Shown: positions 1 through 64,000 of the stretch, piece by piece
Layout: each line of letters opens with the position of its first letter
Numbering within the stretch: position 1 is the stretch's first letter
Assembly: GCA_001874335.1 (NCBI GenBank)
Contig: MPDE01000005.1
Location: forward strand, 62,001 to 126,000
Direction: 5' to 3'
Length of the DNA: 64,000 bases
From: Bacteroidetes bacterium MedPE-SWsnd-G2
Lineage (GTDB): Bacteria > Bacteroidota > Bacteroidia > Flavobacteriales > Flavobacteriaceae
Notes under the pieces: model-generated
The model's database searches: none
The model's input: only the letters and a program-made list of their open reading frames with translations
What the model was told of the DNA's origin: nothing
Program-made: the position numbers and the translations under genes

Positions 1-34
1 TTTTTGGTAAAAGTAGCTATTAAAGGAAACAAAA

Positions 35-66
35 AAAAGAGGACAGATGTATATCCGTCCTCTTTT
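35..66 (-). terminator. Intrinsic terminator of the M43 protease gene
   Basis: A 10-bp stem (AAAAGAGGAC at 35-44 with GTCCTCTTTT at 57-66) encloses a 12-nt loop. Read on the minus strand it is followed by a run of T, and it lies 20 bp beyond the stop codon of the protease gene. Bases 1-34 hold nothing I can identify. Confidence 0.8.
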
Positions 67-85
67 CTATAAGTTATTATTTACC

Positions 86-2065
86 TTATTTTTTTACGAA
101 AGGTAAAGTAACAGTTGCATTGTCTTTAGAGATTCTAATAAAATACATTCCAGTATTTAAATCAGTAGTATTTAAAGATAAATCAGCTGTGTTAGAAATT
201 GTCTTTTTCCCCATTGACTGTCCTAAAACATTGTAGATTTCGTAAGCTGTAGGAAGGTCGTTAGTATTGTTTAATCCAATAGTTAACACATGAGATGTTG
301 GATTAGGATAAACCTTAATACCGCTATTTACAAAGTAATCTTCTAGACCTAATGTCAATGTAGAGATTGTTACAGTTTCAGAATCTGAAAATTCTCCACC
401 AGAGAAAATTACTGTTGCATCATCAGTTGTTAACTCGTAAGATCCAATACCCCAAGCACAGCAAATACCATCACCATATCCGTCATTGATTGTGAAGCTG
501 TAGCACATGTTAGGAGAAACCATAAACGTTTCGTTAATTGTTGTAGTTACACCATCAGTATATGGTCCTCCACTATAAAGTACTCCATCTTCATCACTAA
601 ATGTCCAAGTAGTTTCACTACCATAGTTGTCTGGAGTTATTGCTAAATTAACTTCAGTTGTCGATGGGAAGCTAGATGGAGCAGAAAATGATTCAGAAAT
701 TAAATCGTTACAATCTCTTAAATCGGTGTTTCCATTAGGATTAGAAATAGAAATGTTTACGATATGGTCTCCACCAGAAGTAGCTAGGGTAGGTAAGTCT
801 ACGTCTTCAAATTCGGCATAGGCTAAGTTACCATTCCAAGTAAATGAAGAAGAAGAACCACCGTCAATGTCATAAGAAATAAGGGCAGAAGTCATTGCAA
901 TATCACCGTAGTTAGTAACTCTAATTTGAGGCGTAATTTCGCTTGAACATCCTGTACCTTGATTTAAATCCATTAACTCTAGACTTCCATCATAATCAAC
1001 AGCAGCTAAAGGTGTACATACAGAAGAAGATACTGTTGAAGGTCTGTTAGAAGCGGTAGCTAAAGTATTTATTACTCTTGCTTTTTGATCATTGGTAAAT
1101 AGGTTCATACAGGCATCATCAGTGTAATCCATGTAGTTTTCAACCATGTCAAATGACCCAGAAGGTGTAGAACAAGAATCTACGAAAGATGGGCAACCAT
1201 AGTTAGGTGCTGCAGTTGCAGGTGTATCATCACAAAAGTCACCAGATCCATTACATCCACCTTGAAAAGTGTGATATAATCCTAAATAGTGTCCTACCTC
1301 ATGAGTCATTGTACGTCCTAAGTTAAATGATCCAGGAATCGAAACACCTGCAGCATCGTTTGAACCAAAATAAGTGTAGTTAGAAACTACTCCGTCACTT
1401 TCAGCCGGTCCGCCTGGAAATTGTGCAAATCCTAGTAATGATCCATCAGAAAAGTTCACAGACCACATGTTCATATATTGAGAGGCATCCCAATATGTAG
1501 CAGGTTTTAATACAGAGTCTGTGTTTCCACCTGGTCCAGACCATGATGTGCTTACTGCAGACATGTCTATACGGTCAATTCCGTTAGTTACACATCCGTC
1601 CGGTGTTTGTTTTGCTAAGCAAAATTCTATTTCAACATCAGCACCATCTGGATGAGCATTCCATCCATTTGTGCCAACCATTCTTCTGTAATCTTCGTTT
1701 AAAACATCGATTTGAGAAATAACTTGAGCATCAGAAATATTAGCTCCAGTACCAATTGGTTCTCCATTGTGGATAACGTGAACTACCACGGGAATGGTGT
1801 ATTGTAAAACCCTGTTTGGGTTTTGCGCCATGTCAGCTTTAATTTGCTGGATTAAAGGTGCGTTCTTTTCTTCGTAAAACGTGCTCCCCATCATTTTAGG
1901 GTTCGTTTTTAATAAGTGCGCATTGTACTCGTCAGCGGCACATTTAATAATGCCATCAGCATTTCTTTGGGCATTAGAAATTAATGACTTTTTTTCTTGT
2001 CCCATCATAGAAGATGCTGTGCACAAAAGACCGAAAAAAAGTACTTTAAGCGTATTGGTTTTCAT
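86..2065 (-). CDS. Secreted M43-family zinc metalloprotease with T9SS sorting tail
   Basis: Predicted secreted endopeptidase of the pappalysin/M43 family. Residues 1-22 form a signal peptide. The extended zinc motif HEVGHYLGLYH is at 255-265 (His255, Glu256, His259, His265), with the Met-turn near Met312 (NYMDY). After a spacer of beta-rich modules, residues about 578-659 form a type A Por secretion tail (VYPNPTSHVLTI, ending in FVKK), so the protein should cross the outer membrane by the type IX system. The length of 659 residues fits the family. The ATG at 2063-2065 directly precedes the signal peptide. It stands alone with its own terminator. The substrate is unknown; a role in protein degradation outside the cell is inferred. 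Confidence 0.9.
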   Translation of the reverse strand: MKTNTLKVLFFGLLCTASSMMGQEKKSLISNAQRNADGIIKCAADEYNAHLLKTNPKMMGSTFYEEKNAPLIQQIKADMAQNPNRVLQYTIPVVVHVIHNGEPIGTGANISDAQVISQIDVLNEDYRRMVGTNGWNAHPDGADVEIEFCLAKQTPDGCVTNGIDRIDMSAVSTSWSGPGGNTDSVLKPATYWDASQYMNMWSVNFSDGSLLGFAQFPGGPAESDGVVSNYTYFGSNDAAGVSIPGSFNLGRTMTHEVGHYLGLYHTFQGGCNGSGDFCDDTPATAAPNYGCPSFVDSCSTPSGSFDMVENYMDYTDDACMNLFTNDQKARVINTLATASNRPSTVSSSVCTPLAAVDYDGSLELMDLNQGTGCSSEITPQIRVTNYGDIAMTSALISYDIDGGSSSSFTWNGNLAYAEFEDVDLPTLATSGGDHIVNISISNPNGNTDLRDCNDLISESFSAPSSFPSTTEVNLAITPDNYGSETTWTFSDEDGVLYSGGPYTDGVTTTINETFMVSPNMCYSFTINDGYGDGICCAWGIGSYELTTDDATVIFSGGEFSDSETVTISTLTLGLEDYFVNSGIKVYPNPTSHVLTIGLNNTNDLPTAYEIYNVLGQSMGKKTISNTADLSLNTTDLNTGMYFIRISKDNATVTLPFVKK

Positions 2066-2201
2066 CGTGAATAGATTATGTGTTGAAAAGTGTTTTTAAT
2101 GTCGCCGAAAATAACATTTTTTATGCAATTATCTAACAATTTGATAATATTTATTAGAGTATATTAGATTATTCTTACGTTGGCTTTTAGGGATTTACGG
2201 C

Positions 2202-2735
2202 TTAAATGTTATTTAAAATGACGGTTTGAAATTCTGATGTGATTTGTGGTATTCCAAGTGTGTTGTATTCAAAATACAGAGAGTAACTATTGTCATCAAT
2301 TTTAGCGAGATTTAATTCTCCAACAGAAATAGGATAAAAGCCAGTGGCGTCTTTACAATAGCAAAATCTACCATATTGGGCATTGACCTGATTTAAGTCT
2401 ATGTTTTTAAAGGTGTTATCTTTCAGAGAGGATTCGTTTAGCTCCAAATAAACAATCTCGGAGTATCCACTATCCATTGTATTTGGGATTTCATTTCGCT
2501 TATATAAGAACTGTACAACAATGTTTTCTCCTCGTTTAACATCTATTGAACGATGTCCAAATTTATCTTCAGTTATTTTCAAAGTACTGTTTCTAAAAGT
2601 TTGAATTTTACAATAACCATCTTGAGGACAGTTTAATTGTTCCAGATTGTTTTTTTGAGAATTGATAGTTTGATTCGTGCCGCACGACAAACAAAGCAGA
2701 AAAATTAAGATTAGCTTAACATGTTTAAGTTTCAT
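2202..2735 (-). CDS. Small lipoprotein of unknown function
   Basis: A 177-residue protein with a lipoprotein signal (LIFLLCLSCGTNQ; lipidated Cys near residue 18), so probably membrane-anchored. No family recognised. A Cys-rich stretch in the middle (FCYCKDATGFYPISVG) may form a disulfide or bind a metal. The C-terminal half is beta-strand-like. It lies between two divergently oriented secreted proteases without an operon partner, and a link to them cannot be shown. Confidence 0.7.
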   Translation of the reverse strand: MKLKHVKLILIFLLCLSCGTNQTINSQKNNLEQLNCPQDGYCKIQTFRNSTLKITEDKFGHRSIDVKRGENIVVQFLYKRNEIPNTMDSGYSEIVYLELNESSLKDNTFKNIDLNQVNAQYGRFCYCKDATGFYPISVGELNLAKIDDNSYSLYFEYNTLGIPQITSEFQTVILNNI

Positions 2736-2808
2736 TTATATTTTTAATTTTAAAGGCTGTATGTAAAAATACAGCCAATTATACATCAACTAAATAACAA
2801 CAATTGCC

Positions 2809-5800
2809 ATGAATCTACAATTAAAAAAGACATGTGCTATAGTCATAGTACTGTTTAGTTCTTTGCAGTTTTCGATTGCTCAAAACAACCAAAGTAATTT
2901 TTGGACTGAAGTTTTGGAATCCAAAACTAATGGATTGGAGAAACATTATCGAAAAACTATGCCAGAAAACTCAAAATTTTATACTCTTAATCTTGACGCA
3001 CTTCGTTCGGTGTTGAGCAATGTTCCTGATCGAAAATTAAATTCTAACTCTGAAGAAGGACTATTAGTTCAATTCCCTTCATCTGATGGTAATTTAACGC
3101 AATATAGAGTAATGGAGGCATCTATAATGCATCCTGAGCTACAATCTAAATATTCTGAAATTAGATCGTATGTAGGTGTTGGGGTTGATAACCCTTCAGC
3201 ATATTTAAGGTTTAGTGTTTCACCTTACGGATTGCACGCTATGGTTTTAGGCTCGGGGTCTGGAGTAGAGTATGTTGATCCCTATACTAAGACTAATGAT
3301 ATCTATATTGTATATAACTCAAAGTCTTTACCTGCTTTGGATTCTAACTTTGAATGCGGTGTTGAAGATGAAGAATTAGAAGATTTTAGTTCTTCTACAG
3401 ATGGTCAAAGAAATGCAGATGATGGTATTTTAAGAACGTTTAGATTGGCTTTGGCAAGTACAATTGAGTATTCTTCTTTTCATGCTAATCAAGCTGGAGT
3501 AGGAGGTAGTAGTGAGGCTGTGCAAAAAGCAGCTGTATTGGCAGCAATGAATGTTACCATGACACGTGTAAATGGTATTTATGAAAGAGATTTATCGATT
3601 ACCATGGAGTTGGTGTTTAACAACGACAGCATTATATATATATTCTCTGATAGTTTTACCAACAACAATGCTGGGGCATTGATTAATGAAAGTCAAACTG
3701 TTATTGACAATGTAATTGGTAACATTTTTTATGATATTGGACATACCTTTAGTACAGGAGGTGGCGGATTAGCGCAGCTAAATTCACCATGTCAAACGGG
3801 ATCTAAAGCAAGAGGAATTACAGGCTTGTCTGCGCCCGTTGGCGATCCTTATGATGTGGATTATGTGGCTCACGAAATGGGTCATCAATATGGAGGGCCT
3901 CACACCTTTAATGGCTCGGCAGGAAGTTGTTCAGGAGGAAATAGATCTGCTTCTAATGCCTATGAGCCGGGAAGTGGAACAACGATTATGGCTTATGCAG
4001 GTATTTGTTCGCCACAGAATGTTCAGAATAATAGTGATGCCTACTTTCATCAAAACAGTTTGTTTAGAATGTGGTCTAATATCAGTAATGGGGTGAGTAC
4101 TTGTGGAGCTCAAACACCTACAGGAAATAGTTTACCAACTGCCGAAGCTGGTGAAAATTATAACATTCCAATTTCAACACCTTATAAACTTATAGGTAGT
4201 TCTACAGATGCCGATGGCACAACGCAACATACTTATACTTGGGAGCAGTACGATTTAGGGCCTGCAGGGATTCCTGGAAACACTACTGTTTCAGGACCAC
4301 TAGTAAGATCAATTGAAGGGACAACAAGTCCTATAAGATATATACCAAGATTTGAAGATGTATTAAGCAACGGTGGTGAGTCTACACAATGGGAAAAGTT
4401 GGTGTCGGTAGCTCGTGATATTAATTTTAAATTAACTGTTAGAGACAACGGAATTAATGGTGGTCAAGTAGCTGTTGACGAAATGATGGCTACAACTATT
4501 GCAACTTCGGGACCGTTTTTAGTGACCTCACAAAACAACAACGAAACCTTAGGGGCCGGTGCCATGGCGGAAATTACTTGGGATGTAGCCAATACTACCG
4601 AAGCGCCAATCAATACTTCTAATGTAAATATTTTATTGTCAATTGATGGCGGAAATAGTTTTCCATACGTTATTGGAAATAATGTTGAAAATAATGGTAG
4701 TTATAATGCCATTATCCCAGTAGGAACAGCTACCTCACAAGCAAGAATTATAGTTGAAAGTGTAGGGAATATTTTTTACGCAATTAATCAATCTAATTTC
4801 TCGATTGAAGATGTCGATTTTTCTTTGACACCAAATGTAAATGCAATTGATGTATGTCAGCCTGATTCGGGACAATTTGAATTTGTTTATAACACCTATA
4901 ACGGCTTTAATGGTACAACTACATTTTCGGCTACAGGAAACCCTGCAGGGTCTAATGTGAGTTTTAGCCCGACTAGTGTATCAGCCAATAATACTGCGGT
5001 AACAATGACTGTTAGTAATACCGCTAGTGCTACACCAGGAATGTATACAATTTTGATTGAGGGTACTTCAGGTAGTTCTAATGGTTTTGCTCAAGTAAAT
5101 ATAGATTTATATAGCTCAACAATTAGCGCGCCTATTTTAATGCAACCAAGTAATGGTGCAACCAACATGGCAACAACTTTAGCTTTAGGATGGGCTTCAG
5201 ATGTTAATGCGCAATCGTACGAAGTTCAAATTGCAGCAGATGCAAGTTTTAATACCATAGTAGAAACAGGAATGACAACAGGTACGGCATATAATGCCAA
5301 TACTTTAAATACAGGAACTTTGTATTATTGGAGAGTTATAGCCTCTAATCCATGTGGTCCAGATGTGATTTCAAGTGTGTTTAATTTTACGACTGCTAAT
5401 ATTTCATGTGATGACTTTACAGCAGGAGATACGCCAATAACAATTTTAGCTTCGAGTATTGCATCGTATTCATCAACAGTTAATGTGCCAACTACGGGTA
5501 CTGTAACAGATGTAAATGTTACCATCAATATTCCTCATACTTATGTTGAAGATCTAAACATTACTTTAACCAGTCCAAATGGTACAGAAGTAGACTTGTC
5601 TATTGCTAATGGTGGAAGTGGAAATAATTATACTGATACTGTGTTTGATCAAGAAGCTGGTACTGCGATAACATCTGGATCGGTGCCGTTTACGGGAACA
5701 TTTATTCCAGAAGGTGATTTGTCTACAATTTACGGAGAAGCTAGTGAAGGTGATTGGGTATTAACTGTTGTGGATACTTTCGCGGCAGATGGTGGTACCA

Positions 5801-6108
5801 TTGAAGAATTTACGCTAAATCTCTGCATAGAATCTGCCTTGTCTATTGATGAGGTTAGTTTAAGTGAGTTTAAAGTGTATCCTAATCCGAATACGGGATT
5901 GTTTTGGGTTGAGTTTAATTCGCAAACTTCTTCAGATTTGAAATTTGAAGTGTACGATATTAGAGGAAGACAGATTTTTAATGAAACCGAAAATGCAAAC
6001 GGTTATATTAGAAAGGACATCAATTTAACCGGAGTATCATCTGGTGTTTATGTACTATATGTATCAGATGGGACAAGTAAAGTGTCACGAAAATTAGTGA
6101 TTGAATAG
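2809..6108 (+). CDS. Secreted reprolysin-like (M12B) metalloprotease with P domain and T9SS tail
   Basis: Large secreted zinc protease of 1099 residues. Signal peptide 1-24; propeptide-like region about 30-200; metzincin catalytic domain with HEMGHQYGGPH at 355-365 (His355, Glu356, His359, His365) and Met-turn Met394 (TIMAYAG). Beta-sandwich regions follow, including a fibronectin III-like module around 770-865. A proprotein convertase P domain at about 880-1005 (INIPHTYVEDLNITLTSPNG) precedes a Por secretion tail at 1017-1099 (FKVYPNPNTGLFWVEF). This order is common in Flavobacteriia for proteases exported by type IX secretion. The ATG at 2809 leads directly into the signal peptide. Substrate unknown; nutrient-scavenging role inferred. 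Confidence 0.9.
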   Translation: MNLQLKKTCAIVIVLFSSLQFSIAQNNQSNFWTEVLESKTNGLEKHYRKTMPENSKFYTLNLDALRSVLSNVPDRKLNSNSEEGLLVQFPSSDGNLTQYRVMEASIMHPELQSKYSEIRSYVGVGVDNPSAYLRFSVSPYGLHAMVLGSGSGVEYVDPYTKTNDIYIVYNSKSLPALDSNFECGVEDEELEDFSSSTDGQRNADDGILRTFRLALASTIEYSSFHANQAGVGGSSEAVQKAAVLAAMNVTMTRVNGIYERDLSITMELVFNNDSIIYIFSDSFTNNNAGALINESQTVIDNVIGNIFYDIGHTFSTGGGGLAQLNSPCQTGSKARGITGLSAPVGDPYDVDYVAHEMGHQYGGPHTFNGSAGSCSGGNRSASNAYEPGSGTTIMAYAGICSPQNVQNNSDAYFHQNSLFRMWSNISNGVSTCGAQTPTGNSLPTAEAGENYNIPISTPYKLIGSSTDADGTTQHTYTWEQYDLGPAGIPGNTTVSGPLVRSIEGTTSPIRYIPRFEDVLSNGGESTQWEKLVSVARDINFKLTVRDNGINGGQVAVDEMMATTIATSGPFLVTSQNNNETLGAGAMAEITWDVANTTEAPINTSNVNILLSIDGGNSFPYVIGNNVENNGSYNAIIPVGTATSQARIIVESVGNIFYAINQSNFSIEDVDFSLTPNVNAIDVCQPDSGQFEFVYNTYNGFNGTTTFSATGNPAGSNVSFSPTSVSANNTAVTMTVSNTASATPGMYTILIEGTSGSSNGFAQVNIDLYSSTISAPILMQPSNGATNMATTLALGWASDVNAQSYEVQIAADASFNTIVETGMTTGTAYNANTLNTGTLYYWRVIASNPCGPDVISSVFNFTTANISCDDFTAGDTPITILASSIASYSSTVNVPTTGTVTDVNVTINIPHTYVEDLNITLTSPNGTEVDLSIANGGSGNNYTDTVFDQEAGTAITSGSVPFTGTFIPEGDLSTIYGEASEGDWVLTVVDTFAADGGTIEEFTLNLCIESALSIDEVSLSEFKVYPNPNTGLFWVEFNSQTSSDLKFEVYDIRGRQIFNETENANGYIRKDINLTGVSSGVYVLYVSDGTSKVSRKLVIE

Positions 6109-6130
6109 AAACAGTTTTCACTTGAAATAA

Positions 6131-6163
6131 AAAAAGCATCAACTTACTCAGTTGATGCTTTTT
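6131..6163. terminator. Bidirectional terminator between convergent genes
   Basis: A 13-bp perfect stem (AAAAAGCATCAAC at 6131-6143 with GTTGATGCTTTTT at 6151-6163) and a 7-nt loop, flanked by A and T runs on both sides. It serves the M12B-like protease gene and the converging pth gene. Confidence 0.85.
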
Positions 6164-6730
6164 TTATTTACCATTAAAGGTATTCATGGTGTTATTTAAT
6201 CCTGCAGTGCCAAACGATTTTATGAGCTCTACACTTTTTTCTAAGCGTTCAGGGAGATTTTTGTTTTCTTCATCAGACCATTCGCCGAGCACATAATCAA
6301 CCTGTCTTCCTTTCCCAAACTCATTACTGATACCAAATCTAAATCGGTTGTATTTGGTAGTGTTTAGTTTTTCTTGTAAATCTTTAAGTCCGTTATGACC
6401 ACCGTCAGAGCCTTTGGCTTTTAATCTCATAGTTCCAAACGGAAGATTTAAATCGTCAGTAATCACCATAAGGTTTTCTAACGGAATTTTTTCTTTGGTT
6501 AGCCAATACAAAACAGACTTACCGCTTAAATTCATAAAGGTGCTTGGCTTTAATAGTAAAAACTGTCGTCCTTTAAACTTATAAGTGGTTAAATCACCTA
6601 ATTTTTGAGTTTCCCAGCTTAGGTCTTCTTTTTGAGCAAGAAAATCTAAAACCTTAAACCCGATATTATGTCTGGTGTTGCTATATTTTTCACCAATGTT
6701 TCCTAATCCTACTATTAAAAATTTCTTCAT
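6164..6730 (-). CDS. pth: Peptidyl-tRNA hydrolase
   Basis: Releases peptidyl-tRNA from stalled translation by cleaving the peptide-tRNA ester bond; cytoplasmic. The 188-residue protein has the family signature: the N-terminal GLGNIGEKY motif, the catalytic His in NTRHNIGF (His21), the DDLNLPFG segment, and the GSDGGHNGLKDL loop. Start chosen at ATG 6730; a TTG codon just upstream would add one Met, but the family begins at MKKFLIVGLGN. It lies downstream of rplY on the same strand, a common bacterial pairing, but the terminator at 6762-6791 separates them. Confidence 0.95.
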   Translation of the reverse strand: MKKFLIVGLGNIGEKYSNTRHNIGFKVLDFLAQKEDLSWETQKLGDLTTYKFKGRQFLLLKPSTFMNLSGKSVLYWLTKEKIPLENLMVITDDLNLPFGTMRLKAKGSDGGHNGLKDLQEKLNTTKYNRFRFGISNEFGKGRQVDYVLGEWSDEENKNLPERLEKSVELIKSFGTAGLNNTMNTFNGK

Positions 6731-6761
6731 CAATCTTTAGTTTAGATTTGACTAAAATAAA

Positions 6762-6791
6762 AAAAGCATTCTGAAATTTCAGAATGCTTTT
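6762..6791 (-). terminator. Terminator of rplY
   Basis: A near-perfect palindrome (AAAAGCATTCTGAAA at 6762-6776 with its complement through 6791). On the minus strand it is followed by T residues and lies 24 bp beyond the rplY stop, before pth. Confidence 0.8.
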
Positions 6792-6814
6792 TATTAGAAT
6801 TTAACAGATAGCGA

Positions 6815-7423
6815 TTATGCTTCTGCAGCTGTTTCTTCTTCTCCTCCGTCTTCATCTTCTGCTTCATCCTCAACACTGTTTCTTGAACGTCTAACTTGAC
6901 ATACAACAGTATTATCTGGGTGTAAGAATTTAAAGCCTTCGTTTTCTAAAGCAGTGATATATAATTTACTACCAATTTTTAATGGTGTAATATCTGCTTC
7001 AATAAAATCAGGAAGGTTTGCTGGTACAGCTTTAACTTTTAATTTACGTAAGTTTTTACGTAACACACCACCGTTTAATACACCTTTAGATGTACCTATA
7101 ACGTGAACAGGAATGTTCATTGTTACTTCTTTGTCATCAAATAATTGATAGAAGTCAACGTGTAAAATTCTGTCAGTTACTGGGTGAAACTGAATGTCTT
7201 GTAAAATAGCATTGTAAGTAGTACCATTTTCTAAAGCAATCACAACTGTATGCGCATTTGGCGTGTATACAAGTTTAGAGAATGCTAATTCTGCTGCTGA
7301 GAAATGCACTGGCTTGTCTCCTCCGTATAATACGCAAGGTACCTGTCCAGCATTACGTAAGGCTTTTGTTACTTTCTTGCCTACGCTTTCTCTTTGAGAT
7401 CCATTGATTGTAATCGATTTCAT
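6815..7423 (-). CDS. rplY: Ribosomal protein bL25 (TL5/CTC type)
   Basis: Binds 5S rRNA in the large ribosomal subunit. The 202-residue form has two domains: an N-terminal 5S-binding domain at about 1-90 ([25 protein letters not shown]) and a C-terminal beta domain at about 95-185, as in the CTC/TL5 subfamily. An acidic tail rich in Glu, Asp and Ala ends the protein, typical of Bacteroidota. It lies 25 bp downstream of prs on the same strand, a conserved prs-rplY-pth order. Confidence 0.95.
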
Positions 7424-7448
7424 CTTCGTGTTTATATTTAATTATTAA

Positions 7449-8390
7449 TTATATAATAAATTTGTTACTGATAGACTTGTTGTAGTGTACATTATGCATG
7501 ACATCTGCAAACAGTTCATCACAGCTAAGAACTCTAATTTTCTTGCTTTCTTTTTTAAGCGGAATTGAATCTGTTACAATTAATTCTTCAAGTTTAGAGT
7601 TTTCAATTCTTTCGTAAGCTTCACCAGATAATATTGGGTGAGTACATATAGCTCTTACGCTTAATGCACCACGTTCCATCATAACATCTGCGGCTTTCGT
7701 TAATGTTCCAGCGGTATCAACCATATCATCAACTAAAACTACATTTTTACCAGTCACGTCTCCAATCAATTCCATGTATTCAATAACATTGGCTTTTGCA
7801 CGTTGCTTATAGCAAATTACAACATCACTTGATAGTGCTTTAGAATATGCATAAGCTCTTTTTGAACCTCCCATATCAGGAGATGCAATAGTTAGATTAG
7901 GCAGATTTAAAGATCTTAGGTATGGTAAAAATATAGTAGATGCAAATAAGTGATCTACTGGTTTTTCAAAGAATCCTTGTATTTGATCAGCGTGTAAATC
8001 CATAGTAATAATACGGGTTGCACCAGCTGTTTCTAACATTTTTGCCACTAATTTTGCAGCAATAGGAACTCTTGGTTTGTCTTTTCTGTCTTGTCTTGCC
8101 CAACCATAATACGGCATTACTGCTGTAATATGTCTCGCTGATGCACGTTTTGCAGCATCAATCATAAGCAACATTTCCATTAAGTTTTCAGAACTTGGGT
8201 TTGTTGAGCCTATAATAAAGATACGTGTACCACGAATTGATTCTTCAAATGATGGTTGAAACTCACCATCACTATAGGTTGAAGTAATAACGTTTCCTAG
8301 TTTAGTACCAAATTTTTCAGCTATTTTTTCTGCCAATACTCGGCTTTGAGTTGTACAGAAAATTTTAGCTTCTAGTGTTGCATTAGGCAT
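7449..8390 (-). CDS. prs: Ribose-phosphate pyrophosphokinase (PRPP synthetase)
   Basis: Makes 5-phosphoribosyl-1-diphosphate from ribose 5-phosphate and ATP for nucleotide, His and Trp synthesis. The 313-residue length is normal for class I enzymes. Visible motifs are the divalent-metal/ATP region DLHADQIQGFF near residue 132 and the PRPP-binding loop VLVDDMVDTAGT near 217-228. The flexible catalytic region and GSTNPSSENLMEML segment also match. Likely co-transcribed with rplY. Confidence 0.96.
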   Translation of the reverse strand: MPNATLEAKIFCTTQSRVLAEKIAEKFGTKLGNVITSTYSDGEFQPSFEESIRGTRIFIIGSTNPSSENLMEMLLMIDAAKRASARHITAVMPYYGWARQDRKDKPRVPIAAKLVAKMLETAGATRIITMDLHADQIQGFFEKPVDHLFASTIFLPYLRSLNLPNLTIASPDMGGSKRAYAYSKALSSDVVICYKQRAKANVIEYMELIGDVTGKNVVLVDDMVDTAGTLTKAADVMMERGALSVRAICTHPILSGEAYERIENSKLEELIVTDSIPLKKESKKIRVLSCDELFADVMHNVHYNKSISNKFII

Positions 8391-8493
8391 GACAAATGGG
8401 TTTTTTTTAAAGGCTTATCCTCCTTTTTGTTAAATAAGGTGCAAATTTAGGCATTTATTTGCAGTCTTAAACAATAAAAGAGTCATTTTTTAA

Positions 8494-8523
8494 TGGTGGA
8501 TAATAATATATTTTATAGTTTTG
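8494..8523 (+). promoter_or_regulatory. Candidate sigma-A promoter of tRNA-Leu
   Basis: The -7 element TAGTTTTG at 8516-8523 matches the Bacteroidota consensus TANNTTTG exactly. A TGG at 8494-8496 occupies the -33 position (consensus TTG) with a 19-nt spacer. Predicted initiation around 8530 leaves a 5' leader of a few nt before the mature tRNA. Confidence 0.5.
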
Positions 8524-8536
8524 CAGTCCCAAAATT

Positions 8537-8618
8537 GCTCAAGTGGCGGAACTGGTAGACGCGCTGGATTCAAAATCCAGTTTCTTCGGAAGTGTGGGTT
8601 CGATTCCCACCTTGAGTA
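8537..8618 (+). tRNA. tRNA-Leu (anticodon CAA)
   Basis: An 82-nt type II (long variable arm) tRNA. The acceptor stem pairs 8537-8543 with 8611-8617 (first pair G-U); discriminator A at 8618. The anticodon stem CTGGA/TCCAG encloses TTCAAAA, giving anticodon CAA, which reads UUG. The T arm contains GGGTTCGATTCCC. CCA is not encoded. Confidence 0.95.
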
Positions 8619-8630
8619 CGAATAAATCGA

Positions 8631-8665
8631 AAAGCAAGCTAAAACACAAAGCTTGCTTTTTTGTT
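8631..8665 (+). terminator. Terminator of tRNA-Leu
   Basis: A 10-bp stem (AAAGCAAGCT at 8631-8640 with AGCTTGCTTT at 8650-8659) followed by a T-rich run, starting 12 bp after the tRNA. Confidence 0.8.
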
Positions 8666-8724
8666 TTTGTGGGTTTTTGATTTTCAAAGCGACGCTTTGG
8701 GGAAAAACAACCGAAGGGCGTTAA

Positions 8725-8739
8725 TCCCACCTTGAGTAC
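8725..8739 (+). repeat. Direct repeat of the tRNA-Leu 3' end (possible attachment-site scar)
   Basis: The 15-nt TCCCACCTTGAGTAC that spans the T-arm/acceptor 3' end of tRNA-Leu and its first flanking base (8605-8619) recurs exactly at 8725-8739, 120 bp downstream. No other part of the tRNA is repeated. Partial tRNA 3' ends at this distance are the usual trace of tyrosine-recombinase integration; here no integrase or cargo remains between the copies. Confidence 0.6.
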
Positions 8740-8742
8740 TAT

Positions 8743-8794
8743 AATAATCCTTTAATTGATTGAAAATAAATCTATTAGAGGATTATTTTTTTTT
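8743..8794 (+). terminator. Second terminator just after the tRNA 3'-end repeat
   Basis: AATAATCCT at 8743-8751 pairs with AGGATTATT at 8779-8787, with a T run to 8794. It directly follows the duplicated tRNA end, as if a tRNA-plus-terminator 3' flank had been copied or displaced. Confidence 0.55.
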
Positions 8795-9057
8795 AAAACC
8801 CCCACATATTCCCCTAAATAAAATGTTTTATGATATTATGAAAGCCTTATCCTGTATGGCTTGAGGGTAAATCGAAGTCATTGCAAGTTATAATAAAAAA
8901 ACTTAAGTATCAAAGAAAATTTTATTCTATGGGACTCCTACTAATTCTTATTGAAAGTATAATGAAAATTCAGGTACGGGGTAGGGTGGAAAAAGTTATG
9001 CTAGGGGGCTGTTTTGAAGAGGGTGGTACTTCGCATGATAGATATAGCAGATATGAC
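8795..9057. other. Intergenic stretch without recognised features
   Basis: Between the second terminator and the stop codon of the TonB receptor I see no convincing ORF, stem-loop or promoter. A 72-codon open frame here lacks family resemblance and runs into the receptor gene. Confidence 0.5.
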
Positions 9058-11562
9058 TTAAAAATAAATACGAACTACAGCATTAGTCGTCAGACTTAAA
9101 GAAAATCTTGAAAATCTATCAACTACATCATTTTGGTTAACTCTATAATAGTTATTAATGGCATTTCCCCTATTTGATATGTTCCAGATAGAAGCTCCAA
9201 TTTCAGACCTTAGCGAGTTGCTTATTTTAAACTTATAAATGGCAGAAGCATCAATTCTTAAATAATCTTTTAATCGTTCATTATTCGCTTCATCAAAATT
9301 CACATCATCATCAACTATTTCATTACTTGTTAGAGGAATAGAAGTAGGCTTTCCTGTTCTGTAGTTTAATCCTGCTGAAATATTCCATGATTTATTACTA
9401 TATGTTGTTCCAAGAGTTACAGAATGTGTAATATCAAAATTACTTGGAAACTCAATATCTTCTATTGCTTCAAATCTGTATGTGTTATTTATGTATGAAT
9501 AACTTAACCAACTATTGAAACTACCGAACTTTTTTCTACACAAAAATTCAAAACCAAATGCATCATAACTACCTTTTTCCTTTGCAAATTCGTATTTAGT
9601 TGTGAAGCTTTGGCTTTGAGTTGTAATACCATCGACTGTTTTGTAATAGCCTTTAGCATCCAATAACCATCCACCATTTTTATACGTTATACCTAAAGAT
9701 GCTTGTTTACTATGTATAATGGGAATACTATCATTATCTGTTAATTGCCAACGTCTTTTCTCTATGCCTAAAAAATCATTTTGGAAATTGACAATTTGTG
9801 ATGTGCTTTGATGTTTAAATTCTCCTTGCGCTTCAATTTCAATATGTTCTCCAATAGATTTTCTAACACTTAATCTTGGTTCTATAATAAATTCTTCAAA
9901 CCTAGTTAAGTAATTTGCCCTAATACCACCTCTAATTGAAAAATCATTATTTGTGTTTTTGTACCAAGCTTGACCAAAAGCTCCATGTTCTCTTAATATT
10001 TCTTCATCACGTCTTACAAATCGAGGTAAATCAATATCGTTTAAGTTGATAACTTCAGTTTCTGTAAACTGATACCCTAGATTAAAACGCCATTGATTTT
10101 GTACAAGTAAGTTATTCAAATGGACACTTGTTTCAGAAACAATATTTTCTTGTAGTTGCAACTGATTACTCAATACATCTGCATTTTGAGCCTCAAGTTT
10201 ATACTCATTATCGTAAACGTTGATAGTTGTGGATAGTTTTTTATTCCATTGCCTTTTGTAATTAAGTCCAATTGCAAGACTATTTTGTGATATACTACTA
10301 CGCCTAGCTATTGATGTTTCATTAATATCAGCAGTTTCATCGAAACCTAAATCGTTGTTAATTAGAATAAAATTTAATCGAATAAAGTCTTTATCCGTAG
10401 CTTGATATAACCATCGCAAAGAAGCATCATAAAAATCAAATTCTTGATTAGAGTTAGTGACATTAGAAGCATTGGTTTCAGCTTCTGTGTCTTGAGTTAT
10501 TCTATCAAAATACACATCGTATGTTGGTGTTCTTAAAAAATCGTTTAAAGACTTTCTGGAAGCAATTTGTAATGATGATTTATTACCAACAGGAATATTA
10601 GAAAATAATTCTGCATTTAAAAAATTAACACCAAAAACACCATTGAATTTTGAATCAATTTGTTTGTCAGTTTGCATGTGAATAGTCCCAGAAACACCAT
10701 CAGTTAATGATACGTCTGAACCATTATTAATAACACTTGCTGTTTGTGTCATATTTGGATTAAAGCTAGATATAAGACCAAAAAAATGCCCTGTTTGATA
10801 CATTTTTATATCATCCCAAAGCATTAAATTCTGGTCGTGAGAACCACCTCTAATATTAATGTTTGAAACAGTTTCATCAACACTTAAAATACTTGGTAAT
10901 GCTTGTACGGTTTGTAATACATCAGATTCAATAAGACCAGGTAAAAGACTAAATCGTTTGTAGTCTATTGAGGTTGACCAATCCTGTCTTTTGTCTATAC
11001 CTTTAACAAGGTAAGTTTCAATAAGTACTGGTGATATAACTTCTTGGTGAACGAGCATTGTTAACGTCCCACAATCTTCTAACCTGAAATATTTTGCTAG
11101 ACGTTCTATAGTCTTAAATCCTATGTGTCTAATGGTTAGTAATTCATTTTGAGATTTCAACTCCATTTCAAAATAACCATTCTCATCCGTTACTGCATAA
11201 TTAAATTTACTACTAATAGTAGCACCTATTAGAGGTTCTTGCAACTCAGAACCCTTAATGTAGCCACAAAATTGAATAGTTTTTGAAATCGTGTAAACCA
11301 AATCGCTAACTCTTTCAAAAATCAGATTGGTTTGCTTTTCTAGGTTATTGATTTTTGCAGACAAGCTTAAATTTTGTGTTAGAGGTATTACGGTAATATT
11401 TTTTAAAAGACTACTCTCATAGTTAAAAGTGATAGCGTGTACTTCTGTGATGTCTTTTAGAACTTCAGAGATGGTAACTTTCTGTTCTGTGTTTTGTCCC
11501 ATCAATTTAAATGAGAGAGAAAAACACAGGAATAGAAATATGTAGAGTTTAGTTCTGCCCAT
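9058..11562 (-). CDS. FecA-type TonB-dependent receptor with STN signalling domain
   Basis: Outer-membrane active transporter that also signals to an anti-sigma factor. Signal peptide 1-22; secretin/TonB short N-terminal (STN) domain at about 30-95; carboxypeptidase-like regulatory fold at about 98-180 (GYIKGSELQEPLIGATISS); plug at about 205-310 (NINIRGGSHDQNLMLWDDIKM); 22-strand-type barrel to the C-terminal aromatic residue. At 834 residues it is complete. The STN domain is the part that contacts FecR-type proteins, and the gene overlaps the 3' end of fecR by 14 bp, so the two are translated as a pair. No SusD partner is present. Ligand unknown. Confidence 0.9.
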   Translation of the reverse strand: MGRTKLYIFLFLCFSLSFKLMGQNTEQKVTISEVLKDITEVHAITFNYESSLLKNITVIPLTQNLSLSAKINNLEKQTNLIFERVSDLVYTISKTIQFCGYIKGSELQEPLIGATISSKFNYAVTDENGYFEMELKSQNELLTIRHIGFKTIERLAKYFRLEDCGTLTMLVHQEVISPVLIETYLVKGIDKRQDWSTSIDYKRFSLLPGLIESDVLQTVQALPSILSVDETVSNINIRGGSHDQNLMLWDDIKMYQTGHFFGLISSFNPNMTQTASVINNGSDVSLTDGVSGTIHMQTDKQIDSKFNGVFGVNFLNAELFSNIPVGNKSSLQIASRKSLNDFLRTPTYDVYFDRITQDTEAETNASNVTNSNQEFDFYDASLRWLYQATDKDFIRLNFILINNDLGFDETADINETSIARRSSISQNSLAIGLNYKRQWNKKLSTTINVYDNEYKLEAQNADVLSNQLQLQENIVSETSVHLNNLLVQNQWRFNLGYQFTETEVINLNDIDLPRFVRRDEEILREHGAFGQAWYKNTNNDFSIRGGIRANYLTRFEEFIIEPRLSVRKSIGEHIEIEAQGEFKHQSTSQIVNFQNDFLGIEKRRWQLTDNDSIPIIHSKQASLGITYKNGGWLLDAKGYYKTVDGITTQSQSFTTKYEFAKEKGSYDAFGFEFLCRKKFGSFNSWLSYSYINNTYRFEAIEDIEFPSNFDITHSVTLGTTYSNKSWNISAGLNYRTGKPTSIPLTSNEIVDDDVNFDEANNERLKDYLRIDASAIYKFKISNSLRSEIGASIWNISNRGNAINNYYRVNQNDVVDRFSRFSLSLTTNAVVRIYF

Positions 11563-12451
11563 TCTTAATAATGACCTCGTTAGTGTTTTGAATTGTATAG
11601 GTCAAATTAAGTGGATTTGTTATAGATTTTAGGGCGTTTTCAAGGTTATTATGTTCAAAAGCACCTGTGAAGTTTACATTCAAACTAGATGGATATTGAA
11701 TCTTTATGCTGTATTGTTTTTCTAATTCTTCAACAACTGCTTTAAAAGAAGCATCTTCAAAAACACTCATGTTTTTAAGCCAATAAGGTTCAGCTATTAC
11801 AATATTTGACTTTAAGCCTTTTCCTGAAGATAAAATAAACTCTGTACCAGCAGGTAGTTTAACTTCATTATCATTATATGTGACTTGTACTAAACCTTCG
11901 TAACACGATACTTTAAAGATACTGTCTCTGGACATCACATTAAACTCTGTCCCTAGAACACTAACTTTACCAAACTCTGTATTAACATCAAATCGTTTTC
12001 CTTTTTCTACATCAAAAAAAGCTTCACCATTTAGGTCTAATGACCTATTAACATTCCAATTAGAACTGTTATATTCTAACTGGGATAACTCGTTTAGGTT
12101 TACGGTTGAGTTGTCAGGTAGTGTGATGGTTTCGTTTTGAACTAAACCAGTGTTAAATGAGCTTATTTGGTCTTTATTTGCCAATGTAAATAGTGCAAAG
12201 CCAACAACCAAGATTGCTACTAAACTAGAAGCAAATTTTATCCAATTTGTAGATGTATTTTTTTTAGGAATTAATTTCTTATCAAGTGTATCAAACGATT
12301 CAACTTTGGCATTTGTATTACCATTAAACCTCTGGACTTCCTCAATAATTTCTCTATATAAGTCAGCATCTTCCAACGCATTGAAATCTCTTGACTCTAT
12401 TTTAGATAGGTCATTATTTAACCACTTTTTTACTAATTGTTCTTTGTCCAT
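11549..12451 (-). CDS. FecR-family anti-sigma factor
   Basis: Inner-membrane regulator that should hold the adjacent ECF sigma factor and receive the signal from the TonB receptor. Residues 1-65 are cytoplasmic (sigma-binding); a membrane segment lies at about 68-90 (WIKFASSLVAILVVGFALF); the periplasmic FecR domain is at about 105-200 and a DUF4974-type C-terminal domain at about 230-300 (FTGAFEHNNLENALKSI). The 300-residue length is typical. It is preceded by the candidate ECF promoter at 12469-12496 and overlaps the receptor gene by 14 bp. Confidence 0.93.
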   Translation of the reverse strand: MDKEQLVKKWLNNDLSKIESRDFNALEDADLYREIIEEVQRFNGNTNAKVESFDTLDKKLIPKKNTSTNWIKFASSLVAILVVGFALFTLANKDQISSFNTGLVQNETITLPDNSTVNLNELSQLEYNSSNWNVNRSLDLNGEAFFDVEKGKRFDVNTEFGKVSVLGTEFNVMSRDSIFKVSCYEGLVQVTYNDNEVKLPAGTEFILSSGKGLKSNIVIAEPYWLKNMSVFEDASFKAVVEELEKQYSIKIQYPSSLNVNFTGAFEHNNLENALKSITNPLNLTYTIQNTNEVIIKNGQN

Positions 12452-12468
12452 AACTTGCTGTTATATAT

Positions 12469-12496
12469 TTAAAACAACTTAAATAATAATTGTCCC
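12469..12496 (-). promoter_or_regulatory. Candidate ECF sigma promoter upstream of fecR
   Basis: On the minus strand GGGACAATTATTATTT begins the element and TTGTTTTAA (plus-strand 12469-12477) ends it, with 19 nt from the first G to the TTG. It is nearly identical to 13560-13587 and closely resembles 13084-13110. It sits in the 49-bp gap between the sigma gene and fecR, so the sigma factor can raise fecR and receptor transcription independently of its own. Confidence 0.7.
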
Positions 12497-12500
12497 AAAA

Positions 12501-13025
12501 CTATTTTCGATTTAGTTCCTTAAGTTCATTTTTTAGTTTATTCAAAGCTCCGTATATTCTATGTTCAGCTACTTTTTTTGTAATGCCTAATGTGTCAGCA
12601 ATTTCCTTATGTGTCTTACCATCAACTTTGTTTAATAGGAATGCAACTCTTTCTTCCTCTTTCAATTGAGACAGAGCATGCTCAAACCGTTTTAGAAACT
12701 CTTTTTTACGTAAAAAAAATTCAGGAGACTCGTTAGTATAATCCCTTGGTTTTATTTGTTGATATTTTAATACTACTTTTTGATGTTTCATCTCATTGAG
12801 CATCATGTTATTTGCTGTTGTATATAAATAAGATTTAGCAGTCTCTGGTTTTATTTTAGCGCAGTTTTCCCAAAGTTTAATAAATGCTTCTTGTACCTTA
12901 TCTGAAGGATTTAAAAGATTTCCGTATTTATAAAACAATATATTGCTCAATGATTGCGCATACTTCTCATATAGCTTTGAGAAGCGAATTTTATCACATA
13001 TATCTTGATGTAATGATTTTGGCAA
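12501..13025 (-). CDS. ECF RNA polymerase sigma factor (FecI-like, Bacteroidota type)
   Basis: A 174-residue sigma-70 family factor with region 2 at about 10-85 (DKVQEAFIKLWENCAK) and a region 4 helix-turn-helix at about 112-165 (THKEIADTLGITKKVAEHRIYGALNKLK). It is expected to direct polymerase to the GGGA/TTGTTTTAA promoters around it. The start is taken as TTG at 13025: an in-frame TAA lies two codons upstream and the next ATG comes only near residue 73, within the sigma-2 region. A TTG start implies low basal translation. Followed by fecR and the receptor gene. Confidence 0.9.
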   Translation of the reverse strand: MPKSLHQDICDKIRFSKLYEKYAQSLSNILFYKYGNLLNPSDKVQEAFIKLWENCAKIKPETAKSYLYTTANNMMLNEMKHQKVVLKYQQIKPRDYTNESPEFFLRKKEFLKRFEHALSQLKEEERVAFLLNKVDGKTHKEIADTLGITKKVAEHRIYGALNKLKNELKELNRK

Positions 13026-13083
13026 GGATTAAGATTTTAATTTCAGTATAGAAAGATAAATAAAAAAAAATCTATTTTTTCTT

Positions 13084-13110
13084 GGGATATTTTTTTATGA
13101 GTTGTTTTAA
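13084..13110 (+). promoter_or_regulatory. Candidate ECF sigma promoter upstream of the LytTR-like gene
   Basis: GGGATATT starts at 13084 and TTGTTTTAAGAATA follows at 13102-13115, with an 18-nt distance, one less than the two sister elements. The TTGTTTTAAGAATAAA block is identical to that at 13579. The start codon at 13123 is only 13 bp further on, so the mRNA leader would be very short. Confidence 0.6.
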
Positions 13111-13122
13111 GAATAAACCCTC

Positions 13123-13542
13123 ATGATTATGTTTCTAAATAAGCAAAAAATCTCTCCCTATTCACTAACATTTTTGTCCGTTAAACATATAGATAATGAA
13201 ATTTACATTCCTGTTAACAGTATAGCCTGTATATATAAAAAGAAAGATATTTTTTATGTTGTTGGAGCTTTTAAATTTAAACTTTCATTGAAGATAAAAA
13301 GTTTAAGCGAATTACCTGTTAATTTTACTCAAGGAGATTACTTAAAACTGAACAAAAATACTATAGTTCGTAAAGAAAAAACAAAAATCACCTATGGCTT
13401 ATCCTATACTGAAGCTATTGTGTCTAACGGATTTCATACTTGTTATTTTAAAATTCCTAAAGAGTTAGAGATTAATTTTAAAACTTCTTTATATAAGGAA
13501 ATAAATCAGCGCAAAGCATACAGCGTAGAACAGAAAAATTAA
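13123..13542 (+). CDS. LytTR-like DNA-binding protein (tentative)
   Basis: A 139-residue protein with no signal peptide or receiver domain. Residues about 18-125 align by eye with the LytTR domain of the response regulator at 32705-33439: a first strand before PVNSIACIY, a K-x-L-x-EL helix (IKSLSELPVNF), then YLKLNKNTIV where LytTR proteins have F-R-I-H-x-S-Y-I-I-N. If right, it is a free-standing DNA-binding domain with no obvious sensory part. It lies alone between the sigma factor (divergent) and the lipoproteins (same strand), and its promoter matches the putative ECF promoter. A second regulatory layer in the island is inferred; the family call is uncertain. Confidence 0.5.
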   Translation: MIMFLNKQKISPYSLTFLSVKHIDNEIYIPVNSIACIYKKKDIFYVVGAFKFKLSLKIKSLSELPVNFTQGDYLKLNKNTIVRKEKTKITYGLSYTEAIVSNGFHTCYFKIPKELEINFKTSLYKEINQRKAYSVEQKN

Positions 13543-13559
13543 TTTATTAAAATATTTTT

Positions 13560-13587
13560 GGGACAATTATTATTTGAATTGTTTTAA
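13560..13587 (+). promoter_or_regulatory. Candidate ECF sigma promoter upstream of the Asp-rich lipoprotein
   Basis: GGGACAATTATTATTT begins at 13560 and TTGTTTTAA lies at 13579-13587, 19 nt from first G to TTG. It shares all but a few of about 30 positions with the fecR promoter on the opposite strand. The mRNA would have a leader of about 65 nt before the ATG at 13657. Confidence 0.7.
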
Positions 13588-13656
13588 GAATAAAGGGAGA
13601 AGTTAAACTCTCATAAAAGAAAACGAACTTAAAGATTAAAATTAAATCCATTAATT

Positions 13657-15444
13657 ATGAAAACATTAAAACCAATCTTACTATTAGTTCTTGGAGTTGT
13701 ATTCACTATGACTTCTTGTAGAACTGAAGACGATTTATCAATTGACCCACCAGTTGAGGAAACAATCGAAGCCAATTCGACAATAGCAAATTTAATGAGT
13801 AGAACTGCATCTAATGATGGTTCTAATGATAACATTATTGATAATGCTAGTTGTTTGAGTGTTCAGCTACCTGTTACTGTTACAGTAAATGAAATTGAAC
13901 TTGAAATTAATGATAACGATGGTTATGAAGATATTGAAGATATTATTGACTTATTTGATGACGATGTAGATTCTGTTGTTATTACTTATCCAATTACAGT
14001 TATACTTGCAGATTTTTCAACTGTTGTAGTCAATTCTGATTCAGAATTAGCAACACTTACAGCTAACTGTGTCGGTGAAAATGAGGATGATGATGACATA
14101 GAATGTGTAGATTTTCAATACCCTATTACAGCTTCTGTTTTTGATGAGAATAATGATTTAATCAATTCAATCATCATTGAAAATGATAATGATATGTATG
14201 ATTTTATTGATGATTTAGATGAATTTTCGGCAGTAACAATTAACTTCCCAATTACAGTGATTTTTGCTGATGGTACAACACAAACCATAAATAGCATTCA
14301 GGAGTTAGAAAACACTATTGAAATGGCTGATGATACTTGTGATGAAGATGATGACAACGATTTTGATGATGATGATTGTAATAACTGTACAACTAATGAC
14401 ATAGATTCTGTTTTTGCAGATTGTATGGAATGGACAGTAGATAAACTAGAACGAAATGATAATGATTTAGAAGATAACTACGTGGGATATGTATTTGAAT
14501 TTAATAGTGATGGTACAATTTTAGTTACTCAAGGTTCAAATACGTTTAATGGCACTTGGCAAGCTTCTGGTACAGGTAATAATATTTCGGTAGTAGTAAA
14601 TGTTACAGGTTTATCAGATTTTAATGATACTTGGAACTTACATGAAATTGAACAAGAGACGGGAGAAGTTAAAGTAGACCTAAGATTAGGTGATGATAGA
14701 TTGCGTTTTGAGAGTGATTGTGTAAATGGAGGTGGTGGTATCGATGACACAGCATTAGTTAATGCACTAACCAATGGTGATTGGTATGTAACTTACTTCT
14801 TTGATGATACAGATGAAACCGCAGACTTTTCAGATTATGTTTTCAATTTTGCATCAGACAATACAGCAACAGCTACAGATATGAGTGGAGCTACTAATGG
14901 AAGTTGGTCAACGTCTTCAGGAGATGAAACAGAACTTGGATTGAATTTAAATTTTGGGACAAGTATTCCATTAGATGAATTAGCTGATGATTGGGATGTT
15001 CTTGAAGTAACAAATGATATTATAAGACTAAAAGATATTAGTGGTGGTGATGGTTCTGAAGATTTCTTAACTTTTGAAAGAACACCTTTTGATGGAGGTA
15101 ACGGAAATGATGATTTGGAAACTATTTTGGCAGATGGTTTGTGGATAGTGGCTTCATATACTGAAGATGCTAATGACCAAACTGCTAATTATAATGGTTA
15201 CGAATTAAACTTTGATGCAAATGGTACTGTTTCTGCTTCTAATAACACTAATACAAACAATGGTACTTGGATGGTTTTTAGTAGTGGTAATCAAATGGCT
15301 ATAGATTTTGGAACAGATATACCATTTGAAGAGTTTAACGATGATGATTGGGATGTAATTTCAGTTTCAAGCACCGAAGTGACTATTCAAGATGTGAGTG
15401 GTGGCGGTGGCGGAACAGACACATTAACCCTTCAAAAACTTTAA
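13657..15444 (+). CDS. Asp-rich multi-repeat lipoprotein
   Basis: A 595-residue acidic lipoprotein (lipobox MTSCRTEDD, Cys near residue 21), probably anchored in the outer membrane. Residues about 65-137 and 149-226 are two copies of a module with Y/F-PITV-I-x-ADF/G-T motifs. Residues about 248-355, 365-475 and 486-595 are three copies of a second module (W-x-V-x-x-x-x-D, GYxFxF, DGT, NGTW, DDWDV, ISGG, LTF). Asp/Asn-rich linkers suggest calcium binding. The second module also makes up the next gene, 28 bp downstream. Its promoter matches that of the fecR-receptor operon, so it may deliver or capture the receptor's ligand; no enzymatic motif is seen. Confidence 0.8.
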   Translation: MKTLKPILLLVLGVVFTMTSCRTEDDLSIDPPVEETIEANSTIANLMSRTASNDGSNDNIIDNASCLSVQLPVTVTVNEIELEINDNDGYEDIEDIIDLFDDDVDSVVITYPITVILADFSTVVVNSDSELATLTANCVGENEDDDDIECVDFQYPITASVFDENNDLINSIIIENDNDMYDFIDDLDEFSAVTINFPITVIFADGTTQTINSIQELENTIEMADDTCDEDDDNDFDDDDCNNCTTNDIDSVFADCMEWTVDKLERNDNDLEDNYVGYVFEFNSDGTILVTQGSNTFNGTWQASGTGNNISVVVNVTGLSDFNDTWNLHEIEQETGEVKVDLRLGDDRLRFESDCVNGGGGIDDTALVNALTNGDWYVTYFFDDTDETADFSDYVFNFASDNTATATDMSGATNGSWSTSSGDETELGLNLNFGTSIPLDELADDWDVLEVTNDIIRLKDISGGDGSEDFLTFERTPFDGGNGNDDLETILADGLWIVASYTEDANDQTANYNGYELNFDANGTVSASNNTNTNNGTWMVFSSGNQMAIDFGTDIPFEEFNDDDWDVISVSSTEVTIQDVSGGGGGTDTLTLQKL

Positions 15445-15472
15445 ATAACACTATTAATCAAAATAAATAATC

Positions 15473-15958
15473 ATGAAAAAAGCATTTAATCTCGGGTTTT
15501 TATTAATGTTAAGTTTTTCCTTAATGTCATCAATGTGTTCAAGCGATGACGACGATGGAAGTCCAAACGATAATAGTCAACAAATTGCTCAAGTACAAAA
15601 TACAGCACAGTTAGGAACATGGCGTATAACCAATTTCAATGATTCTGGACAGAATGAAACTTCAGATTTTACTGGTTATGATTTCTCGTTCAATTCTGAT
15701 GGTTCACTTACAGCTACAAATGGTTCTGATACCTTAACTGGAACATGGTCTGTTACAGATGACAGTAATAGTAGTGATGATAGTAGTAGCGATGATGATA
15801 TTGATTTTAATATATTCTTCCCTGTTCCTGATACTAATAATTTTGAAGACCTTAATGATGACTGGGATATTGTAATGACTTCTGCTACGAGAATTGAATT
15901 AATTGATATTAGCGGAGGTAATGGTGGAACAGATATGTTAACCTTCGAGAAAAATTAA
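15473..15958 (+). CDS. Single-module paralog of the Asp-rich lipoprotein
   Basis: A 161-residue lipoprotein (signal MKKAFNLGFLLMLSFSLMSS followed by MCSSDDDDG). Its body is one copy of the module repeated three times at the C-terminus of the preceding protein: GTWRITNF, TGYDFSFNSDGS, LTGTWSV, DLNDDWDI, IDISGGNGGTDMLTFEKN. A Ser/Asp run lies in the middle. The 28-bp gap and shared module imply one transcript and origin by duplication. Function unknown. Confidence 0.8.
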   Translation: MKKAFNLGFLLMLSFSLMSSMCSSDDDDGSPNDNSQQIAQVQNTAQLGTWRITNFNDSGQNETSDFTGYDFSFNSDGSLTATNGSDTLTGTWSVTDDSNSSDDSSSDDDIDFNIFFPVPDTNNFEDLNDDWDIVMTSATRIELIDISGGNGGTDMLTFEKN

Positions 15959-16031
15959 TATTGAAAAGGAAAAATTGAATTTAGTCAAATAGTCCCTTTT
16001 TCAGCCCCAACAATATTTGATTAATAGCAAG

Positions 16032-16062
16032 CCAACCATGAATTTTCATGGTTGGTTTTATT
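16032..16062 (+). terminator. Terminator of the lipoprotein operon
   Basis: CCAACCATGA at 16032-16041 pairs with TCATGGTTGG at 16046-16055, followed by TTTTATTA. It closes the plus-strand lipoprotein transcript just before the minus-strand IrrE remnant. Confidence 0.75.
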
Positions 16063-16288
16063 ACTCTACTTCAAGTTTATTCATTACTGTTATAACGCTC
16101 CTTTTTCTATAATATTCGTTATACTCAAAACAAACACGACCTCTTGCAATACCTGCATGAATTTTATTTTTTCTTGAAAAACTCAAAATCACATCGTCGC
16201 TAAACTCATGATTGAAAGTAATAAAATCAATCCATAAGCTTTCTTCAATCAAATTATTACTCGCATAAGAATCAGCTTCAAATTCAAC
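16061..16288 (-). pseudogene. C-terminal remnant of an ImmA/IrrE-family metallopeptidase
   Basis: An open frame of 75 codons reading from 16288 to a stop at 16061. It begins with EFEADSYASNNLIEESLW, which matches the part of ImmA/IrrE (and HigA-IrrE antitoxin) proteins carrying the third zinc ligand and LIP-x-x-x-W segment, and continues with FSRKNKIHAGIARGRV, the conserved C-terminal part. The HTH domain and HExxH motif are absent, and a stop lies three codons upstream of 16288. It ends exactly where the SRPBCC remnant begins, so both lost their 5' parts in one event. Not expected to be functional. Confidence 0.65.
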
Positions 16289-16291
16289 TAA

Positions 16292-16693
16292 ATCTCAACA
16301 GCCCAAACCAATGAAAAAGCCATAGCAGGTATAACAAGCGGGTTAATAGGTTTGGACGAAAGTGTGACTTGGAGAGCAAAACACTTTGGCATTTATCAAA
16401 ACCTAACAACCAAGATCACCGAGTTTGATAAGCCAAATTACTTTGCGGATGAGATGGTTAAAGGTGCTTTTGCATCTTTTAGGCACGAACATCATTTTGC
16501 ACAATTAAACGGCGAGACCATTATGACGGACTATTTTGATTATAAATCGCCATTAGGATGTATTGGCAGGCTCTTCGATAAATTAGTGCTCAAAACATAT
16601 ATGACCGACTTACTTTGTGAGCGCAATCGCATCATAAAAGAATTTGCAGAATCAAAGCAGTGGGAGAAACTTTTAATTGAAAAAAATGAATAG
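16292..16693 (+). pseudogene. 5'-truncated SRPBCC-family protein
   Basis: Homology to SRPBCC ligand-binding proteins starts abruptly at 16292 (ISTAQTNEKAIAGITSG) directly after an in-frame TAA, and continues through VTWRAKHFGIYQNLT, the SFRHEHHF segment and a C-terminal YMTDLLCERNRIIK helix to the stop at 16693. About 35 N-terminal residues, including the first strand of the fold, are missing. The longest frame with a start codon begins at the TTG at 16352. The missing part coincides with the breakpoint of the IrrE remnant. Confidence 0.75.
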
Positions 16694-16701
16694 AACAACA
16701 A

Positions 16702-16749
16702 AAAAAAGTGCACAACTGAACTTGATATAGAGTAGTTGCGCACTTTTTT
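16702..16749. terminator. Bidirectional terminator
   Basis: AAAAAAGTGC at 16702-16711 pairs with GCACTTTTTT at 16740-16749; an inner AACT/AGTT pair extends the stem. A and T runs on both ends fit termination of the SRPBCC remnant and of the converging S37 peptidase gene. Confidence 0.75.
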
Positions 16750-16780
16750 GTGCTTTTATTTTACAGATGTAAATAGCTAA

Positions 16781-18079
16781 TTAAAACCCTTGAACATTTA
16801 CATTTAACCATTGGCTAATGGTAGTTTTGAATCTTGCCATTTCTTCAGAATTGAAATTTTTAATGCGAGCATTACCGTGGTGTTTACCATCTAAAACAAA
16901 CCATTGAGAATCTACTTTTTTGTTTTCAGTAACCCCCGTTCCAGTCCAAGTATCAATGCTACCATAGATGTAAATCATTTTGTTGGCATCCGTTTTTAAC
17001 CAAGCATTCACCTCGTCTAACAGGTCGCCGTTAAATGCTGCTTTCATTTTATTTGGCATAAATGTAGCATGCGGATTAGAATCTGTGGGCAAAGCTTTTA
17101 AAAGGTTTTTAAAAGGTTTTGTTTCGTAGCCATAGTAGCCCATTTCTGTAGCCGATTGATAGTAATGTGACCCATAAGCAGAAATCAAATCGTCACCAAA
17201 AAACGTGATGTCTGAAATTGCATTTAGATATTTAGTGTTTTCTGAAGCTGATGCATTTTTATCCGGTATGGCATTACAATCAGCACCGTATTGCCAAAAT
17301 GAGAAAGGATATTCTAAAACAGCATACTCAAAGGCTTCTTCAAAGCCTAAATAATTGTATGTAGCTCCTGCACCTAAACTATAAAATTCTAATAATGGTA
17401 AAATGTCTACTCTGCTCTTAAGTACACGTTTTTGAAACGCTTCAATGTCTTTTCTACATTGTTTAGAGCCTACATTATCTAAAAATTTATAAAGGCGTTT
17501 GTCTTCATATTCCACATTTATTGGTGCAACGTATGGTACACTAACATCAACATCTTCTGGGTAGAAATACCTATAGAAAATAGTTGTTGCGCCACCCTTA
17601 CTTATACCTGAGCTTACCCATTTGTTGTCTTTGTAAATGCGTTTAAATAAGGTGTTGATATGGTGCAAATCGGCAGTGGCTTGCTCTAAATTCAAATAAT
17701 TGTAATCTAAATTTTCGGGCATGCTTTCGCCAAAATAGCGATGTTCTACTTCGATTTGATTGGCATCCAAAACATAAGAAATTTCTTGAAGCCTTGGGCT
17801 CCTAATATTATAGCCTTGGGTTATGATAACTGTTGGACTGTTGTAATTTTTATGTGTTAGGTATACACGTTGATGAAAATACCCCTTGCTCGTATCGTTA
17901 TGATCTATGGGTTGTTTGATTCGTAATTCATATAAAGTGGCGTTATCGATGTTAGAATCGAGTTGTTTAAAACTTACATCGGGCAACTCAAATAAGAGCT
18001 GCTCTAAAGACTCCGATTGTGCAAAAGTGAATTGAATTGAAATACATAATATGGCTAAAAAAACAGCAGTTTTTTTCAT
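16781..18079 (-). CDS. Secreted S37-family (PS-10) aminopeptidase
   Basis: A 432-residue serine peptidase of the alpha/beta-hydrolase type, related to the prolyl tri/tetrapeptidyl aminopeptidases of Streptomyces. Signal peptide 1-20; nucleophile in GISKGG (Ser160); upstream LRIKQPIDH and VEHRYFGESMP motifs are family hallmarks. The Asp and His of the triad are expected in SIDTWTG and DGKHHGNARI near the C-terminus. Exported to periplasm or outside, probably releasing short peptides. Monocistronic; its terminator is shared with the SRPBCC remnant. Confidence 0.85.
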   Translation of the reverse strand: MKKTAVFLAILCISIQFTFAQSESLEQLLFELPDVSFKQLDSNIDNATLYELRIKQPIDHNDTSKGYFHQRVYLTHKNYNSPTVIITQGYNIRSPRLQEISYVLDANQIEVEHRYFGESMPENLDYNYLNLEQATADLHHINTLFKRIYKDNKWVSSGISKGGATTIFYRYFYPEDVDVSVPYVAPINVEYEDKRLYKFLDNVGSKQCRKDIEAFQKRVLKSRVDILPLLEFYSLGAGATYNYLGFEEAFEYAVLEYPFSFWQYGADCNAIPDKNASASENTKYLNAISDITFFGDDLISAYGSHYYQSATEMGYYGYETKPFKNLLKALPTDSNPHATFMPNKMKAAFNGDLLDEVNAWLKTDANKMIYIYGSIDTWTGTGVTENKKVDSQWFVLDGKHHGNARIKNFNSEEMARFKTTISQWLNVNVQGF

Positions 18080-18276
18080 TGAATTATCAGGTTTAGTTAT
18101 GATTATTTTAAAAAGCTAAATGTAACGAATATGTACGAAACCAAATGACTTAGACTTGGTTTTGGTATTCCTTATAATCATTCGTAAGAAATTTTTGGCA
18201 CGGTATTTGGAATTATCCGAATGGCTTGGTAAGAAATTGAAAACAAGCAATTAACCTAATAATTAAATCAAGAATT

Positions 18277-19023
18277 ATGAAAACATTAAAATTTAGATTG
18301 ACCCTTATTTTAGGGATTCTATTTTGCCTTAATTTACAGGCGCAAAAAATCAAAGAAAAAAAAGGAATTATTAAAGTAGATGACGTAATTGTAGCCAAAA
18401 TTGAGCGGAAAACAGCCTATCTTATTTACAACCACTTCAATGTCTTTAATTTGGAAGATAAGATGCTTATTCGAGTTGTATGTTATACTTATCGCGTTAA
18501 AGAAAAAAATGGAAAAACTGGTAAAATTGAGGAAGTCACTCAATATGGGCATCGAATGGAGTTTCTTGAAAATGGTGAGGTTGTAGAATTTCCTCAGGCT
18601 AAAAGTAAAAAATCAATAGTTAAAATGATTTTTCGAAATGAGTTAATTTCTGACAATAAATTAAGCAGCAAAAAAGTATTAAATTTTGTGGAGCGATACA
18701 ACGGATGGATTCCTGAATCAGAGCCGGTTTCTTCTCTATTAGGAGATTTGGTAGTATCAAATAATTCTATTTTAATAGGAAAAGAAATTATAGGAAAATT
18801 TACTGAGCGTATTGTTTCGAATGAAAGTGAACAAAGTAAAGTGGTGTCCGTATATTCTTTGGATCATGAAAAAATTGCTGAAGCCATGGTGTCTGTCGAA
18901 AACCCAATTGAATGGATTGTTACAACGAATGTTGATAAAAGAGAGTCTTCTATTTTATTTGTGCAATCTGAAGAAGAGATGGTTGTGTTTAACTGGTTGG
19001 TTAAAAATGAGTATTTCAAGTAG
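18277..19023 (+). CDS. Secreted protein of unknown function
   Basis: A 248-residue protein with a clear signal peptide (residues 1-23, ending LNLQAQ). No family recognised. It is lysine-rich near the N-terminus and predicted mixed alpha/beta; no Cys pair, repeat or catalytic motif is evident. Residues 155-235 read like a record of an element's state (GKEIIGKFTERIVSN, VYSLDHEKIAEAMV). It is monocistronic and closes with a strong terminator. No neighbour suggests a role. Confidence 0.7.
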   Translation: MKTLKFRLTLILGILFCLNLQAQKIKEKKGIIKVDDVIVAKIERKTAYLIYNHFNVFNLEDKMLIRVVCYTYRVKEKNGKTGKIEEVTQYGHRMEFLENGEVVEFPQAKSKKSIVKMIFRNELISDNKLSSKKVLNFVERYNGWIPESEPVSSLLGDLVVSNNSILIGKEIIGKFTERIVSNESEQSKVVSVYSLDHEKIAEAMVSVENPIEWIVTTNVDKRESSILFVQSEEEMVVFNWLVKNEYFK

Positions 19024-19040
19024 TTTTATCCTTTTCAAAT

Positions 19041-19072
19041 AAAAAGTAGCACTAGTAATAGTGCTACTTTTT
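19041..19072. terminator. Bidirectional terminator
   Basis: AAAAAGTAGCACT at 19041-19053 pairs with AGTGCTACTTTTT at 19060-19072 around a 6-nt loop, with flanking A and T runs; it ends two convergent genes and overlaps the stop codon region of the permease gene. Confidence 0.85.
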
Positions 19073-20046
19073 TATAAAATCAGATTAAAAATATATCCTG
19101 ATAATATCATTCCAATTCCTATGGTTGTAAAAAACGCTATTATTAGTTTTTTCTTCATTACCTTTTTAAGTAATAAGGCTTCAGGAAAAGACAGTCCAAT
19201 AGAAGCCATCATAAAGGCAATAGCGGTTCCTAATGGTACGCCTTTGGCGACTAAAGATTCGATTATTGGTAATACACCAACCGCATCTGTATATAGCGGG
19301 ATTCCTAAAATTATGGCAATTGGTACTGCAAAAGGGTTAGATTTTGAAATATAGGTTTCAAAAAATGACTCTGGCACATAACCATGAATAAAGGAGCCAA
19401 CTGCTAATCCAACAAAAATGTATGGTATTAACTTCTTAAGTGTTTGCAAAGCATCTTTGTTGATCTGTGGTAAACGCTCTATAAAACCTCTTTCATCTTT
19501 AGTTGTTTCGCCCTGTTGAGTACCTAAGTTTTTTACCCAGTCTGCCACGTATTCGGCCATGCCTAATTTCTCTAAAAGCATTCCGCCAACAACGCCTAAA
19601 ATGATTCCGGATAGCACATAAATAACGGTTACCTTCCAACCAAATGTGACCCAAAACAAAGCAATTGCTATTTCATTTACTAAAGGCGATGTGATTAGAA
19701 ATGAAAGTGCGATTCCTAACGGAATTCTAGCTTGCATCATACCAATAAATAAGGGTATTGATGAGCAAGAACAGAAGGGTGTGATAGCGCCTAATAGGGA
19801 TGCTAAAAGATTGCCTATTCCTCTTGTTTTACGAGTTTCTAAAAAAGATCTGATTTTATCCATTGGGAGGTAACTTGTGATAACTCCCATGATATAAGTT
19901 ACCAATACAACTAAAACAATGATTTCTGTAAATCCTATTAAAAAATAATGCAGGGCATGGCTAAACATATTTGTTGCTTCCAGACCAAATAAATCATAAA
20001 CCAAGTAATCGGCTATTTTAGTAAGCAGTTGGACTAAATGTTCCAT
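19072..20046 (-). CDS. ArsP/DUF318-type metal(loid) permease
   Basis: An integral membrane protein of 324 residues with about eight hydrophobic segments. The motif ITPFCSCSSIPLFIG near residues 89-103 and the repeated PLFIG/PLYTDAVG and SFPEALLL segments mark the ArsP/SO_0444 permease family, whose members export methylated arsenicals, Cu or Zn. The thioredoxin-fold gene lies 11 bp upstream and a SigZ-type sigma factor further up; such permeases usually travel with a small redox protein and an ArsR repressor, but no ArsR is here. Substrate not decidable from sequence; a thiophilic metal or metalloid is likely because of the CSCSS motif. Confidence 0.8.
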   Translation of the reverse strand: MEHLVQLLTKIADYLVYDLFGLEATNMFSHALHYFLIGFTEIIVLVVLVTYIMGVITSYLPMDKIRSFLETRKTRGIGNLLASLLGAITPFCSCSSIPLFIGMMQARIPLGIALSFLITSPLVNEIAIALFWVTFGWKVTVIYVLSGIILGVVGGMLLEKLGMAEYVADWVKNLGTQQGETTKDERGFIERLPQINKDALQTLKKLIPYIFVGLAVGSFIHGYVPESFFETYISKSNPFAVPIAIILGIPLYTDAVGVLPIIESLVAKGVPLGTAIAFMMASIGLSFPEALLLKKVMKKKLIIAFFTTIGIGMILSGYIFNLIL

Positions 20047-20057
20047 ATTAAATGCAA

Positions 20058-20294
20058 TTAAAGGATAGAAAGAAGTTCTTTTTCGCTAGCGTGTTTTTTA
20101 TAGTCATACACTTTTCCGTTCACCACAATTGATGGGAATATCATAGTGCCATAAACCATAGTATCTTGAAATTCTGATAATTCTTCTATGTTAACACTAA
20201 TGTTATTTTTAGAAGCGATAGCCTCGATATCAGATTTTATAGGTGAGTTTTTTGCGCAGCAAGAATTGTGTAATATTTTAATTTCAGTACTCAT
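20058..20294 (-). CDS. Small thioredoxin-fold protein with vicinal cysteines
   Basis: A 78-residue protein resembling the MTH895/TM0996 redox-active disulfide family: strand EIKILHNS, a helix, strand NISVNIEEL, then FPSIVVNGKVY with the cis-Pro position (FPS) preserved. The family's usual CxxC is replaced by an adjacent pair, SCCAKN (Cys12-Cys13). Vicinal Cys pairs bind As(III) or soft metals well but form a strained disulfide, so a metal-handling rather than oxidoreductase role is possible. It lies 11 bp before the permease and should be translated with it. Confidence 0.75.
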   Translation of the reverse strand: MSTEIKILHNSCCAKNSPIKSDIEAIASKNNISVNIEELSEFQDTMVYGTMIFPSIVVNGKVYDYKKHASEKELLSIL

Positions 20295-20324
20295 ATCATT
20301 ATGTGTTTTAATTAAACTTTATAT

Positions 20325-20352
20325 GTAGACTGAAATCACTTCAAAAAGACAC
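20325..20352 (-). promoter_or_regulatory. Candidate ECF/SigZ promoter for the thioredoxin-permease pair
   Basis: On the minus strand GTGTC (plus 20348-20352) is followed after 17 nt by GTCTAC (plus 20325-20330). GTCTAC-like -10 boxes with about 17-nt spacing are typical of ECF promoters, and no TANNTTTG element was found nearby. It lies in the 109-bp gap between sigZ and the thioredoxin-fold gene, about 30 bp upstream of the latter's start. Only one copy was found here, so the assignment is tentative. Confidence 0.4.
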
Positions 20353-20403
20353 ATTTTTTCTGAAGTTTTTTTAATTAATTGAAAGTCAAGTGTCTAAAGG
20401 CTT

Positions 20404-20994
20404 TTAGTCGGTGCTTTGTTGAAGGTTTTTGTAAATGTTTTGAAGAGGTTCGCAATACGATTTTATGGTGCATCCATTAAAATTACCCTGAGTATCATAT
20501 TCAATATCGCAACAGTTAACAAACAGGTCTCTTAGTTTTTGTCGTCCACGTTGAATTCTCATTTTTGTCGCCGATAAGCTGAGGTTTAATTTCTCTGCGA
20601 TATCCTTTTGAGGTACATTTTCTATATCGCTAAGCATAAGAGGTTCGGCGTATTTTTTAGGCAGTAAGCTTATCATGGGTACAATCAAATCTGGCTCTGC
20701 GAGAGTTGATATATCTGTATCTTCATTAGATACTTCAGATTCGTTTTCTAAGCTAAACTCTATATTGTTTCTTTTGTAATAATCGTAAATGGTATTTCTA
20801 CTCACCTGAAACAGCCACGCTTTAATGTTTTGAATAGTTGGTGTTTTTTGGTGTGTTTCAATGAGCTTGAGCATCACCTCTTGAACAATGTCTTCGGCAA
20901 CCACAGGATCTTTTACTTTTTTTATAATATATGATTTTAAATAATCGTAATAATCTTGTACTACGGTACTGATATTGCAGCATTCATTATTCAT
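20404..20994 (-). CDS. sigZ: SigZ-type ECF sigma factor with Cys-rich C-terminal tail
   Basis: A 196-residue sigma-70 family factor. Region 2 spans about 12-85 (DPVVAEDIVQEVMLKLIE, IKAWLFQVSRNTIYDYYK) and region 4 about 110-160 (VPQKDIAEKLNLSLSATKMRIQRGRQKLRDLF). After the HTH comes a tail with five Cys: VNCCDIEYDTQG, NGCTIKSYC. The SigZ family carries this Cys-containing tail in place of a separate zinc anti-sigma, so metal or redox sensing by the sigma factor itself is plausible. It overlaps the preceding gene by 8 bp. The downstream permease pair is its likely target. No anti-sigma gene is adjacent. Confidence 0.85.
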   Translation of the reverse strand: MNNECCNISTVVQDYYDYLKSYIIKKVKDPVVAEDIVQEVMLKLIETHQKTPTIQNIKAWLFQVSRNTIYDYYKRNNIEFSLENESEVSNEDTDISTLAEPDLIVPMISLLPKKYAEPLMLSDIENVPQKDIAEKLNLSLSATKMRIQRGRQKLRDLFVNCCDIEYDTQGNFNGCTIKSYCEPLQNIYKNLQQSTD

Positions 20995-21808
20995 TTGTGT
21001 GTTGTTTTAAATACCAATTATGAGCCGAAATTAAATAGGAGTTAATAATGCTTATTTGATCACTTTTACTTTTACCATGGATGGCCTCTAACGACAATAC
21101 CACGCCTTTCCAATGGTCACTAATAATCCATTGCCAAACGTCATTTGCAGGGTGTTGGTCGTAATTTATAACAGATGCTTTCGGGTAGGCAGAGATATAA
21201 AAATAGGACTGTTGCACCAGGCTGTCTTTCATGGCCAGTCCAAATCCAATCCCTAAATGTTCTAATTCATAATAAATACCGGTATCAAAATGATGCGGCC
21301 ATATTCGTGCCGAGCCTTCCACCTGAAAGTGTCCTAAAAGTAGTTGACAACTGGAGTTGGCCAATTGTCTATAATGTTGCCAAAGTTTAAGCGCATCTTG
21401 AGACAATTCTGAAAACGAATGGTGATGAAAGGCATACTCCGGAATTTTATAATGAAGTGCTTTCTGAAAAGCTAAAGCGTCTAATTGAAATTTAGAAATC
21501 TCAGCAGCGATTATTTCTTCAATTTGAGTTATAGTGTGTCCGACAATAGGAACTGAAAAAATTACCGATTGATTGTTGTTTAGAAATTCAAACCTGAAGT
21601 GTTTTAGATTAAGGCTGGGTAAGAAATTGCCACGATTAGTTGCAATCCAACGGCCTAAAATGCGTCGCCCCAAATAGTCAAAATATAAGTTGGTATGACT
21701 GTCGTCCTCTAATTCATGAACAAAACTACGACTGAGCTTTGCTAATAGTTGCGATAATACATGCAGTTGCTGATCGGTTTGATTGTATAATTCTAAATCC
21801 CTAATCAT
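20987..21808 (-). CDS. Conserved protein of unknown function upstream of sigZ (DUF5996-like, tentative)
   Basis: A 273-residue soluble protein without signal peptide. The segment IWPHHFDTGIYYELEHLGIGFGLAMKD followed by SYFYISAYP resembles the W-P-H-F-D ... G-x-x-P-Y-x-Y pattern of DUF5996 proteins, but I cannot confirm it. It is His- and Trp-rich. Its 3' end overlaps the start of sigZ by 8 bp, so both are translationally coupled and probably functionally linked; it might be a partner or modulator of the sigma factor. Confidence 0.7.
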   Translation of the reverse strand: MIRDLELYNQTDQQLHVLSQLLAKLSRSFVHELEDDSHTNLYFDYLGRRILGRWIATNRGNFLPSLNLKHFRFEFLNNNQSVIFSVPIVGHTITQIEEIIAAEISKFQLDALAFQKALHYKIPEYAFHHHSFSELSQDALKLWQHYRQLANSSCQLLLGHFQVEGSARIWPHHFDTGIYYELEHLGIGFGLAMKDSLVQQSYFYISAYPKASVINYDQHPANDVWQWIISDHWKGVVLSLEAIHGKSKSDQISIINSYLISAHNWYLKQHTNE

Positions 21809-21914
21809 AGTAATTAAATTAATAGTTTTTGTAAACTATTTGAATATCACTAAGTTAAGATTTAATTGTTGAATTTCTGAATCTTGATATGAGCTACTGC
21901 ATGTTTAATTTTAA

Positions 21915-22205
21915 TTAAAGTACCATTCCAAGTGCTAAGCCTTCAGCTTTTGCGGCTTCTTTAATGGCTTCTATTTCGCCTGGATCCAGCCAAATGCCTT
22001 TGCATTTTGGACAGCGGTCTAATATAATTTCATTTGAATGTTCTTTTGTCAACACTTCGCCGTCTACAGGGCAAATTCTTTTCGGCTCTCTTGATAGTAG
22101 CATCTTTGTTTTACAATCAGGACAAGTTGGGCGACCTTCAAATTCACGTTTTGTTTTATTTGTATTGCAATGTGAGCAAGTGCTACTTTTTTTAAACCAA
22201 TTCAT
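21915..22205 (-). CDS. Zinc-ribbon protein (zf-TFIIB type)
   Basis: A 96-residue protein with three CxxC-type knuckles: CSHCNTNK near residue 9, CPDCKTKM near 29, and the zf-TFIIB domain CPVDGEVL ... DRCPKCKGIWLDPGEIEAI at about 45-80. The last signature defines the TFIIB-like zinc-ribbon family found widely in bacteria; its biochemical role is unknown. It follows the S15 peptidase gene by 3 bp and may be co-transcribed, though a shared function is not apparent. Confidence 0.8.
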   Translation of the reverse strand: MNWFKKSSTCSHCNTNKTKREFEGRPTCPDCKTKMLLSREPKRICPVDGEVLTKEHSNEIILDRCPKCKGIWLDPGEIEAIKEAAKAEGLALGMVL

Positions 22206-22208
22206 AAC

Positions 22209-24017
22209 TTAATTTTCTAAATTGTTTCCATTCACTATTGGTAATGAAATGTGTGATTGTTTCAAGTCGATGGTAAGTGCTGTCCCTGGTTTTGGAAGAA
22301 TTGTAAATTCAGAGTCACTCGAAAATATCATTACACCAATTTGTTGTCCCTTCGGAATAATTTGATCGTCCGGAATTAAATCGAAATTAACCGTATAAAA
22401 AGTGTCTTTCTTTAAGGGGTAACTATGAGTTATAGACTTGTGATTTTGTGGGTCTGCCCACCCTCGTGTAATAATATTATCTGTGATTTTAACCGAATTA
22501 CCTTCTTGCCAAGGTAAGGATACAATCCAAACTGAAAGATTTGCTGCAGGCTTACTACTTGATAAAGTAATACTCGCTTTAGCCAAGCCAGAAATATGGG
22601 TGTCTTCCTTTAAAGGAGCGCTGACATAGAGTAATCTGTTTTTTGACGATGTGGCTTTTGCATGATCTTTACCTGATATCCTACTATCATCAATTAGCAT
22701 TTCTTTTCCTTTCGCTTTTGATTTGTCTTGTGTTAATTGACCAGCGGTTTGTCCGCCTTGACCAAAGTAAAAAGTGATATCCTGAGCTTTTGGGTTCGGA
22801 TAATCATCGTAGGCTGTTGGTGAATTTGGCGAATCATTTTCTCTTACAATCCACGCTTTTTTGTCCGCTTCAACATTGTTTTCTACACCGTGTAAATATC
22901 TTGTAAACCATCTGTTCATTAAAGTCATTGGTGGTGGACCACCGTGACCATTTTGATGGTAGTATATTTGAGTTGGTAATCCCATTTCTTTAGCCTTAGC
23001 ATAAATACGATAACTGTGTTCTGGCATCACATTCCAATCATTAAATCCGTGAGACATTAGCAAAGCAGCTTTCATTTTACTCATTTGATTTAAATAATCT
23101 CTACCTGCCCAAAATTCATTGTAATCTCCCGACTCTCTGTCAATATTGTTAATCATTTCGGTGTCTCTAACAGTTTTGTTGTTATAAGCACGTTTACTTT
23201 CGTCTCCACTATGTATAAAGTCATAAAGCACATCAATATCCTCCCCTAAATATCCGCCTGGTGAACGCACTAATCCGTTAGATCTGTAGTAATGATAGTA
23301 AGATGTGTTAGGTGCAATTGGAATAATGGCTTCTAAGCCTTCTACTCCTGTAGTTGCGGCTGCTAAAGGTAAAGTCCCGTTATATGAGGTTCCGGTCATC
23401 CCTACTTTTCCTGTGCTCCAATAGGCTTTGACTTCGGTGTCACCTTCAATTTCTGTATAGCCTTTTCTTCGGCCGCACAACCATTCGATTACGGCTTTAG
23501 GAGCTAAAGATTCGTTTTGGCCACCAACAGTTGGAGCGCCTTGAGATAACCCTGTACCTGGTGAAGATGAATGTACTACTATATAACCTCTCGGAATCCA
23601 TTTTTTTAGATGAGATTTTGAAATGTATGGGCGTTGGCCGCGTCGTTGCACATTAGGGTGGCTTCTTGGAGGTGCCGATGCTCCAAGTTCATGTTTCACA
23701 TCCCAAAATAATCCTGGAGAATTCCCTGCTACACCTGCATAATACGGACTTGTAGCATAAATAACAGGAAGTTTTAATTGTTCAGAATCTGTTTGTGCTG
23801 GTCGAGTCACGCTAACATGCATCCAATCGTTTTTGTCATCACCATCGGTATTGAAATCGGTTTCTACCCATAAATCATGAGTGATCCATTCACTGGGAGT
23901 GTTAAAGGCAGGTACAATTTGAGCTTCTCCATCCTTAAATATTGGAGTAGACTTATCCTGTGCCGAAACGCCAAGACTAAGAAGAAACAGAAGGACTAAA
24001 GTTGAAAGTGATTTCAT
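22209..24017 (-). CDS. Secreted S15/CocE-family X-Pro dipeptidyl-peptidase-like hydrolase
   Basis: A 602-residue alpha/beta hydrolase of the PepX/CocE/NonD type. Signal peptide 1-19; nucleophile elbow GTSYNG with Ser211; the HGFNDWNVMPE segment near residue 330 carries the catalytic Asp; a downstream GHGG motif near 362 likely gives the His. The C-terminal third is the jelly-roll domain typical of the family (ITRGWADPQNHKS, FTILPKPGT). It would cleave X-Pro dipeptides or acyl esters in the periplasm or outside. Forms a probable pair with the zinc-ribbon gene. Confidence 0.88.
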   Translation of the reverse strand: MKSLSTLVLLFLLSLGVSAQDKSTPIFKDGEAQIVPAFNTPSEWITHDLWVETDFNTDGDDKNDWMHVSVTRPAQTDSEQLKLPVIYATSPYYAGVAGNSPGLFWDVKHELGASAPPRSHPNVQRRGQRPYISKSHLKKWIPRGYIVVHSSSPGTGLSQGAPTVGGQNESLAPKAVIEWLCGRRKGYTEIEGDTEVKAYWSTGKVGMTGTSYNGTLPLAAATTGVEGLEAIIPIAPNTSYYHYYRSNGLVRSPGGYLGEDIDVLYDFIHSGDESKRAYNNKTVRDTEMINNIDRESGDYNEFWAGRDYLNQMSKMKAALLMSHGFNDWNVMPEHSYRIYAKAKEMGLPTQIYYHQNGHGGPPPMTLMNRWFTRYLHGVENNVEADKKAWIVRENDSPNSPTAYDDYPNPKAQDITFYFGQGGQTAGQLTQDKSKAKGKEMLIDDSRISGKDHAKATSSKNRLLYVSAPLKEDTHISGLAKASITLSSSKPAANLSVWIVSLPWQEGNSVKITDNIITRGWADPQNHKSITHSYPLKKDTFYTVNFDLIPDDQIIPKGQQIGVMIFSSDSEFTILPKPGTALTIDLKQSHISLPIVNGNNLEN

Positions 24018-24081
24018 AGAAATTAAGACTTTTATATTGAATTTTATAAGGACTAAAGTTACTATTATTTTGCGAAGCTAA

Positions 24082-24819
24082 TTAGGCGTAAATCAACGGA
24101 GAACCTTCTTTTATTGGGTTTTGATTTAAGAGATAACAAATGCTCTTGTATAAATCTGGTTCATGTGTAGCGAAATCGCTAGGTTTTTCAAAAAATGTCT
24201 CTAATGCAACTGCAAATAATTCCATAATGTTAGTCCCAGCATAATCTCTAAAAACGACATTGTTTCCAGCTCTTACTTTTTCTAATTTTTGTTGGGCGAA
24301 GACATTGTATTCTTTTAATCTTCTCTTGTCAAAAAAGGGGCTGTTACTTGTTGTGTTAATGTGCTCAAGTAATATACCGTGACTAAATTCATGTATGGCT
24401 AAATTCAGGGCATCATCGTCTATGTAAAACCCTTCCTTTACTGATGGCCAAGCCAAATTTATCGAACCCGTATTTGCGTTAACATCTCCCTTGTAAACGT
24501 CTTTACTTTGTTTATAAGAATAAGGTGCTGCCATAACAAATATGTTATTAAAAATATTTAGACAATCTTGGTTGAGTCCAAAGGTTATTTGCACAAAGGC
24601 ACTTGAAATTAAAATTTCGATGGGGTTTTGAAGCCCTAATTTAGGGTCGGTTGAGAAGGTTGTAGAATTGGTAAAATAAATATTTCGGAGCACAAATGCA
24701 TTTTTCAAATCTCGGTCTAAACCTCTATAGTAGGTGTTGTATTTAGATAGGATCCTATGATGTTTTGATTTTGTTTTTTGAGAATAAAAGAGATTGAGAA
24801 TTTTATACTTCAATTTCAT
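24082..24819 (-). CDS. MtfA-like (M90) zinc peptidase
   Basis: A 245-residue soluble protein with HEFSHGILLEH (His143, Glu144, His147), the zinc motif of the M90/MtfA family, whose E. coli member inactivates the Mlc repressor and has aminopeptidase activity. Additional conserved parts are SIDLAWPSV-like INLAWPSVKEG and AGTNIMELFAVALETFFEKP, the latter containing the downstream Glu ligand. Shorter and more divergent than E. coli MtfA (265 aa) but with key residues intact. No Mlc homolog is in the window. Physiological target unknown. Confidence 0.8.
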   Translation of the reverse strand: MKLKYKILNLFYSQKTKSKHHRILSKYNTYYRGLDRDLKNAFVLRNIYFTNSTTFSTDPKLGLQNPIEILISSAFVQITFGLNQDCLNIFNNIFVMAAPYSYKQSKDVYKGDVNANTGSINLAWPSVKEGFYIDDDALNLAIHEFSHGILLEHINTTSNSPFFDKRRLKEYNVFAQQKLEKVRAGNNVVFRDYAGTNIMELFAVALETFFEKPSDFATHEPDLYKSICYLLNQNPIKEGSPLIYA

Positions 24820-24920
24820 AGGTAAGGATGTTAATTATTAGACTTATAATGTAAGAAAAATAAGTAGAACAAAGACTGGTTTGTAAATGTTTGTTGCACA
24901 AACAATAATTTTATAAATGA

Positions 24921-24955
24921 AAACGCCCAGAAAGAAAAAACTTTCCTGGGCGTTT
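24921..24955 (-). terminator. Terminator of the beta-barrel protein gene
   Basis: AAACGCCCAG and AAAG pair with CTTT and CTGGGCGTTT (24921-24955) around an A/T loop; T-rich on the minus strand side, 23 bp past the stop at 24978. Confidence 0.8.
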
Positions 24956-24977
24956 AATATTTTATTTGGTTAAATTT

Positions 24978-26183
24978 TTATAGGAATTTGTATCCAAATA
25001 TAATTGAAGATTTAGAGTACTCTTCAGTATAGAATCCATGATTTTCAAGAATTCCTCGAATAAAATCATGTCTCACTTCAATGCTGTAGTTTTTTAATTT
25101 AAAGCCTAATCCTATAGCTAAGTTCCCAGCAGTTTTTAATTCTAAATCGGGAAAATAAGGGGAGGAAGATTTGAGTAGTGAATTAAAACTAATATCTGCT
25201 ACGTATGCCAGGTTCATGAAGATTTTAGAGTTTCCTTTTTTGTCTAAAAACAAATAATATCTCACTCCAAATGGTAATTCAATTGATTTATAGTCTATTT
25301 CGGCGGTTTCTCCACCTGAAGAGCCTGTCGATTTATAGGCATGATATGTCGGTTCTAAAAATAAACTCCATTTGTTTTTATTGAATGGTAATAGAATTTC
25401 TGCTTCAACACCAAATCTTATTGATGTTTTCGGGTCGAAGTCCATTTCATTCTCATAATACATCACTTCTCTGTTTACGGTTAATGAACTTTGGTTGATT
25501 CCTACTTTTGCAGTAAGGTTTAAAAATTTTCTTTTTTTGGTTACTACATAGCTTTTTACTGGCGTGTCTGAATTACAATTGTTATATAAGGTAAAGAAAT
25601 TTAATAAATCCTTTTGCTTGTAATCGATCTTACTAATTTTGCTCATACTTATTTTAGAGCATTTTAGCGCATTCCAAAGTTGTTGTTTATAGTAGAAGTT
25701 TTTAGAAATCTCGTTTGTTTGAGTCAAGTAGTATTTGAACACAAGTTGTGTAAATTCGCTCTCATCCTTCTGTTTAAAAAAATAGCGTCTTAATCCCCTG
25801 TCTTCGTAAGAGTATAGAATGGCATCGCCTTCAATCAATGTTTTTAAAAAAAGTGTTTCTTCCTTAAAAATGGGGCTTTTAGTGGTGCTTATTTTATTAG
25901 CGTCATTGCTGGAGCGGTCAATATTGACAGTAGCTCTTACGTATTTTGCAGTTGTTGAAATTCCAAATTCAGTGACATTGGATATTGTAGCAGTTTCTTG
26001 TTTCCTGCTCCTAGGAAGTTTGTAGATAAATTCTTTAGGGTTACTTTTCCAATCCATATTTTTAATTTGACAATTTACTTTTTCACCAGAATTGGTGATG
26101 AAGTAGCCTTTTTCAAATATTATTTGGGAAAAACTGGATACAGTGAATAGTAAAAAAAAGATGTAAGTTAAGTTAAGTTTCAT
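24978..26183 (-). CDS. PorT-like outer-membrane beta-barrel protein
   Basis: A 401-residue protein with signal peptide (1-19, ending SSFSQ). The first ~200 residues form a soluble region with repeated Lys/Tyr motifs; the last ~190 contain alternating amphipathic strands (KVGINQSSLTVN, WSLFLEPTYHAY, FGVRYYLFLDKKG, AIGLGFKLKNYSIEVRHDF) ending IIFGYKFL, the pattern of outer_membrane_beta-barrel domains in Bacteroidota. Function unknown. Monocistronic with its own terminator. Confidence 0.75.
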   Translation of the reverse strand: MKLNLTYIFFLLFTVSSFSQIIFEKGYFITNSGEKVNCQIKNMDWKSNPKEFIYKLPRSRKQETATISNVTEFGISTTAKYVRATVNIDRSSNDANKISTTKSPIFKEETLFLKTLIEGDAILYSYEDRGLRRYFFKQKDESEFTQLVFKYYLTQTNEISKNFYYKQQLWNALKCSKISMSKISKIDYKQKDLLNFFTLYNNCNSDTPVKSYVVTKKRKFLNLTAKVGINQSSLTVNREVMYYENEMDFDPKTSIRFGVEAEILLPFNKNKWSLFLEPTYHAYKSTGSSGGETAEIDYKSIELPFGVRYYLFLDKKGNSKIFMNLAYVADISFNSLLKSSSPYFPDLELKTAGNLAIGLGFKLKNYSIEVRHDFIRGILENHGFYTEEYSKSSIIFGYKFL

Positions 26184-26405
26184 GGGTGTTGGTTTTCTTG
26201 AATTTGGCGCGAAAGTAAGCTTTATTCTACATTTGTGTCTTTTGTTTGTGTGAAAAATATTATTATTTTAAAGTTTCGGACTTGGTTGTCTTGTATTCAG
26301 TATATTAACTATTGTTAAATTTTGAATTACTAATGTCCTTATTGGAATATTTTATAATTTTATTCACTGTATTAATTGTAACTTTGAATACCCAAATTAA
26401 AACCT

Positions 26406-26996
26406 ATGCTTAACGAATTTTGGTTTAATGTTCAATATGGCATTAAACATGTTTTAGACATAAATGCTTATGACCATGTATTATTTTTAGTAGTACTTAC
26501 GGTTCCTTATATTTTTAATAATTGGAAAAGAGTGTTGCTTTTGGTAACGGTCTTTACCATTGGGCACACCTTGTCTTTGGTGTTGTCGGCATACAACGTT
26601 GTAAAGGTTAATGGTGATGTGGTCGAGTTTTTAATACCGCTAACCATTCTTATAGTTGCCTTGTATAATGTGTTTACGGCGGGTAAATTTGTTAAAAACG
26701 AGAAAATTGGCCTACTGTTCTTTTCTACTTTGTTTTTCGGTATTGTTCACGGATTGGGTTTTGCAAGAGAATTTAAAATGTTAGCAGGAGCATCTGACAG
26801 CAAATTTTTATTACTTCTTGAGTTTGCACTCGGTATTGAAATAGCCCAGGTAATCATTGTGTTTTTGGTGTTGTTTTTTGGCTTTCTTGGACAAACAATT
26901 TTCCGATTTTCGAGACGTGATTGGGTGATGGTTACTTCTGCCGTAGTCGTTGGATTGGTAATTCCTATGCTACTAAACTCTTCTTTATTTGCTTAA
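26406..26996 (+). CDS. HupE/UreJ-family membrane protein
   Basis: A 196-residue membrane protein with about six hydrophobic segments. The HupE/UreJ hallmarks are DINAYDHVLFLVVL near residue 19, GHTLSLVLSA near 49, and FGIVHGLGFAREFK near 112. Family members are linked to nickel or other metal transport and to hydrogenase or urease maturation, but in Flavobacteriia they occur without those enzymes, as here, so the substrate remains open. Its nearest neighbours give no hint. The ATG at 26406 precedes the first hydrophobic segment. Confidence 0.8.
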   Translation: MLNEFWFNVQYGIKHVLDINAYDHVLFLVVLTVPYIFNNWKRVLLLVTVFTIGHTLSLVLSAYNVVKVNGDVVEFLIPLTILIVALYNVFTAGKFVKNEKIGLLFFSTLFFGIVHGLGFAREFKMLAGASDSKFLLLLEFALGIEIAQVIIVFLVLFFGFLGQTIFRFSRRDWVMVTSAVVVGLVIPMLLNSSLFA

Positions 26997-27140
26997 TATA
27001 GACTAAATCAGTTTTTTTGGTAAAACTTTAACTTGTGAGGTTTTGTAATTGAAATACTTACCGTGTATTTTCGTTATATTGCTTCATGTGGCTTTTCGTT
27101 ATTTGTAATGACCAAGTTCATGGATTATTAAATCAATTGC

Positions 27141-27572
27141 ATGCCAAAAGAAAAACAACTACGCTATGATAAGGCGTATTTAAGAATAGCCCAAGAATGG
27201 GGCAAATTATCTCATTGTCAACGTAAACAAGTAGGAGCGGTTATAGTAAAAGACCGAATGATCATTTCAGATGGGTATAATGGTACACCAACTGGATTTG
27301 AAAACTACTGTGAAGATGACGCAGGTTATACCAAATGGTATGTGCTTCATGCAGAGGCGAACGCCATATTAAAAGTAGCAGCTTCTACGCAATCCTGTGT
27401 TGGGGCAACGCTTTATATTACCTTATCCCCGTGCAAAGAATGTAGTAAGTTAATTCATCAAGCCGGAATTAAAAGAGTGGTTTATATGGAAGCCTATAAA
27501 GACGATTCGGGATTACAGTTTCTAAATAAAGCAGGGATAGATTTACAATTAATTGAAAACGTAAGCGCTTAA
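27141..27572 (+). CDS. dCMP deaminase
   Basis: Converts dCMP to dUMP for thymidylate synthesis. The 143-residue protein has the zinc site HAEANAI (His70, Glu72) and SPCKECSKL (Cys98, Cys101), together with the N-terminal GYNGTPTGFENYCED segment that distinguishes dCMP deaminases (ComEB type) from tRNA or cytidine deaminases. The stop overlaps the start of the S41 protease gene in TAATG, indicating coupled translation. Confidence 0.92.
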   Translation: MPKEKQLRYDKAYLRIAQEWGKLSHCQRKQVGAVIVKDRMIISDGYNGTPTGFENYCEDDAGYTKWYVLHAEANAILKVAASTQSCVGATLYITLSPCKECSKLIHQAGIKRVVYMEAYKDDSGLQFLNKAGIDLQLIENVSA

Positions 27573-29161
27573 TGTCATTACCGAAAAAATATACACCTTT
27601 ATTGCTCGGTTTAGCCGTTGCTATTGGTGTGTTTATTGGTGGGAAATTAAGCTTTTCTGATTCTTCTGACCGTTTATTTACATCTAATAGTAAAAAGGAC
27701 AAGCTAAATAGATTGATTGATTATATCGATTTAGAATACGTTGATGAAGTTAATACAGATAGTATTGTAGATGTTACAGTGAATGGGATTTTGGACAATT
27801 TAGATCCGCATTCAACTTACATTCCTCAAAAAGATTTACAACGAATGACTGAAAATTTACAAGGTGATTTTGTTGGGATTGGAGTGAGTTATTATACATA
27901 TAAGGATACGATTGCCGTGATAAAACCAACGCCAGGAGGACCAAGTGAGGCTGCTGGTATTAAAGGAGGTGACCGGATTGTAATGGCAGATGGAGATTCT
28001 ATTTTTGGTGAGAAATGGAGTAATGAGGCAATAGTTGGTAAGTTGAAAGGGGAGAAGAATACCAAGGTAGACCTTAAAGTTTATAGAAAGGGTGAACCAG
28101 AACTATTAGAGTTTAGAATTAAGCGGACAGATATCCCAATTAAAAGTGTTGATGCGGCTTATATGCTTACAGAAAACTTGGGCTATATTAAGATTAATAA
28201 GTTTGCTGAGACAACATATAAAGAATTTAAAGACGCTTTAAATCATTTACAGGAAAAAGGAGCAACACAATTAGCACTCGATTTGAGAGATAATCTTGGT
28301 GGGTTTTTAACCATTGCAGAGCAAATTGTCGATGAGTTTTTACCCGATGATACTTTAATCTTATTTACCAAGAACAAAAAGGGAACCATAGAGAAAAGTT
28401 TTGCAACAAAAAAGGGTGATTTTGAGTCTGGACAAGTTTTTGTTCTGATAAACGAGAATTCGGCTTCTGCGAGTGAAATAGTTGCTGGGGCTTTACAAGA
28501 TAATGATAAAGGTACTATTGTTGGGCGCAGATCTTACGGAAAAGGATTGGTGCAACGTGAAATGGCTCTAGGTGACGGGAGTGCTGTGAGACTAACAGTT
28601 TCAAGATATTATACGCCTACAGGAAGGTCTATCCAAAGGCCGTATACTAATGGCGGAAATGATACTTATTATAAAGATTACTACAAAAGACTGCGGGATG
28701 GAGAATTCACTAATGAAAATAAAATTCAAGTGGATGATTCGTTAAAATTCACCACACCAAATGGTAAAGTTGTATACGGTGGAGGAGGTATAATTCCCGA
28801 TGTTTTTGTGCCATTAGACACTAGTGTGCAAAATGAAACCTTGACCTATATTGAGCGCAGAGGCTATATTAATTATTTTGTGTTTGAAGAACTTGAAAAA
28901 AACAGAGATGCTTTTTCAGGAATGTCTAAAGATGAATTTGTAAATGACTACCAAGTCAGTAATGATTTGGTGATTAAATTTCAGAATTACCTTAATCTAA
29001 GAGAGCGTACAAAAATTACATTTGCAGCTTACTACAGTCAAATGAAGCTCATGATAAAAGCAGCCTTTGCAGACCAGCTTTATACACGAAACGAGTTCGA
29101 GCAAATCATTAATACTTCTGATGTTATGGTTGAAGAAGTAATTTTGTTAAGTCAAGAATAG
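27572..29161 (+). CDS. C-terminal processing peptidase (S41)
   Basis: A periplasmic, membrane-anchored serine protease of 529 residues. N-terminal hydrophobic anchor at about 8-26; PDZ domain at about 85-165 (GGPSEAAGIKGGDRIVMADG); S41 catalytic core at about 190-370 with NSASASEIVAGALQDND (nucleophile Ser near 300) and RSYGKGLVQ (general-base Lys near 325). Such proteases degrade or trim periplasmic and lipoprotein substrates. Coupled to the dCMP deaminase by a TAATG overlap, a pairing that recurs in this phylum from what I know of it. Confidence 0.93.
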   Translation: MSLPKKYTPLLLGLAVAIGVFIGGKLSFSDSSDRLFTSNSKKDKLNRLIDYIDLEYVDEVNTDSIVDVTVNGILDNLDPHSTYIPQKDLQRMTENLQGDFVGIGVSYYTYKDTIAVIKPTPGGPSEAAGIKGGDRIVMADGDSIFGEKWSNEAIVGKLKGEKNTKVDLKVYRKGEPELLEFRIKRTDIPIKSVDAAYMLTENLGYIKINKFAETTYKEFKDALNHLQEKGATQLALDLRDNLGGFLTIAEQIVDEFLPDDTLILFTKNKKGTIEKSFATKKGDFESGQVFVLINENSASASEIVAGALQDNDKGTIVGRRSYGKGLVQREMALGDGSAVRLTVSRYYTPTGRSIQRPYTNGGNDTYYKDYYKRLRDGEFTNENKIQVDDSLKFTTPNGKVVYGGGGIIPDVFVPLDTSVQNETLTYIERRGYINYFVFEELEKNRDAFSGMSKDEFVNDYQVSNDLVIKFQNYLNLRERTKITFAAYYSQMKLMIKAAFADQLYTRNEFEQIINTSDVMVEEVILLSQE

Positions 29162-29166
29162 AACCG

Positions 29167-29370
29167 TTATTTTCTGCCTTTACTTTTCTTTTCAATTTGT
29201 TTTGAAGTGTATAGAATATGTACTAAAACAGTACCACATAACGCAGCTGCAATTGTAATTAATGCTACAATGCTATCGCCTTGAAACGGTGCGTCATAGT
29301 TAACCTGTGTGAGATTAAAAATAATTAATGCTGCTGCGATAATGGTAAAAACAATGGTGAAATTTTTCAT
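29167..29370 (-). CDS. Small two-helix membrane protein
   Basis: A 67-residue protein with two membrane segments (IVFTIIAAALIIFNLTQV and GDSIVALITIAAALCGTVLVHILY) and a basic C-terminus (KQIEKKSKGRK). Start set at ATG 29370; a longer frame would begin inside marC at 29415. It follows marC by 13 bp and is probably its operon partner. Function unknown. Confidence 0.75.
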   Translation of the reverse strand: MKNFTIVFTIIAAALIIFNLTQVNYDAPFQGDSIVALITIAAALCGTVLVHILYTSKQIEKKSKGRK

Positions 29371-29383
29371 CTTAAATTTGAGA

Positions 29384-29965
29384 TTATGCCCAAAGTGCTT
29401 TAATGTTATGTGCAAACAACTTCACTGCAATTGCTAATAAAATTACTCCAAATACTTTCTGAATAATTTTTATTCCGTTAGAACCAATGATGCGCTCTAT
29501 ACGAGAAGATGTTTTTAAAACAATATAAATTAAAATAACGTTGAGTATTACGGCCACAATTATATTTTCTATGGCGTATTCTGCGCGCAAAGATAATAAA
29601 GTAGTAAGACTTCCAGGACCTGCAATCAAAGGGAATGCTAAAGGAAAAACAGTTGCTGTCATAGAAGAGTTTTCTTCTTCCTTATAAAGTTGAATTCCTA
29701 AAACCATTTCTAATGCAATAAAAAATAAGACAAATGCACCGGCCACAGCAAATGAGTTGACATCAATGCCAATAAGCTGTAATAAACTTTGTCCTAAAAA
29801 AAGAAATAAAATCATAATCACACCCGCAATCAAAGCTGCCTTTTCACTTTGAATATGACCCATTTTTTTTCGTAAATCGATAATAATAGGAATGTTGCCT
29901 ATAATGTCTATTACTGCAAACAAAACCATAAAAACGGTTATAATTTCTTTAATTTCAAATTGCAT
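29384..29965 (-). CDS. MarC-family integral membrane protein
   Basis: A 193-residue membrane protein with six hydrophobic segments and the MarC-family pattern: FAVIDIIGNIPIIIDL near the N-terminus and the conserved PLAFPLIAGPGSLTTLLSL in the middle. Despite the name, the family has no proven role in multiple antibiotic resistance; transport function is unassigned. Followed after 13 bp by the small two-helix protein. Confidence 0.9.
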   Translation of the reverse strand: MQFEIKEIITVFMVLFAVIDIIGNIPIIIDLRKKMGHIQSEKAALIAGVIMILFLFLGQSLLQLIGIDVNSFAVAGAFVLFFIALEMVLGIQLYKEEENSSMTATVFPLAFPLIAGPGSLTTLLSLRAEYAIENIIVAVILNVILIYIVLKTSSRIERIIGSNGIKIIQKVFGVILLAIAVKLFAHNIKALWA

Positions 29966-30157
29966 GTCTATTTTTTTAAAATTGCGGGCAAAGTTCTTAA
30001 TAATTTTACAATTACTGCCATGGAATAGCTATTTTTGCGTACTATTTAATAGGGTAATTGTATTCTATTATTATTGACCGAAATTGGATTAAACTATTGA
30101 AAGATAGTTAATTAATTTTAGTGTTTTTAACAGAATTTTGAATTGTAATACTTGTGT

Positions 30158-30727
30158 ATGTTTCAGTTAGGAAAAACCATAGTTTCAGAAGATATCATTG
30201 AAAAAGATTTTGTGTGTAATCTTTCAGCTTGCAAGGGTGCTTGTTGTATAGATGGTGATGCCGGTGCACCTTTAGATTTGGATGAAACCAAAATTATTGA
30301 ATCAATTTACCCAAAGGTTAAACCATTTTTGCGTCAAGAAGGTATTGATGAAATTGAGAAACAAGGTACATTTATTACTACTGAAGATGGTGAATTTGAA
30401 ACACCTTTAATTAATGGAGCTGACTGTGCCTATGTGATTTTTGATGATAAAAACACAGCGCTTTGTGCCATTGAAGAAGCTTATAATCAAGGTGAGGTAG
30501 ATTGGAAAAAACCAGTGTCTTGTCATTTGTATCCTGTTCGTGTAAAGGATTATACAGAGTTTTCAGCCGTGAACTATCACAAGTGGCATATTTGTGATGT
30601 AGCTTGTACTTTAGGTGAAGAGTTACAAGTGCCTATCTATAAATTTGTGAAGGAAGCGTTAGTTCGTAAATTTGGTGAAGATTGGTACTCAGAACTTGAA
30701 AAAGTAGCAGCCAAATTAAAATCTTAG
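30158..30727 (+). CDS. DUF3109 family protein
   Basis: A 189-residue cytoplasmic protein. The Cys pattern FVCNLSACKGACCIDGDAGAPL near the N-terminus, NGADCAYVIF with ALCAIE in the centre and CHLYPVRVK toward the C-terminus defines DUF3109 and suggests an Fe-S or zinc site; the family resembles YkgJ-type Fe-S oxidoreductases. Start chosen at ATG 30158; a TTG two codons upstream is less likely. Its stop codon overlaps the stop of the convergent kinase gene by 4 bp. Confidence 0.9.
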   Translation: MFQLGKTIVSEDIIEKDFVCNLSACKGACCIDGDAGAPLDLDETKIIESIYPKVKPFLRQEGIDEIEKQGTFITTEDGEFETPLINGADCAYVIFDDKNTALCAIEEAYNQGEVDWKKPVSCHLYPVRVKDYTEFSAVNYHKWHICDVACTLGEELQVPIYKFVKEALVRKFGEDWYSELEKVAAKLKS

Positions 30728-32703
30728 GCTGTTTTTAAAGTGTTTAATTGCAATGGGATGTGAACTACAACTTTAGTTCCTGTTGCCGTGTGGTTTTCGT
30801 CATATAAATCTTCAATTTGTAAACTGTAATTATCGGTGTAAGCTTTTGAGAAATTAGCTAATCTTGCTTTTGTAATAGCTAATCCTAGAGATTTTCTTTT
30901 TAATAATTTTTTGTGATTTATTTTTTCGGCTTTGGTTCTACCAATCCCATTGTCTGTTACAGCTATCGAAACAAAAGATGAGTTAGGTTTGCTAACCATC
31001 AGCTTTATTTGTTTTTCTCCTGATTTTGAAGATAACCCATGCCATAGAGCGTTCTCTAAAAAGGGTTGAAGGATGAGAGAAGGGACTCTTATATTTGCGG
31101 TATTTACATCTGGTCCAATTTCAATGTTAAAATTAATTTCGTTACTAAACCTAATATTCTCAATGTTCATATAGAGCTGCATGGTTTCTAATTCATCCAT
31201 TAATGATATTTCTTTTTCAGTAGAGGACACTAATATTTTTCTAATGAGTTTTGAGAATTTATTCAGATAATAAACGGCATTTTCTTTTTCATTATTGATA
31301 ATGTATAGCTTAATAGAATTTAAGGAATTGAAAATAAAGTGAGGATTCATTTGGCTTCGCAACATGTCCTGCTCCAAGGTAAGAATCTGTTTTTCTTGTT
31401 TTAATTGTCTTTGTCTATTAAGTGTGATTAAGAAAATTGAAATTAATATTAGTCCTATTAATGTAAACCAAAAGAGCTTCTCATTTCTTAAAAGCTTAGA
31501 TTTTACGATTTCATTTTCGCTCGATAAGGCTTTAATCTGTCTGTTTTTGTTTTCGTTCTCGTATTGCAAAATAATGTCATTTACATATTGCAAATTCATG
31601 TCACTATTAATCGTATTTTCTAGTGTAATAGCCGATTTATAATGTTGCAAGGATTTTCTATATTCACCTTGTAAACTTAAAATTTCCGACATATGATTAT
31701 GAGCTTCAATGTTGGAAGATTTGAAGTTGTATTGATCGCCAATTTCTATAGCTTTTAGTAGATGGGGTTTAGCAATATCGTAGGCTTTTAATTTTGATTC
31801 TGCAATCCCCATATTCAAGTAGGAGGACGCAATATAAAATTGGTCTTTTAACTCGATGGCCTTCTCTAAATTTTTGCCTATTAAGTTTTTTGCCTCCTGA
31901 AATTTCCCTTGCTTAATATACAATCGTCCTATACTATTGTAGCAAATTACCCGACCAACATCTGAGTCTAATTGGTTATTGTAGTCTAAAGAGGTTTGGT
32001 AATGTTTTAAAGCATCGTCTAATTGCCCTTTTGATTCTTTAGCGCTTCCAATATTTTGATGGTTGATTGCTAAGCCTAATCTATTATTTAATTCTATTTC
32101 ATAGGATAAGGATTTTGAGAATTGTTTGATCGCTAAATCATATTGTTTTAATGTAAGGTATATGTTACCCATGCTATTTTGAGAAACGGCAATGCTCTTT
32201 TTTAGTGCTTTTGTAGGTTGTGCTTCCGATTTGGCAAGATCTAATGATCTGGTGTGATAGTCTAAGGCAGGTCTTACTAAATCCATTCTTCGGTAAACCA
32301 CTCCAAGCATATTTAAACAAATAGCCCTTAACTCTATATTGTTATTAGTTTCCGCCATTGTTAAGGCGTTTTTGTATAGATCAATAGCCTTGTCGTATTG
32401 GGATAGATTTCTGTAAATAGAACCAATGTGAATTTGTGCGTAACTATTGCCTTCTAAATAGTTTAATTCTTCAGAAGCATTTGCGAGAATTCGCATTTGA
32501 GTGGTGTCTCTTTTGTAGCGATAAAATAAAAAGTCTAAGCTCGAAAAATCGGTAGGCGTATTTCTTAGAGCTGTAGATAGAGATTCTTCAAATGAGCGTT
32601 TGTTGTTTTGAGAATTTGCATCAATTGACAGGAGGCAAAATCCTATCATAATTAGTAAGCCTATAATTTGAACATTTATTCTCTGAACAGCCAGTTGTTT
32701 CAT
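30724..32703 (-). CDS. TPR-containing LytS-type sensor histidine kinase
   Basis: A 659-residue membrane kinase. Signal peptide 1-32; six or more tetratricopeptide repeats across about 60-390, placed in the periplasm; one membrane segment at about 410-428 (LFWFTLIGLILISIFLITL); a short coiled coil; then the His_kinase domain with the phospho-acceptor in QMNPHFIFNSLN (His near 455) and an ATPase domain with ILQPFLENALWHGL and DNGIGRTKA. It is cognate to the LytTR response regulator 1 bp upstream. TPRs as input modules are typical of Bacteroidota; the signal is unknown. Confidence 0.93.
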   Translation of the reverse strand: MKQLAVQRINVQIIGLLIMIGFCLLSIDANSQNNKRSFEESLSTALRNTPTDFSSLDFLFYRYKRDTTQMRILANASEELNYLEGNSYAQIHIGSIYRNLSQYDKAIDLYKNALTMAETNNNIELRAICLNMLGVVYRRMDLVRPALDYHTRSLDLAKSEAQPTKALKKSIAVSQNSMGNIYLTLKQYDLAIKQFSKSLSYEIELNNRLGLAINHQNIGSAKESKGQLDDALKHYQTSLDYNNQLDSDVGRVICYNSIGRLYIKQGKFQEAKNLIGKNLEKAIELKDQFYIASSYLNMGIAESKLKAYDIAKPHLLKAIEIGDQYNFKSSNIEAHNHMSEILSLQGEYRKSLQHYKSAITLENTINSDMNLQYVNDIILQYENENKNRQIKALSSENEIVKSKLLRNEKLFWFTLIGLILISIFLITLNRQRQLKQEKQILTLEQDMLRSQMNPHFIFNSLNSIKLYIINNEKENAVYYLNKFSKLIRKILVSSTEKEISLMDELETMQLYMNIENIRFSNEINFNIEIGPDVNTANIRVPSLILQPFLENALWHGLSSKSGEKQIKLMVSKPNSSFVSIAVTDNGIGRTKAEKINHKKLLKRKSLGLAITKARLANFSKAYTDNYSLQIEDLYDENHTATGTKVVVHIPLQLNTLKTA

Positions 32704-32704
32704 G

Positions 32705-33439
32705 TTACAATTTTTCTAAAAAATCAGATTTTCTTTGACGGGCTACAGGAATTTTGTGATTGGATTCCATAACCACATAGCCTTCATTCTTTATAAACTC
32801 TTTAATCTTATTTAGATTAATGATGTATGAATTATGAATTCTAAAAAAGAAGTGAGAAGGTAAAATGCTATTTACTTCTTTTAGTTTTTTGGTGACTACA
32901 ATACGATGACCATCGGTCATGATTAATGTGCTGTAATTACCGTCTGATTCAACAAACAAAATATCTTCGGGATCAATAAAAATTATTTTACCATCCGTAT
33001 TAATTGTTATTTTCTTTTTGTCGTATTTATTGTTGAAGTCGAGTAATACTTCTTCTATTTTAGATGGGTTTAATAAACGAGAATTAAATTTTTTAATTTT
33101 TGAAATCGTAGCGCCTAAATCGTCAGAATCTATAGGCTTTAAAAGATAGTCTATAGCCTCATGTTTGAGGGCTTTTATTCCATATTCGTTATATGCGGTA
33201 GTGATAACAATTGCAAAATCATGTTGGTTTAATTGTTCTAAAAATTGGAAGCCATCCATGGTAGGCATTTGAATGTCAAGAAATAGACAATCAAATTGAT
33301 TGTTGTCTATAAACTCAATAGCTTCTTCAGGATTTGTAAAAGTTTCTACAATGGTTATTTCATTACTATGGTTTGAAAGCTCCCATTTTAAACTTTGTAT
33401 AGCCTTTTCTTCGTCGTCTACAATTACTGCTTTTATCAT
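32705..33439 (-). CDS. LytTR-family response regulator
   Basis: A 244-residue transcription regulator. The receiver domain at 1-118 has the acidic pocket VDDE at 8-10, phospho-acceptor Asp55 (FLDIQMP), and Lys near 101 (LLKPID). The LytTR DNA-binding domain occupies about 138-244 (DILFVESDGNYS, RIHNSYIINLNKI, KIPVARQRK). It precedes the TPR kinase by 1 bp; the two form one two-component system. No target gene can be named from the window. Confidence 0.95.
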   Translation of the reverse strand: MIKAVIVDDEEKAIQSLKWELSNHSNEITIVETFTNPEEAIEFIDNNQFDCLFLDIQMPTMDGFQFLEQLNQHDFAIVITTAYNEYGIKALKHEAIDYLLKPIDSDDLGATISKIKKFNSRLLNPSKIEEVLLDFNNKYDKKKITINTDGKIIFIDPEDILFVESDGNYSTLIMTDGHRIVVTKKLKEVNSILPSHFFFRIHNSYIINLNKIKEFIKNEGYVVMESNHKIPVARQRKSDFLEKL

Positions 33440-33644
33440 GTTTTCAAAGATAAAATAATATTGTACAATATGAATTGATTTGTCCCTTGGCTGTCAGTTA
33501 GTTGAAAAATAATTTTTAAAATGTCCCAAAGTTAACTAAAGGTTAAGAGAGAAAATTCTCAATAAAATTATTGCCAATTATACATTTTTTGTTACCAACC
33601 ATACAAATAGAAACAATTTGTACAAAAGGTTTGTTAAATTTGAT

Positions 33645-33852
33645 ATGTAATTAAGAAAGTATACAACTTTACGATAAAGAGCAATTGCGATGTTTTGCTC
33701 GTTGATTAACACTTATACTCAACAAAAAATGCTCAATTTCATATTGAGGATTTGAATAACGCAAAATAAAGTAACTATAAATATTAGGTATAGTTTTAGT
33801 TAGTTTAGTTAATTATTAGGGAAAAAGAGAGTCTGAATAAGACTCTCTTTTT
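33645..33852 (+). ncRNA. Candidate orphan structured RNA upstream of nrdB
   Basis: A stretch of about 200 nt without a credible ORF ends in a strong intrinsic terminator although no gene precedes it on this strand. Within it are stems: GAGCA (33680-33684) with TGCTC, CTCAAT with ATTGAG around TTCAT (near 33732-33748), and ACTATA with TATAGT (near 33775-33793). A TAAATTTG -7-like element is at 33635-33642, but no TTG lies at the usual 19-nt spacing. It could be one of the known flavobacterial RNA families such as 6S-Flavo or Flavo-1, which I cannot test. The rest of the 33440-34153 gap shows only the nrdB promoter. Confidence 0.4.
33822..33852 (+). terminator. Orphan intrinsic terminator
   Basis: A perfect 12-bp stem (AAAAAGAGAGTC at 33822-33833 with GACTCTCTTTTT at 33841-33852) around a 7-nt loop, followed by ATTTCTT. 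There is no upstream gene on the plus strand between here and the divergent response-regulator gene, and nrdB starts 300 bp further on. Confidence 0.8.
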
Positions 33853-34041
33853 ATTTCTTACAACTTCAGTTTTATATCCCATTAATTGGTTTAAAATCGC
33901 TCCTTTTCAATCGTCTTCAATCCCTTGCTATTGTTGAAATTGCGATTTCGGCTATTTTTATAATTTATTGATAATCAGAGAATTAAATGTATTTGTGGCT
34001 GCTTGTAAGATTTCAGGTGGTGAACAACCGTTGTTAAAAAC

Positions 34042-34071
34042 TTGTTAACAATGTTTATAACTATACCTTTC
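34042..34071 (+). promoter_or_regulatory. Promoter of nrdB
   Basis: TTG at 34042-34044 and TACCTTTC at 34064-34071 (one mismatch to TANNTTTG) are separated by exactly 19 nt, the ideal Bacteroidota sigma-A arrangement. The leader would be about 75 nt. The -33 region overlaps two TGTTAA direct repeats (34032-34038 and 34043-34049). Confidence 0.65.
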
Positions 34072-34153
34072 TTTTTTGAACCCATTTTTCAATATTTGTT
34101 AGTTCCAAATCATACCTAATAATATTCTTTTTAAAACATAAAATAAAGTAAAA

Positions 34154-35134
34154 ATGTCTCAAGCTATCGAACCGATTTTACAAGAAAACAAAGACAGATT
34201 TGTAATATTCCCTATTCAACATCATGATATTTGGGAGTGGTACAAGAAATCGGAAGCAAGTTTTTGGACGGCTGAAGAAATAGATTTGCATCAAGATTTG
34301 ACCGATTGGTCAACAAAACTTAATGATGACGAGCGTTATTTTATCAAACACATTTTAGCCTTTTTTGCTGCAAGTGACGGGATTGTAAATGAAAATTTAG
34401 CCGAGAACTTTGTAAATGAAGTGCAATACAGTGAGGCTAAATTTTTCTACGGGTTTCAAATTATGATGGAGAACATTCATAGTGAAACTTACTCTTTACT
34501 TATTGATACTTATGTTAAGGACGAAAAAGAAAAAGATTTATTATTTAATGCCATAGAAAACTTTCCAGCAATTAAGAAAAAAGCAGACTGGGCTTTAAAA
34601 TGGATTGAGTCGCCAAGTTTTGCTGAGCGTTTAATTGCATTTGCCGCAGTTGAAGGGATTTTCTTTTCAGGAGCGTTTTGTTCAATTTTCTGGTTAAAGA
34701 AAAGAGGACTAATGCCGGGGTTAACGTTTTCTAACGAATTAATTTCTAGAGATGAAGGTGTACACAGTGATTTTGCAGTGCATATTCATAACAAACACTT
34801 AGTGAACAAAGTCCCTAAGGAGCGTATCAAAGAAATTATTATCGATGCATTAGATATTGAAAGAGAATTTATTACCGAATCTTTACCGGCAAGTTTAATA
34901 GGTATGAATGCTAAATTAATGGCGCAATATCTTGAATTTGTTACCGATAGATTGTTAAGTGAGCTTGAGTGTGAAAAAGTTTACAACACGGCTAACCCGT
35001 TTGATTTTATGGACATGATTTCTTTACAAGGAAAAACTAATTTCTTTGAAAAGCGTGTGTCTGAATATCAAAAAGCAGGAGTGCTTAACAAAGAAGAAGA
35101 GAAGGATAAATTTAGTTTTGACGCCGATTTTTAG
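34154..35134 (+). CDS. nrdB: Class I ribonucleotide reductase small subunit
   Basis: Houses the di-iron centre and tyrosyl radical that start ribonucleotide reduction. The 326-residue protein is of the eukaryote-like type: [13 protein letters not shown] supplies iron ligand Asp75, [19 protein letters not shown] supplies Glu106 and His109 and the radical Tyr113, and later [11 protein letters not shown] supplies the second Glu/His set. It pairs with NrdA downstream (179-bp gap). Confidence 0.96.
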
Positions 35135-35313
35135 TCAAACAAACACAATGTTTTTGAATAATACCTAAGGCTTCAAGCTATTGAAGCAGGACTGTTATTC
35201 TGCCAATTTTAAAATAATTAAACCATTATAGGGTCAGTTACCAAGCTGACTCATAACTAACTAACCAAATTATTGAACGAAAGTTTGATAATAATTAAAA
35301 ACTGAAATTAATT

Positions 35314-37797
35314 ATGTATGTAGTAAAAAGAGATGGGCGTAAGGAGCCAATGATGTTTGATAAAATCACGGCTAGAGTTAGAAAATTATGTTACGGATTA
35401 AACGAATTAGTTGATCCCGTGAAGGTGGCCATGCGCGTTATTGAAGGATTGTATGATGGAGTTACTACAAGTGAGTTAGATAATTTGGCAGCTGAGGTTG
35501 CTGCAACACTAACAACATCTCACCCAGATTATGCAAGATTAGCTGCAAGAATTTCTGTGTCTAACCTACATAAAAACACTAAAAAGACATTTAGTGATGT
35601 TATGGAAGATTTACATAAGTATGTGAATCCAAGAACAGGGAAAGAAGCTCCGCTTTTAGCTGACGATGTGTATGAAGTGGTCATGGCTAACAAAGAAAAG
35701 TTAGATTCTACAATTATATATAATAGAGATTTTGGTTATGATTATTTTGGTTTTAAAACATTAGAGCGTTCCTATTTATTAAAGTTGAATGGTGAAATTG
35801 CTGAACGCCCACAACATATGTTAATGCGTGTTTCAATAGGTATTCATTTAAACGATTTAGATGCAGCAATTGAAACTTATGAGCTCATGTCTAAGCGTTA
35901 TTTTACGCATGCAACACCAACGCTTTTTAATTCAGGCACACCAAAACCTCAAATGTCATCATGCTTTTTACTAACAATGAAAGATGATAGTATTGATGGT
36001 ATTTACGATACGTTGAAGCAAACCGCTAAGATTTCACAATCGGCAGGAGGTATTGGTTTGGCTATTCATAATATTAGAGCTACAGGAAGTTATATCTCAG
36101 GAACTAATGGTACGTCTAACGGGATTGTACCAATGTTAAGAGTATTTAATGATACAGCAAGATATGTAGATCAAGGCGGAGGAAAACGTAAAGGAAGTTT
36201 TGCAATGTATATTGAAACATGGCATGCCGATATTATGGATTTCTTAGACCTTAAAAAGAATCATGGTAAGGAAGAAATGAGAGCAAGAGATTTATTCTAT
36301 GCGATGTGGATTTCTGATTTATTCATGAAACGTGTACAAGAAGATGGGACTTGGACCTTAATGTGTCCTAACGAGTGTCCTGGAATGTGTGATGTGCATA
36401 GTGAAGAATTTGAAGCCTTGTATTTAAAGTACGAAGCTGAAGGTAAAGGAAGAAAAACAATTAAGGCTAGAGAACTTTGGGAGAAAATATTAGAATCTCA
36501 AATTGAAACTGGTACGCCTTATATGCTATATAAAGATGCTGCAAATAGAAAATCTAATCAAAAGAATTTAGGGACTATTAGGTCTTCAAACCTTTGTACT
36601 GAGATTATGGAGTACACGTCTCCAGATGAGGTTGCTGTTTGTAATTTGGCTTCAATAGCCTTACCAATGTTTGTAAAGAATGGTGAGTTTGATCATGATG
36701 AGTTATTCAGAATTACAAAACGTGTAACTAAAAACTTAAACCAGGTAATTGATAGAAATTACTATCCAGTAAAAGAAGCAGAAAATTCTAACTTCCGTCA
36801 CAGACCAATTGGTTTAGGAGTTCAAGGATTGGCTGACACCTTTATCAATTTAAGAATGCCTTTTACAAGTGATGAGGCTAAGAAATTAAATCAAGAGATT
36901 TTCGAAACGCTTTATTTTGCTGCTGTTACTGCAAGTATGGAAGTTGCCGAAAAAGAAGGACCTTACCAAACATACGAAGGGTCACCAATAAGTCAAGGTG
37001 ATTTCCAACATAACCTTTGGGGAATTAATGATGAAGAATTAAGTGGTCGTTGGGATTGGTCTCAATTAAGAAAAGAGGTTGCAAAACATGGTGTAAGAAA
37101 CTCACTTTTGGTTGCGCCTATGCCAACTGCAAGTACTTCACAAATTTTAGGTAATAACGAGTGTTTTGAGCCATATACGTCTAACATTTACACAAGACGT
37201 GTATTATCAGGTGAGTTTATTGTTGTTAACAAACACCTTTTAGAAGACTTGGTAGAACTTGGACTTTGGAACGAAGGTTTAAAGCAAGAAATAATGAGAG
37301 CAAATGGATCTATCCAAAACATAGATGTTATTCCTCAAGATATAAAAGAACTTTACAAAACAGTTTGGGAGTTGAGTATGAAAGATATTATTGATATGTC
37401 TCGTCATAGAGGATATTTCATTGATCAATCTCAATCTTTAAACTTGTTTATGGAAGGTGCAACTATGGCTAAGTTAACGTCAATGCACTTCTATGCATGG
37501 AAAAGCGGCTTAAAAACGGGAATGTATTATTTACGTACTAAGAGTGCTGTTGATGCCATTAAGTTTACTTTAGATAAATCATCAAAACAAGAAGCGCCAG
37601 CAGCTCCTGAAGTAGCTTCTGTTATTGAAACGGAAAGTAGAGTGATTTCGCAACAAAAAGAAACAGCGGCTAAAACTGCTGCAAAGTTTGCAAATGAAAC
37701 TACTAATATAGAACCAATGTCAGCTGAAGAAATGAAAGCATTGATTGCGCAGGCAAAAGAAGCGGAAGGTGACGATTGTCTAATGTGCGGTTCTTAA
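35314..37797 (+). CDS. nrdA: Class I ribonucleotide reductase large subunit
   Basis: Catalytic subunit converting ribonucleoside diphosphates to deoxy forms. The 827-residue protein has an N-terminal ATP-cone at about 1-90 ([20 protein letters not shown]) for dATP inhibition, the barrel domain with active-site Cys in [11 protein letters not shown] (~211), NLCTEI and VCNLASIAL segments, and the C-terminal CLMCGS pair that relays electrons from thioredoxin. Between nrdB and nrdA lie two small hairpins. A strong terminator follows. Confidence 0.96.
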
Positions 37798-37821
37798 TTA
37801 TTTTAATTTAAGTGTTTTAAT

Positions 37822-37856
37822 AAAAAAGGCAACTCAATTTGAGTTGCCTTTTTTTA
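37822..37856. terminator. Bidirectional terminator after nrdA
   Basis: AAAAAAGGCAACTCAA pairs with TTGAGTTGCCTTTTTT (37822-37856), with A and T runs on both flanks. It serves nrdA and, on the other strand, overlaps the end of the DUF6503 gene. Confidence 0.85.
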
Positions 37857-38576
37857 GTTAGATAATATATCGGTACCTAAATAGCCATCGTTTTTATTGT
37901 AATACCAAGCTCGGCGCTTTGGCATTTTAATGCCATTAACAGTTTCAATAGCTGTTAATATTATGTATTCACCTGAATCTTTTTTCAGTTGCCCAGAATC
38001 ATCCGTTTTGAAAAACTGATACACTTCCATAGCATAGGTCGTTTTATCAAAGTAGAAAAACCAGATGTCAGAACCTATATCTTGCTTGTAATGCACCTCT
38101 ATCACATAATACGATTTGTTGTTGATGGTTTTCTCAACTACCTGAGGTTTGATAATTGTACCTTCATCCTTCAATTTCATTGGTAAGCCATAGAGATAGG
38201 TGTAGTAATCTTTCAGCAGTAGGCCACGTTCACAATTGAGATTGTGTGTTTTTAAAATAGTAGGATTGGTTTCAATCTTGTTATTTATTTTAAAGCTACA
38301 ACTGTCCTTTACAATGTTGTATGATAAGTTGAGGCTGTCTTTGTTGAAACGAAGAGAAAATGATTCCTTCGGTAAATTAATAGTTATATCGCTTTCTCTA
38401 ACAGATTTGTCTGGGGTTTGCATAGTCACTTTAAAGCTATCATTAAAGCTTTTCCAAGAATTGTTTGGATCATGAAATTCAATGCTTTTGTTTAAAAGCT
38501 CTGCGCTACTTAGTGTTTGCGCATCCACTTGAGTTGAAAAAATTATAAGAAAAAGGAGAATAAGCGTTGCTTTCAT
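37854..38576 (-). CDS. DUF6503-like secreted protein
   Basis: A 240-residue protein with signal peptide 1-19 (ending TQVDAQ). The segment NKSIEFHDPNNSWKSFNDSFKVTMQTPDK and the later DIWFFYFDKTTYAMEVYQFF with GIKMPKRRAWYYNKNDGYLGTDIL match DUF6503, an outer-membrane-lipoprotein-like periplasmic family common in Flavobacteriia. Function unknown. Monocistronic. Confidence 0.75.
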   Translation of the reverse strand: MKATLILLFLIIFSTQVDAQTLSSAELLNKSIEFHDPNNSWKSFNDSFKVTMQTPDKSVRESDITINLPKESFSLRFNKDSLNLSYNIVKDSCSFKINNKIETNPTILKTHNLNCERGLLLKDYYTYLYGLPMKLKDEGTIIKPQVVEKTINNKSYYVIEVHYKQDIGSDIWFFYFDKTTYAMEVYQFFKTDDSGQLKKDSGEYIILTAIETVNGIKMPKRRAWYYNKNDGYLGTDILSN

Positions 38577-38610
38577 AAGTTGAGATTTTACTATAAATAT
38601 ACTAAATGAA

Positions 38611-38637
38611 AAAGCCCGTCTTTTTGAGACGGGCTTT
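38611..38637 (-). terminator. Terminator of the PiT transporter gene
   Basis: AAAGCCCGTCT at 38611-38621 pairs with AGACGGGCTTT at 38627-38637, 20 bp past the stop of the phosphate transporter gene on the minus strand. Confidence 0.8.
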
Positions 38638-38656
38638 AAACGATGTTATATTTTAT

Positions 38657-40951
38657 TTATTTATCACTAATAGTTGCTGGTTCAACCGAACTATCGTGTG
38701 CATCATGATACTCTTCTAATAAGCTCATAGTGGCTTTTAATAAATCTTTAGTTTCTAATAATAAACCAAAGTATAAAGATGTGTTTTTAGGACTCGATTC
38801 TTCTGTACGAGTACGTTCAACTTGCTTTTGTATTTTAGATTTTACAACAGTATAAATTTCAGATTTACCTTTTAATACTGCTCCAATCTCTTCAAATGAT
38901 CTTGTTTCAAAAGCCTTTTGAGTATTAGCAAAAACATTTTCAATCAATTGATCAATTTCTTTAAGCTCCTTAACCTGGCTGAATTTTAATTTCTTGTGGT
39001 TGTTGTTAATGTGCTTATGACTGGCGTTAGAGATATACTCTAAAGATTGTGTCATGTCTTGTAAATGTCCTAATATATTGATGTAGAAATTACTTGCTCC
39101 TACACTTGAGTCATCAAGGTTTTTAATAAAGTAGAATATATTATCTCTTAACTCATCTATTTCATTAGATAATTTTACAACCTGTTTTTTATTCTTTTTA
39201 AGTCCTGCTAAATCTTGCTTGGCTAAACCATCAATAGCATTGGTATAGATTCTATTTCCACGTTTAACCACGTTGGCAATGTTAGTTGCACTTTCGTGAA
39301 TTACACCCTGTACAGAGCTGCTTTCGGCTTCTTTTAATGTGTCTTCGGCAGCTTGTTCTTTGTGTTCTTTACGGTGTGCTAAAAAGTTTCTTACTAATAA
39401 GATGATAGCCAGTAACAATAGAATAGGAACCATTACAGTAATGTTCCAGTTTATTAGGAAAGCTATAACTGCTGCAGCTGTAAAAGCACATAATGCCGTG
39501 AAGAACCAGCCTCCAATTACATTAATAACACCAGCTACACGGTATACTGCACTTTCTGCACCCCAAGCTCTATCTGCTAAAGATGTACCCATGGCAACCA
39601 TAAACGTTACATAAGTTGTAGATAATGGTAGTTTTAGTGATGTTGCTAAAGAAATAAGTACACTAGCAACCATAAGGTTTACTGCTGCACGAACCAAATC
39701 AAATACAGGTTGGTTTTTCTCTTCTTCCTTTGTAAGGTGAACTACTGGCTCAGTGAATTGCTCTTCAATTTTTGCTTGCCATGATTCAGGTAAAATGTAT
39801 GATGACATTTGAGAAAAGGCTAAACCAAATCTCACAAATCCACGAGACAAAAAGTTTGGTTGAAAACGTTCTTTAGTATCTTTTTGACTCGATAAATCTA
39901 ATGATGTTTTAACTACTTTATTAGTTTTCGCTGAAATCCAAAGCGTGATTACCATAACAACACCAGCAAGAATTAAGAATAATGTTGGGGTAGGAACCTT
40001 TGAGGATAATACACCCATATTAAATTCTGTAGCAGCAACTCCCGATGCCACCCATGCTTCATAAGACTGGTATGCTGCAATTGGTACACCAATAAAGTTT
40101 ACTAAGTCATTACCCGCAAAAGCTAAAGCTAATGCAAACGTACCAACTAGAATAATAAGTTTATAGATGTTCTTTTTTAGTACCGTAATGAATAAATAGG
40201 AAACGATGGTCCAGATAACCATATTAACCAAAACAATGCTTAAAACTTCAGATTCTAGGAAGTCTTTAATAGTCATCCCTCCAATAATATCTAATTTTTG
40301 AGAGGCATAGGCAGTACCTTTAATACCTTTCATAAAAATGAAATATGAGATAGAAGTCATGGCTACACCTCCAAAAAGTGAACCAACCCAACTTGCTTTT
40401 TTCTCATAATTATAAGATAACAGTAATCTTGAAATCCATTGTACAAATGCACCAACAGAAAAGGCTACAACAACCGAGAGTAGAATCCCAAATATAATTT
40501 GGCTGGCCTTAGAGGTATTTATATAATTTAAAATGTCACCAAAATCACCTCCTGCTTGACCAATTTTAATTAATCCCATAGCTACAGCAGCACCTAAAAG
40601 TTCGAAAACAATTGAAACAGTTGTAGAAGTTGGCATACCAACAGTATTAAAGAAATCTAATAGTAAAATATCGGTTATCATTACCGCCAAAAAGATGACC
40701 ATTATTTCGTGGAATACAAATTGATCTGGGTTGAAAATCCCTTTTCTTGCAACTTCCATTAAACCACTTGAAAAAATGGCTCCAACCGCAATACCTATAC
40801 TGGCTACAATCATTATGGTTTTAAAGGACAGAGCCTTAGAACCAATGGCTGAGTTTAAGAAATTAACGGCATCATTACTTACACCAACCACAAGGTCGGC
40901 AACGGCCAAAAAGACCAAAGCAATAATCATAAAAAGGTATATGTTTTCCAT
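38657..40951 (-). CDS. PiT-family inorganic phosphate transporter with PhoU-like C-terminal domain
   Basis: Low-affinity phosphate permease of 764 residues. The PHO4 repeats lie at about 10-130 (GVSNDAVNFLNSAIGSKAL) and about 415-480 (LPLSTTYVTFMVAMGTSLADRAWG), between which are 10 or so membrane segments and a long loop. From about 545 on the protein is soluble and helical (ESATNIANVVKRGNRIYTNAIDGL, ASNFYINILGHLQDMTQSLEYI), resembling PhoU/DUF47, which is normally a separate gene. Fusion of the two is common in Bacteroidota. Preceded 50 bp upstream by a two-repeat Pho-box-like site. Confidence 0.92.
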   Translation of the reverse strand: MENIYLFMIIALVFLAVADLVVGVSNDAVNFLNSAIGSKALSFKTIMIVASIGIAVGAIFSSGLMEVARKGIFNPDQFVFHEIMVIFLAVMITDILLLDFFNTVGMPTSTTVSIVFELLGAAVAMGLIKIGQAGGDFGDILNYINTSKASQIIFGILLSVVVAFSVGAFVQWISRLLLSYNYEKKASWVGSLFGGVAMTSISYFIFMKGIKGTAYASQKLDIIGGMTIKDFLESEVLSIVLVNMVIWTIVSYLFITVLKKNIYKLIILVGTFALALAFAGNDLVNFIGVPIAAYQSYEAWVASGVAATEFNMGVLSSKVPTPTLFLILAGVVMVITLWISAKTNKVVKTSLDLSSQKDTKERFQPNFLSRGFVRFGLAFSQMSSYILPESWQAKIEEQFTEPVVHLTKEEEKNQPVFDLVRAAVNLMVASVLISLATSLKLPLSTTYVTFMVAMGTSLADRAWGAESAVYRVAGVINVIGGWFFTALCAFTAAAVIAFLINWNITVMVPILLLLAIILLVRNFLAHRKEHKEQAAEDTLKEAESSSVQGVIHESATNIANVVKRGNRIYTNAIDGLAKQDLAGLKKNKKQVVKLSNEIDELRDNIFYFIKNLDDSSVGASNFYINILGHLQDMTQSLEYISNASHKHINNNHKKLKFSQVKELKEIDQLIENVFANTQKAFETRSFEEIGAVLKGKSEIYTVVKSKIQKQVERTRTEESSPKNTSLYFGLLLETKDLLKATMSLLEEYHDAHDSSVEPATISDK

Positions 40952-41000
40952 AATTTATTTAAAATATTTGTGCAAATATCACTAGTGTATTTTTGCGTTA

Positions 41001-41018
41001 CGTTATCTTAATGTTATG
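41001..41018 (-). promoter_or_regulatory. Pho-box-like site upstream of the PiT gene (two repeats)
   Basis: On the plus strand CGTTATC (41001-41007) and TGTTATG (41012-41018) are separated by TTAA, giving an 11-bp period. On the gene strand the -7-like GATATTTG lies 20 nt downstream. Compare the sites at 42270, 42523 and 47190. Confidence 0.55.
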
Positions 41019-41020
41019 TT

Positions 41021-42223
41021 TTAAAAATGTATGTCCATTTGTAATCTCATCATTAACTCGTTGCTTCCACCAGAAACATCAAGGTAGCTAATATCTGATT
41101 GTACTTTTAAACTGTGTCCAGCTAAATATTTTGAAACACCAAAGGTATATTGGTTTTGCGCGGCTTTTCCTGTAATTTGTTCGTCCCAGTTTACATTCGT
41201 AAATCGTCCTGAAACCTCCCAATTTTTCTTAAACAAATAACCACTTTGTAAATTTAAAGATTCTCCAACTCCTACAATTGCACCTGTTTCTGTGCCATCA
41301 CTATTTTTGGCTATAGGGTTGTCTGCATCTCTATTGGCATATTCCCCCATAAATGAGAACCCTTTATATTTAAACATGGTACCAACAAATAGAGTGCTAA
41401 TGTTAGTTTCGTGAAAACCATAATCTGTTTCCATATAACTACCTTGGTTACTTCTTGTTTTAACAGCATTGTTATTAAAATCATAAGCCATAGTAAGAGA
41501 TAATTTTGGAGATTGCTCACGTTTTAAATCACTCCCTTTGTAATCGCCTTTACTAGCAAAATATCCTAAAGGTAAAAATTCTAATTTACCAGTGTATTGA
41601 TGACCACCAAGGTTACCTTTGGTGATATTTCGACCTTCCCCTTGTGAGAATGCAAAAATTTCACGAATTATAAATTTGTTGGATACTTTTATATGGTGAT
41701 GTAATTGAATTCCTAAATCACGATCAATATTAAAATGTTTGTTCAGTAATGAACGATCTACTTGCTGTAAATTGGCAGAGGAAATGATACGTTCTCTATT
41801 ACCAGGTAATTTTGTTTGCCCAATCCAGATATGAAGATTTTCAACGGCGTTCCATTTTAAAACCCCATCTAATATATATCGTGGTGCATTATTAGTATAT
41901 TTTGAAGCGCCTCCTATGTCTTTATTAGACAATCCTAATTCAATCTTATATTTTAATTTAGGAGAAAAGGCATAACCATCAAATTTTAAACGCGCTCTTC
42001 TTATTAAAAACGAACTTTCAGGATCTCTTAATTCACCATCTGTAGCGGTCCAATTAGCGATTCCAAGAAATTGCATTCTTGTACCTATTTTCATAGTCCA
42101 AGAGCTATCTTGACCCACAAGATTAAATAGGCCTTTACCAAATTTTGGAGACGGGATAGTTTGGGCAGATGAATTTAATGCCCAAAGTAGCATAACAACT
42201 AAAGTTGTAAATTTAAGTTTCAT
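41021..42223 (-). CDS. OprO/OprP-type phosphate-selective porin
   Basis: A 400-residue outer-membrane barrel. Signal peptide 1-20 (ending NSSAQ), then the family pattern SPKFGKGLFNLVGQDSSWTMKIGTRMQFLG, FLIRRARLKFDGYAFSPKLKYKIELGL and GQTKLPGNRERIISSANLQQVDRSLLN, which marks Porin O/P proteins, and a final aromatic strand (MMRLQMDIHF). The gene lies 69 bp upstream of the PiT transporter on the same strand, and both have Pho-box-like promoters. Selectivity for phosphate is inferred from family and context. Confidence 0.9.
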   Translation of the reverse strand: MKLKFTTLVVMLLWALNSSAQTIPSPKFGKGLFNLVGQDSSWTMKIGTRMQFLGIANWTATDGELRDPESSFLIRRARLKFDGYAFSPKLKYKIELGLSNKDIGGASKYTNNAPRYILDGVLKWNAVENLHIWIGQTKLPGNRERIISSANLQQVDRSLLNKHFNIDRDLGIQLHHHIKVSNKFIIREIFAFSQGEGRNITKGNLGGHQYTGKLEFLPLGYFASKGDYKGSDLKREQSPKLSLTMAYDFNNNAVKTRSNQGSYMETDYGFHETNISTLFVGTMFKYKGFSFMGEYANRDADNPIAKNSDGTETGAIVGVGESLNLQSGYLFKKNWEVSGRFTNVNWDEQITGKAAQNQYTFGVSKYLAGHSLKVQSDISYLDVSGGSNELMMRLQMDIHF

Positions 42224-42235
42224 TAGGGATGTATT

Positions 42236-42249
42236 ATTAGTTTTTGTCG
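42236..42249 (-). promoter_or_regulatory. Porin leader segment complementary to the candidate upstream RNA
   Basis: In porin mRNA the 14 nt CGACAAAAACTAAT lie 12 nt upstream of the ATG. They are perfectly complementary to 42360-42373 of the candidate minus-strand RNA. Pairing would cover the ribosome approach to the porin start codon. Confidence 0.4.
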
Positions 42250-42269
42250 CTGCAAATAACCAACTCCAA

Positions 42270-42298
42270 TGTTAACTTAATGTTTCCTTGAGGTTACC
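42270..42298 (-). promoter_or_regulatory. Pho-box-like array upstream of the porin gene (three repeats)
   Basis: Plus-strand repeats TGTTAAC (42270-42276), TGTTTCC (42281-42287) and GGTTACC (42292-42298) follow one another every 11 bp. A TTATTTG -7-like element lies 10 nt closer to the gene on the minus strand. The array is between the orphan terminator and the porin ATG, so the porin promoter lies downstream of that terminator. Confidence 0.6.
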
Positions 42299-42304
42299 AA
42301 ACAA

Positions 42305-42434
42305 ATAAAAAAAGCCACTTGGGTCCAAGTGGCTTAAAACGTGTTCTTTATAATATAGTCGACAAAAACTAATTGTATTACATAGAAACTTGGTTTATCT
42401 TAAGATGTATCAAAAATCGTAAAGTATGTTGATA
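42305..42434 (-). ncRNA. Candidate small RNA next to the porin gene
   Basis: A minus-strand terminator at 42312-42335 has no gene ahead of it, since the next gene to the right (42607) runs the other way. A TAAATTTA -7-like element at 42441-42448 with TTA at 19-nt spacing could start an RNA of about 130 nt near 42434. The RNA would carry ATTAGTTTTTGTCG just before the terminator, complementary to the porin leader. No ORF longer than 21 codons is present on this strand. Confidence 0.4.
42312..42335 (-). terminator. Orphan minus-strand terminator upstream of the porin gene
   Basis: AAGCCACTTGG at 42312-42322 and CCAAGTGGCTT at 42325-42335 form a perfect stem; the following run of T is on the minus strand (plus-strand A run 42305-42311). 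Confidence 0.8.
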
Positions 42435-42522
42435 TCATTGTAAATTTAAGTTTAAGTAATTATTAACTAATGTAAATAGTAGAAATCGCAACCTCCTCAT
42501 AATCAGTAAAGTGCGGCTTCAA

Positions 42523-42540
42523 TGTTAAATTAATGTTACC
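42523..42540. promoter_or_regulatory. Pho-box-like site between the porin and the YwqK-like gene (two repeats)
   Basis: TGTTAAA (42523-42529) and TGTTACC (42534-42540) with TTAA between, 11-bp period. An ATTATTTG -7-like element lies 20 nt to the right at 42561-42568, fitting control of the YwqK-like gene, the same distance as at the PiT gene, although the repeats point the other way relative to the gene. Confidence 0.5.
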
Positions 42541-42606
42541 AAAATATTGATTTATTGTAAATTATTTGTATATTTACATAGTAATCATCTCAAATCCATA
42601 TAGATA

Positions 42607-42969
42607 ATGAAAAAGATAATGTTTTTAATAGTAGCCTTAATAGTAACAAGTTTTGGCTATGCACAAGAAGAAAGAGTACTATCAGTTAACGATAAAGCAA
42701 ATACTATTGATGCCGTATATTACCATGATAATGGTGTAGTGAGCCAGAAAGGATCATATAACCAAGCAGGAAAATTACAAGGTGAGTGGTTAAAGTTTGA
42801 TAGCAAGGGTAATAAAATTGCTTCTGCAATGTACGATAATGGTAAAAAAGTTGGGAAGTGGTTTTTTTGGAATGGCAATTCCTTGACTGAAGTAGATTAT
42901 TCAAACAACAAAATTACAAGTGTAAATGAATGGCAGTCTAAATCTAATTTGGCGTCGAATAACCCATAA
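42607..42969 (+). CDS. YwqK/MORN-like secreted protein
   Basis: A 120-residue protein with signal peptide 1-19 (ending FGYAQ). Three MORN-like turns follow: YYHDNGVVSQKGSYNQAGK, QGEWLKFDSKGNKIASAMYDNGKK and GKWFFWNGNSLTEVDYSNN. Similar proteins are often labelled toxin-antitoxin component YwqK; nothing here supports a toxin-antitoxin role and no partner gene is adjacent. A Pho-box-like site upstream suggests induction by phosphate starvation. Confidence 0.75.
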   Translation: MKKIMFLIVALIVTSFGYAQEERVLSVNDKANTIDAVYYHDNGVVSQKGSYNQAGKLQGEWLKFDSKGNKIASAMYDNGKKVGKWFFWNGNSLTEVDYSNNKITSVNEWQSKSNLASNNP

Positions 42970-42994
42970 TTTACAATAAGAACTAAGTTATAAA

Positions 42995-43024
42995 AAAAGG
43001 CATCCTAATTAGGATGCCTTTTTT
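42995..43024. terminator. Bidirectional terminator
   Basis: AAAAGGCATCCTAA pairs with TTAGGATGCCTTTT (42995-43024), flanked by A and T runs; ends the YwqK-like gene and the convergent beta-helix lipoprotein gene. Confidence 0.85.
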
Positions 43025-43046
43025 ATTGTTTTATGAAAAGTTGTAA

Positions 43047-44240
43047 TTAGTTGCCTACTGTCCAGTTTGCACCCCAAGCAGCATAATCAGTTCCGGTACC
43101 ATTGCCATCTCCTGAAATGAAATCTGATTCTGTAAATTCTTCGCCTGTATCATTTTTTAATTTTAATGTTACATCGTTAAAAGTTACATCTGTTACAGAT
43201 AAATCTCCAGCAATAACTCCAGCACCAGTTGGGTTGTCTCCTTGATCACCATCTAAATCAAATCCTTCAGCAAATCCAGTTAACATTACATTGTTAAATA
43301 TACCTTGAGTACCAGCTCTAAGTCTAATAGCTTCGTTTCCTGTTGATGATCCTAAACCTTCAATCGTTAAGTTGTTTACTGATGGCATAGAAAAGAAAAC
43401 AGGGTTTGAGTTGTTTCCGATATCAGTGTTATAACCATCAGCTTCAATACCTTTATCATGGTCAGTTCCATGCTTTACATAAGCATTTGTAATTGTTCCT
43501 GAAAATCCTTCAGTCCAATCAATTGAATCATCTTGAGCATTTACTACAGATACATAGCTTGCGTTTACAGTTCCGCCAAAAAACTCAATACCGTCATCTT
43601 TACCTTCAAAAGCTTGAATGTATTCTACGAGTGTTCCGTTACCAACACCGTAAAAAGAGAAACCGTTGTTTTCTGATTGACCATCGGCAGCTCCACCAGA
43701 ATACTCAACACGTACATATCTAATAATCCCAGAATCGTCAGATACGTTTGTTCCACCGTAAGGTAAACTTGCAATTTCAGAAGTTGCTGTTGCAGTTCCA
43801 GATACAGAGTTTATTGGAGCGCTTCCAAGTACAATTAGTCCTCCCCAATCTCCAGCATCAGGAGAAGAAGCGTTTGATGTTAATACAATTGGATTGTCTG
43901 CAGTACCGTTAGCGATAATTTGAGCGCCTTCAGATATTGCGATATAAACATTTGATCCTGCCGCTAGAGCTTCAATAGTCATTCCTGCAGGAATCGTTAA
44001 TGTTGTTCCTGAAGTCATGATTAATGACCCGTTTAATACATAAGTATTGTTGGCGTCTAAGGTAAGGTCTGTTGTGTAAGTTCCAGATAAGAAAACAGTA
44101 TCTGGATCGGTGTTGCCACCATTACCACCGTTGTTAGTAGTGCTGTTGTCGTTGATAATAATATCAGCAGTATCGTCTGATGCGCATGAGTTAAATAACA
44201 TTGCAATAACTGCTAGTCCTAATAATAGATTATTTTTCAT
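43047..44240 (-). CDS. Beta-helix-like lipoprotein paired with a TonB receptor
   Basis: A 397-residue lipoprotein (lipobox AMLFNSCASDD, Cys19) with a Gly/Asn-rich linker, then a run of short strand repeats suited to a right-handed beta-helix (GSLIMTSGTTLTIPAGMTIEA, GTADNPIVLTSN, FEGKDDGIEFFGGTVNASYVSVVNAQDDSIDW). Similar proteins are often misnamed multidrug transporter. It lies 38 bp after the TonB receptor gene and probably binds the receptor's substrate or a surface ligand. No catalytic residues recognised. Confidence 0.75.
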   Translation of the reverse strand: MKNNLLLGLAVIAMLFNSCASDDTADIIINDNSTTNNGGNGGNTDPDTVFLSGTYTTDLTLDANNTYVLNGSLIMTSGTTLTIPAGMTIEALAAGSNVYIAISEGAQIIANGTADNPIVLTSNASSPDAGDWGGLIVLGSAPINSVSGTATATSEIASLPYGGTNVSDDSGIIRYVRVEYSGGAADGQSENNGFSFYGVGNGTLVEYIQAFEGKDDGIEFFGGTVNASYVSVVNAQDDSIDWTEGFSGTITNAYVKHGTDHDKGIEADGYNTDIGNNSNPVFFSMPSVNNLTIEGLGSSTGNEAIRLRAGTQGIFNNVMLTGFAEGFDLDGDQGDNPTGAGVIAGDLSVTDVTFNDVTLKLKNDTGEEFTESDFISGDGNGTGTDYAAWGANWTVGN

Positions 44241-44278
44241 TTTTTTGAGTGTTTAAATTTTGTAATTGATTAATTGTG

Positions 44279-47128
44279 TTAAAATTTATATTTCAAGCCT
44301 AAACCAATGTCTAGTCCTTTTTTGTAATTAGATACATCTTTTCCGTTTGGAGAAGTAACAATAACATCGCCAAGAGCAGTTTCTCTTACATATTTAATAT
44401 TTGGGTCTAATATGTTTTTTACTGCAAAGTTTATTTCGAATTTCTCTCCTATTTTGTTCTTTAAAATAAAATCGAAAGTTGGTACGCCCTTTTCAATAAC
44501 ATTTCCTAATTGCCCTGATCCTAAAGCGTCAATTCGGTCTGAGAAATAAGCAAAGGCTAATGTTGCCGTTGGTTTGTAATTCTCAAATTCTGGCGAGTAG
44601 TTTAAATCGGCATTGATTATAATTGGAGATGCACCTTGAAGTGCTTCAGATTCTTCATTGAAACTTACACTATAATTACTACCAACTATATCACTGTACA
44701 AATCTTGCTCAGTATGCATGTATGTGAAGTTGAAGCCACCAGTTAATAAATTGTTTTCGTTAGAATCTTTCAAAATTGTTTTTCTTAATTCTAACTCAAG
44801 CCCCATTACTTCTGCCTGGTTACCAGTTCTGAAAAAACGTTGAGTACCTGTAGCATCAAACGCTACAACTTGGTTAACAGGGTCTTTAATTTGTTTGTAA
44901 AAACCTGCAACCGAAAAGATTTCTGTTTCACCGATAAACCATTCGTATTTTAAATCAAAGTTTAAGATTTTAGAATACGATACATCTTTTACATTGGTGT
45001 AGTTAACGCCTTCTTTATGGCCTAATAAATCTGGATTACCACCTATACGTTGTGACACACCTTCGTAAACAAATGGTGCTACTTCTTTAAACTCAGGTAA
45101 TGAAATAGTTTGACTTGATGATAGTCTTAAATTTTGGTCGTCATTGATTGCATATTTTACACTAATACTTGGAAGGAAAACAGTTTCATTAGCCTCTATG
45201 CTATCGTTTCCGCTTGTTCCTAAGTTAATCACATCGTATGCAATTTTTTGGTCAAAAGATTCAACTCTTACTCCGGGAACAACTAACCACTCTTCGTTAG
45301 ATCCTGCAATGATTTCGGCATTGGCATAACCTGCATAAATATCTAAGTTTCCTTCGTAAGTGTTTTCAGGTAAACCAGGTCTATTTGTATTGCTTTGTCC
45401 CGGTATAGCATTAAAAACTTTGACTTCGTAAATACCATCGTCTTCTGGATTAAGATTGATGTTATTTACATTAAATATGCTGTTGAAGTTGTTAACGTCT
45501 GTTACAGTGTTATCACCTACAATGTCGTAACCGTATCTAATGTTTTCAAACTGTCTGTTCTTAGTTCGGCTTGTGTAACCAAAATTAAATTTTAAGTTGT
45601 CTTTTGGTAAGTAGGCAAAGTTTAATCGGCCGTTTAATTCTTCGTCCTCGATATTTTGGAAATAACGTTGGTTGTCATAATCTACATTGTTATAAAATGT
45701 AGGATTTGTATTTGGATCTGAATCTAATGCGTATTGATAGTTTTCTAAACTTATACGCTTTCTGTCTGGCTCGTTAGCATCAACATAATTATAACCAATA
45801 CCCCAGTCTATAACGATGTTATCATAATTGTGCTTTGCCATTAATTGATTTACATAAATCTGATTTTGGTTGAATTGCACATTCATTTGATAGAACCCTT
45901 CATCTGTACTTGCTATACCATCTCTGTTTCTTCCTAAACCATCAATTCCAAAATATCCAACCTTGTCTGATGTGCTATTGATAAATAAGGAGTTTAACTT
46001 AATGGTGTTGTTGTCATCCAGTCTATAGTTGATGTTCCCCATTGCTGTTGTTGTTGTCCCGTATTCAAATTCTTCAGAAGCTTCAAAAGCTTTTTTCTCA
46101 ACATTGGTATAATCAACAGCAGATCCTTCTCTGTACTCAAAGCTGTTTTCAAATGAAGCAGTTGCGTAAAAACTTAACTTCGAACCGTTTTCAAAGTTTA
46201 TAGATTCTCCAAAAGAACCTGAGATGCTCACATCAATCGGCGTTCCTGCGCTAACTGGGTCGATACCATGAGACAATACAACCGCAAAAGGATTATGGTC
46301 GTAACGGTTATAGAATCCAAATGATCCAGTACCTTCACTTTTTACAAAATCTTGGCTTATGGCATTTGTATTAATCGATGCTCCAGCAGAAACATCAAAG
46401 AAACCATTACCTGTATAGCTTTTTGAAGTGATATCTACATTACCAGCAGCAAAATCGGCATAGAACTTAGAAGAGTAAGCCTTGCTTATTGATACATTTT
46501 CAATAACATCAGTAGCAAATAAATCTAAGTCAATGTTCTTTTTACTAACATCGTTTGATGGAAGGGAAAGGTTGTTGAATGTTGTGTTTAAATAACGGTC
46601 TCCTAATCCACGAACATATACATTACTTGAACCTTCTTGTTTTGATACTCCAGAAATTTGCGCTACTGCACCAGCAGCATCACTCACGCCTTTTTGAGCT
46701 AATTCTTCAGCTCCAATACTTTGTTTTATTTCTACGGCTTTCTTTTGTTCTAAAAGTAAGGCCGCTACACTTTCTCTTTTTGTAGTAGTTGTGATTACAA
46801 CTTCACTTAATGAAGCTGCACTAATTCCTAATGCAACATTTACTTCTGTTACTAATCCTGCTTCTACTTGTATTGTTATTTCTTGAGTTTCATAACCTAC
46901 AAAACTCACTACTAATGTATAGCTGCCTACTGCAACATCTTCAAATTTGAACAAGCCATCAATATCAGATGTTGTCCCTGTAGTTGTGCCTTTAATTAAA
47001 ACATTGGCAAACGGCAAAGGCTCATTGTTATACTCTTTGTCGGTTAATTTACCAGCAATAGTCCCTTCAGTTTGGGAGAAAGATATACTGCTTAATAATA
47101 AAGTAAATATGAATAATAGATTTTTCAT
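44279..47128 (-). CDS. TonB-dependent receptor with carboxypeptidase-like domain
   Basis: A 949-residue outer-membrane transporter. Signal peptide 1-18; carboxypeptidase-regulatory-like domain at about 22-105 (GKLTDKEYNNEPLPFANVLIKGTTTGTTSD); plug at about 125-240 (SGVSKQEGSSNVYVRGLGDRYLNTTFNNL); long barrel ending in KGLDIGLGLKYKF. It has no STN domain, so signals through FecR are not expected. No SusD gene follows; instead a beta-helix lipoprotein does. Four 11-bp-spaced repeats lie 60-100 bp upstream. Ligand unknown; a phosphorus-containing compound is an inference from promoter and context. Confidence 0.9.
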   Translation of the reverse strand: MKNLLFIFTLLLSSISFSQTEGTIAGKLTDKEYNNEPLPFANVLIKGTTTGTTSDIDGLFKFEDVAVGSYTLVVSFVGYETQEITIQVEAGLVTEVNVALGISAASLSEVVITTTTKRESVAALLLEQKKAVEIKQSIGAEELAQKGVSDAAGAVAQISGVSKQEGSSNVYVRGLGDRYLNTTFNNLSLPSNDVSKKNIDLDLFATDVIENVSISKAYSSKFYADFAAGNVDITSKSYTGNGFFDVSAGASINTNAISQDFVKSEGTGSFGFYNRYDHNPFAVVLSHGIDPVSAGTPIDVSISGSFGESINFENGSKLSFYATASFENSFEYREGSAVDYTNVEKKAFEASEEFEYGTTTTAMGNINYRLDDNNTIKLNSLFINSTSDKVGYFGIDGLGRNRDGIASTDEGFYQMNVQFNQNQIYVNQLMAKHNYDNIVIDWGIGYNYVDANEPDRKRISLENYQYALDSDPNTNPTFYNNVDYDNQRYFQNIEDEELNGRLNFAYLPKDNLKFNFGYTSRTKNRQFENIRYGYDIVGDNTVTDVNNFNSIFNVNNINLNPEDDGIYEVKVFNAIPGQSNTNRPGLPENTYEGNLDIYAGYANAEIIAGSNEEWLVVPGVRVESFDQKIAYDVINLGTSGNDSIEANETVFLPSISVKYAINDDQNLRLSSSQTISLPEFKEVAPFVYEGVSQRIGGNPDLLGHKEGVNYTNVKDVSYSKILNFDLKYEWFIGETEIFSVAGFYKQIKDPVNQVVAFDATGTQRFFRTGNQAEVMGLELELRKTILKDSNENNLLTGGFNFTYMHTEQDLYSDIVGSNYSVSFNEESEALQGASPIIINADLNYSPEFENYKPTATLAFAYFSDRIDALGSGQLGNVIEKGVPTFDFILKNKIGEKFEINFAVKNILDPNIKYVRETALGDVIVTSPNGKDVSNYKKGLDIGLGLKYKF

Positions 47129-47189
47129 TAGTCTGATTAATTATTTGCTGCAAAGAAACTGGCATTGTGTAAAGTCAAGGTTATGCCGC

Positions 47190-47229
47190 AGTTAAACGTT
47201 GGTAATAAAAAAGTTAATTAGATGTTAAG
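47190..47229 (-). promoter_or_regulatory. Pho-box-like array upstream of the TonB receptor (four repeats)
   Basis: Plus-strand repeats AGTTAAA (47190-47196), GGTAATA (47201-47207), AGTTAAT (47212-47218) and TGTTAAG (47223-47229) recur exactly every 11 bp. The second copy is the weakest match. On the gene strand a TTTCTTTG -7-like element lies 31 nt beyond the array. Confidence 0.55.
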
Positions 47230-47389
47230 CAATGTTGTAAAAACAGCCGATGCAGGAAACAATTAATTAACATGGGCTGTCTAAGGCTATTGATGACGTA
47301 GGTTGTATGATTTTGTTTTGGAGTAAAATGAAAAGAGTAAGGACTAATGAATTCAAAATATTTATATTGCAACACTTAAAAAAAAGAGC

Positions 47390-48733
47390 ATGAATTGGGA
47401 ACAATTATTGTCGTTAAAACGATATGGAGATACGAATAAAAGACTGAGAAAAGAACAGGATGAAACCCGCCTAGGATTTGACGTTGATTATGATCGTGTG
47501 GTGTTCTCAACAGAATTTAGAAGTTTACAAGATAAAACTCAGGTTATCCCATTATCTGACACAGATTTTGTGCATACGAGGTTAACCCATAGTTTAGAAG
47601 TGAGTTCGGTAGCTAAGTCTATTGGACGAAGAGTGGGTCAAGCGCTTCTAAAAAAATATCCGCATTTAGAAAATGTACACGGTTATCAAAGCAATGATTT
47701 TGGTGCTATTGTGGCAGCAGCAGCTTTAGCTCATGATATTGGAAACCCACCCTTTGGGCATTCAGGAGAAAAGTCTATTGGCGAATTCTATAAAACAGGT
47801 GAAGGGTTAAAATTTAAAACGGTTTTGACTAACGAGCAATATCAAGATTTGATAGATTTTGAAGGAAATGCGCACGGATTTAAAATATTAACAGAAGGTG
47901 AAGGGACAAAATCTGGCGGATTGAGATTGAGTTATGCTACTCTTGGCGCATTTATGAAATACCCGAAGGAATCCTTACCTAAGAAGCCAAGTTCACATAT
48001 AGCCGATAAAAAATATGGCGTTTTTCAATCTGAAGTTGCAGCTTTTGAAGATATAGCAAGTGATTTAGGATTGATAAAAAGGGGAGAGCAAAATAACATG
48101 AGTTATTCGCGTCATCCATTAGCGTATTTGGTAGAAGCTGCCGATGATATTTGTTATACCATTATAGATTTTGAAGACGGTATCAATCTTGGGTTAATAG
48201 ATGAAGATTATGCATTAGAATTTTTAATAAAACTGGTTAGAGATTCAATAATTATTGATAAGTACAGAAGTCTTACCAATACTAAAGATAGGGTTAGTTA
48301 TTTAAGAGCTTTGGCAATTAATGTATTGGTGAATGAGGCTGTTCATTTATTTATGACTCATGAAGAAGAAATTTTAAAAGGTAATTTTTCTAAGGCCTTG
48401 ATGGATGTTAGTAAATATGATGCTCAAATTAAGGATATCATTAAAATTAGTATTGAAAAAGTATACCAATCTACCGAAGTCTTAGATAAGGAAATTGTTG
48501 GTTACAAGGTCATTCATCAACTATTAAATGTGTACACTCAGGTTGTAGTAAACATGAAGAATGACTGTTTATCTAATTACGATAAATTAATTATGAAAGT
48601 TTTACCTGCCGATTTAATAAAAGAAACGGCTGATGTGTATACTAACTTAATGGCCGTAAGTGGCTATGTTGCTAAAATGAGCGACCGTTTTGCGATTCTA
48701 ACATACAGAAAATTAAAGGGTTCTAATTTGTAA
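47390..48733 (+). CDS. dgt: dGTP triphosphohydrolase
   Basis: Hydrolyses dGTP to deoxyguanosine and triphosphate. The 447-residue protein carries the HD-domain metal site: FVHTRLTHSLEVSSVAKS (first His) and AAALAHDIGNPPFGHSGE (HD pair and distal His), plus the YLVEAADDICYTIIDFEDG segment with the third Asp. The N-terminal RDYDRVVFS-like motif DVDYDRVVFSTEFRSLQDKTQV is typical. Together with nrdAB and dCMP deaminase it gives this window several dNTP-pool enzymes, though they are not in one operon. Confidence 0.94.
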   Translation: MNWEQLLSLKRYGDTNKRLRKEQDETRLGFDVDYDRVVFSTEFRSLQDKTQVIPLSDTDFVHTRLTHSLEVSSVAKSIGRRVGQALLKKYPHLENVHGYQSNDFGAIVAAAALAHDIGNPPFGHSGEKSIGEFYKTGEGLKFKTVLTNEQYQDLIDFEGNAHGFKILTEGEGTKSGGLRLSYATLGAFMKYPKESLPKKPSSHIADKKYGVFQSEVAAFEDIASDLGLIKRGEQNNMSYSRHPLAYLVEAADDICYTIIDFEDGINLGLIDEDYALEFLIKLVRDSIIIDKYRSLTNTKDRVSYLRALAINVLVNEAVHLFMTHEEEILKGNFSKALMDVSKYDAQIKDIIKISIEKVYQSTEVLDKEIVGYKVIHQLLNVYTQVVVNMKNDCLSNYDKLIMKVLPADLIKETADVYTNLMAVSGYVAKMSDRFAILTYRKLKGSNL

Positions 48734-48769
48734 GTGAAAGAAAATTAACCTGCGCTTAATCGAATATTT

Positions 48770-48800
48770 TTGTTTTTAAGCAATGTATTTTTAACTTTTG
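48770..48800 (+). promoter_or_regulatory. Promoter of the 43-residue membrane protein
   Basis: TTG at 48770-48772, a 19-nt spacer, then TAACTTTTG at 48792-48800 (one base longer than TANNTTTG). The start codon follows 26 bp later. This supports the small gene being transcribed independently of dgt. Confidence 0.5.
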
Positions 48801-48825
48801 TGGAGATAATTATAATATTAGCCCC

Positions 48826-48957
48826 ATGAAGAAAAATATTATTTCTGCATTAATAATTTTTGGTGTCACGGTTACATTGCTATATATATTAGGAAGTCAA
48901 TCTTCGACTCCAGAAACTGCGTCTGGGGAGTTAATGGTAGAAGAGTTGCAGAAGTAA
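48826..48957 (+). CDS. Small single-pass membrane protein (43 aa)
   Basis: An ATG-started frame of 43 codons: MKKNIISALIIFGVTVTLLY is a basic start plus one membrane segment, followed by ILGSQSSTPETASGE and an acidic/amphipathic tail to LQK. It has its own promoter-like sequence and fills the gap between dgt and the convergent dxs, ending 12 bp before the dxs stop. Function unknown; membrane anchoring with the C-terminus outside is likely. Confidence 0.6.
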   Translation: MKKNIISALIIFGVTVTLLYILGSQSSTPETASGELMVEELQK

Positions 48958-48969
48958 ATTCTATGCTTT

Positions 48970-50736
48970 CTATAAAAAAGAGGCTATAGTTTGCTTTATA
49001 GCTTCAGTACTTAATCCAGTTTCTTCACGCAATTCTTCCATAGATCCATGTTCAATAAATCGATCAGGAATACCTATTACTTTTACATGATTTGAATAGT
49101 TATGCAGCGCAACAAATTCTGTTATGGCAGAACCAAATCCACCAATTTCACTGCCATCTTCAATTGTAATTAGTTGAGGGTAGGAGTTACAAATTTCATG
49201 TAAAAGGGTTTCGTCCAAAGGTTTTACAAATCTAAAATCATATAGACCAATTTGCCTTGGTTTGTTTATCTCCTGAATAGCTTTTTTAGCCTGATTTATT
49301 GTAGGTCCTAAGCATATAACAGCAACCTTATCACCTTTAAAAAGTTGTATCCCAGAGCCGATTGTTTGTTTTTTAAACGGAATTTTCCAATTTAATTCTA
49401 ATCCTCTCCCTCTTGGATACCTAATTACAATAGGGTGTTTTAAACCTAATTGTGCGGTATAGAGCAGCTGTCTTAATTGTGTTAATGAGCTTGGAGCAGC
49501 AATGATAAGATTAGGAATACTTCTAAGGTAGCTTATGTCAAATGCACCATGATGGGTTGCACCATCTTCTCCTACAAGACCTGCTCTATCTAAACAAAAG
49601 ATTACTGGAAGGTTTTGAATGGCAACGTCATGAATAAGCTGGTCAAAAGAGCGTTGCAAAAAGGTGGAGTAGATATTGCAAAATACCACCATATTTTGTG
49701 TTGCAAGACCTGCAGCAAGTGTTACCGCATGTTGCTCAGCAATACCCACATCAAATGCGCGATCAGGATATTTTTCAATCATGAATTTTAAGGAGCTGCC
49801 AGTAGGCATTGCAGGTGTAATACCAACAATTTTGTCGTTTTGATCTGCTAATTCAACAAGTGTGTGTCCAAATACATCTTGAAATTTATCAGCCAAATGA
49901 GAGATGTCTTTTTCTCTTAACTCTCCAGTAGCTGCATCAAACTTGCCAGGAGCATGATATTTTACTTGGTTTTCTTCAGCTTGTTTTAGGCCTTTTCCCT
50001 TTGTGGTAATTACATGTAAAAACTTAGGGCCTTTAATAGATTTAAGTTCTTTTAATGTTTTAATTAAAAGCGGTAAATCATGACCGTCAATAGGTCCGAA
50101 ATATTGAAAATTAAGAGCTTCAAAGATATTGTCTTGTTTTTGAGTGCCCTTTTTAACGTTGGTTAAATATTGCTTTAATGCACCTACACTTGGGTCTATT
50201 CCAATGGCGTTGTCATTTAATATAACTAAAAGATCAGTGTCAGTTACTCCAGCATGGTTTAAGCCTTCAAAAGCCATTCCACTAGCTATAGAGGCGTCTC
50301 CAATAACGGCAATATGCTTTTGGTTGAAATCTCCTTTTAATTTTGAAGCAATCGCCATGCCTAAAGCAGCCGATATACTTGTTGATGAATGACCTACACC
50401 AAAACTATCGTATGCACTTTCTGAAATTTTTGGAAAACCACTAATCCCTTTATACTGTCGGTTGGTATGAAAATTAGATTTTCTTCCGGTTAAGATTTTA
50501 TGGCCGTAGGCTTGATGACCAACATCCCATATGAGCTTGTCTATAGGCGTATTATAAATGTAATGTAACGCTATAGTGAGTTCAACAACTCCAAGGCTTG
50601 CGCCTAAATGCCCCTCTTTAGTGGCCACAATATTTATAATAAATAGCCTTAGTTCTTGAGCCAAAAGATTGAGTTCTTTTAAATCCAGTTTTCTAAGATC
50701 TTCGGGGGAATCAATATGGTCTAACAAATTTTTCAC
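48970..50736 (-). CDS. dxs: 1-deoxy-D-xylulose-5-phosphate synthase
   Basis: First enzyme of the MEP isoprenoid pathway, condensing pyruvate and glyceraldehyde 3-phosphate with TPP. The 588-residue protein shows WDVGHQAYGHKILTGR, GHSSTSISAALGMA, the TPP/Mg motif GDASIASGMAFEGLNHAG ... LNDNAIGI, and the transketolase segments DVGIAEQHAVTLAAGLA and DRAGLVGEDGATHHGAFD. It starts at GTG 50736: the sequence KNLLDHIDSPEDLRKL following it matches the family N-terminus and no nearer ATG exists. Works upstream of the polyprenyl synthase at 62264. Confidence 0.95.
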   Translation of the reverse strand: MKNLLDHIDSPEDLRKLDLKELNLLAQELRLFIINIVATKEGHLGASLGVVELTIALHYIYNTPIDKLIWDVGHQAYGHKILTGRKSNFHTNRQYKGISGFPKISESAYDSFGVGHSSTSISAALGMAIASKLKGDFNQKHIAVIGDASIASGMAFEGLNHAGVTDTDLLVILNDNAIGIDPSVGALKQYLTNVKKGTQKQDNIFEALNFQYFGPIDGHDLPLLIKTLKELKSIKGPKFLHVITTKGKGLKQAEENQVKYHAPGKFDAATGELREKDISHLADKFQDVFGHTLVELADQNDKIVGITPAMPTGSSLKFMIEKYPDRAFDVGIAEQHAVTLAAGLATQNMVVFCNIYSTFLQRSFDQLIHDVAIQNLPVIFCLDRAGLVGEDGATHHGAFDISYLRSIPNLIIAAPSSLTQLRQLLYTAQLGLKHPIVIRYPRGRGLELNWKIPFKKQTIGSGIQLFKGDKVAVICLGPTINQAKKAIQEINKPRQIGLYDFRFVKPLDETLLHEICNSYPQLITIEDGSEIGGFGSAITEFVALHNYSNHVKVIGIPDRFIEHGSMEELREETGLSTEAIKQTIASFL

Positions 50737-50809
50737 GATACTGCAAATGTAGCATTTGAAATTGTATTTTTGATAATATAATTAACCCCTTCGGTCTAAT
50801 ATTCAAGAT

Positions 50810-51259
50810 ATGATTACGCCTTTTGACGATAACTATTTTATGAGAAAAGCCATTCAGGAAGCTCAAATGGCATTTGATAAAGGAGAAATTCCTGTTGGTG
50901 CTGTGATTGTGGTCGAGGATAGGATTATTGCGAGATCCCATAATCTTACCGAGTTACTCACAGATGTTACTGCTCATGCAGAAATGCAAGCAATCACTGC
51001 GGCTTCAAATTTTATTGGCGGAAAATATTTGATAAACTGTACGCTTTATGTCACTTTAGAGCCTTGTCAAATGTGTGCAGGAGCTTTGTATTGGAGTCAA
51101 ATAGGTAAGGTGGTTTTTGGAGCGAGTGATGAAAAAAGAGGGTATTTGGCGATGGGCGCAAAATTACATCCAAAAACAAAGGTTAAATCTGGAGTTTTAG
51201 CAGAAGAAGCGAGCGAGTTAATGACTCGTTTTTTTATTGAACGTCGAAATTTGAACTAA
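50810..51259 (+). CDS. tadA: tRNA-specific adenosine deaminase
   Basis: Converts A34 to inosine in tRNA-Arg(ACG). The 149-residue protein has the zinc site HAEMQAI (His56, Glu58) and LEPCQMCAGAL (Cys86, Cys89), the GEIPVGAVIV start of the fold, and the GASDEKRGYLAMG segment typical of TadA. Divergent from dxs with a 73-bp gap. Confidence 0.92.
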   Translation: MITPFDDNYFMRKAIQEAQMAFDKGEIPVGAVIVVEDRIIARSHNLTELLTDVTAHAEMQAITAASNFIGGKYLINCTLYVTLEPCQMCAGALYWSQIGKVVFGASDEKRGYLAMGAKLHPKTKVKSGVLAEEASELMTRFFIERRNLN

Positions 51260-51263
51260 AAAA

Positions 51264-51288
51264 AACGCTCAGCGGTGAACTGAGCGTT
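51264..51288 (-). terminator. Terminator of the cold-shock gene
   Basis: AACGCTCAG at 51264-51272 pairs with CTGAGCGTT at 51280-51288; the T run is on the minus strand, 22 bp past the csp stop. On the plus strand there is no T run after it, so it is a weaker end for tadA. Confidence 0.75.
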
Positions 51289-51309
51289 GAAACTGTAAAG
51301 ATATAATTC

Positions 51310-51501
51310 TTAGATTACTGCTACATTAGCGGCAACCATTCCTTTTCTTCCTTCTTCTTCTTGGTACTCTACATTATCGCCTTCTCTTAATTCTAATCCG
51401 TTAAGGTTAGAAACGTGTACGAAAATGTCTTTTCCTGTTTCGTCGTTGGTAATGAATCCGAATCCTTTAGACTCATTAAAAAATTTAACTGTTCCAGTCA
51501 T
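51310..51501 (-). CDS. Cold-shock domain protein
   Basis: A 63-residue single-stranded nucleic-acid-binding protein with RNP1 (SKGFGFIT) and RNP2 (DIFVHVSNL), the full five-strand CSP fold and no extension. Acts as an RNA chaperone. Monocistronic with a strong terminator. Confidence 0.95.
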
Positions 51502-51589
51502 TGTGTAAAAAATATAAATTAAGCTACAAATGTAAGGCTAAAAAAGTTTCTACTTGTTAATAAATTGTGATTTTTTAAAATATTGATTT

Positions 51590-51820
51590 TCAGGCGTCTT
51601 TTTGATGAGATTTCATTTTGTCTAAATTCTCTTTTGACAACATGTAATCTTTGACGTCTTTGTTTTTCCAACGGTAATAAGAGAAGAGTGGAAATGCAAT
51701 AAGAAAGATGCCTGCCACCCCAAAACCAATAAGTTTTTCGGAGTAGTCTACATCCAGAAAGTATCCGCAAAAAATGCTTGTAAAACAGGCAATGAAAATA
51801 AGTATGATGATGTATTTCAT
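51590..51820 (-). CDS. Small two-helix membrane protein
   Basis: A 76-residue protein with two membrane segments (YIIILIFIACFTSIFCGYFL and KLIGFGVAGIFLIAFPLFSYY) and a charged C-terminal tail (WKNKDVKDYMLSKENLDKMKSHQKDA). Unknown family. It lies 8 bp downstream of the ClC gene and is probably co-transcribed. An overlapping frame at 51519-51770 was judged a shadow. Confidence 0.75.
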   Translation of the reverse strand: MKYIIILIFIACFTSIFCGYFLDVDYSEKLIGFGVAGIFLIAFPLFSYYRWKNKDVKDYMLSKENLDKMKSHQKDA

Positions 51821-51828
51821 GACAAAAA

Positions 51829-53607
51829 TTATTTTGTAAAATTAATTAATTGTCTGCGATAAGCCGTTAATAATTTCGATTTAGATATAAACCCATAGTA
51901 TTTTCCGTCTTTAATTACGGGTAAATTCCATGCAGAAGAGTTTTGAAATTTCGTCATTACTTTTTGCATCGAATCAGATTCATATATAATTGTATCGGCA
52001 GCGCCATGCATAAAATCCTTGACATTAGTTTCCTCATATAAACTTTGATTAAACATAAACTCTCGAATATCATCAAGCAGTATTACCCCAACAAGTTTGC
52101 AGTCCTCATCGGTTACCGGAAATAAATTCCTGGTTGATTTTGATACGCCATCATGCACCATTTGACCCAAAGTCATTTCGGGATGCAGTACAACAAAATT
52201 ATGTTCTATCACACTGTCTAATGACATTATAGTTAATACGCTTTGGTCTTTGTCATGGGTTAGTAGTTCGCCTTTTCTCAATAACTCTTTGGTGTATATG
52301 GAATAGTTTAAGGTGTTTTTAGAAATTACAAATGAAATTGAAATTGCAATCATTAAAGGAAGGAAAAGTTCGTAGCCCCCAGTGATTTCGGCAATTAAAA
52401 ATATTGCGGTAAGTGGGGCGTGTAAAACACCTGCAATTAGACCTCCCATACCTATAAGCGTGAAGTTGGTTTCTGAAACTTCTATGCCTAAGCCAAGATG
52501 ATTAATGATTTTGGATATTCCGTTGCCTAAAGCTGCACCCATTACCAAGGTTGGAATGAAAATACCTCCAACTCCACCTGCTGCAAATGTGGTTGTCATT
52601 GCCACGGCTTTAAAAACAGTGATGCTAATTAAAAGCGCAATCACAACCCAGATGTTATCTAAATAGGCATCAAAGGGTGTTTTTCCGATAGCGGCTAAAT
52701 GGTCTCCATTAAGCAGGCTGTTTATAAATCCAAAGCCTTCACCATATAAGGGCGGGATGATATAAAGCATTGCTCCGATTGCCAAACCACCAATTATTAA
52801 CTTTTGACTCCGTTTCTTAATTCTTTTAAAGGCGCCAATAATGGTAAAGTACATTTTGGTGAAATATACAGATGCCATTCCTGTAAATACGCCTAAAATA
52901 ACGTAGAAGAAAATGTCATTAAATTTAAAACCATCGGTTACTGTAAAATTGAAGATTATATCATCGCCTAAAAAAAAGTAAGACGTGATCACGGCAGATA
53001 CAGATGCAAATAATAAAGGAAGTAAGGATATAAAAGTGAGGTCTAAACTAAAAACTTCTACAGCAAAAATTATAGCGGCTAAGGGAGATTTAAATATGGA
53101 CGAAACTGCTCCAGCCGCCGCGCAACCTATTAATAGTGTTCTCGTTTTTCGGTCTACATGAAGTAGTTTTCCCAGATTAGAGCTCAAGGCTGTACCAGAT
53201 GTCACTGCCGGTCCCAATAGTCCTACCGAACCACCAAACCCAACAGTTAAAGGCGCTAGGATTAAAGGGTAATATATTTTAGACTTGGCTATAATTCCTG
53301 CCTTTTTAGAAAGGGCATAAAGTATGGACGGGATAGCAAATTCTCGAGCACTTTTTTTTAGATTTTTAGTAATTAAATACACTAAAAAGAGTCCAATAAC
53401 AGGAAGAATAAAGTAGTATTTTGTTGTTGAGAACAAAACACCTTGTTCAATGGCCTTTTGAATAGTAAAGGTTAAGTTTTTTAAAGTAACAGCAGTAAGT
53501 CCTGCTAACAACCCAACGATCATACTTAGTATATACACAAAGTTCTTTTGGGAGATATGTCTATATCTCCAAATAAGGAATCGCTTAAGTAAAGGTTGTT
53601 TAGGCAT
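51829..53607 (-). CDS. ClC-family chloride transport protein with CBS pair, lacking the gating Glu
   Basis: A 592-residue membrane protein with the ClC fold at about 20-440 and two CBS domains at about 455-590. The canonical selectivity-filter motif GREGP reads GLLGP (129-133), so the E. coli gating residue Glu148 corresponds to Leu131; the internal proton residue Glu203 corresponds to Val185 (FAVEVF). The GGIFIP motif near 355 is intact. Both residues needed for H+ coupling are absent, suggesting an uncoupled channel-like protein, if the alignment holds. The 76-residue membrane protein follows in the operon. Confidence 0.88.
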   Translation of the reverse strand: MPKQPLLKRFLIWRYRHISQKNFVYILSMIVGLLAGLTAVTLKNLTFTIQKAIEQGVLFSTTKYYFILPVIGLFLVYLITKNLKKSAREFAIPSILYALSKKAGIIAKSKIYYPLILAPLTVGFGGSVGLLGPAVTSGTALSSNLGKLLHVDRKTRTLLIGCAAAGAVSSIFKSPLAAIIFAVEVFSLDLTFISLLPLLFASVSAVITSYFFLGDDIIFNFTVTDGFKFNDIFFYVILGVFTGMASVYFTKMYFTIIGAFKRIKKRSQKLIIGGLAIGAMLYIIPPLYGEGFGFINSLLNGDHLAAIGKTPFDAYLDNIWVVIALLISITVFKAVAMTTTFAAGGVGGIFIPTLVMGAALGNGISKIINHLGLGIEVSETNFTLIGMGGLIAGVLHAPLTAIFLIAEITGGYELFLPLMIAISISFVISKNTLNYSIYTKELLRKGELLTHDKDQSVLTIMSLDSVIEHNFVVLHPEMTLGQMVHDGVSKSTRNLFPVTDEDCKLVGVILLDDIREFMFNQSLYEETNVKDFMHGAADTIIYESDSMQKVMTKFQNSSAWNLPVIKDGKYYGFISKSKLLTAYRRQLINFTK

Positions 53608-53626
53608 TATTTAAAACTAATAAAAA

Positions 53627-53647
53627 AATCCTGCATTTAGCAGGATT
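53627..53647 (-). terminator. Terminator of aspS
   Basis: AATCCTGC at 53627-53634 and GCAGGATT at 53640-53647 with a 5-nt loop; T run on the minus strand before the ClC gene. Confidence 0.7.
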
Positions 53648-53653
53648 TAGAAG

Positions 53654-55408
53654 TTATGATTTTAAATTGAGTTTTAAGCTAAGTTCTTCAAGTTGAGTGT
53701 CATCAACAGGAGCAGGAGCGTCAATCATGACATCTCTACCCGAGTTATTTTTAGGGAACGCAATAAAATCTCTAATGGTTTCTTGCCCACCTAAAATAGA
53801 AACTAATCTATCCAATCCAAAAGCTAAACCGCCATGAGGAGGAGCTCCGTATTGAAAGGCATCCATTAAGAATCCGAATTGTGCTTTAGCTTCTTCAGGA
53901 GTAAATCCTAAATAGTCAAACATCAAAGCTTGAGTTTCTTTATCATGGATTCGAATTGATCCCCCACCAATTTCATTTCCGTTTAAAACAAGGTCATAAG
54001 CATTTGCTTTTACTGCACCTGGATCTGTTTCTAACAATTCTAATTGTCCGGGTTTAGGAGAGGTGAATGGGTGGTGCATGGCGTGGTAACGATTGGTGTC
54101 TTCGTCCCATTCTAATAATGGGAAATCCATAACCCATAATGGTGCAAATTCGTTAGGTTTTCTTAATCCTAATTGTTCTGCAAGTTCCATTCTTAAAGCG
54201 CTTAATTGTGCTCTTACTTTATCTTTAGGTCCAGAAAGCACACAAATTAAATCGCCTGCTTTAGCGCCAGTAACTTCAGCCCATTTGGCTAAATCGTCTT
54301 GGTCGTAAAATTTATCAACAGAAGATTTGAATGAACCATCGTCATTACATCTTGAGTAAACCATCCCTAAAGCTCCAACCTGAGGTCTTTTCACCCATTT
54401 AATCCAGTTGTCTATTTCTTTTCTAGTAAAACTATTTCCACCAGGAACAGCTATTCCCACTACTAATTCGGCATCATTAAAAACCTTGAACTCTTTATGT
54501 TGAGCTACAGCATTCAACTCACCAAACTCCATACCAAATCTAATGTCTGGTTTGTCATTACCATAGTTAGACATGGCCTCGTCATAAGTGATTCGGGGAA
54601 ATTTTTCAATTTCAACACCATTCACTTCTTTAAGTAAGTGTCTTGTTAAACCTTCAAAAGCATTTAAAATATCTTCTTGTTCCACAAAAGCCATTTCGCA
54701 GTCAATTTGAGTAAACTCGGGTTGACGATCGGCTCTTAAATCTTCATCTCTAAAACACTTTACAATTTGAAAGTATTTGTCCATACCACCAACCATAAGC
54801 AACTGCTTAAAAGTTTGAGGCGATTGAGGAAGGGCGTAAAATTGTCCTTCATTCATTCTTGACGGCACTACAAAATCACGAGCACCTTCTGGAGTAGATT
54901 TTATTAAATAAGGTGTTTCAACTTCAATAAAACCACTAGTAGATAAGTAGTTTCTAACTTCTTGAGTAACCTTATGTCTGAAAATTAAATTGTTTTTAAC
55001 AGGATTTCGTCTAATGTCTAAATACCTGTATTTCATTCTTAATTCTTCACCACCATCAGTTTCGTCTTCAATAGTAAATGGCGGGACTTGAGCTTCATTT
55101 AGAATAGTAAGCTTTGACACCAAAACCTCGATGTCTCCTGTTTTTAAATTAGGGTTTTTTGAGGCTCTTTCTATAACAGTTCCAGAAACTTGAACTACAA
55201 ATTCACGACCTAATTTTTGAGCTTGTTCAAAAATAGTTTGGTCTGTGCGTTCTGCATCAAATATAAGTTGCGTGATACCATAACGATCTCTAAGATCTAC
55301 CCATACCATAAATCCTTTATCACGAACTTTTTGTACCCATCCAGAAAGGGTTACTTCATTATTAATGTGAGACTCGTTTAATTCTCCACAGTTATGACTT
55401 CTGTACAT
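53654..55408 (-). CDS. aspS: Aspartyl-tRNA synthetase
   Basis: Class II synthetase of 584 residues: N-terminal OB fold ([26 protein letters not shown]), motif 2 [25 protein letters not shown], the bacterial GAD insertion at about 285-410, and motif 3 [15 protein letters not shown]. Start chosen at ATG 55408 ([10 protein letters not shown]), the family's usual beginning; an upstream TTG would add seven unlikely residues. Monocistronic between terminators. Confidence 0.95.
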
Positions 55409-55460
55409 GTTATAAATTTTGAACTGCAAATTTAATGAAGTTTAATGACTAATAAATGAA

Positions 55461-55487
55461 AAAGCCCCAACAAATGTCGAGGCTTTT
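55461..55487 (-). terminator. Terminator of the RND efflux operon
   Basis: AAAGCCCC and GGCTTTT with inner pairs CAACA/TGTCG (55461-55487, imperfect stem); T-rich on the minus strand, 18 bp past the RND pump stop. Confidence 0.6.
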
Positions 55488-55504
55488 CCTGCTATTAATC
55501 AAAA

Positions 55505-58500
55505 TTACTCTATATGAGCAACGTCCTGATTTAAATCGTGTTCATTTGAAAATTTAGTTCTTAACCATGATTTTAGTAGCATAGCAAGGTAAAATAGGGA
55601 TGGCACTACAACTAAAGTTAAAAACGTTGCAACTACAAGTCCGTAAATTACGGTCCATGCTAATGGTCCCCAGAAAATTACGTTGTCACCTCCGATATAG
55701 ATGTTTGGGTCAAATTCTTGGAACAGTGAAAAGAAATTGATGTTAAAACCAATGGCTAACGGTATTAGTCCTAAAATGGTAGTTATAGCTGTTAATAATA
55801 CTGGTCTAAGTCTTGCCTTTCCTGCAGATACGATATTTTCAAAAAGTAATTCTTTTGGTAAGAAATCGTGTTTTCCTAAGTTTAATTTTTTCTTATTCCT
55901 ATCGATTAGTAATTGCGCATAATCGAGAAGGACCACACCATTATTTACGACAATACCTGCTAATGAAATAATTCCCATCATAGTCATCATAATAACAAAT
56001 GGTTTACCCGTAATGACTAATCCGCTAAACACCCCTATCAAACTCAAGGCAATGGCTATCATAATTATGGTTGGTTTTGAAATAGAATTAAATTGGAAGA
56101 TTAGTATCAAGAAAATTAGTCCAAGACCTGTAAAGAATGCCCCCATTAAAAAAGCCATTTGCTTGTTTTGTTCTTCAATTTGTCCAGTGTAATCAATTTT
56201 TACGTTGTTTGGGACACCATCAAAATTCTTCATTTCATTTTGAATTTGATCTACAACTGCGGCTGCATCTGTAAACCCTGGAGCCAAAGCCGAATAAACT
56301 GTAACTACTCGCTTAACATCTTTATGTTTAATGGCGCTAAATCCAGATGAGTTGTTCTGTTTTGCAATTGCTGATACAGGTATTTCTTTAATTGTTCCAG
56401 AAGCCATATCTCTAAATGTAATCTTCTGGTTGAATAAAGCGCTGGTGTTGTATCTATTCACCTCATTAAATCTGACATAAATATCGTAATCTTCACCATC
56501 TTCTTTATAGACACCTGCTTTTTTACCAAATACCGAGTTTCTTAATTGCTGCCCTACTTGCCCCGTATTAACACTTAATTCTCCAGCTTTTTTTCGATCA
56601 ACAATAACTTGCATTGCAGGTTTATCTTTGTTGACATCTATTTTTAGCTCGTCAATGGCTTCAATGTTTTTGGTGTTTATGAACTCACGCATTCGTTCTG
56701 CGGTTTCAATAAGCTCAACATAGTTATCTCCTTCAATTTCAATATTAATTGGAGGTCCTGCAGGTGGTCCGTTTTGATCCTTCTCCACAGAAATAAGAAC
56801 TCCAGGATAAATGCCTACTAACGATTGCTGTACTTTTTCCATTAAGTCACTACTTTCAAGTCCTTCACGGTATTTGTACTCACGCATAGACGCAGTGATT
56901 TTTGCTTTGTGTGGCATTTCAGCCGAAGACCCCCCGTCAGTTTGAGGATTTCCCGCACCTTCACCTACTTGTGAAACCGCACTTTCGATCATAAAGTTGT
57001 AATCGCCTTCATTATAAATATCCTCGTTAATTACTTTGGTTACGCGCTCTTCAATAGCCTTAGTAATTTCGTTAGTTTTCTCGATGTCTGTTCCTTGCGG
57101 ATATTCGATATATACAATGATTTGGTTGGGTTCGTTTTCTGGAAAGAAGTTGATTTTTGTTCTTTTTTCAGAAATAGATACCCCAAAGCCCATAAAGGAT
57201 AGAATTAACAAAACAAATGTAGCAGCAGTAATAACGTAAGGTCTCCACCCTTTAAGAGCAGTTCTTAACGTTTTTTCATAAAGGCGTTCCCACTTCGTTA
57301 AAATGTTGGCCTGAAAATAATTTGCCCACTTTCTTAATCCTAATCTGTAAACCCACAGCATTATGGATGTAAATATCATAACGGTTCCTAAGCCTTTGTA
57401 CTCTCCACCAATAACGAAAATTATAATCCCGATTACTGCTACTATAGATGATATGGTGACAATGCGTTTAAACGGCATTTCTTTATCCTCAATTCTCATA
57501 AATTGAGATACTAAAACCGAATTGAAAAAGATGGCTACAAATAGGGAGGATCCTAGAACAACAGATAATGTAATTGGGAAGTAAACCATAAACTGCCCCA
57601 TCACTCCAGGCCATAGTCCTAACGGTATAAATGCGGCAATGGTTGTTGCTGTAGATATGATAATAGGAAATGCGATTTCGCTAATCCCCTTTTTAGCAGC
57701 AGGAATTCTATCCATACCTTCCTCGTCCATTAAACGGTATACGTTTTCAACAACCACAATACCGTTATCTACTAACATACCAAGCCCCATAATTAAACCA
57801 AATAAAATCATGGTATTCATGGTGTAGCCCAACATTTCTAAAATCATCAATGACATGAACATTGACATTGGAATTGCAAATCCAACAAACAAGGCATTTC
57901 TAAATCCTAAAAAGAACATAAGAACGGTAACTACTAATATGATACCGAAAATGATATTGTTTACTAAATCGTCTACTTGGCCAATGGTTTTTGATGACTG
58001 GTCATTTGTTATTGTAAGTGTTAGGTTGCCTGGGAATTTGTTTACCCTGGCGTCTTCAACGATGTCATTAATTTTTTGAGCGGCTTCAACCATGTTTTTA
58101 CCAGCTCTCTTTTTAACGTCAAGCATTACAACACGTTCTCCAAAAGAACGAGCGTATGTTGTTCTATCCTTTTCTTTAAAAGATACTTTAGCAATATCCT
58201 TAAGGTATATTGGATTGTCGCGTTCAGATTTGACAACAAAATTCTCAAGTTGTTTAGGGTCGTCAATCTCACCTATAATTCTGATGGTTCTTCTTTGTCC
58301 ACTTGTAATGAAGTTACCTGCAGACATGGTTACGTTTCCTCTACTTACGGCGTTAGAAACATCATCAAAGCTAATTTTAGCAGCCATCATTTTATAGATG
58401 TCTACTGCAATTTCAACTTCTTTTTCCTGAGCTCCCCTAATTTCAGCTTTTTTAATTTCGCTTAAATCTTCAATCTCATCTTGTAATATTTCGGCGTATT

Positions 58501-59011
58501 CCTTCAGTTTTTCAACAGGGTAATCACCGGTAATATTAATGTTGAGAATCGGCATTTCTTCAGACATGCTCAATTCAAAAGCATTTGGTTCGACTTTGGC
58601 ACCATTAAATGTTGGCCAATCTTCACTGGCTGTTTCGGCGTCAATTTCATCCTTAACCTTTTGTTTGGCCTGATCAACTGTTATGCTTTCATCAAACTCA
58701 ACAACAATCATCGAGTAGTCTTCTTGTGAGGTTGAGGTGATTTCAATTACATTACTAACGGTTTTTAGTTTGTCTTCTAAAGGGTCGGTAATAAGTTTTT
58801 CAATATCCTCAGCAGTATTTCCAGGGTAAAGAGAGCTAATGTAGATTTTAGTATCTCTAATCTCAGGGAAATTTTCTCTTGGCATAGCAAAGTAGGCAGA
58901 TATTCCTAAAAAGAGAATTAAGCCCATAAGCATGTATATGGTAGTTTTGTTTTGGATGGCCCATGAGGACAATCCAAACTCTTTCTCGTGGTTTGAATTT
59001 TTAGTGCTCAT
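55505..59011 (-). CDS. RND efflux pump inner-membrane subunit with two extra membrane segments
   Basis: HAE1-type proton-driven pump of 1168 residues. TM1 near 24-42; docking/porter domains 45-340 and about 630-900; TM4 carries GMLVDNGIVVVENVYR (Asp415-Asn416 where AcrB has an Asp pair). Between TM6 and TM7 there is an insertion with two further hydrophobic segments (about 517-536 and 540-558), giving probably 14 in all; typical HAE1 proteins have 12 and about 1040 residues. Last gene of the TetR-TolC-MFP-RND operon; 5 bp downstream of the adaptor gene. Substrates unknown. Confidence 0.92.
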   Translation of the reverse strand: MSTKNSNHEKEFGLSSWAIQNKTTIYMLMGLILFLGISAYFAMPRENFPEIRDTKIYISSLYPGNTAEDIEKLITDPLEDKLKTVSNVIEITSTSQEDYSMIVVEFDESITVDQAKQKVKDEIDAETASEDWPTFNGAKVEPNAFELSMSEEMPILNINITGDYPVEKLKEYAEILQDEIEDLSEIKKAEIRGAQEKEVEIAVDIYKMMAAKISFDDVSNAVSRGNVTMSAGNFITSGQRRTIRIIGEIDDPKQLENFVVKSERDNPIYLKDIAKVSFKEKDRTTYARSFGERVVMLDVKKRAGKNMVEAAQKINDIVEDARVNKFPGNLTLTITNDQSSKTIGQVDDLVNNIIFGIILVVTVLMFFLGFRNALFVGFAIPMSMFMSLMILEMLGYTMNTMILFGLIMGLGMLVDNGIVVVENVYRLMDEEGMDRIPAAKKGISEIAFPIIISTATTIAAFIPLGLWPGVMGQFMVYFPITLSVVLGSSLFVAIFFNSVLVSQFMRIEDKEMPFKRIVTISSIVAVIGIIIFVIGGEYKGLGTVMIFTSIMLWVYRLGLRKWANYFQANILTKWERLYEKTLRTALKGWRPYVITAATFVLLILSFMGFGVSISEKRTKINFFPENEPNQIIVYIEYPQGTDIEKTNEITKAIEERVTKVINEDIYNEGDYNFMIESAVSQVGEGAGNPQTDGGSSAEMPHKAKITASMREYKYREGLESSDLMEKVQQSLVGIYPGVLISVEKDQNGPPAGPPINIEIEGDNYVELIETAERMREFINTKNIEAIDELKIDVNKDKPAMQVIVDRKKAGELSVNTGQVGQQLRNSVFGKKAGVYKEDGEDYDIYVRFNEVNRYNTSALFNQKITFRDMASGTIKEIPVSAIAKQNNSSGFSAIKHKDVKRVVTVYSALAPGFTDAAAVVDQIQNEMKNFDGVPNNVKIDYTGQIEEQNKQMAFLMGAFFTGLGLIFLILIFQFNSISKPTIIMIAIALSLIGVFSGLVITGKPFVIMMTMMGIISLAGIVVNNGVVLLDYAQLLIDRNKKKLNLGKHDFLPKELLFENIVSAGKARLRPVLLTAITTILGLIPLAIGFNINFFSLFQEFDPNIYIGGDNVIFWGPLAWTVIYGLVVATFLTLVVVPSLFYLAMLLKSWLRTKFSNEHDLNQDVAHIE

Positions 59012-59016
59012 TAGCT

Positions 59017-60180
59017 CTATTTATTAATGATTTTTACTTTTTGTCCAGCTTTAACACTACGTGCGCCTTCAATGATTATCTCAGAATTATTGTCTAAACC
59101 AGATAGTACCTCGATAACATCACCTTGGGTTCTTCCAGTTTTAATTACTTTTCGTTCTGTGACAGCATTAGATTCATTTTTGTTTGAAGTAACATAAATG
59201 TATTGTTGCCCTTTCGAATCTTCTGAAACGATACTCTGCGGAATTAATAAAGCTTTCTCATTAGTATAATCATTGATTAATAAACGAGCCGTTAAGTTTG
59301 GTTTGATGTCATGCTCCGGGTTTGGGATGTCGACTTGAATTTTAAAAGTCCTGTTAGCAGGGTTGATAAAATTACTTGTTTGTCTAATTTTCGCGTCCAC
59401 TTTTCGTCCTAAAATAGGGATGTCAATTTGAACATTTTTATTGACAACAACATCGCTAATATAGCTTTCTGGTACATCTGTTTCAATGTACATATTGTCA
59501 AGGTTTACAATGCGCATTAATTGTGATTGACCTGGCGCTACAACCGATCCTTGCTCAGTAATGATGTCATCAATAACACCTGAAAACGGTGCAATAACTT
59601 TTGTTTTTGCTAATTTGCTTTTTAATGATTTTACAGCTTGTTGCTGGGCCTCATAATTAGATTTAGCTTGTAAATATTGCATTTCACTACCAATCTCCTG
59701 TTGCCATAATCGTTGCTGTCTTTCAAAAGTAGTTTTAGCTAATTCAGTTTGAATTTCTAATTGCGCTAATTGTTGACTTAATCCACCGTCATCAATACTT
59801 GCTAATAATTGTCCTTTTTTAACATTGTCTCCTTCTTTCACATATACTTTAGCCATGATCCCGTTCATTTCAGGGAAAATGACAATATTTTTTTTGGTTT
59901 GAACGTTACCTTGTAGTTCTAAATAATGATGAAACTCTTCGGTTTTAACCGTACTCGTAGTTACAAGAGTTAATTTTTGTTCGGGGTCAATTCGTTCTAT
60001 GGCCTGGTCTAAAGATTTGATGTCTTTTAAAAGTATTTGTTGTTGGTCTACTAAAGTTTGACGGTGTTTTTTGATTTCTTTTAAATCGTTACCAGCTATA
60101 ATTTCTTCTGTTGGTTTTTCTTTTTTACCACAAGAGGTTAGAACCAGTGTTATAAGTAATATTGAATATATTTTTTTCAT
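59017..60180 (-). CDS. RND efflux periplasmic adaptor lipoprotein
   Basis: A 387-residue membrane-fusion protein. Lipoprotein signal LLITLVLTSCGKKEKP (Cys17); a coiled-coil hairpin at about 40-65 and again at about 135-190; split lipoyl domain (IMAKVYVKEGDNVKKGQLLASID and KTKVIAPFSGVIDDIITEQGSVVAPGQ); beta-barrel and membrane-proximal domains to the end (VLSGLDNNSEIIIEGARSVKAGQKVKI). Connects the RND pump with the TolC-like channel. Confidence 0.93.
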   Translation of the reverse strand: MKKIYSILLITLVLTSCGKKEKPTEEIIAGNDLKEIKKHRQTLVDQQQILLKDIKSLDQAIERIDPEQKLTLVTTSTVKTEEFHHYLELQGNVQTKKNIVIFPEMNGIMAKVYVKEGDNVKKGQLLASIDDGGLSQQLAQLEIQTELAKTTFERQQRLWQQEIGSEMQYLQAKSNYEAQQQAVKSLKSKLAKTKVIAPFSGVIDDIITEQGSVVAPGQSQLMRIVNLDNMYIETDVPESYISDVVVNKNVQIDIPILGRKVDAKIRQTSNFINPANRTFKIQVDIPNPEHDIKPNLTARLLINDYTNEKALLIPQSIVSEDSKGQQYIYVTSNKNESNAVTERKVIKTGRTQGDVIEVLSGLDNNSEIIIEGARSVKAGQKVKIINK

Positions 60181-60196
60181 GATGAGTGTTAATTTC

Positions 60197-61540
60197 TTAA
60201 TTGTTAATTGTATTTAAAACCGTTTCTAAAACAGCTTTTTTGTTGATTACATCTACCATAGCTTGTAGGTAATCTTGTTGAGAGCTGTATAGTTGAGTTT
60301 GTGCTTGTCGCAGTTCGAAACTTGAGGCTATCCCTTCAAAAAATTTGGTTTGATTTTTAGCCTCAATGCGTTCGGCCAGTTCAAGGTTTCTAACTTTATT
60401 TTGGTATTCTTCTATTGAGAATTGATAATCACTTTTAGCTGAAGCAATTTCTAATTGAATTTTTTGCTCTGTTTCTGTTAGATCATCATTGGCAATTTCT
60501 AAGTTGATTTTTGCCCTTTGAGTTGCTGCAGAACGCCCCATTGAACTAAATATTGGAATGTTCATGCTTACTCCAACTAAAGAAGAACCAAACCATTTTT
60601 GGTCACTTCTTACAAAATTGAATTTATCTGCATTACCAGTATATCCTCCATTTATAAAACCATTAATGCTTGGTAAAAACTTTACCTGCTCAAGTTTTAA
60701 TAAGGTCTCAGCAGATTTTTTGTCATTCATTGCAATTTTATAATCGATGTTGTTTTCAATATTTTCCTCAAAAGAAAGCAAACTTAGTTCGATGTTAGTT
60801 GCAGTTAGTGATTCTAAATTGTCTGTAAGGGTAATGTTAGAGTATACATCAATACCTAAGGTTAAATTGAGTAGTTGTTTGGCAACTCCGCTTAATCTGT
60901 TGGCGTTATTCAAGGCGCTTTCAATACTGGAAAGTGTAATTAATAGCTGCTCAACACTTTCGGCTTCTTCTAAACCGTTAGCATAAATTTTAGTGGTTTC
61001 TTCAACATTTTTCTCCAAAACCGACTTGTTTCTTTCTAAGATAGCAATGGTTTCATTGGCGAGTAGAACGTTGCCGTAAGCCTCAATCACAGATTTTCTA
61101 ACCTCTAAATCTGTTTTCTCTTTGGCGTTTTCAGAAATGTCTAAATAAATTTGAGCAGCTTTTAATCCTACCAAATAGGAGCCGTCAAAAATTAACTGAT
61201 TTAATGTTGCCGTAGCATTCATGGTTTGTTGAGTTCCGAACGTAACCTCACTAAACTCGCCAGGAGTACCGCCACCAAATTCTGCTGGAATTAGGGATAC
61301 TTGTTGTTTTAACCAGTTTTGATAATCGATTTTGGCGTCAATTTGGGGTAAACCTTGAGAGGTTGTTTCCCATTTTTGTTGCCGCGCAGCTTCAATATTT
61401 CGACCTGCATTTTTTGCTTGTCTGTTGTTTTCAAGAGCAAAATCTATGGCCTCTTGTAAATTGAGCGCACTAGGAGTGTCCTGAGAATAACCGTAAAATG
61501 TAATTAAACATAAATACGTTGTTATTAATTTGAGTTTCAT
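60197..61540 (-). CDS. TolC-family outer-membrane efflux channel
   Basis: A 447-residue outer-membrane factor with signal peptide 1-19 (ending FYGYSQ) and two OEP domains at about 25-220 and 250-440, each with long coiled-coil helices (DFALENNRQAKNAGRNIEAARQQK; ELAERIEAKNQTKFFEGIASSFELRQAQTQ). Its start codon overlaps the stop of the TetR gene in TAATG; 16 bp before the adaptor gene. Confidence 0.93.
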   Translation of the reverse strand: MKLKLITTYLCLITFYGYSQDTPSALNLQEAIDFALENNRQAKNAGRNIEAARQQKWETTSQGLPQIDAKIDYQNWLKQQVSLIPAEFGGGTPGEFSEVTFGTQQTMNATATLNQLIFDGSYLVGLKAAQIYLDISENAKEKTDLEVRKSVIEAYGNVLLANETIAILERNKSVLEKNVEETTKIYANGLEEAESVEQLLITLSSIESALNNANRLSGVAKQLLNLTLGIDVYSNITLTDNLESLTATNIELSLLSFEENIENNIDYKIAMNDKKSAETLLKLEQVKFLPSINGFINGGYTGNADKFNFVRSDQKWFGSSLVGVSMNIPIFSSMGRSAATQRAKINLEIANDDLTETEQKIQLEIASAKSDYQFSIEEYQNKVRNLELAERIEAKNQTKFFEGIASSFELRQAQTQLYSSQQDYLQAMVDVINKKAVLETVLNTINN

Positions 61541-62142
61541 TAATGAGTAGTGTTAGTGAATTGATGAATTTGAGCAATACCTTTATCTGTACAAATTCCT
61601 CGTAAGTGATAAATAATGTAGTGCTCCATTAAAGTGTTAATTGAGAATTTTTTAAGCGGAAACAAATCACGATCCTTTATAGCTAACATGCAGTTAAAAT
61701 AAATTCGAGTGATAAAATCTATGTTGATAGAATCCCTGTAAAGGCCCATTTCTATACCACGTTTAAGATTTTCAGAAACACAACCATTCATAACATCAAA
61801 CTGATTGCATTTAAGATTATCATAAATTTGAGGGTAGTATTTCTGCAATTGGTACTGCGGAGACGATTTTTCGTCTTTTAAGTGGTCGAGTACAAATTTT
61901 TTAATCTCAAATATTTCCTCAATAGGATTCATTCGAGTTAAAATAATTTCATCGATTCCTTTCGAAATTTCATCAAACAGGTGCAGAGTGGTAGCTTCTA
62001 TAAGCTCTGTTTTATTGCTAAAGTGTTGATAAATGGTCTTTTTTGAAATGCCAATTTTGTTGGCAATATCATCCATAGTAACACTTTTAAAGCCGTAAGA
62101 CAGAAATAAATCTGAAGCGCTTACAAGTATTTTATGTTTCAT
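61540..62142 (-). CDS. TetR/AcrR-family repressor of the efflux operon
   Basis: A 200-residue repressor with an N-terminal HTH at about 5-50 (LFLSYGFKSVTMDDIANKIGISKKTIYQHFSNKTELIEA) and a variable helical ligand domain. It is the first gene of the operon and overlaps the TolC gene by 1 bp, so it probably represses its own transcript and is released by a pump substrate. Confidence 0.93.
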   Translation of the reverse strand: MKHKILVSASDLFLSYGFKSVTMDDIANKIGISKKTIYQHFSNKTELIEATTLHLFDEISKGIDEIILTRMNPIEEIFEIKKFVLDHLKDEKSSPQYQLQKYYPQIYDNLKCNQFDVMNGCVSENLKRGIEMGLYRDSINIDFITRIYFNCMLAIKDRDLFPLKKFSINTLMEHYIIYHLRGICTDKGIAQIHQFTNTTH

Positions 62143-62251
62143 AGTACCTGCAAAAAAACAAAGGAAACTTTAAATACAAAAATAGTTTCCATAGTATTAA
62201 CAAATTTATAACATAAAGAAAATCAATAGAAAATATTTTGTGGAAATCATT

Positions 62252-62259
62252 TACTTTTG
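62252..62259 (+). promoter_or_regulatory. Candidate -7 element just before the polyprenyl synthase start
   Basis: TACTTTTG matches TANNTTTG exactly and lies only 4 bp before the ATG at 62264, which would give an mRNA with almost no leader. No TTG was found at the -33 position, so the assignment is weak. Confidence 0.35.
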
Positions 62260-62263
62260 TCCC

Positions 62264-63238
62264 ATGCAAAATATTTCAGTTTATCAAGACTTATTAAAGA
62301 CCTACTTATCAGAATTTAATTTAGATAATGAGCCTAAAAACTTGTATGAACCTATAGATTATATACTTAGGTTAGGTGGGAAGCGCATGCGTCCAGTTTT
62401 AACACTTATGACCGCCGATATATTTAATTCTAATCCTAAAAATGCTCTGGCAGCTGCCTTAAGTATAGAGGTTTTTCATAATTTTTCTTTGGTGCATGAT
62501 GATATTATGGATGATGCACCATACCGCAGAGGCAAAAGTACCGTTCATGAAAAATGGGATGTAAATACTGGGATATTGTCTGGTGATGCGATGCTAATTT
62601 TGGCGTACCAATTATTTGAAAGATATGAGCCCAATGTGTTTCAAGAATTAGCCAAGTTGTTTAGTAAAACGGCCCTAGAGGTTTGTGAAGGACAACAATA
62701 TGATATCGACTTTGAAACTCGAGATGATGTGACCTTACCAGAGTATATTAAAATGATAACCTATAAAACGGCTGTCCTAGTAGGTGCGGCTATGAAGATG
62801 GGAGCAATAGTGGCAGGAGCTTCGGCAGAGGATCAAGATGCTATTTATGATTTTGGAATGAATTTGGGTATTGCATTTCAGCTTCAAGATGATTTCTTAG
62901 ATGCTTTTGGTGATCCAAAAACTTTTGGGAAACAGGTTGGTGGAGATATCATAGAAAATAAAAAAACATACTTATATCTAAAGGCAATGGAGTATTCTGA
63001 TGCCGAATATCAAACATTGTTAAATCATTTGTTTAGTATAAATCCTGAAGATCCTACAGATAAAATTGAAACGGTAAAACAAGTGTTTGAAACAAGCGGT
63101 GCGTCTAATGCTACCAAAACTGCAATTAAAGCATATACAGATAAAGCCTTTACAGTTTTAGAAACTATGAGTATTTCTGAAGCTCATAAATTAGGATTGA
63201 GGACTTTTGGTACCCAGCTTATGAATAGAACGGTTTAA
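62264..63238 (+). CDS. Polyprenyl diphosphate synthase
   Basis: Elongates allylic diphosphates with IPP to a polyprenyl chain, probably for menaquinone. The 324-residue protein has GGKRMRPVLT (39-48), the first Asp-rich motif DDIMDDAPYRRG (79-90) and the second DDFLDAFGDP near 209-218. Start chosen at ATG 62264; an upstream GTG (62240) would add eight unlikely residues. Its stop overlaps the next gene's start (TAATG). Confidence 0.93.
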   Translation: MQNISVYQDLLKTYLSEFNLDNEPKNLYEPIDYILRLGGKRMRPVLTLMTADIFNSNPKNALAAALSIEVFHNFSLVHDDIMDDAPYRRGKSTVHEKWDVNTGILSGDAMLILAYQLFERYEPNVFQELAKLFSKTALEVCEGQQYDIDFETRDDVTLPEYIKMITYKTAVLVGAAMKMGAIVAGASAEDQDAIYDFGMNLGIAFQLQDDFLDAFGDPKTFGKQVGGDIIENKKTYLYLKAMEYSDAEYQTLLNHLFSINPEDPTDKIETVKQVFETSGASNATKTAIKAYTDKAFTVLETMSISEAHKLGLRTFGTQLMNRTV

Positions 63239-63585
63239 TGAAATCTTTAACAACATTTTCTGAGTTAATTGCCTGTTCTGAAAAGGAACAGTTATACGAT
63301 AAATTAGTATTGCAGCTAAATAAAGATTTTAGATTTGCTAATATCGATTTTGAAGTTTCTACCCAAATTAGTCCTCAAGAATTAAAGCAAGATTTGCTTG
63401 AAGTGATTTACGGCTTAATTCAAACTAAATTTAGTGAATATCTAAATTTACTGTATATTATAGATGTCTCTGAAAAACAAATAAAAGCGCTTAATGGCGA
63501 TGACACCTTAGTATTGGCAGAACAAGTTTCGTTTTTAATATTAAAACGGGAATGGCAAAAAGTATGGTATAGGGCTAAATATTAA
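63238..63585 (+). CDS. Conserved protein of unknown function downstream of the polyprenyl synthase
   Basis: A 115-residue soluble, helix-rich protein with no recognised motif. It overlaps the polyprenyl synthase by 1 bp (TAATG), so coupled translation is expected, and its 3' end overlaps the stop of the converging outer-membrane gene by 4 bp. Function unknown. Confidence 0.75.
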   Translation: MKSLTTFSELIACSEKEQLYDKLVLQLNKDFRFANIDFEVSTQISPQELKQDLLEVIYGLIQTKFSEYLNLLYIIDVSEKQIKALNGDDTLVLAEQVSFLILKREWQKVWYRAKY

Positions 63586-64000
63586 AAGTAGAGTCTAACA
63601 AAAGGCGCCCACGGATTGGCATAAATACTTTTATAATCATCATACAATACATCATATCGCATACCAAAAGTAACATTTGGTGTGCTGTATCCTACTCCCA
63701 AATGTAGTGCAGGATACCAATAGTTTTCATTTTCTAAATTTAATCTGTTGTCAAAATTCCGGCTCACATTTAATTCTTCAAATTCTGCAGATAACTGAAT
63801 CTCTCTAATAGGGTTGAATACAGAAATAATGCTTCCTCCAAAAATCCCTGCGGTGTAATAATCATCATCACTGGTATATGTTCCACTTAGAGCCACACCC
63901 AAAGCAAATTTCTCGTTAAAATCATAAATAGCACTAGGTGCTAAGGTGCCGCTAAAGAAACCATCGCCAAAACTCATACCAATACCGCCTCCAAATCTCA
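63582..64000 (-). CDS. Outer-membrane beta-barrel protein, 5' end outside the window
   Basis: Partial: the frame is open to the right edge (reading RFGGGIGMSFGDG at 64000) and its start is not in the window. The visible 138 residues are the last strands of a barrel (GTLAPSAIYDFNEKFALGVALSGTY, VGYSTPNVTFGMRYDVLYDD, NPWAPFVRLYF). It resembles a flavobacterial family often mislabelled alpha-ketoglutarate decarboxylase. Function unknown. Confidence 0.8.
   Translation of the reverse strand, partial: RFGGGIGMSFGDGFFSGTLAPSAIYDFNEKFALGVALSGTYTSDDDYYTAGIFGGSIISVFNPIREIQLSAEFEELNVSRNFDNRLNLENENYWYPALHLGVGYSTPNVTFGMRYDVLYDDYKSIYANPWAPFVRLYF

Follow-up and report, generated by a model that had tools for sequence, protein, structure and literature searches.

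A putative private regulon of a FecI-like sigma factor in a flavobacterial surface-signalling locus

In the ferric citrate system of Escherichia coli (FecI/FecR/FecA), an ECF sigma factor is accompanied by a FecR-domain membrane regulator and a TonB-dependent receptor with an N-terminal signalling domain. The genes fecI and fecR are served by one sigma-70/Fur promoter, and FecI controls a single promoter before fecA. FecI is not autoregulated, its gene being transcribed from a housekeeping promoter, and its activity needs FecR, which acts in a pro-sigma mode (PMC9249621). In the polysaccharide-locus systems of Bacteroides, such as BT1877/BT1876, the sigma factor, FecR-type anti-sigma factor and receptor are encoded side by side, and loss of the anti-sigma factor BT1876 raises target transcription; for PUL24, one 5' end was mapped within the anti-sigma gene, with no promoter consensus given (PMC11501099). 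ECF-type promoters have also been described in a flavobacterium, in the F. psychrophilum SM6 system, where one precedes a sigma/anti-sigma pair, the -10 box is CGT and T9SS genes are involved (PMC9723704). In general, the prediction of FecI-type promoters in Bacteroidota has been called challenging, mapped transcription starts being needed (PMC3878776).

Composition of the cluster

The window (the whole stretch of DNA analysed, 64,000 nucleotides) comes from a flavobacterium whose sigma protein is nearest to Psychroserpens and Winogradskyella sequences. The cluster comprises the following features, among which the -7 box, the lipobox and the terminator are readings of the sequence.

9058..11562, minus strand: TonB-dependent receptor gene (834 aa), with a 14-nt overlap between its start and the fecR end
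11549..12451, minus strand: fecR, anti-sigma factor or sigma regulator (300 aa; PF04773 2.8e-17, PF16344 FecR_C 9.5e-12)
12469..12496, minus strand: putative promoter element 1 (fecR-receptor), GGGACAATTATTATTTAAGTTGTTTTAA; starts 4 nt past the sigma stop codon, 17 nt from its end to the fecR ATG
12501..13025, minus strand: gene of the FecI-like ECF sigma factor (174 aa; starts with TTG; His155 in the recognition helix)
13051..13058, minus strand: sigma-A-like -7 box TATCTTTC upstream of the sigma gene, where no ECF element lies
13084..13110, plus strand: putative promoter element 2 (LytTR-like gene), GGGATATTTTTTTATGAGTTGTTTTAA; 12 nt from its end to the ATG, spacer 1 nt under canonical
13123..13542, plus strand: gene for a small LytTR-like protein (139 aa, without a receiver domain)
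13560..13587, plus strand: putative promoter element 3 (lipoprotein operon), GGGACAATTATTATTTGAATTGTTTTAA; 69 nt from its end to the ATG
13657..15444, plus strand: LIP1, Asp-rich lipoprotein (595 aa, lipobox ...TMTSC)
15473..15958, plus strand: LIP2, Asp-rich lipoprotein in the LIP1 operon (161 aa, weak GH43_C lipocalin-like match)
16032..16059, plus strand: terminator-like hairpin CCAACCATGAAttttCATGGTTGG and T-run, closing the lipoprotein operon

The sigma protein consists of regions 2 and 4 only (Sigma70_r2 5.9e-10, Sigma70_r4_2 5.1e-12), as expected of an ECF factor, and its best NCBIfam model is the Bacteroidota subfamily TIGR02985, at 93.4 bits under a cut-off of 126.4. Its gene adjoins that of the FecR-domain regulator, as in other surface-signalling systems. 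In the receptor, an N-terminal STN/FecR_C-like signalling domain is followed by CarboxypepD_reg and then the plug; the plug match of the window protein is weak and its own N-terminus has no significant STN match, the signalling domain being assigned through relatives (STN in 4 and a FecR_C-like domain in 11 of 21 N-termini of the receptor family). The small LytTR-like protein has no Pfam match; its low-confidence model (pLDDT 60) matches best the LytTR domain 3d6w (prob 1.00, E 0.017). In the predicted fold of LIP1, lipocalin/META-like domains come after beta repeats (pLDDT 77, pTM 0.34; matches 4nw4 and 4kh8). Beyond the lipoprotein operon, at 16283-16693, lies a 113 aa reading frame with an abrupt beginning and no clear start region, possibly a gene remnant.

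Taken as a whole, the cluster is best read as a Bacteroidota surface-signalling module of the FecI/FecR/FecA type. It has the components of the E. coli system, and its sigma gene is likewise predicted to be free of autoregulation and to have a housekeeping promoter. In contrast to E. coli, fecR is separated from the sigma gene by a sigma element and forms one predicted sigma-dependent unit with the receptor gene, and the lipoproteins appear as added outputs. The side-by-side arrangement of sigma factor, FecR and receptor is that of the Bacteroides loci, but no glycan enzymes were seen in the cluster; with no SusD family member found among its proteins, it is not classed as a SusC/SusD polysaccharide utilisation locus. 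Compared with SM6, which shares the use of ECF-type promoters in a flavobacterium, the element here carries TTGTTTTAA and its targets would form a private local regulon.

The putative promoter element and its distribution

A preliminary description of this DNA proposed that the local sigma factor switches on its anti-sigma factor, its receptor, the LytTR-like protein and the two lipoproteins through one shared element. The three elements lie where it had placed them, at 12496-12469 on the minus strand and at 13084-13110 and 13560-13587 on the plus strand, and the fecR and lipoprotein copies are indeed near-identical, with 26 of 28 positions the same. The pattern GGGA-N14/15-TTGTTTTAA, which it suggested as a genome search, has exactly three matches in the 3,035,083 bases of the host genome, all in the cluster, and dinucleotide shuffles of the window gave a mean of 0.01 matches. 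The gap is thus 14 or 15 nt, as in that search string; the "18 or 19" also given there holds only if GGGA is counted. Near-matches in the host genome (2-3 mismatches) were at chance level, both for the 28-nt form (44+23 vs 28+22 for the control) and for the 27-nt form (28+30 vs 32+26). Among the 2- and 3-mismatch neighbours inspected, that of a second fecR alone looked a convincing promoter, the open-frame filter applied to them being permissive and flagging even this true site. A weak distant target may exist elsewhere in the host genome.

About 115 loci were compared overall. A scan of named genomes yielded 80 loci with the sigma gene, which carry the sigma-FecR-receptor trio and, in nearly all cases, a divergent LIP1. 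A site matrix was refined on the upstream regions of fecR and LIP1, with the 99th percentile of shuffles as threshold, and returned the core TTGGGACA-12-GTTGTTTTAA at both genes. Sites were found upstream of fecR in all 82 regions (the window and the second module counted) and of LIP1 in 73 of 80, against none of 80 for the receptor and one of 65 for LIP2; as the matrix was fitted on the fecR and LIP1 regions, the informative part is this contrast with the other genes. In the LIP1 failures that were examined, extra small genes lie between LIP1 and the element. The distance from the element end to the fecR ATG is 17 nt in most loci. The relatives requested for comparison in the preliminary description therefore agree with it: the element is kept before fecR and the lipoprotein gene across the Flavobacteriaceae.

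The core spacing is 12 in 152 of 156 fecR and LIP1 sites, and the four others are of the TAGG type, whose additional G allows them to align one base further on. Compared with these sites, the LytTR copy, with a spacing of 11, is the only GGGA-type exception, and given its off-length spacer it may be weak as a promoter.

The sigma gene itself was said to lack the element, which proved correct: its best score is -6.8 bits, vs 24.9-28.5 for the three window sites, and although 5 of 81 sigma upstream regions in the whole comparison exceed their low threshold, none is above 6.9 bits. In many relatives, a TAnnTTTG or TAnCTTTC box of the sigma-A -7 type stands about 20-30 nt upstream of the sigma start. 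Of the 80 orthologues compared (L004-L083), 57 begin with TTG, as does the window gene at 13023-13025, which makes TTG a conserved weak start codon. The missing element, the sigma-A-type box and the TTG start together suggest that the sigma factor is made at a low, constitutive level, with regulator and receptor under sigma control.

The element is closely confined to loci with this sigma gene. With the exact pattern GGGACA-N11-13-GTTGTTNTA, it was found in all 24 genomes carrying a close sigma orthologue, where 45 of 46 matches are in the module (a second complete module in W. tangerina included) and the remaining one is within the reading frame of an integrase. A further 59 relatives were sampled that have no orthologue exceeding about 60% identity; these gave two stray matches, neither in such a module. 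A family-wide search with a loose exact pattern was uninformative and was set aside, since 145 of 201 genomes matched, mostly through lone dissimilar sites.

Covariation of the -35 box with sigma residue 155

The -35 box is of three types, GGGA, CAGGA and TAGG, and within a locus the fecR and LIP1 copies have the same type in 73 of 74 cases. This type goes with the amino acid at position 155, in the recognition helix of the sigma factor, in 82 of 82 comparisons (His with GGGA, 46/46; Tyr with CAGGA, 21/21; Lys with TAGG, 15/15). On the sigma tree, two changes suffice for either box type or residue 155, and the match thus counts as two coincident events, not 82; the sigma clades also differ at many other region-4 residues. 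Outside the fitted set, the rule was obeyed by 32 of 34 further FecI-type loci, which are relatives and not independent events. All six Tyr proteins there go with CAGG or AAGG, and 26 of the 28 Lys proteins with TAGG, two of these sites (L221, L239) having been picked by eye over a poorer automatic candidate; of the other two Lys proteins, one lacks a site and in the other both helix and box are divergent.

In well-studied ECF factors, the position aligned with residue 155 is occupied by the VRSRI-motif serine, a position that we take to be base-contacting in E. coli sigma-E. The host genome itself holds a second FecI-FecR-receptor module (L173:4819-12647, i.e. G000:C2:114000-128500), with a divergent gene of 922 aa; its sigma factor has Lys155, and its own GTAGGG-type pair of sites precedes fecR2 and the divergent gene. 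The comparison across loci suggests which sigma amino acid reads which DNA letters. We put forward, tentatively and as a possibility slightly short of even, that residue 155 acts as a specificity switch in the FecI-type sigma factors of Bacteroidota, Lys reading GTAGG, Tyr CAGGA or AAGGA and His GGGAC. If so, and given that the element keeps a fixed place between sigma gene and fecR, sequence alone would suffice to predict the promoters and private regulons of this sigma family.

Of wider interest here are the promoter rule and the correlation with residue 155. FecI-type sigma factors are numerous in Bacteroidota, and the promoter here is readable from sequence because fecR lies directly downstream of the element. 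Two paralogous modules in one genome provide a built-in specificity control, and hence sigma-promoter matching in this phylum would be directly testable with point mutants.

Reading of the regulon and its alternatives

That the three elements are promoters read by the neighbouring FecI-like ECF sigma factor, and so mark a private regulon, is in our view highly probable. The local regulon of the preliminary description is upheld in its main lines by conservation, confinement and the covariation of -35 box and recognition helix, from which we infer the dependence on sigma; it is qualified at the LytTR-like gene, which is accessory and has the off-length spacer.

The genome encodes many sigma-like candidates, and the tie between sigma factor and element rests on sequence, so another sigma factor might read the elements, their closeness to the sigma gene being inherited synteny. 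This is unlikely, as the element accompanies the orthologue in 24 of 24 genomes and gives only stray matches without it, its -35 type fits residue 155 of the adjacent sigma factor, and the paralogous module has a different box beside its own. Somewhat less probable still is that the elements are operators bound by the small LytTR-like protein, or by some other regulator that binds DNA, and that these genes form its regulon. The LytTR-like gene does lie within the cluster with an element of its own, and two copies have partial ACAATT...AATTGT symmetry. However, that gene occurs in 3 of about 82 loci and the element in all; two boxes make up the element, a single polar site with a near-fixed 12-nt core spacing and not a pair of direct repeats; ACAA is found in the left box of only 29 of 82 fecR sites; and box type follows the sigma factor. 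We dropped the inverted-repeat or operator reading on finding the ACAA/TTGT symmetry not conserved. That the elements are AT-rich sequence arisen by chance or duplication, with no function as promoters, has a barely appreciable probability: the window is rich in A and T, and even spacer bases are shared by the fecR and LIP1 copies, as recent copying would give, but the core boxes are kept in dozens of species while spacers differ, and shuffles come near zero.

Copying may have acted on the promoters themselves. The 12-nt spacers of the fecR and LIP1 copies are normally unrelated within a locus, yet in 7 of 70 loci they agree at 10 or more positions (the window, Winogradskyella, Dokdonia, Allomuricauda and others; besides the window, L022, L033, L038, L056, L019 and L015). 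This number was not reached in any of 5000 within-box-type permutations (mean 0.74, maximum 5). The simplest reading is recurrent copying (gene conversion) between the two inverted promoters, which would explain the near-identity of the fecR and lipoprotein copies seen at the outset.

On the reading of the elements as promoters of the local sigma factor, the sigma gene would owe its transcription to the housekeeping sigma factor, its translation would begin at the weak TTG codon, and at rest its product would be held by FecR. The N-terminal signalling domain of the receptor would report ligand or transport to FecR, a step proposed from homology (FecR, FecR_C, STN-like domain), and the sigma factor would be released or activated. 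GGGAC would be read by its region 4, whose recognition helix contains His155, and GTTGTTTTAA by region 2. The active factor would then turn on fecR and the receptor gene, giving feedback and more sensor, and with them the gene of the small LytTR-like protein and the operon for the Asp-rich surface lipoproteins. The conserved element precedes the overlapping fecR-receptor pair, and because of this overlap and the lack of an element of its own, the receptor gene is probably covered by the fecR transcript. Because loss of BT1876 raises target transcription in Bacteroides, we tentatively favour negative feedback through fecR over the pro-sigma mode found in E. coli. A family of Asp-rich surface lipoproteins would in this way be tied to surface signalling.

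The LytTR-like gene is an accessory member of the regulon; no relatives of it were found in 150 sampled genomes of the family. In Hyunsoonleella flava and another flavobacterium (L013:2377-5566, L075:2189-5397), a LytTR-like gene with the element heads an operon for a predicted secreted or outer-membrane protein of 300 aa and a family-2 glycosyltransferase of 618 aa (BcsA-like), which suggests an exopolysaccharide output there. No cellulose-like output is proposed for the host, the H. flava glycosyltransferase having only a 28%-identical match in its genome.

Other genes that acquired the element in relatives lie within the same island. In these islands it precedes fecR, LIP1, two families of helical proteins of 45-90 aa, a lipoprotein of 237 aa that is found in Eudoraea-like genomes and, in three loci, the LytTR-like gene. 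The two helical families have no known domain names, and each gene often has its own sigma element (L004:5148, L020:5957, L028:5462 and 5718, L031:5546 and 5746, minus strand); in Winogradskyella flava (L207), the helical-protein genes are arranged in tandem.
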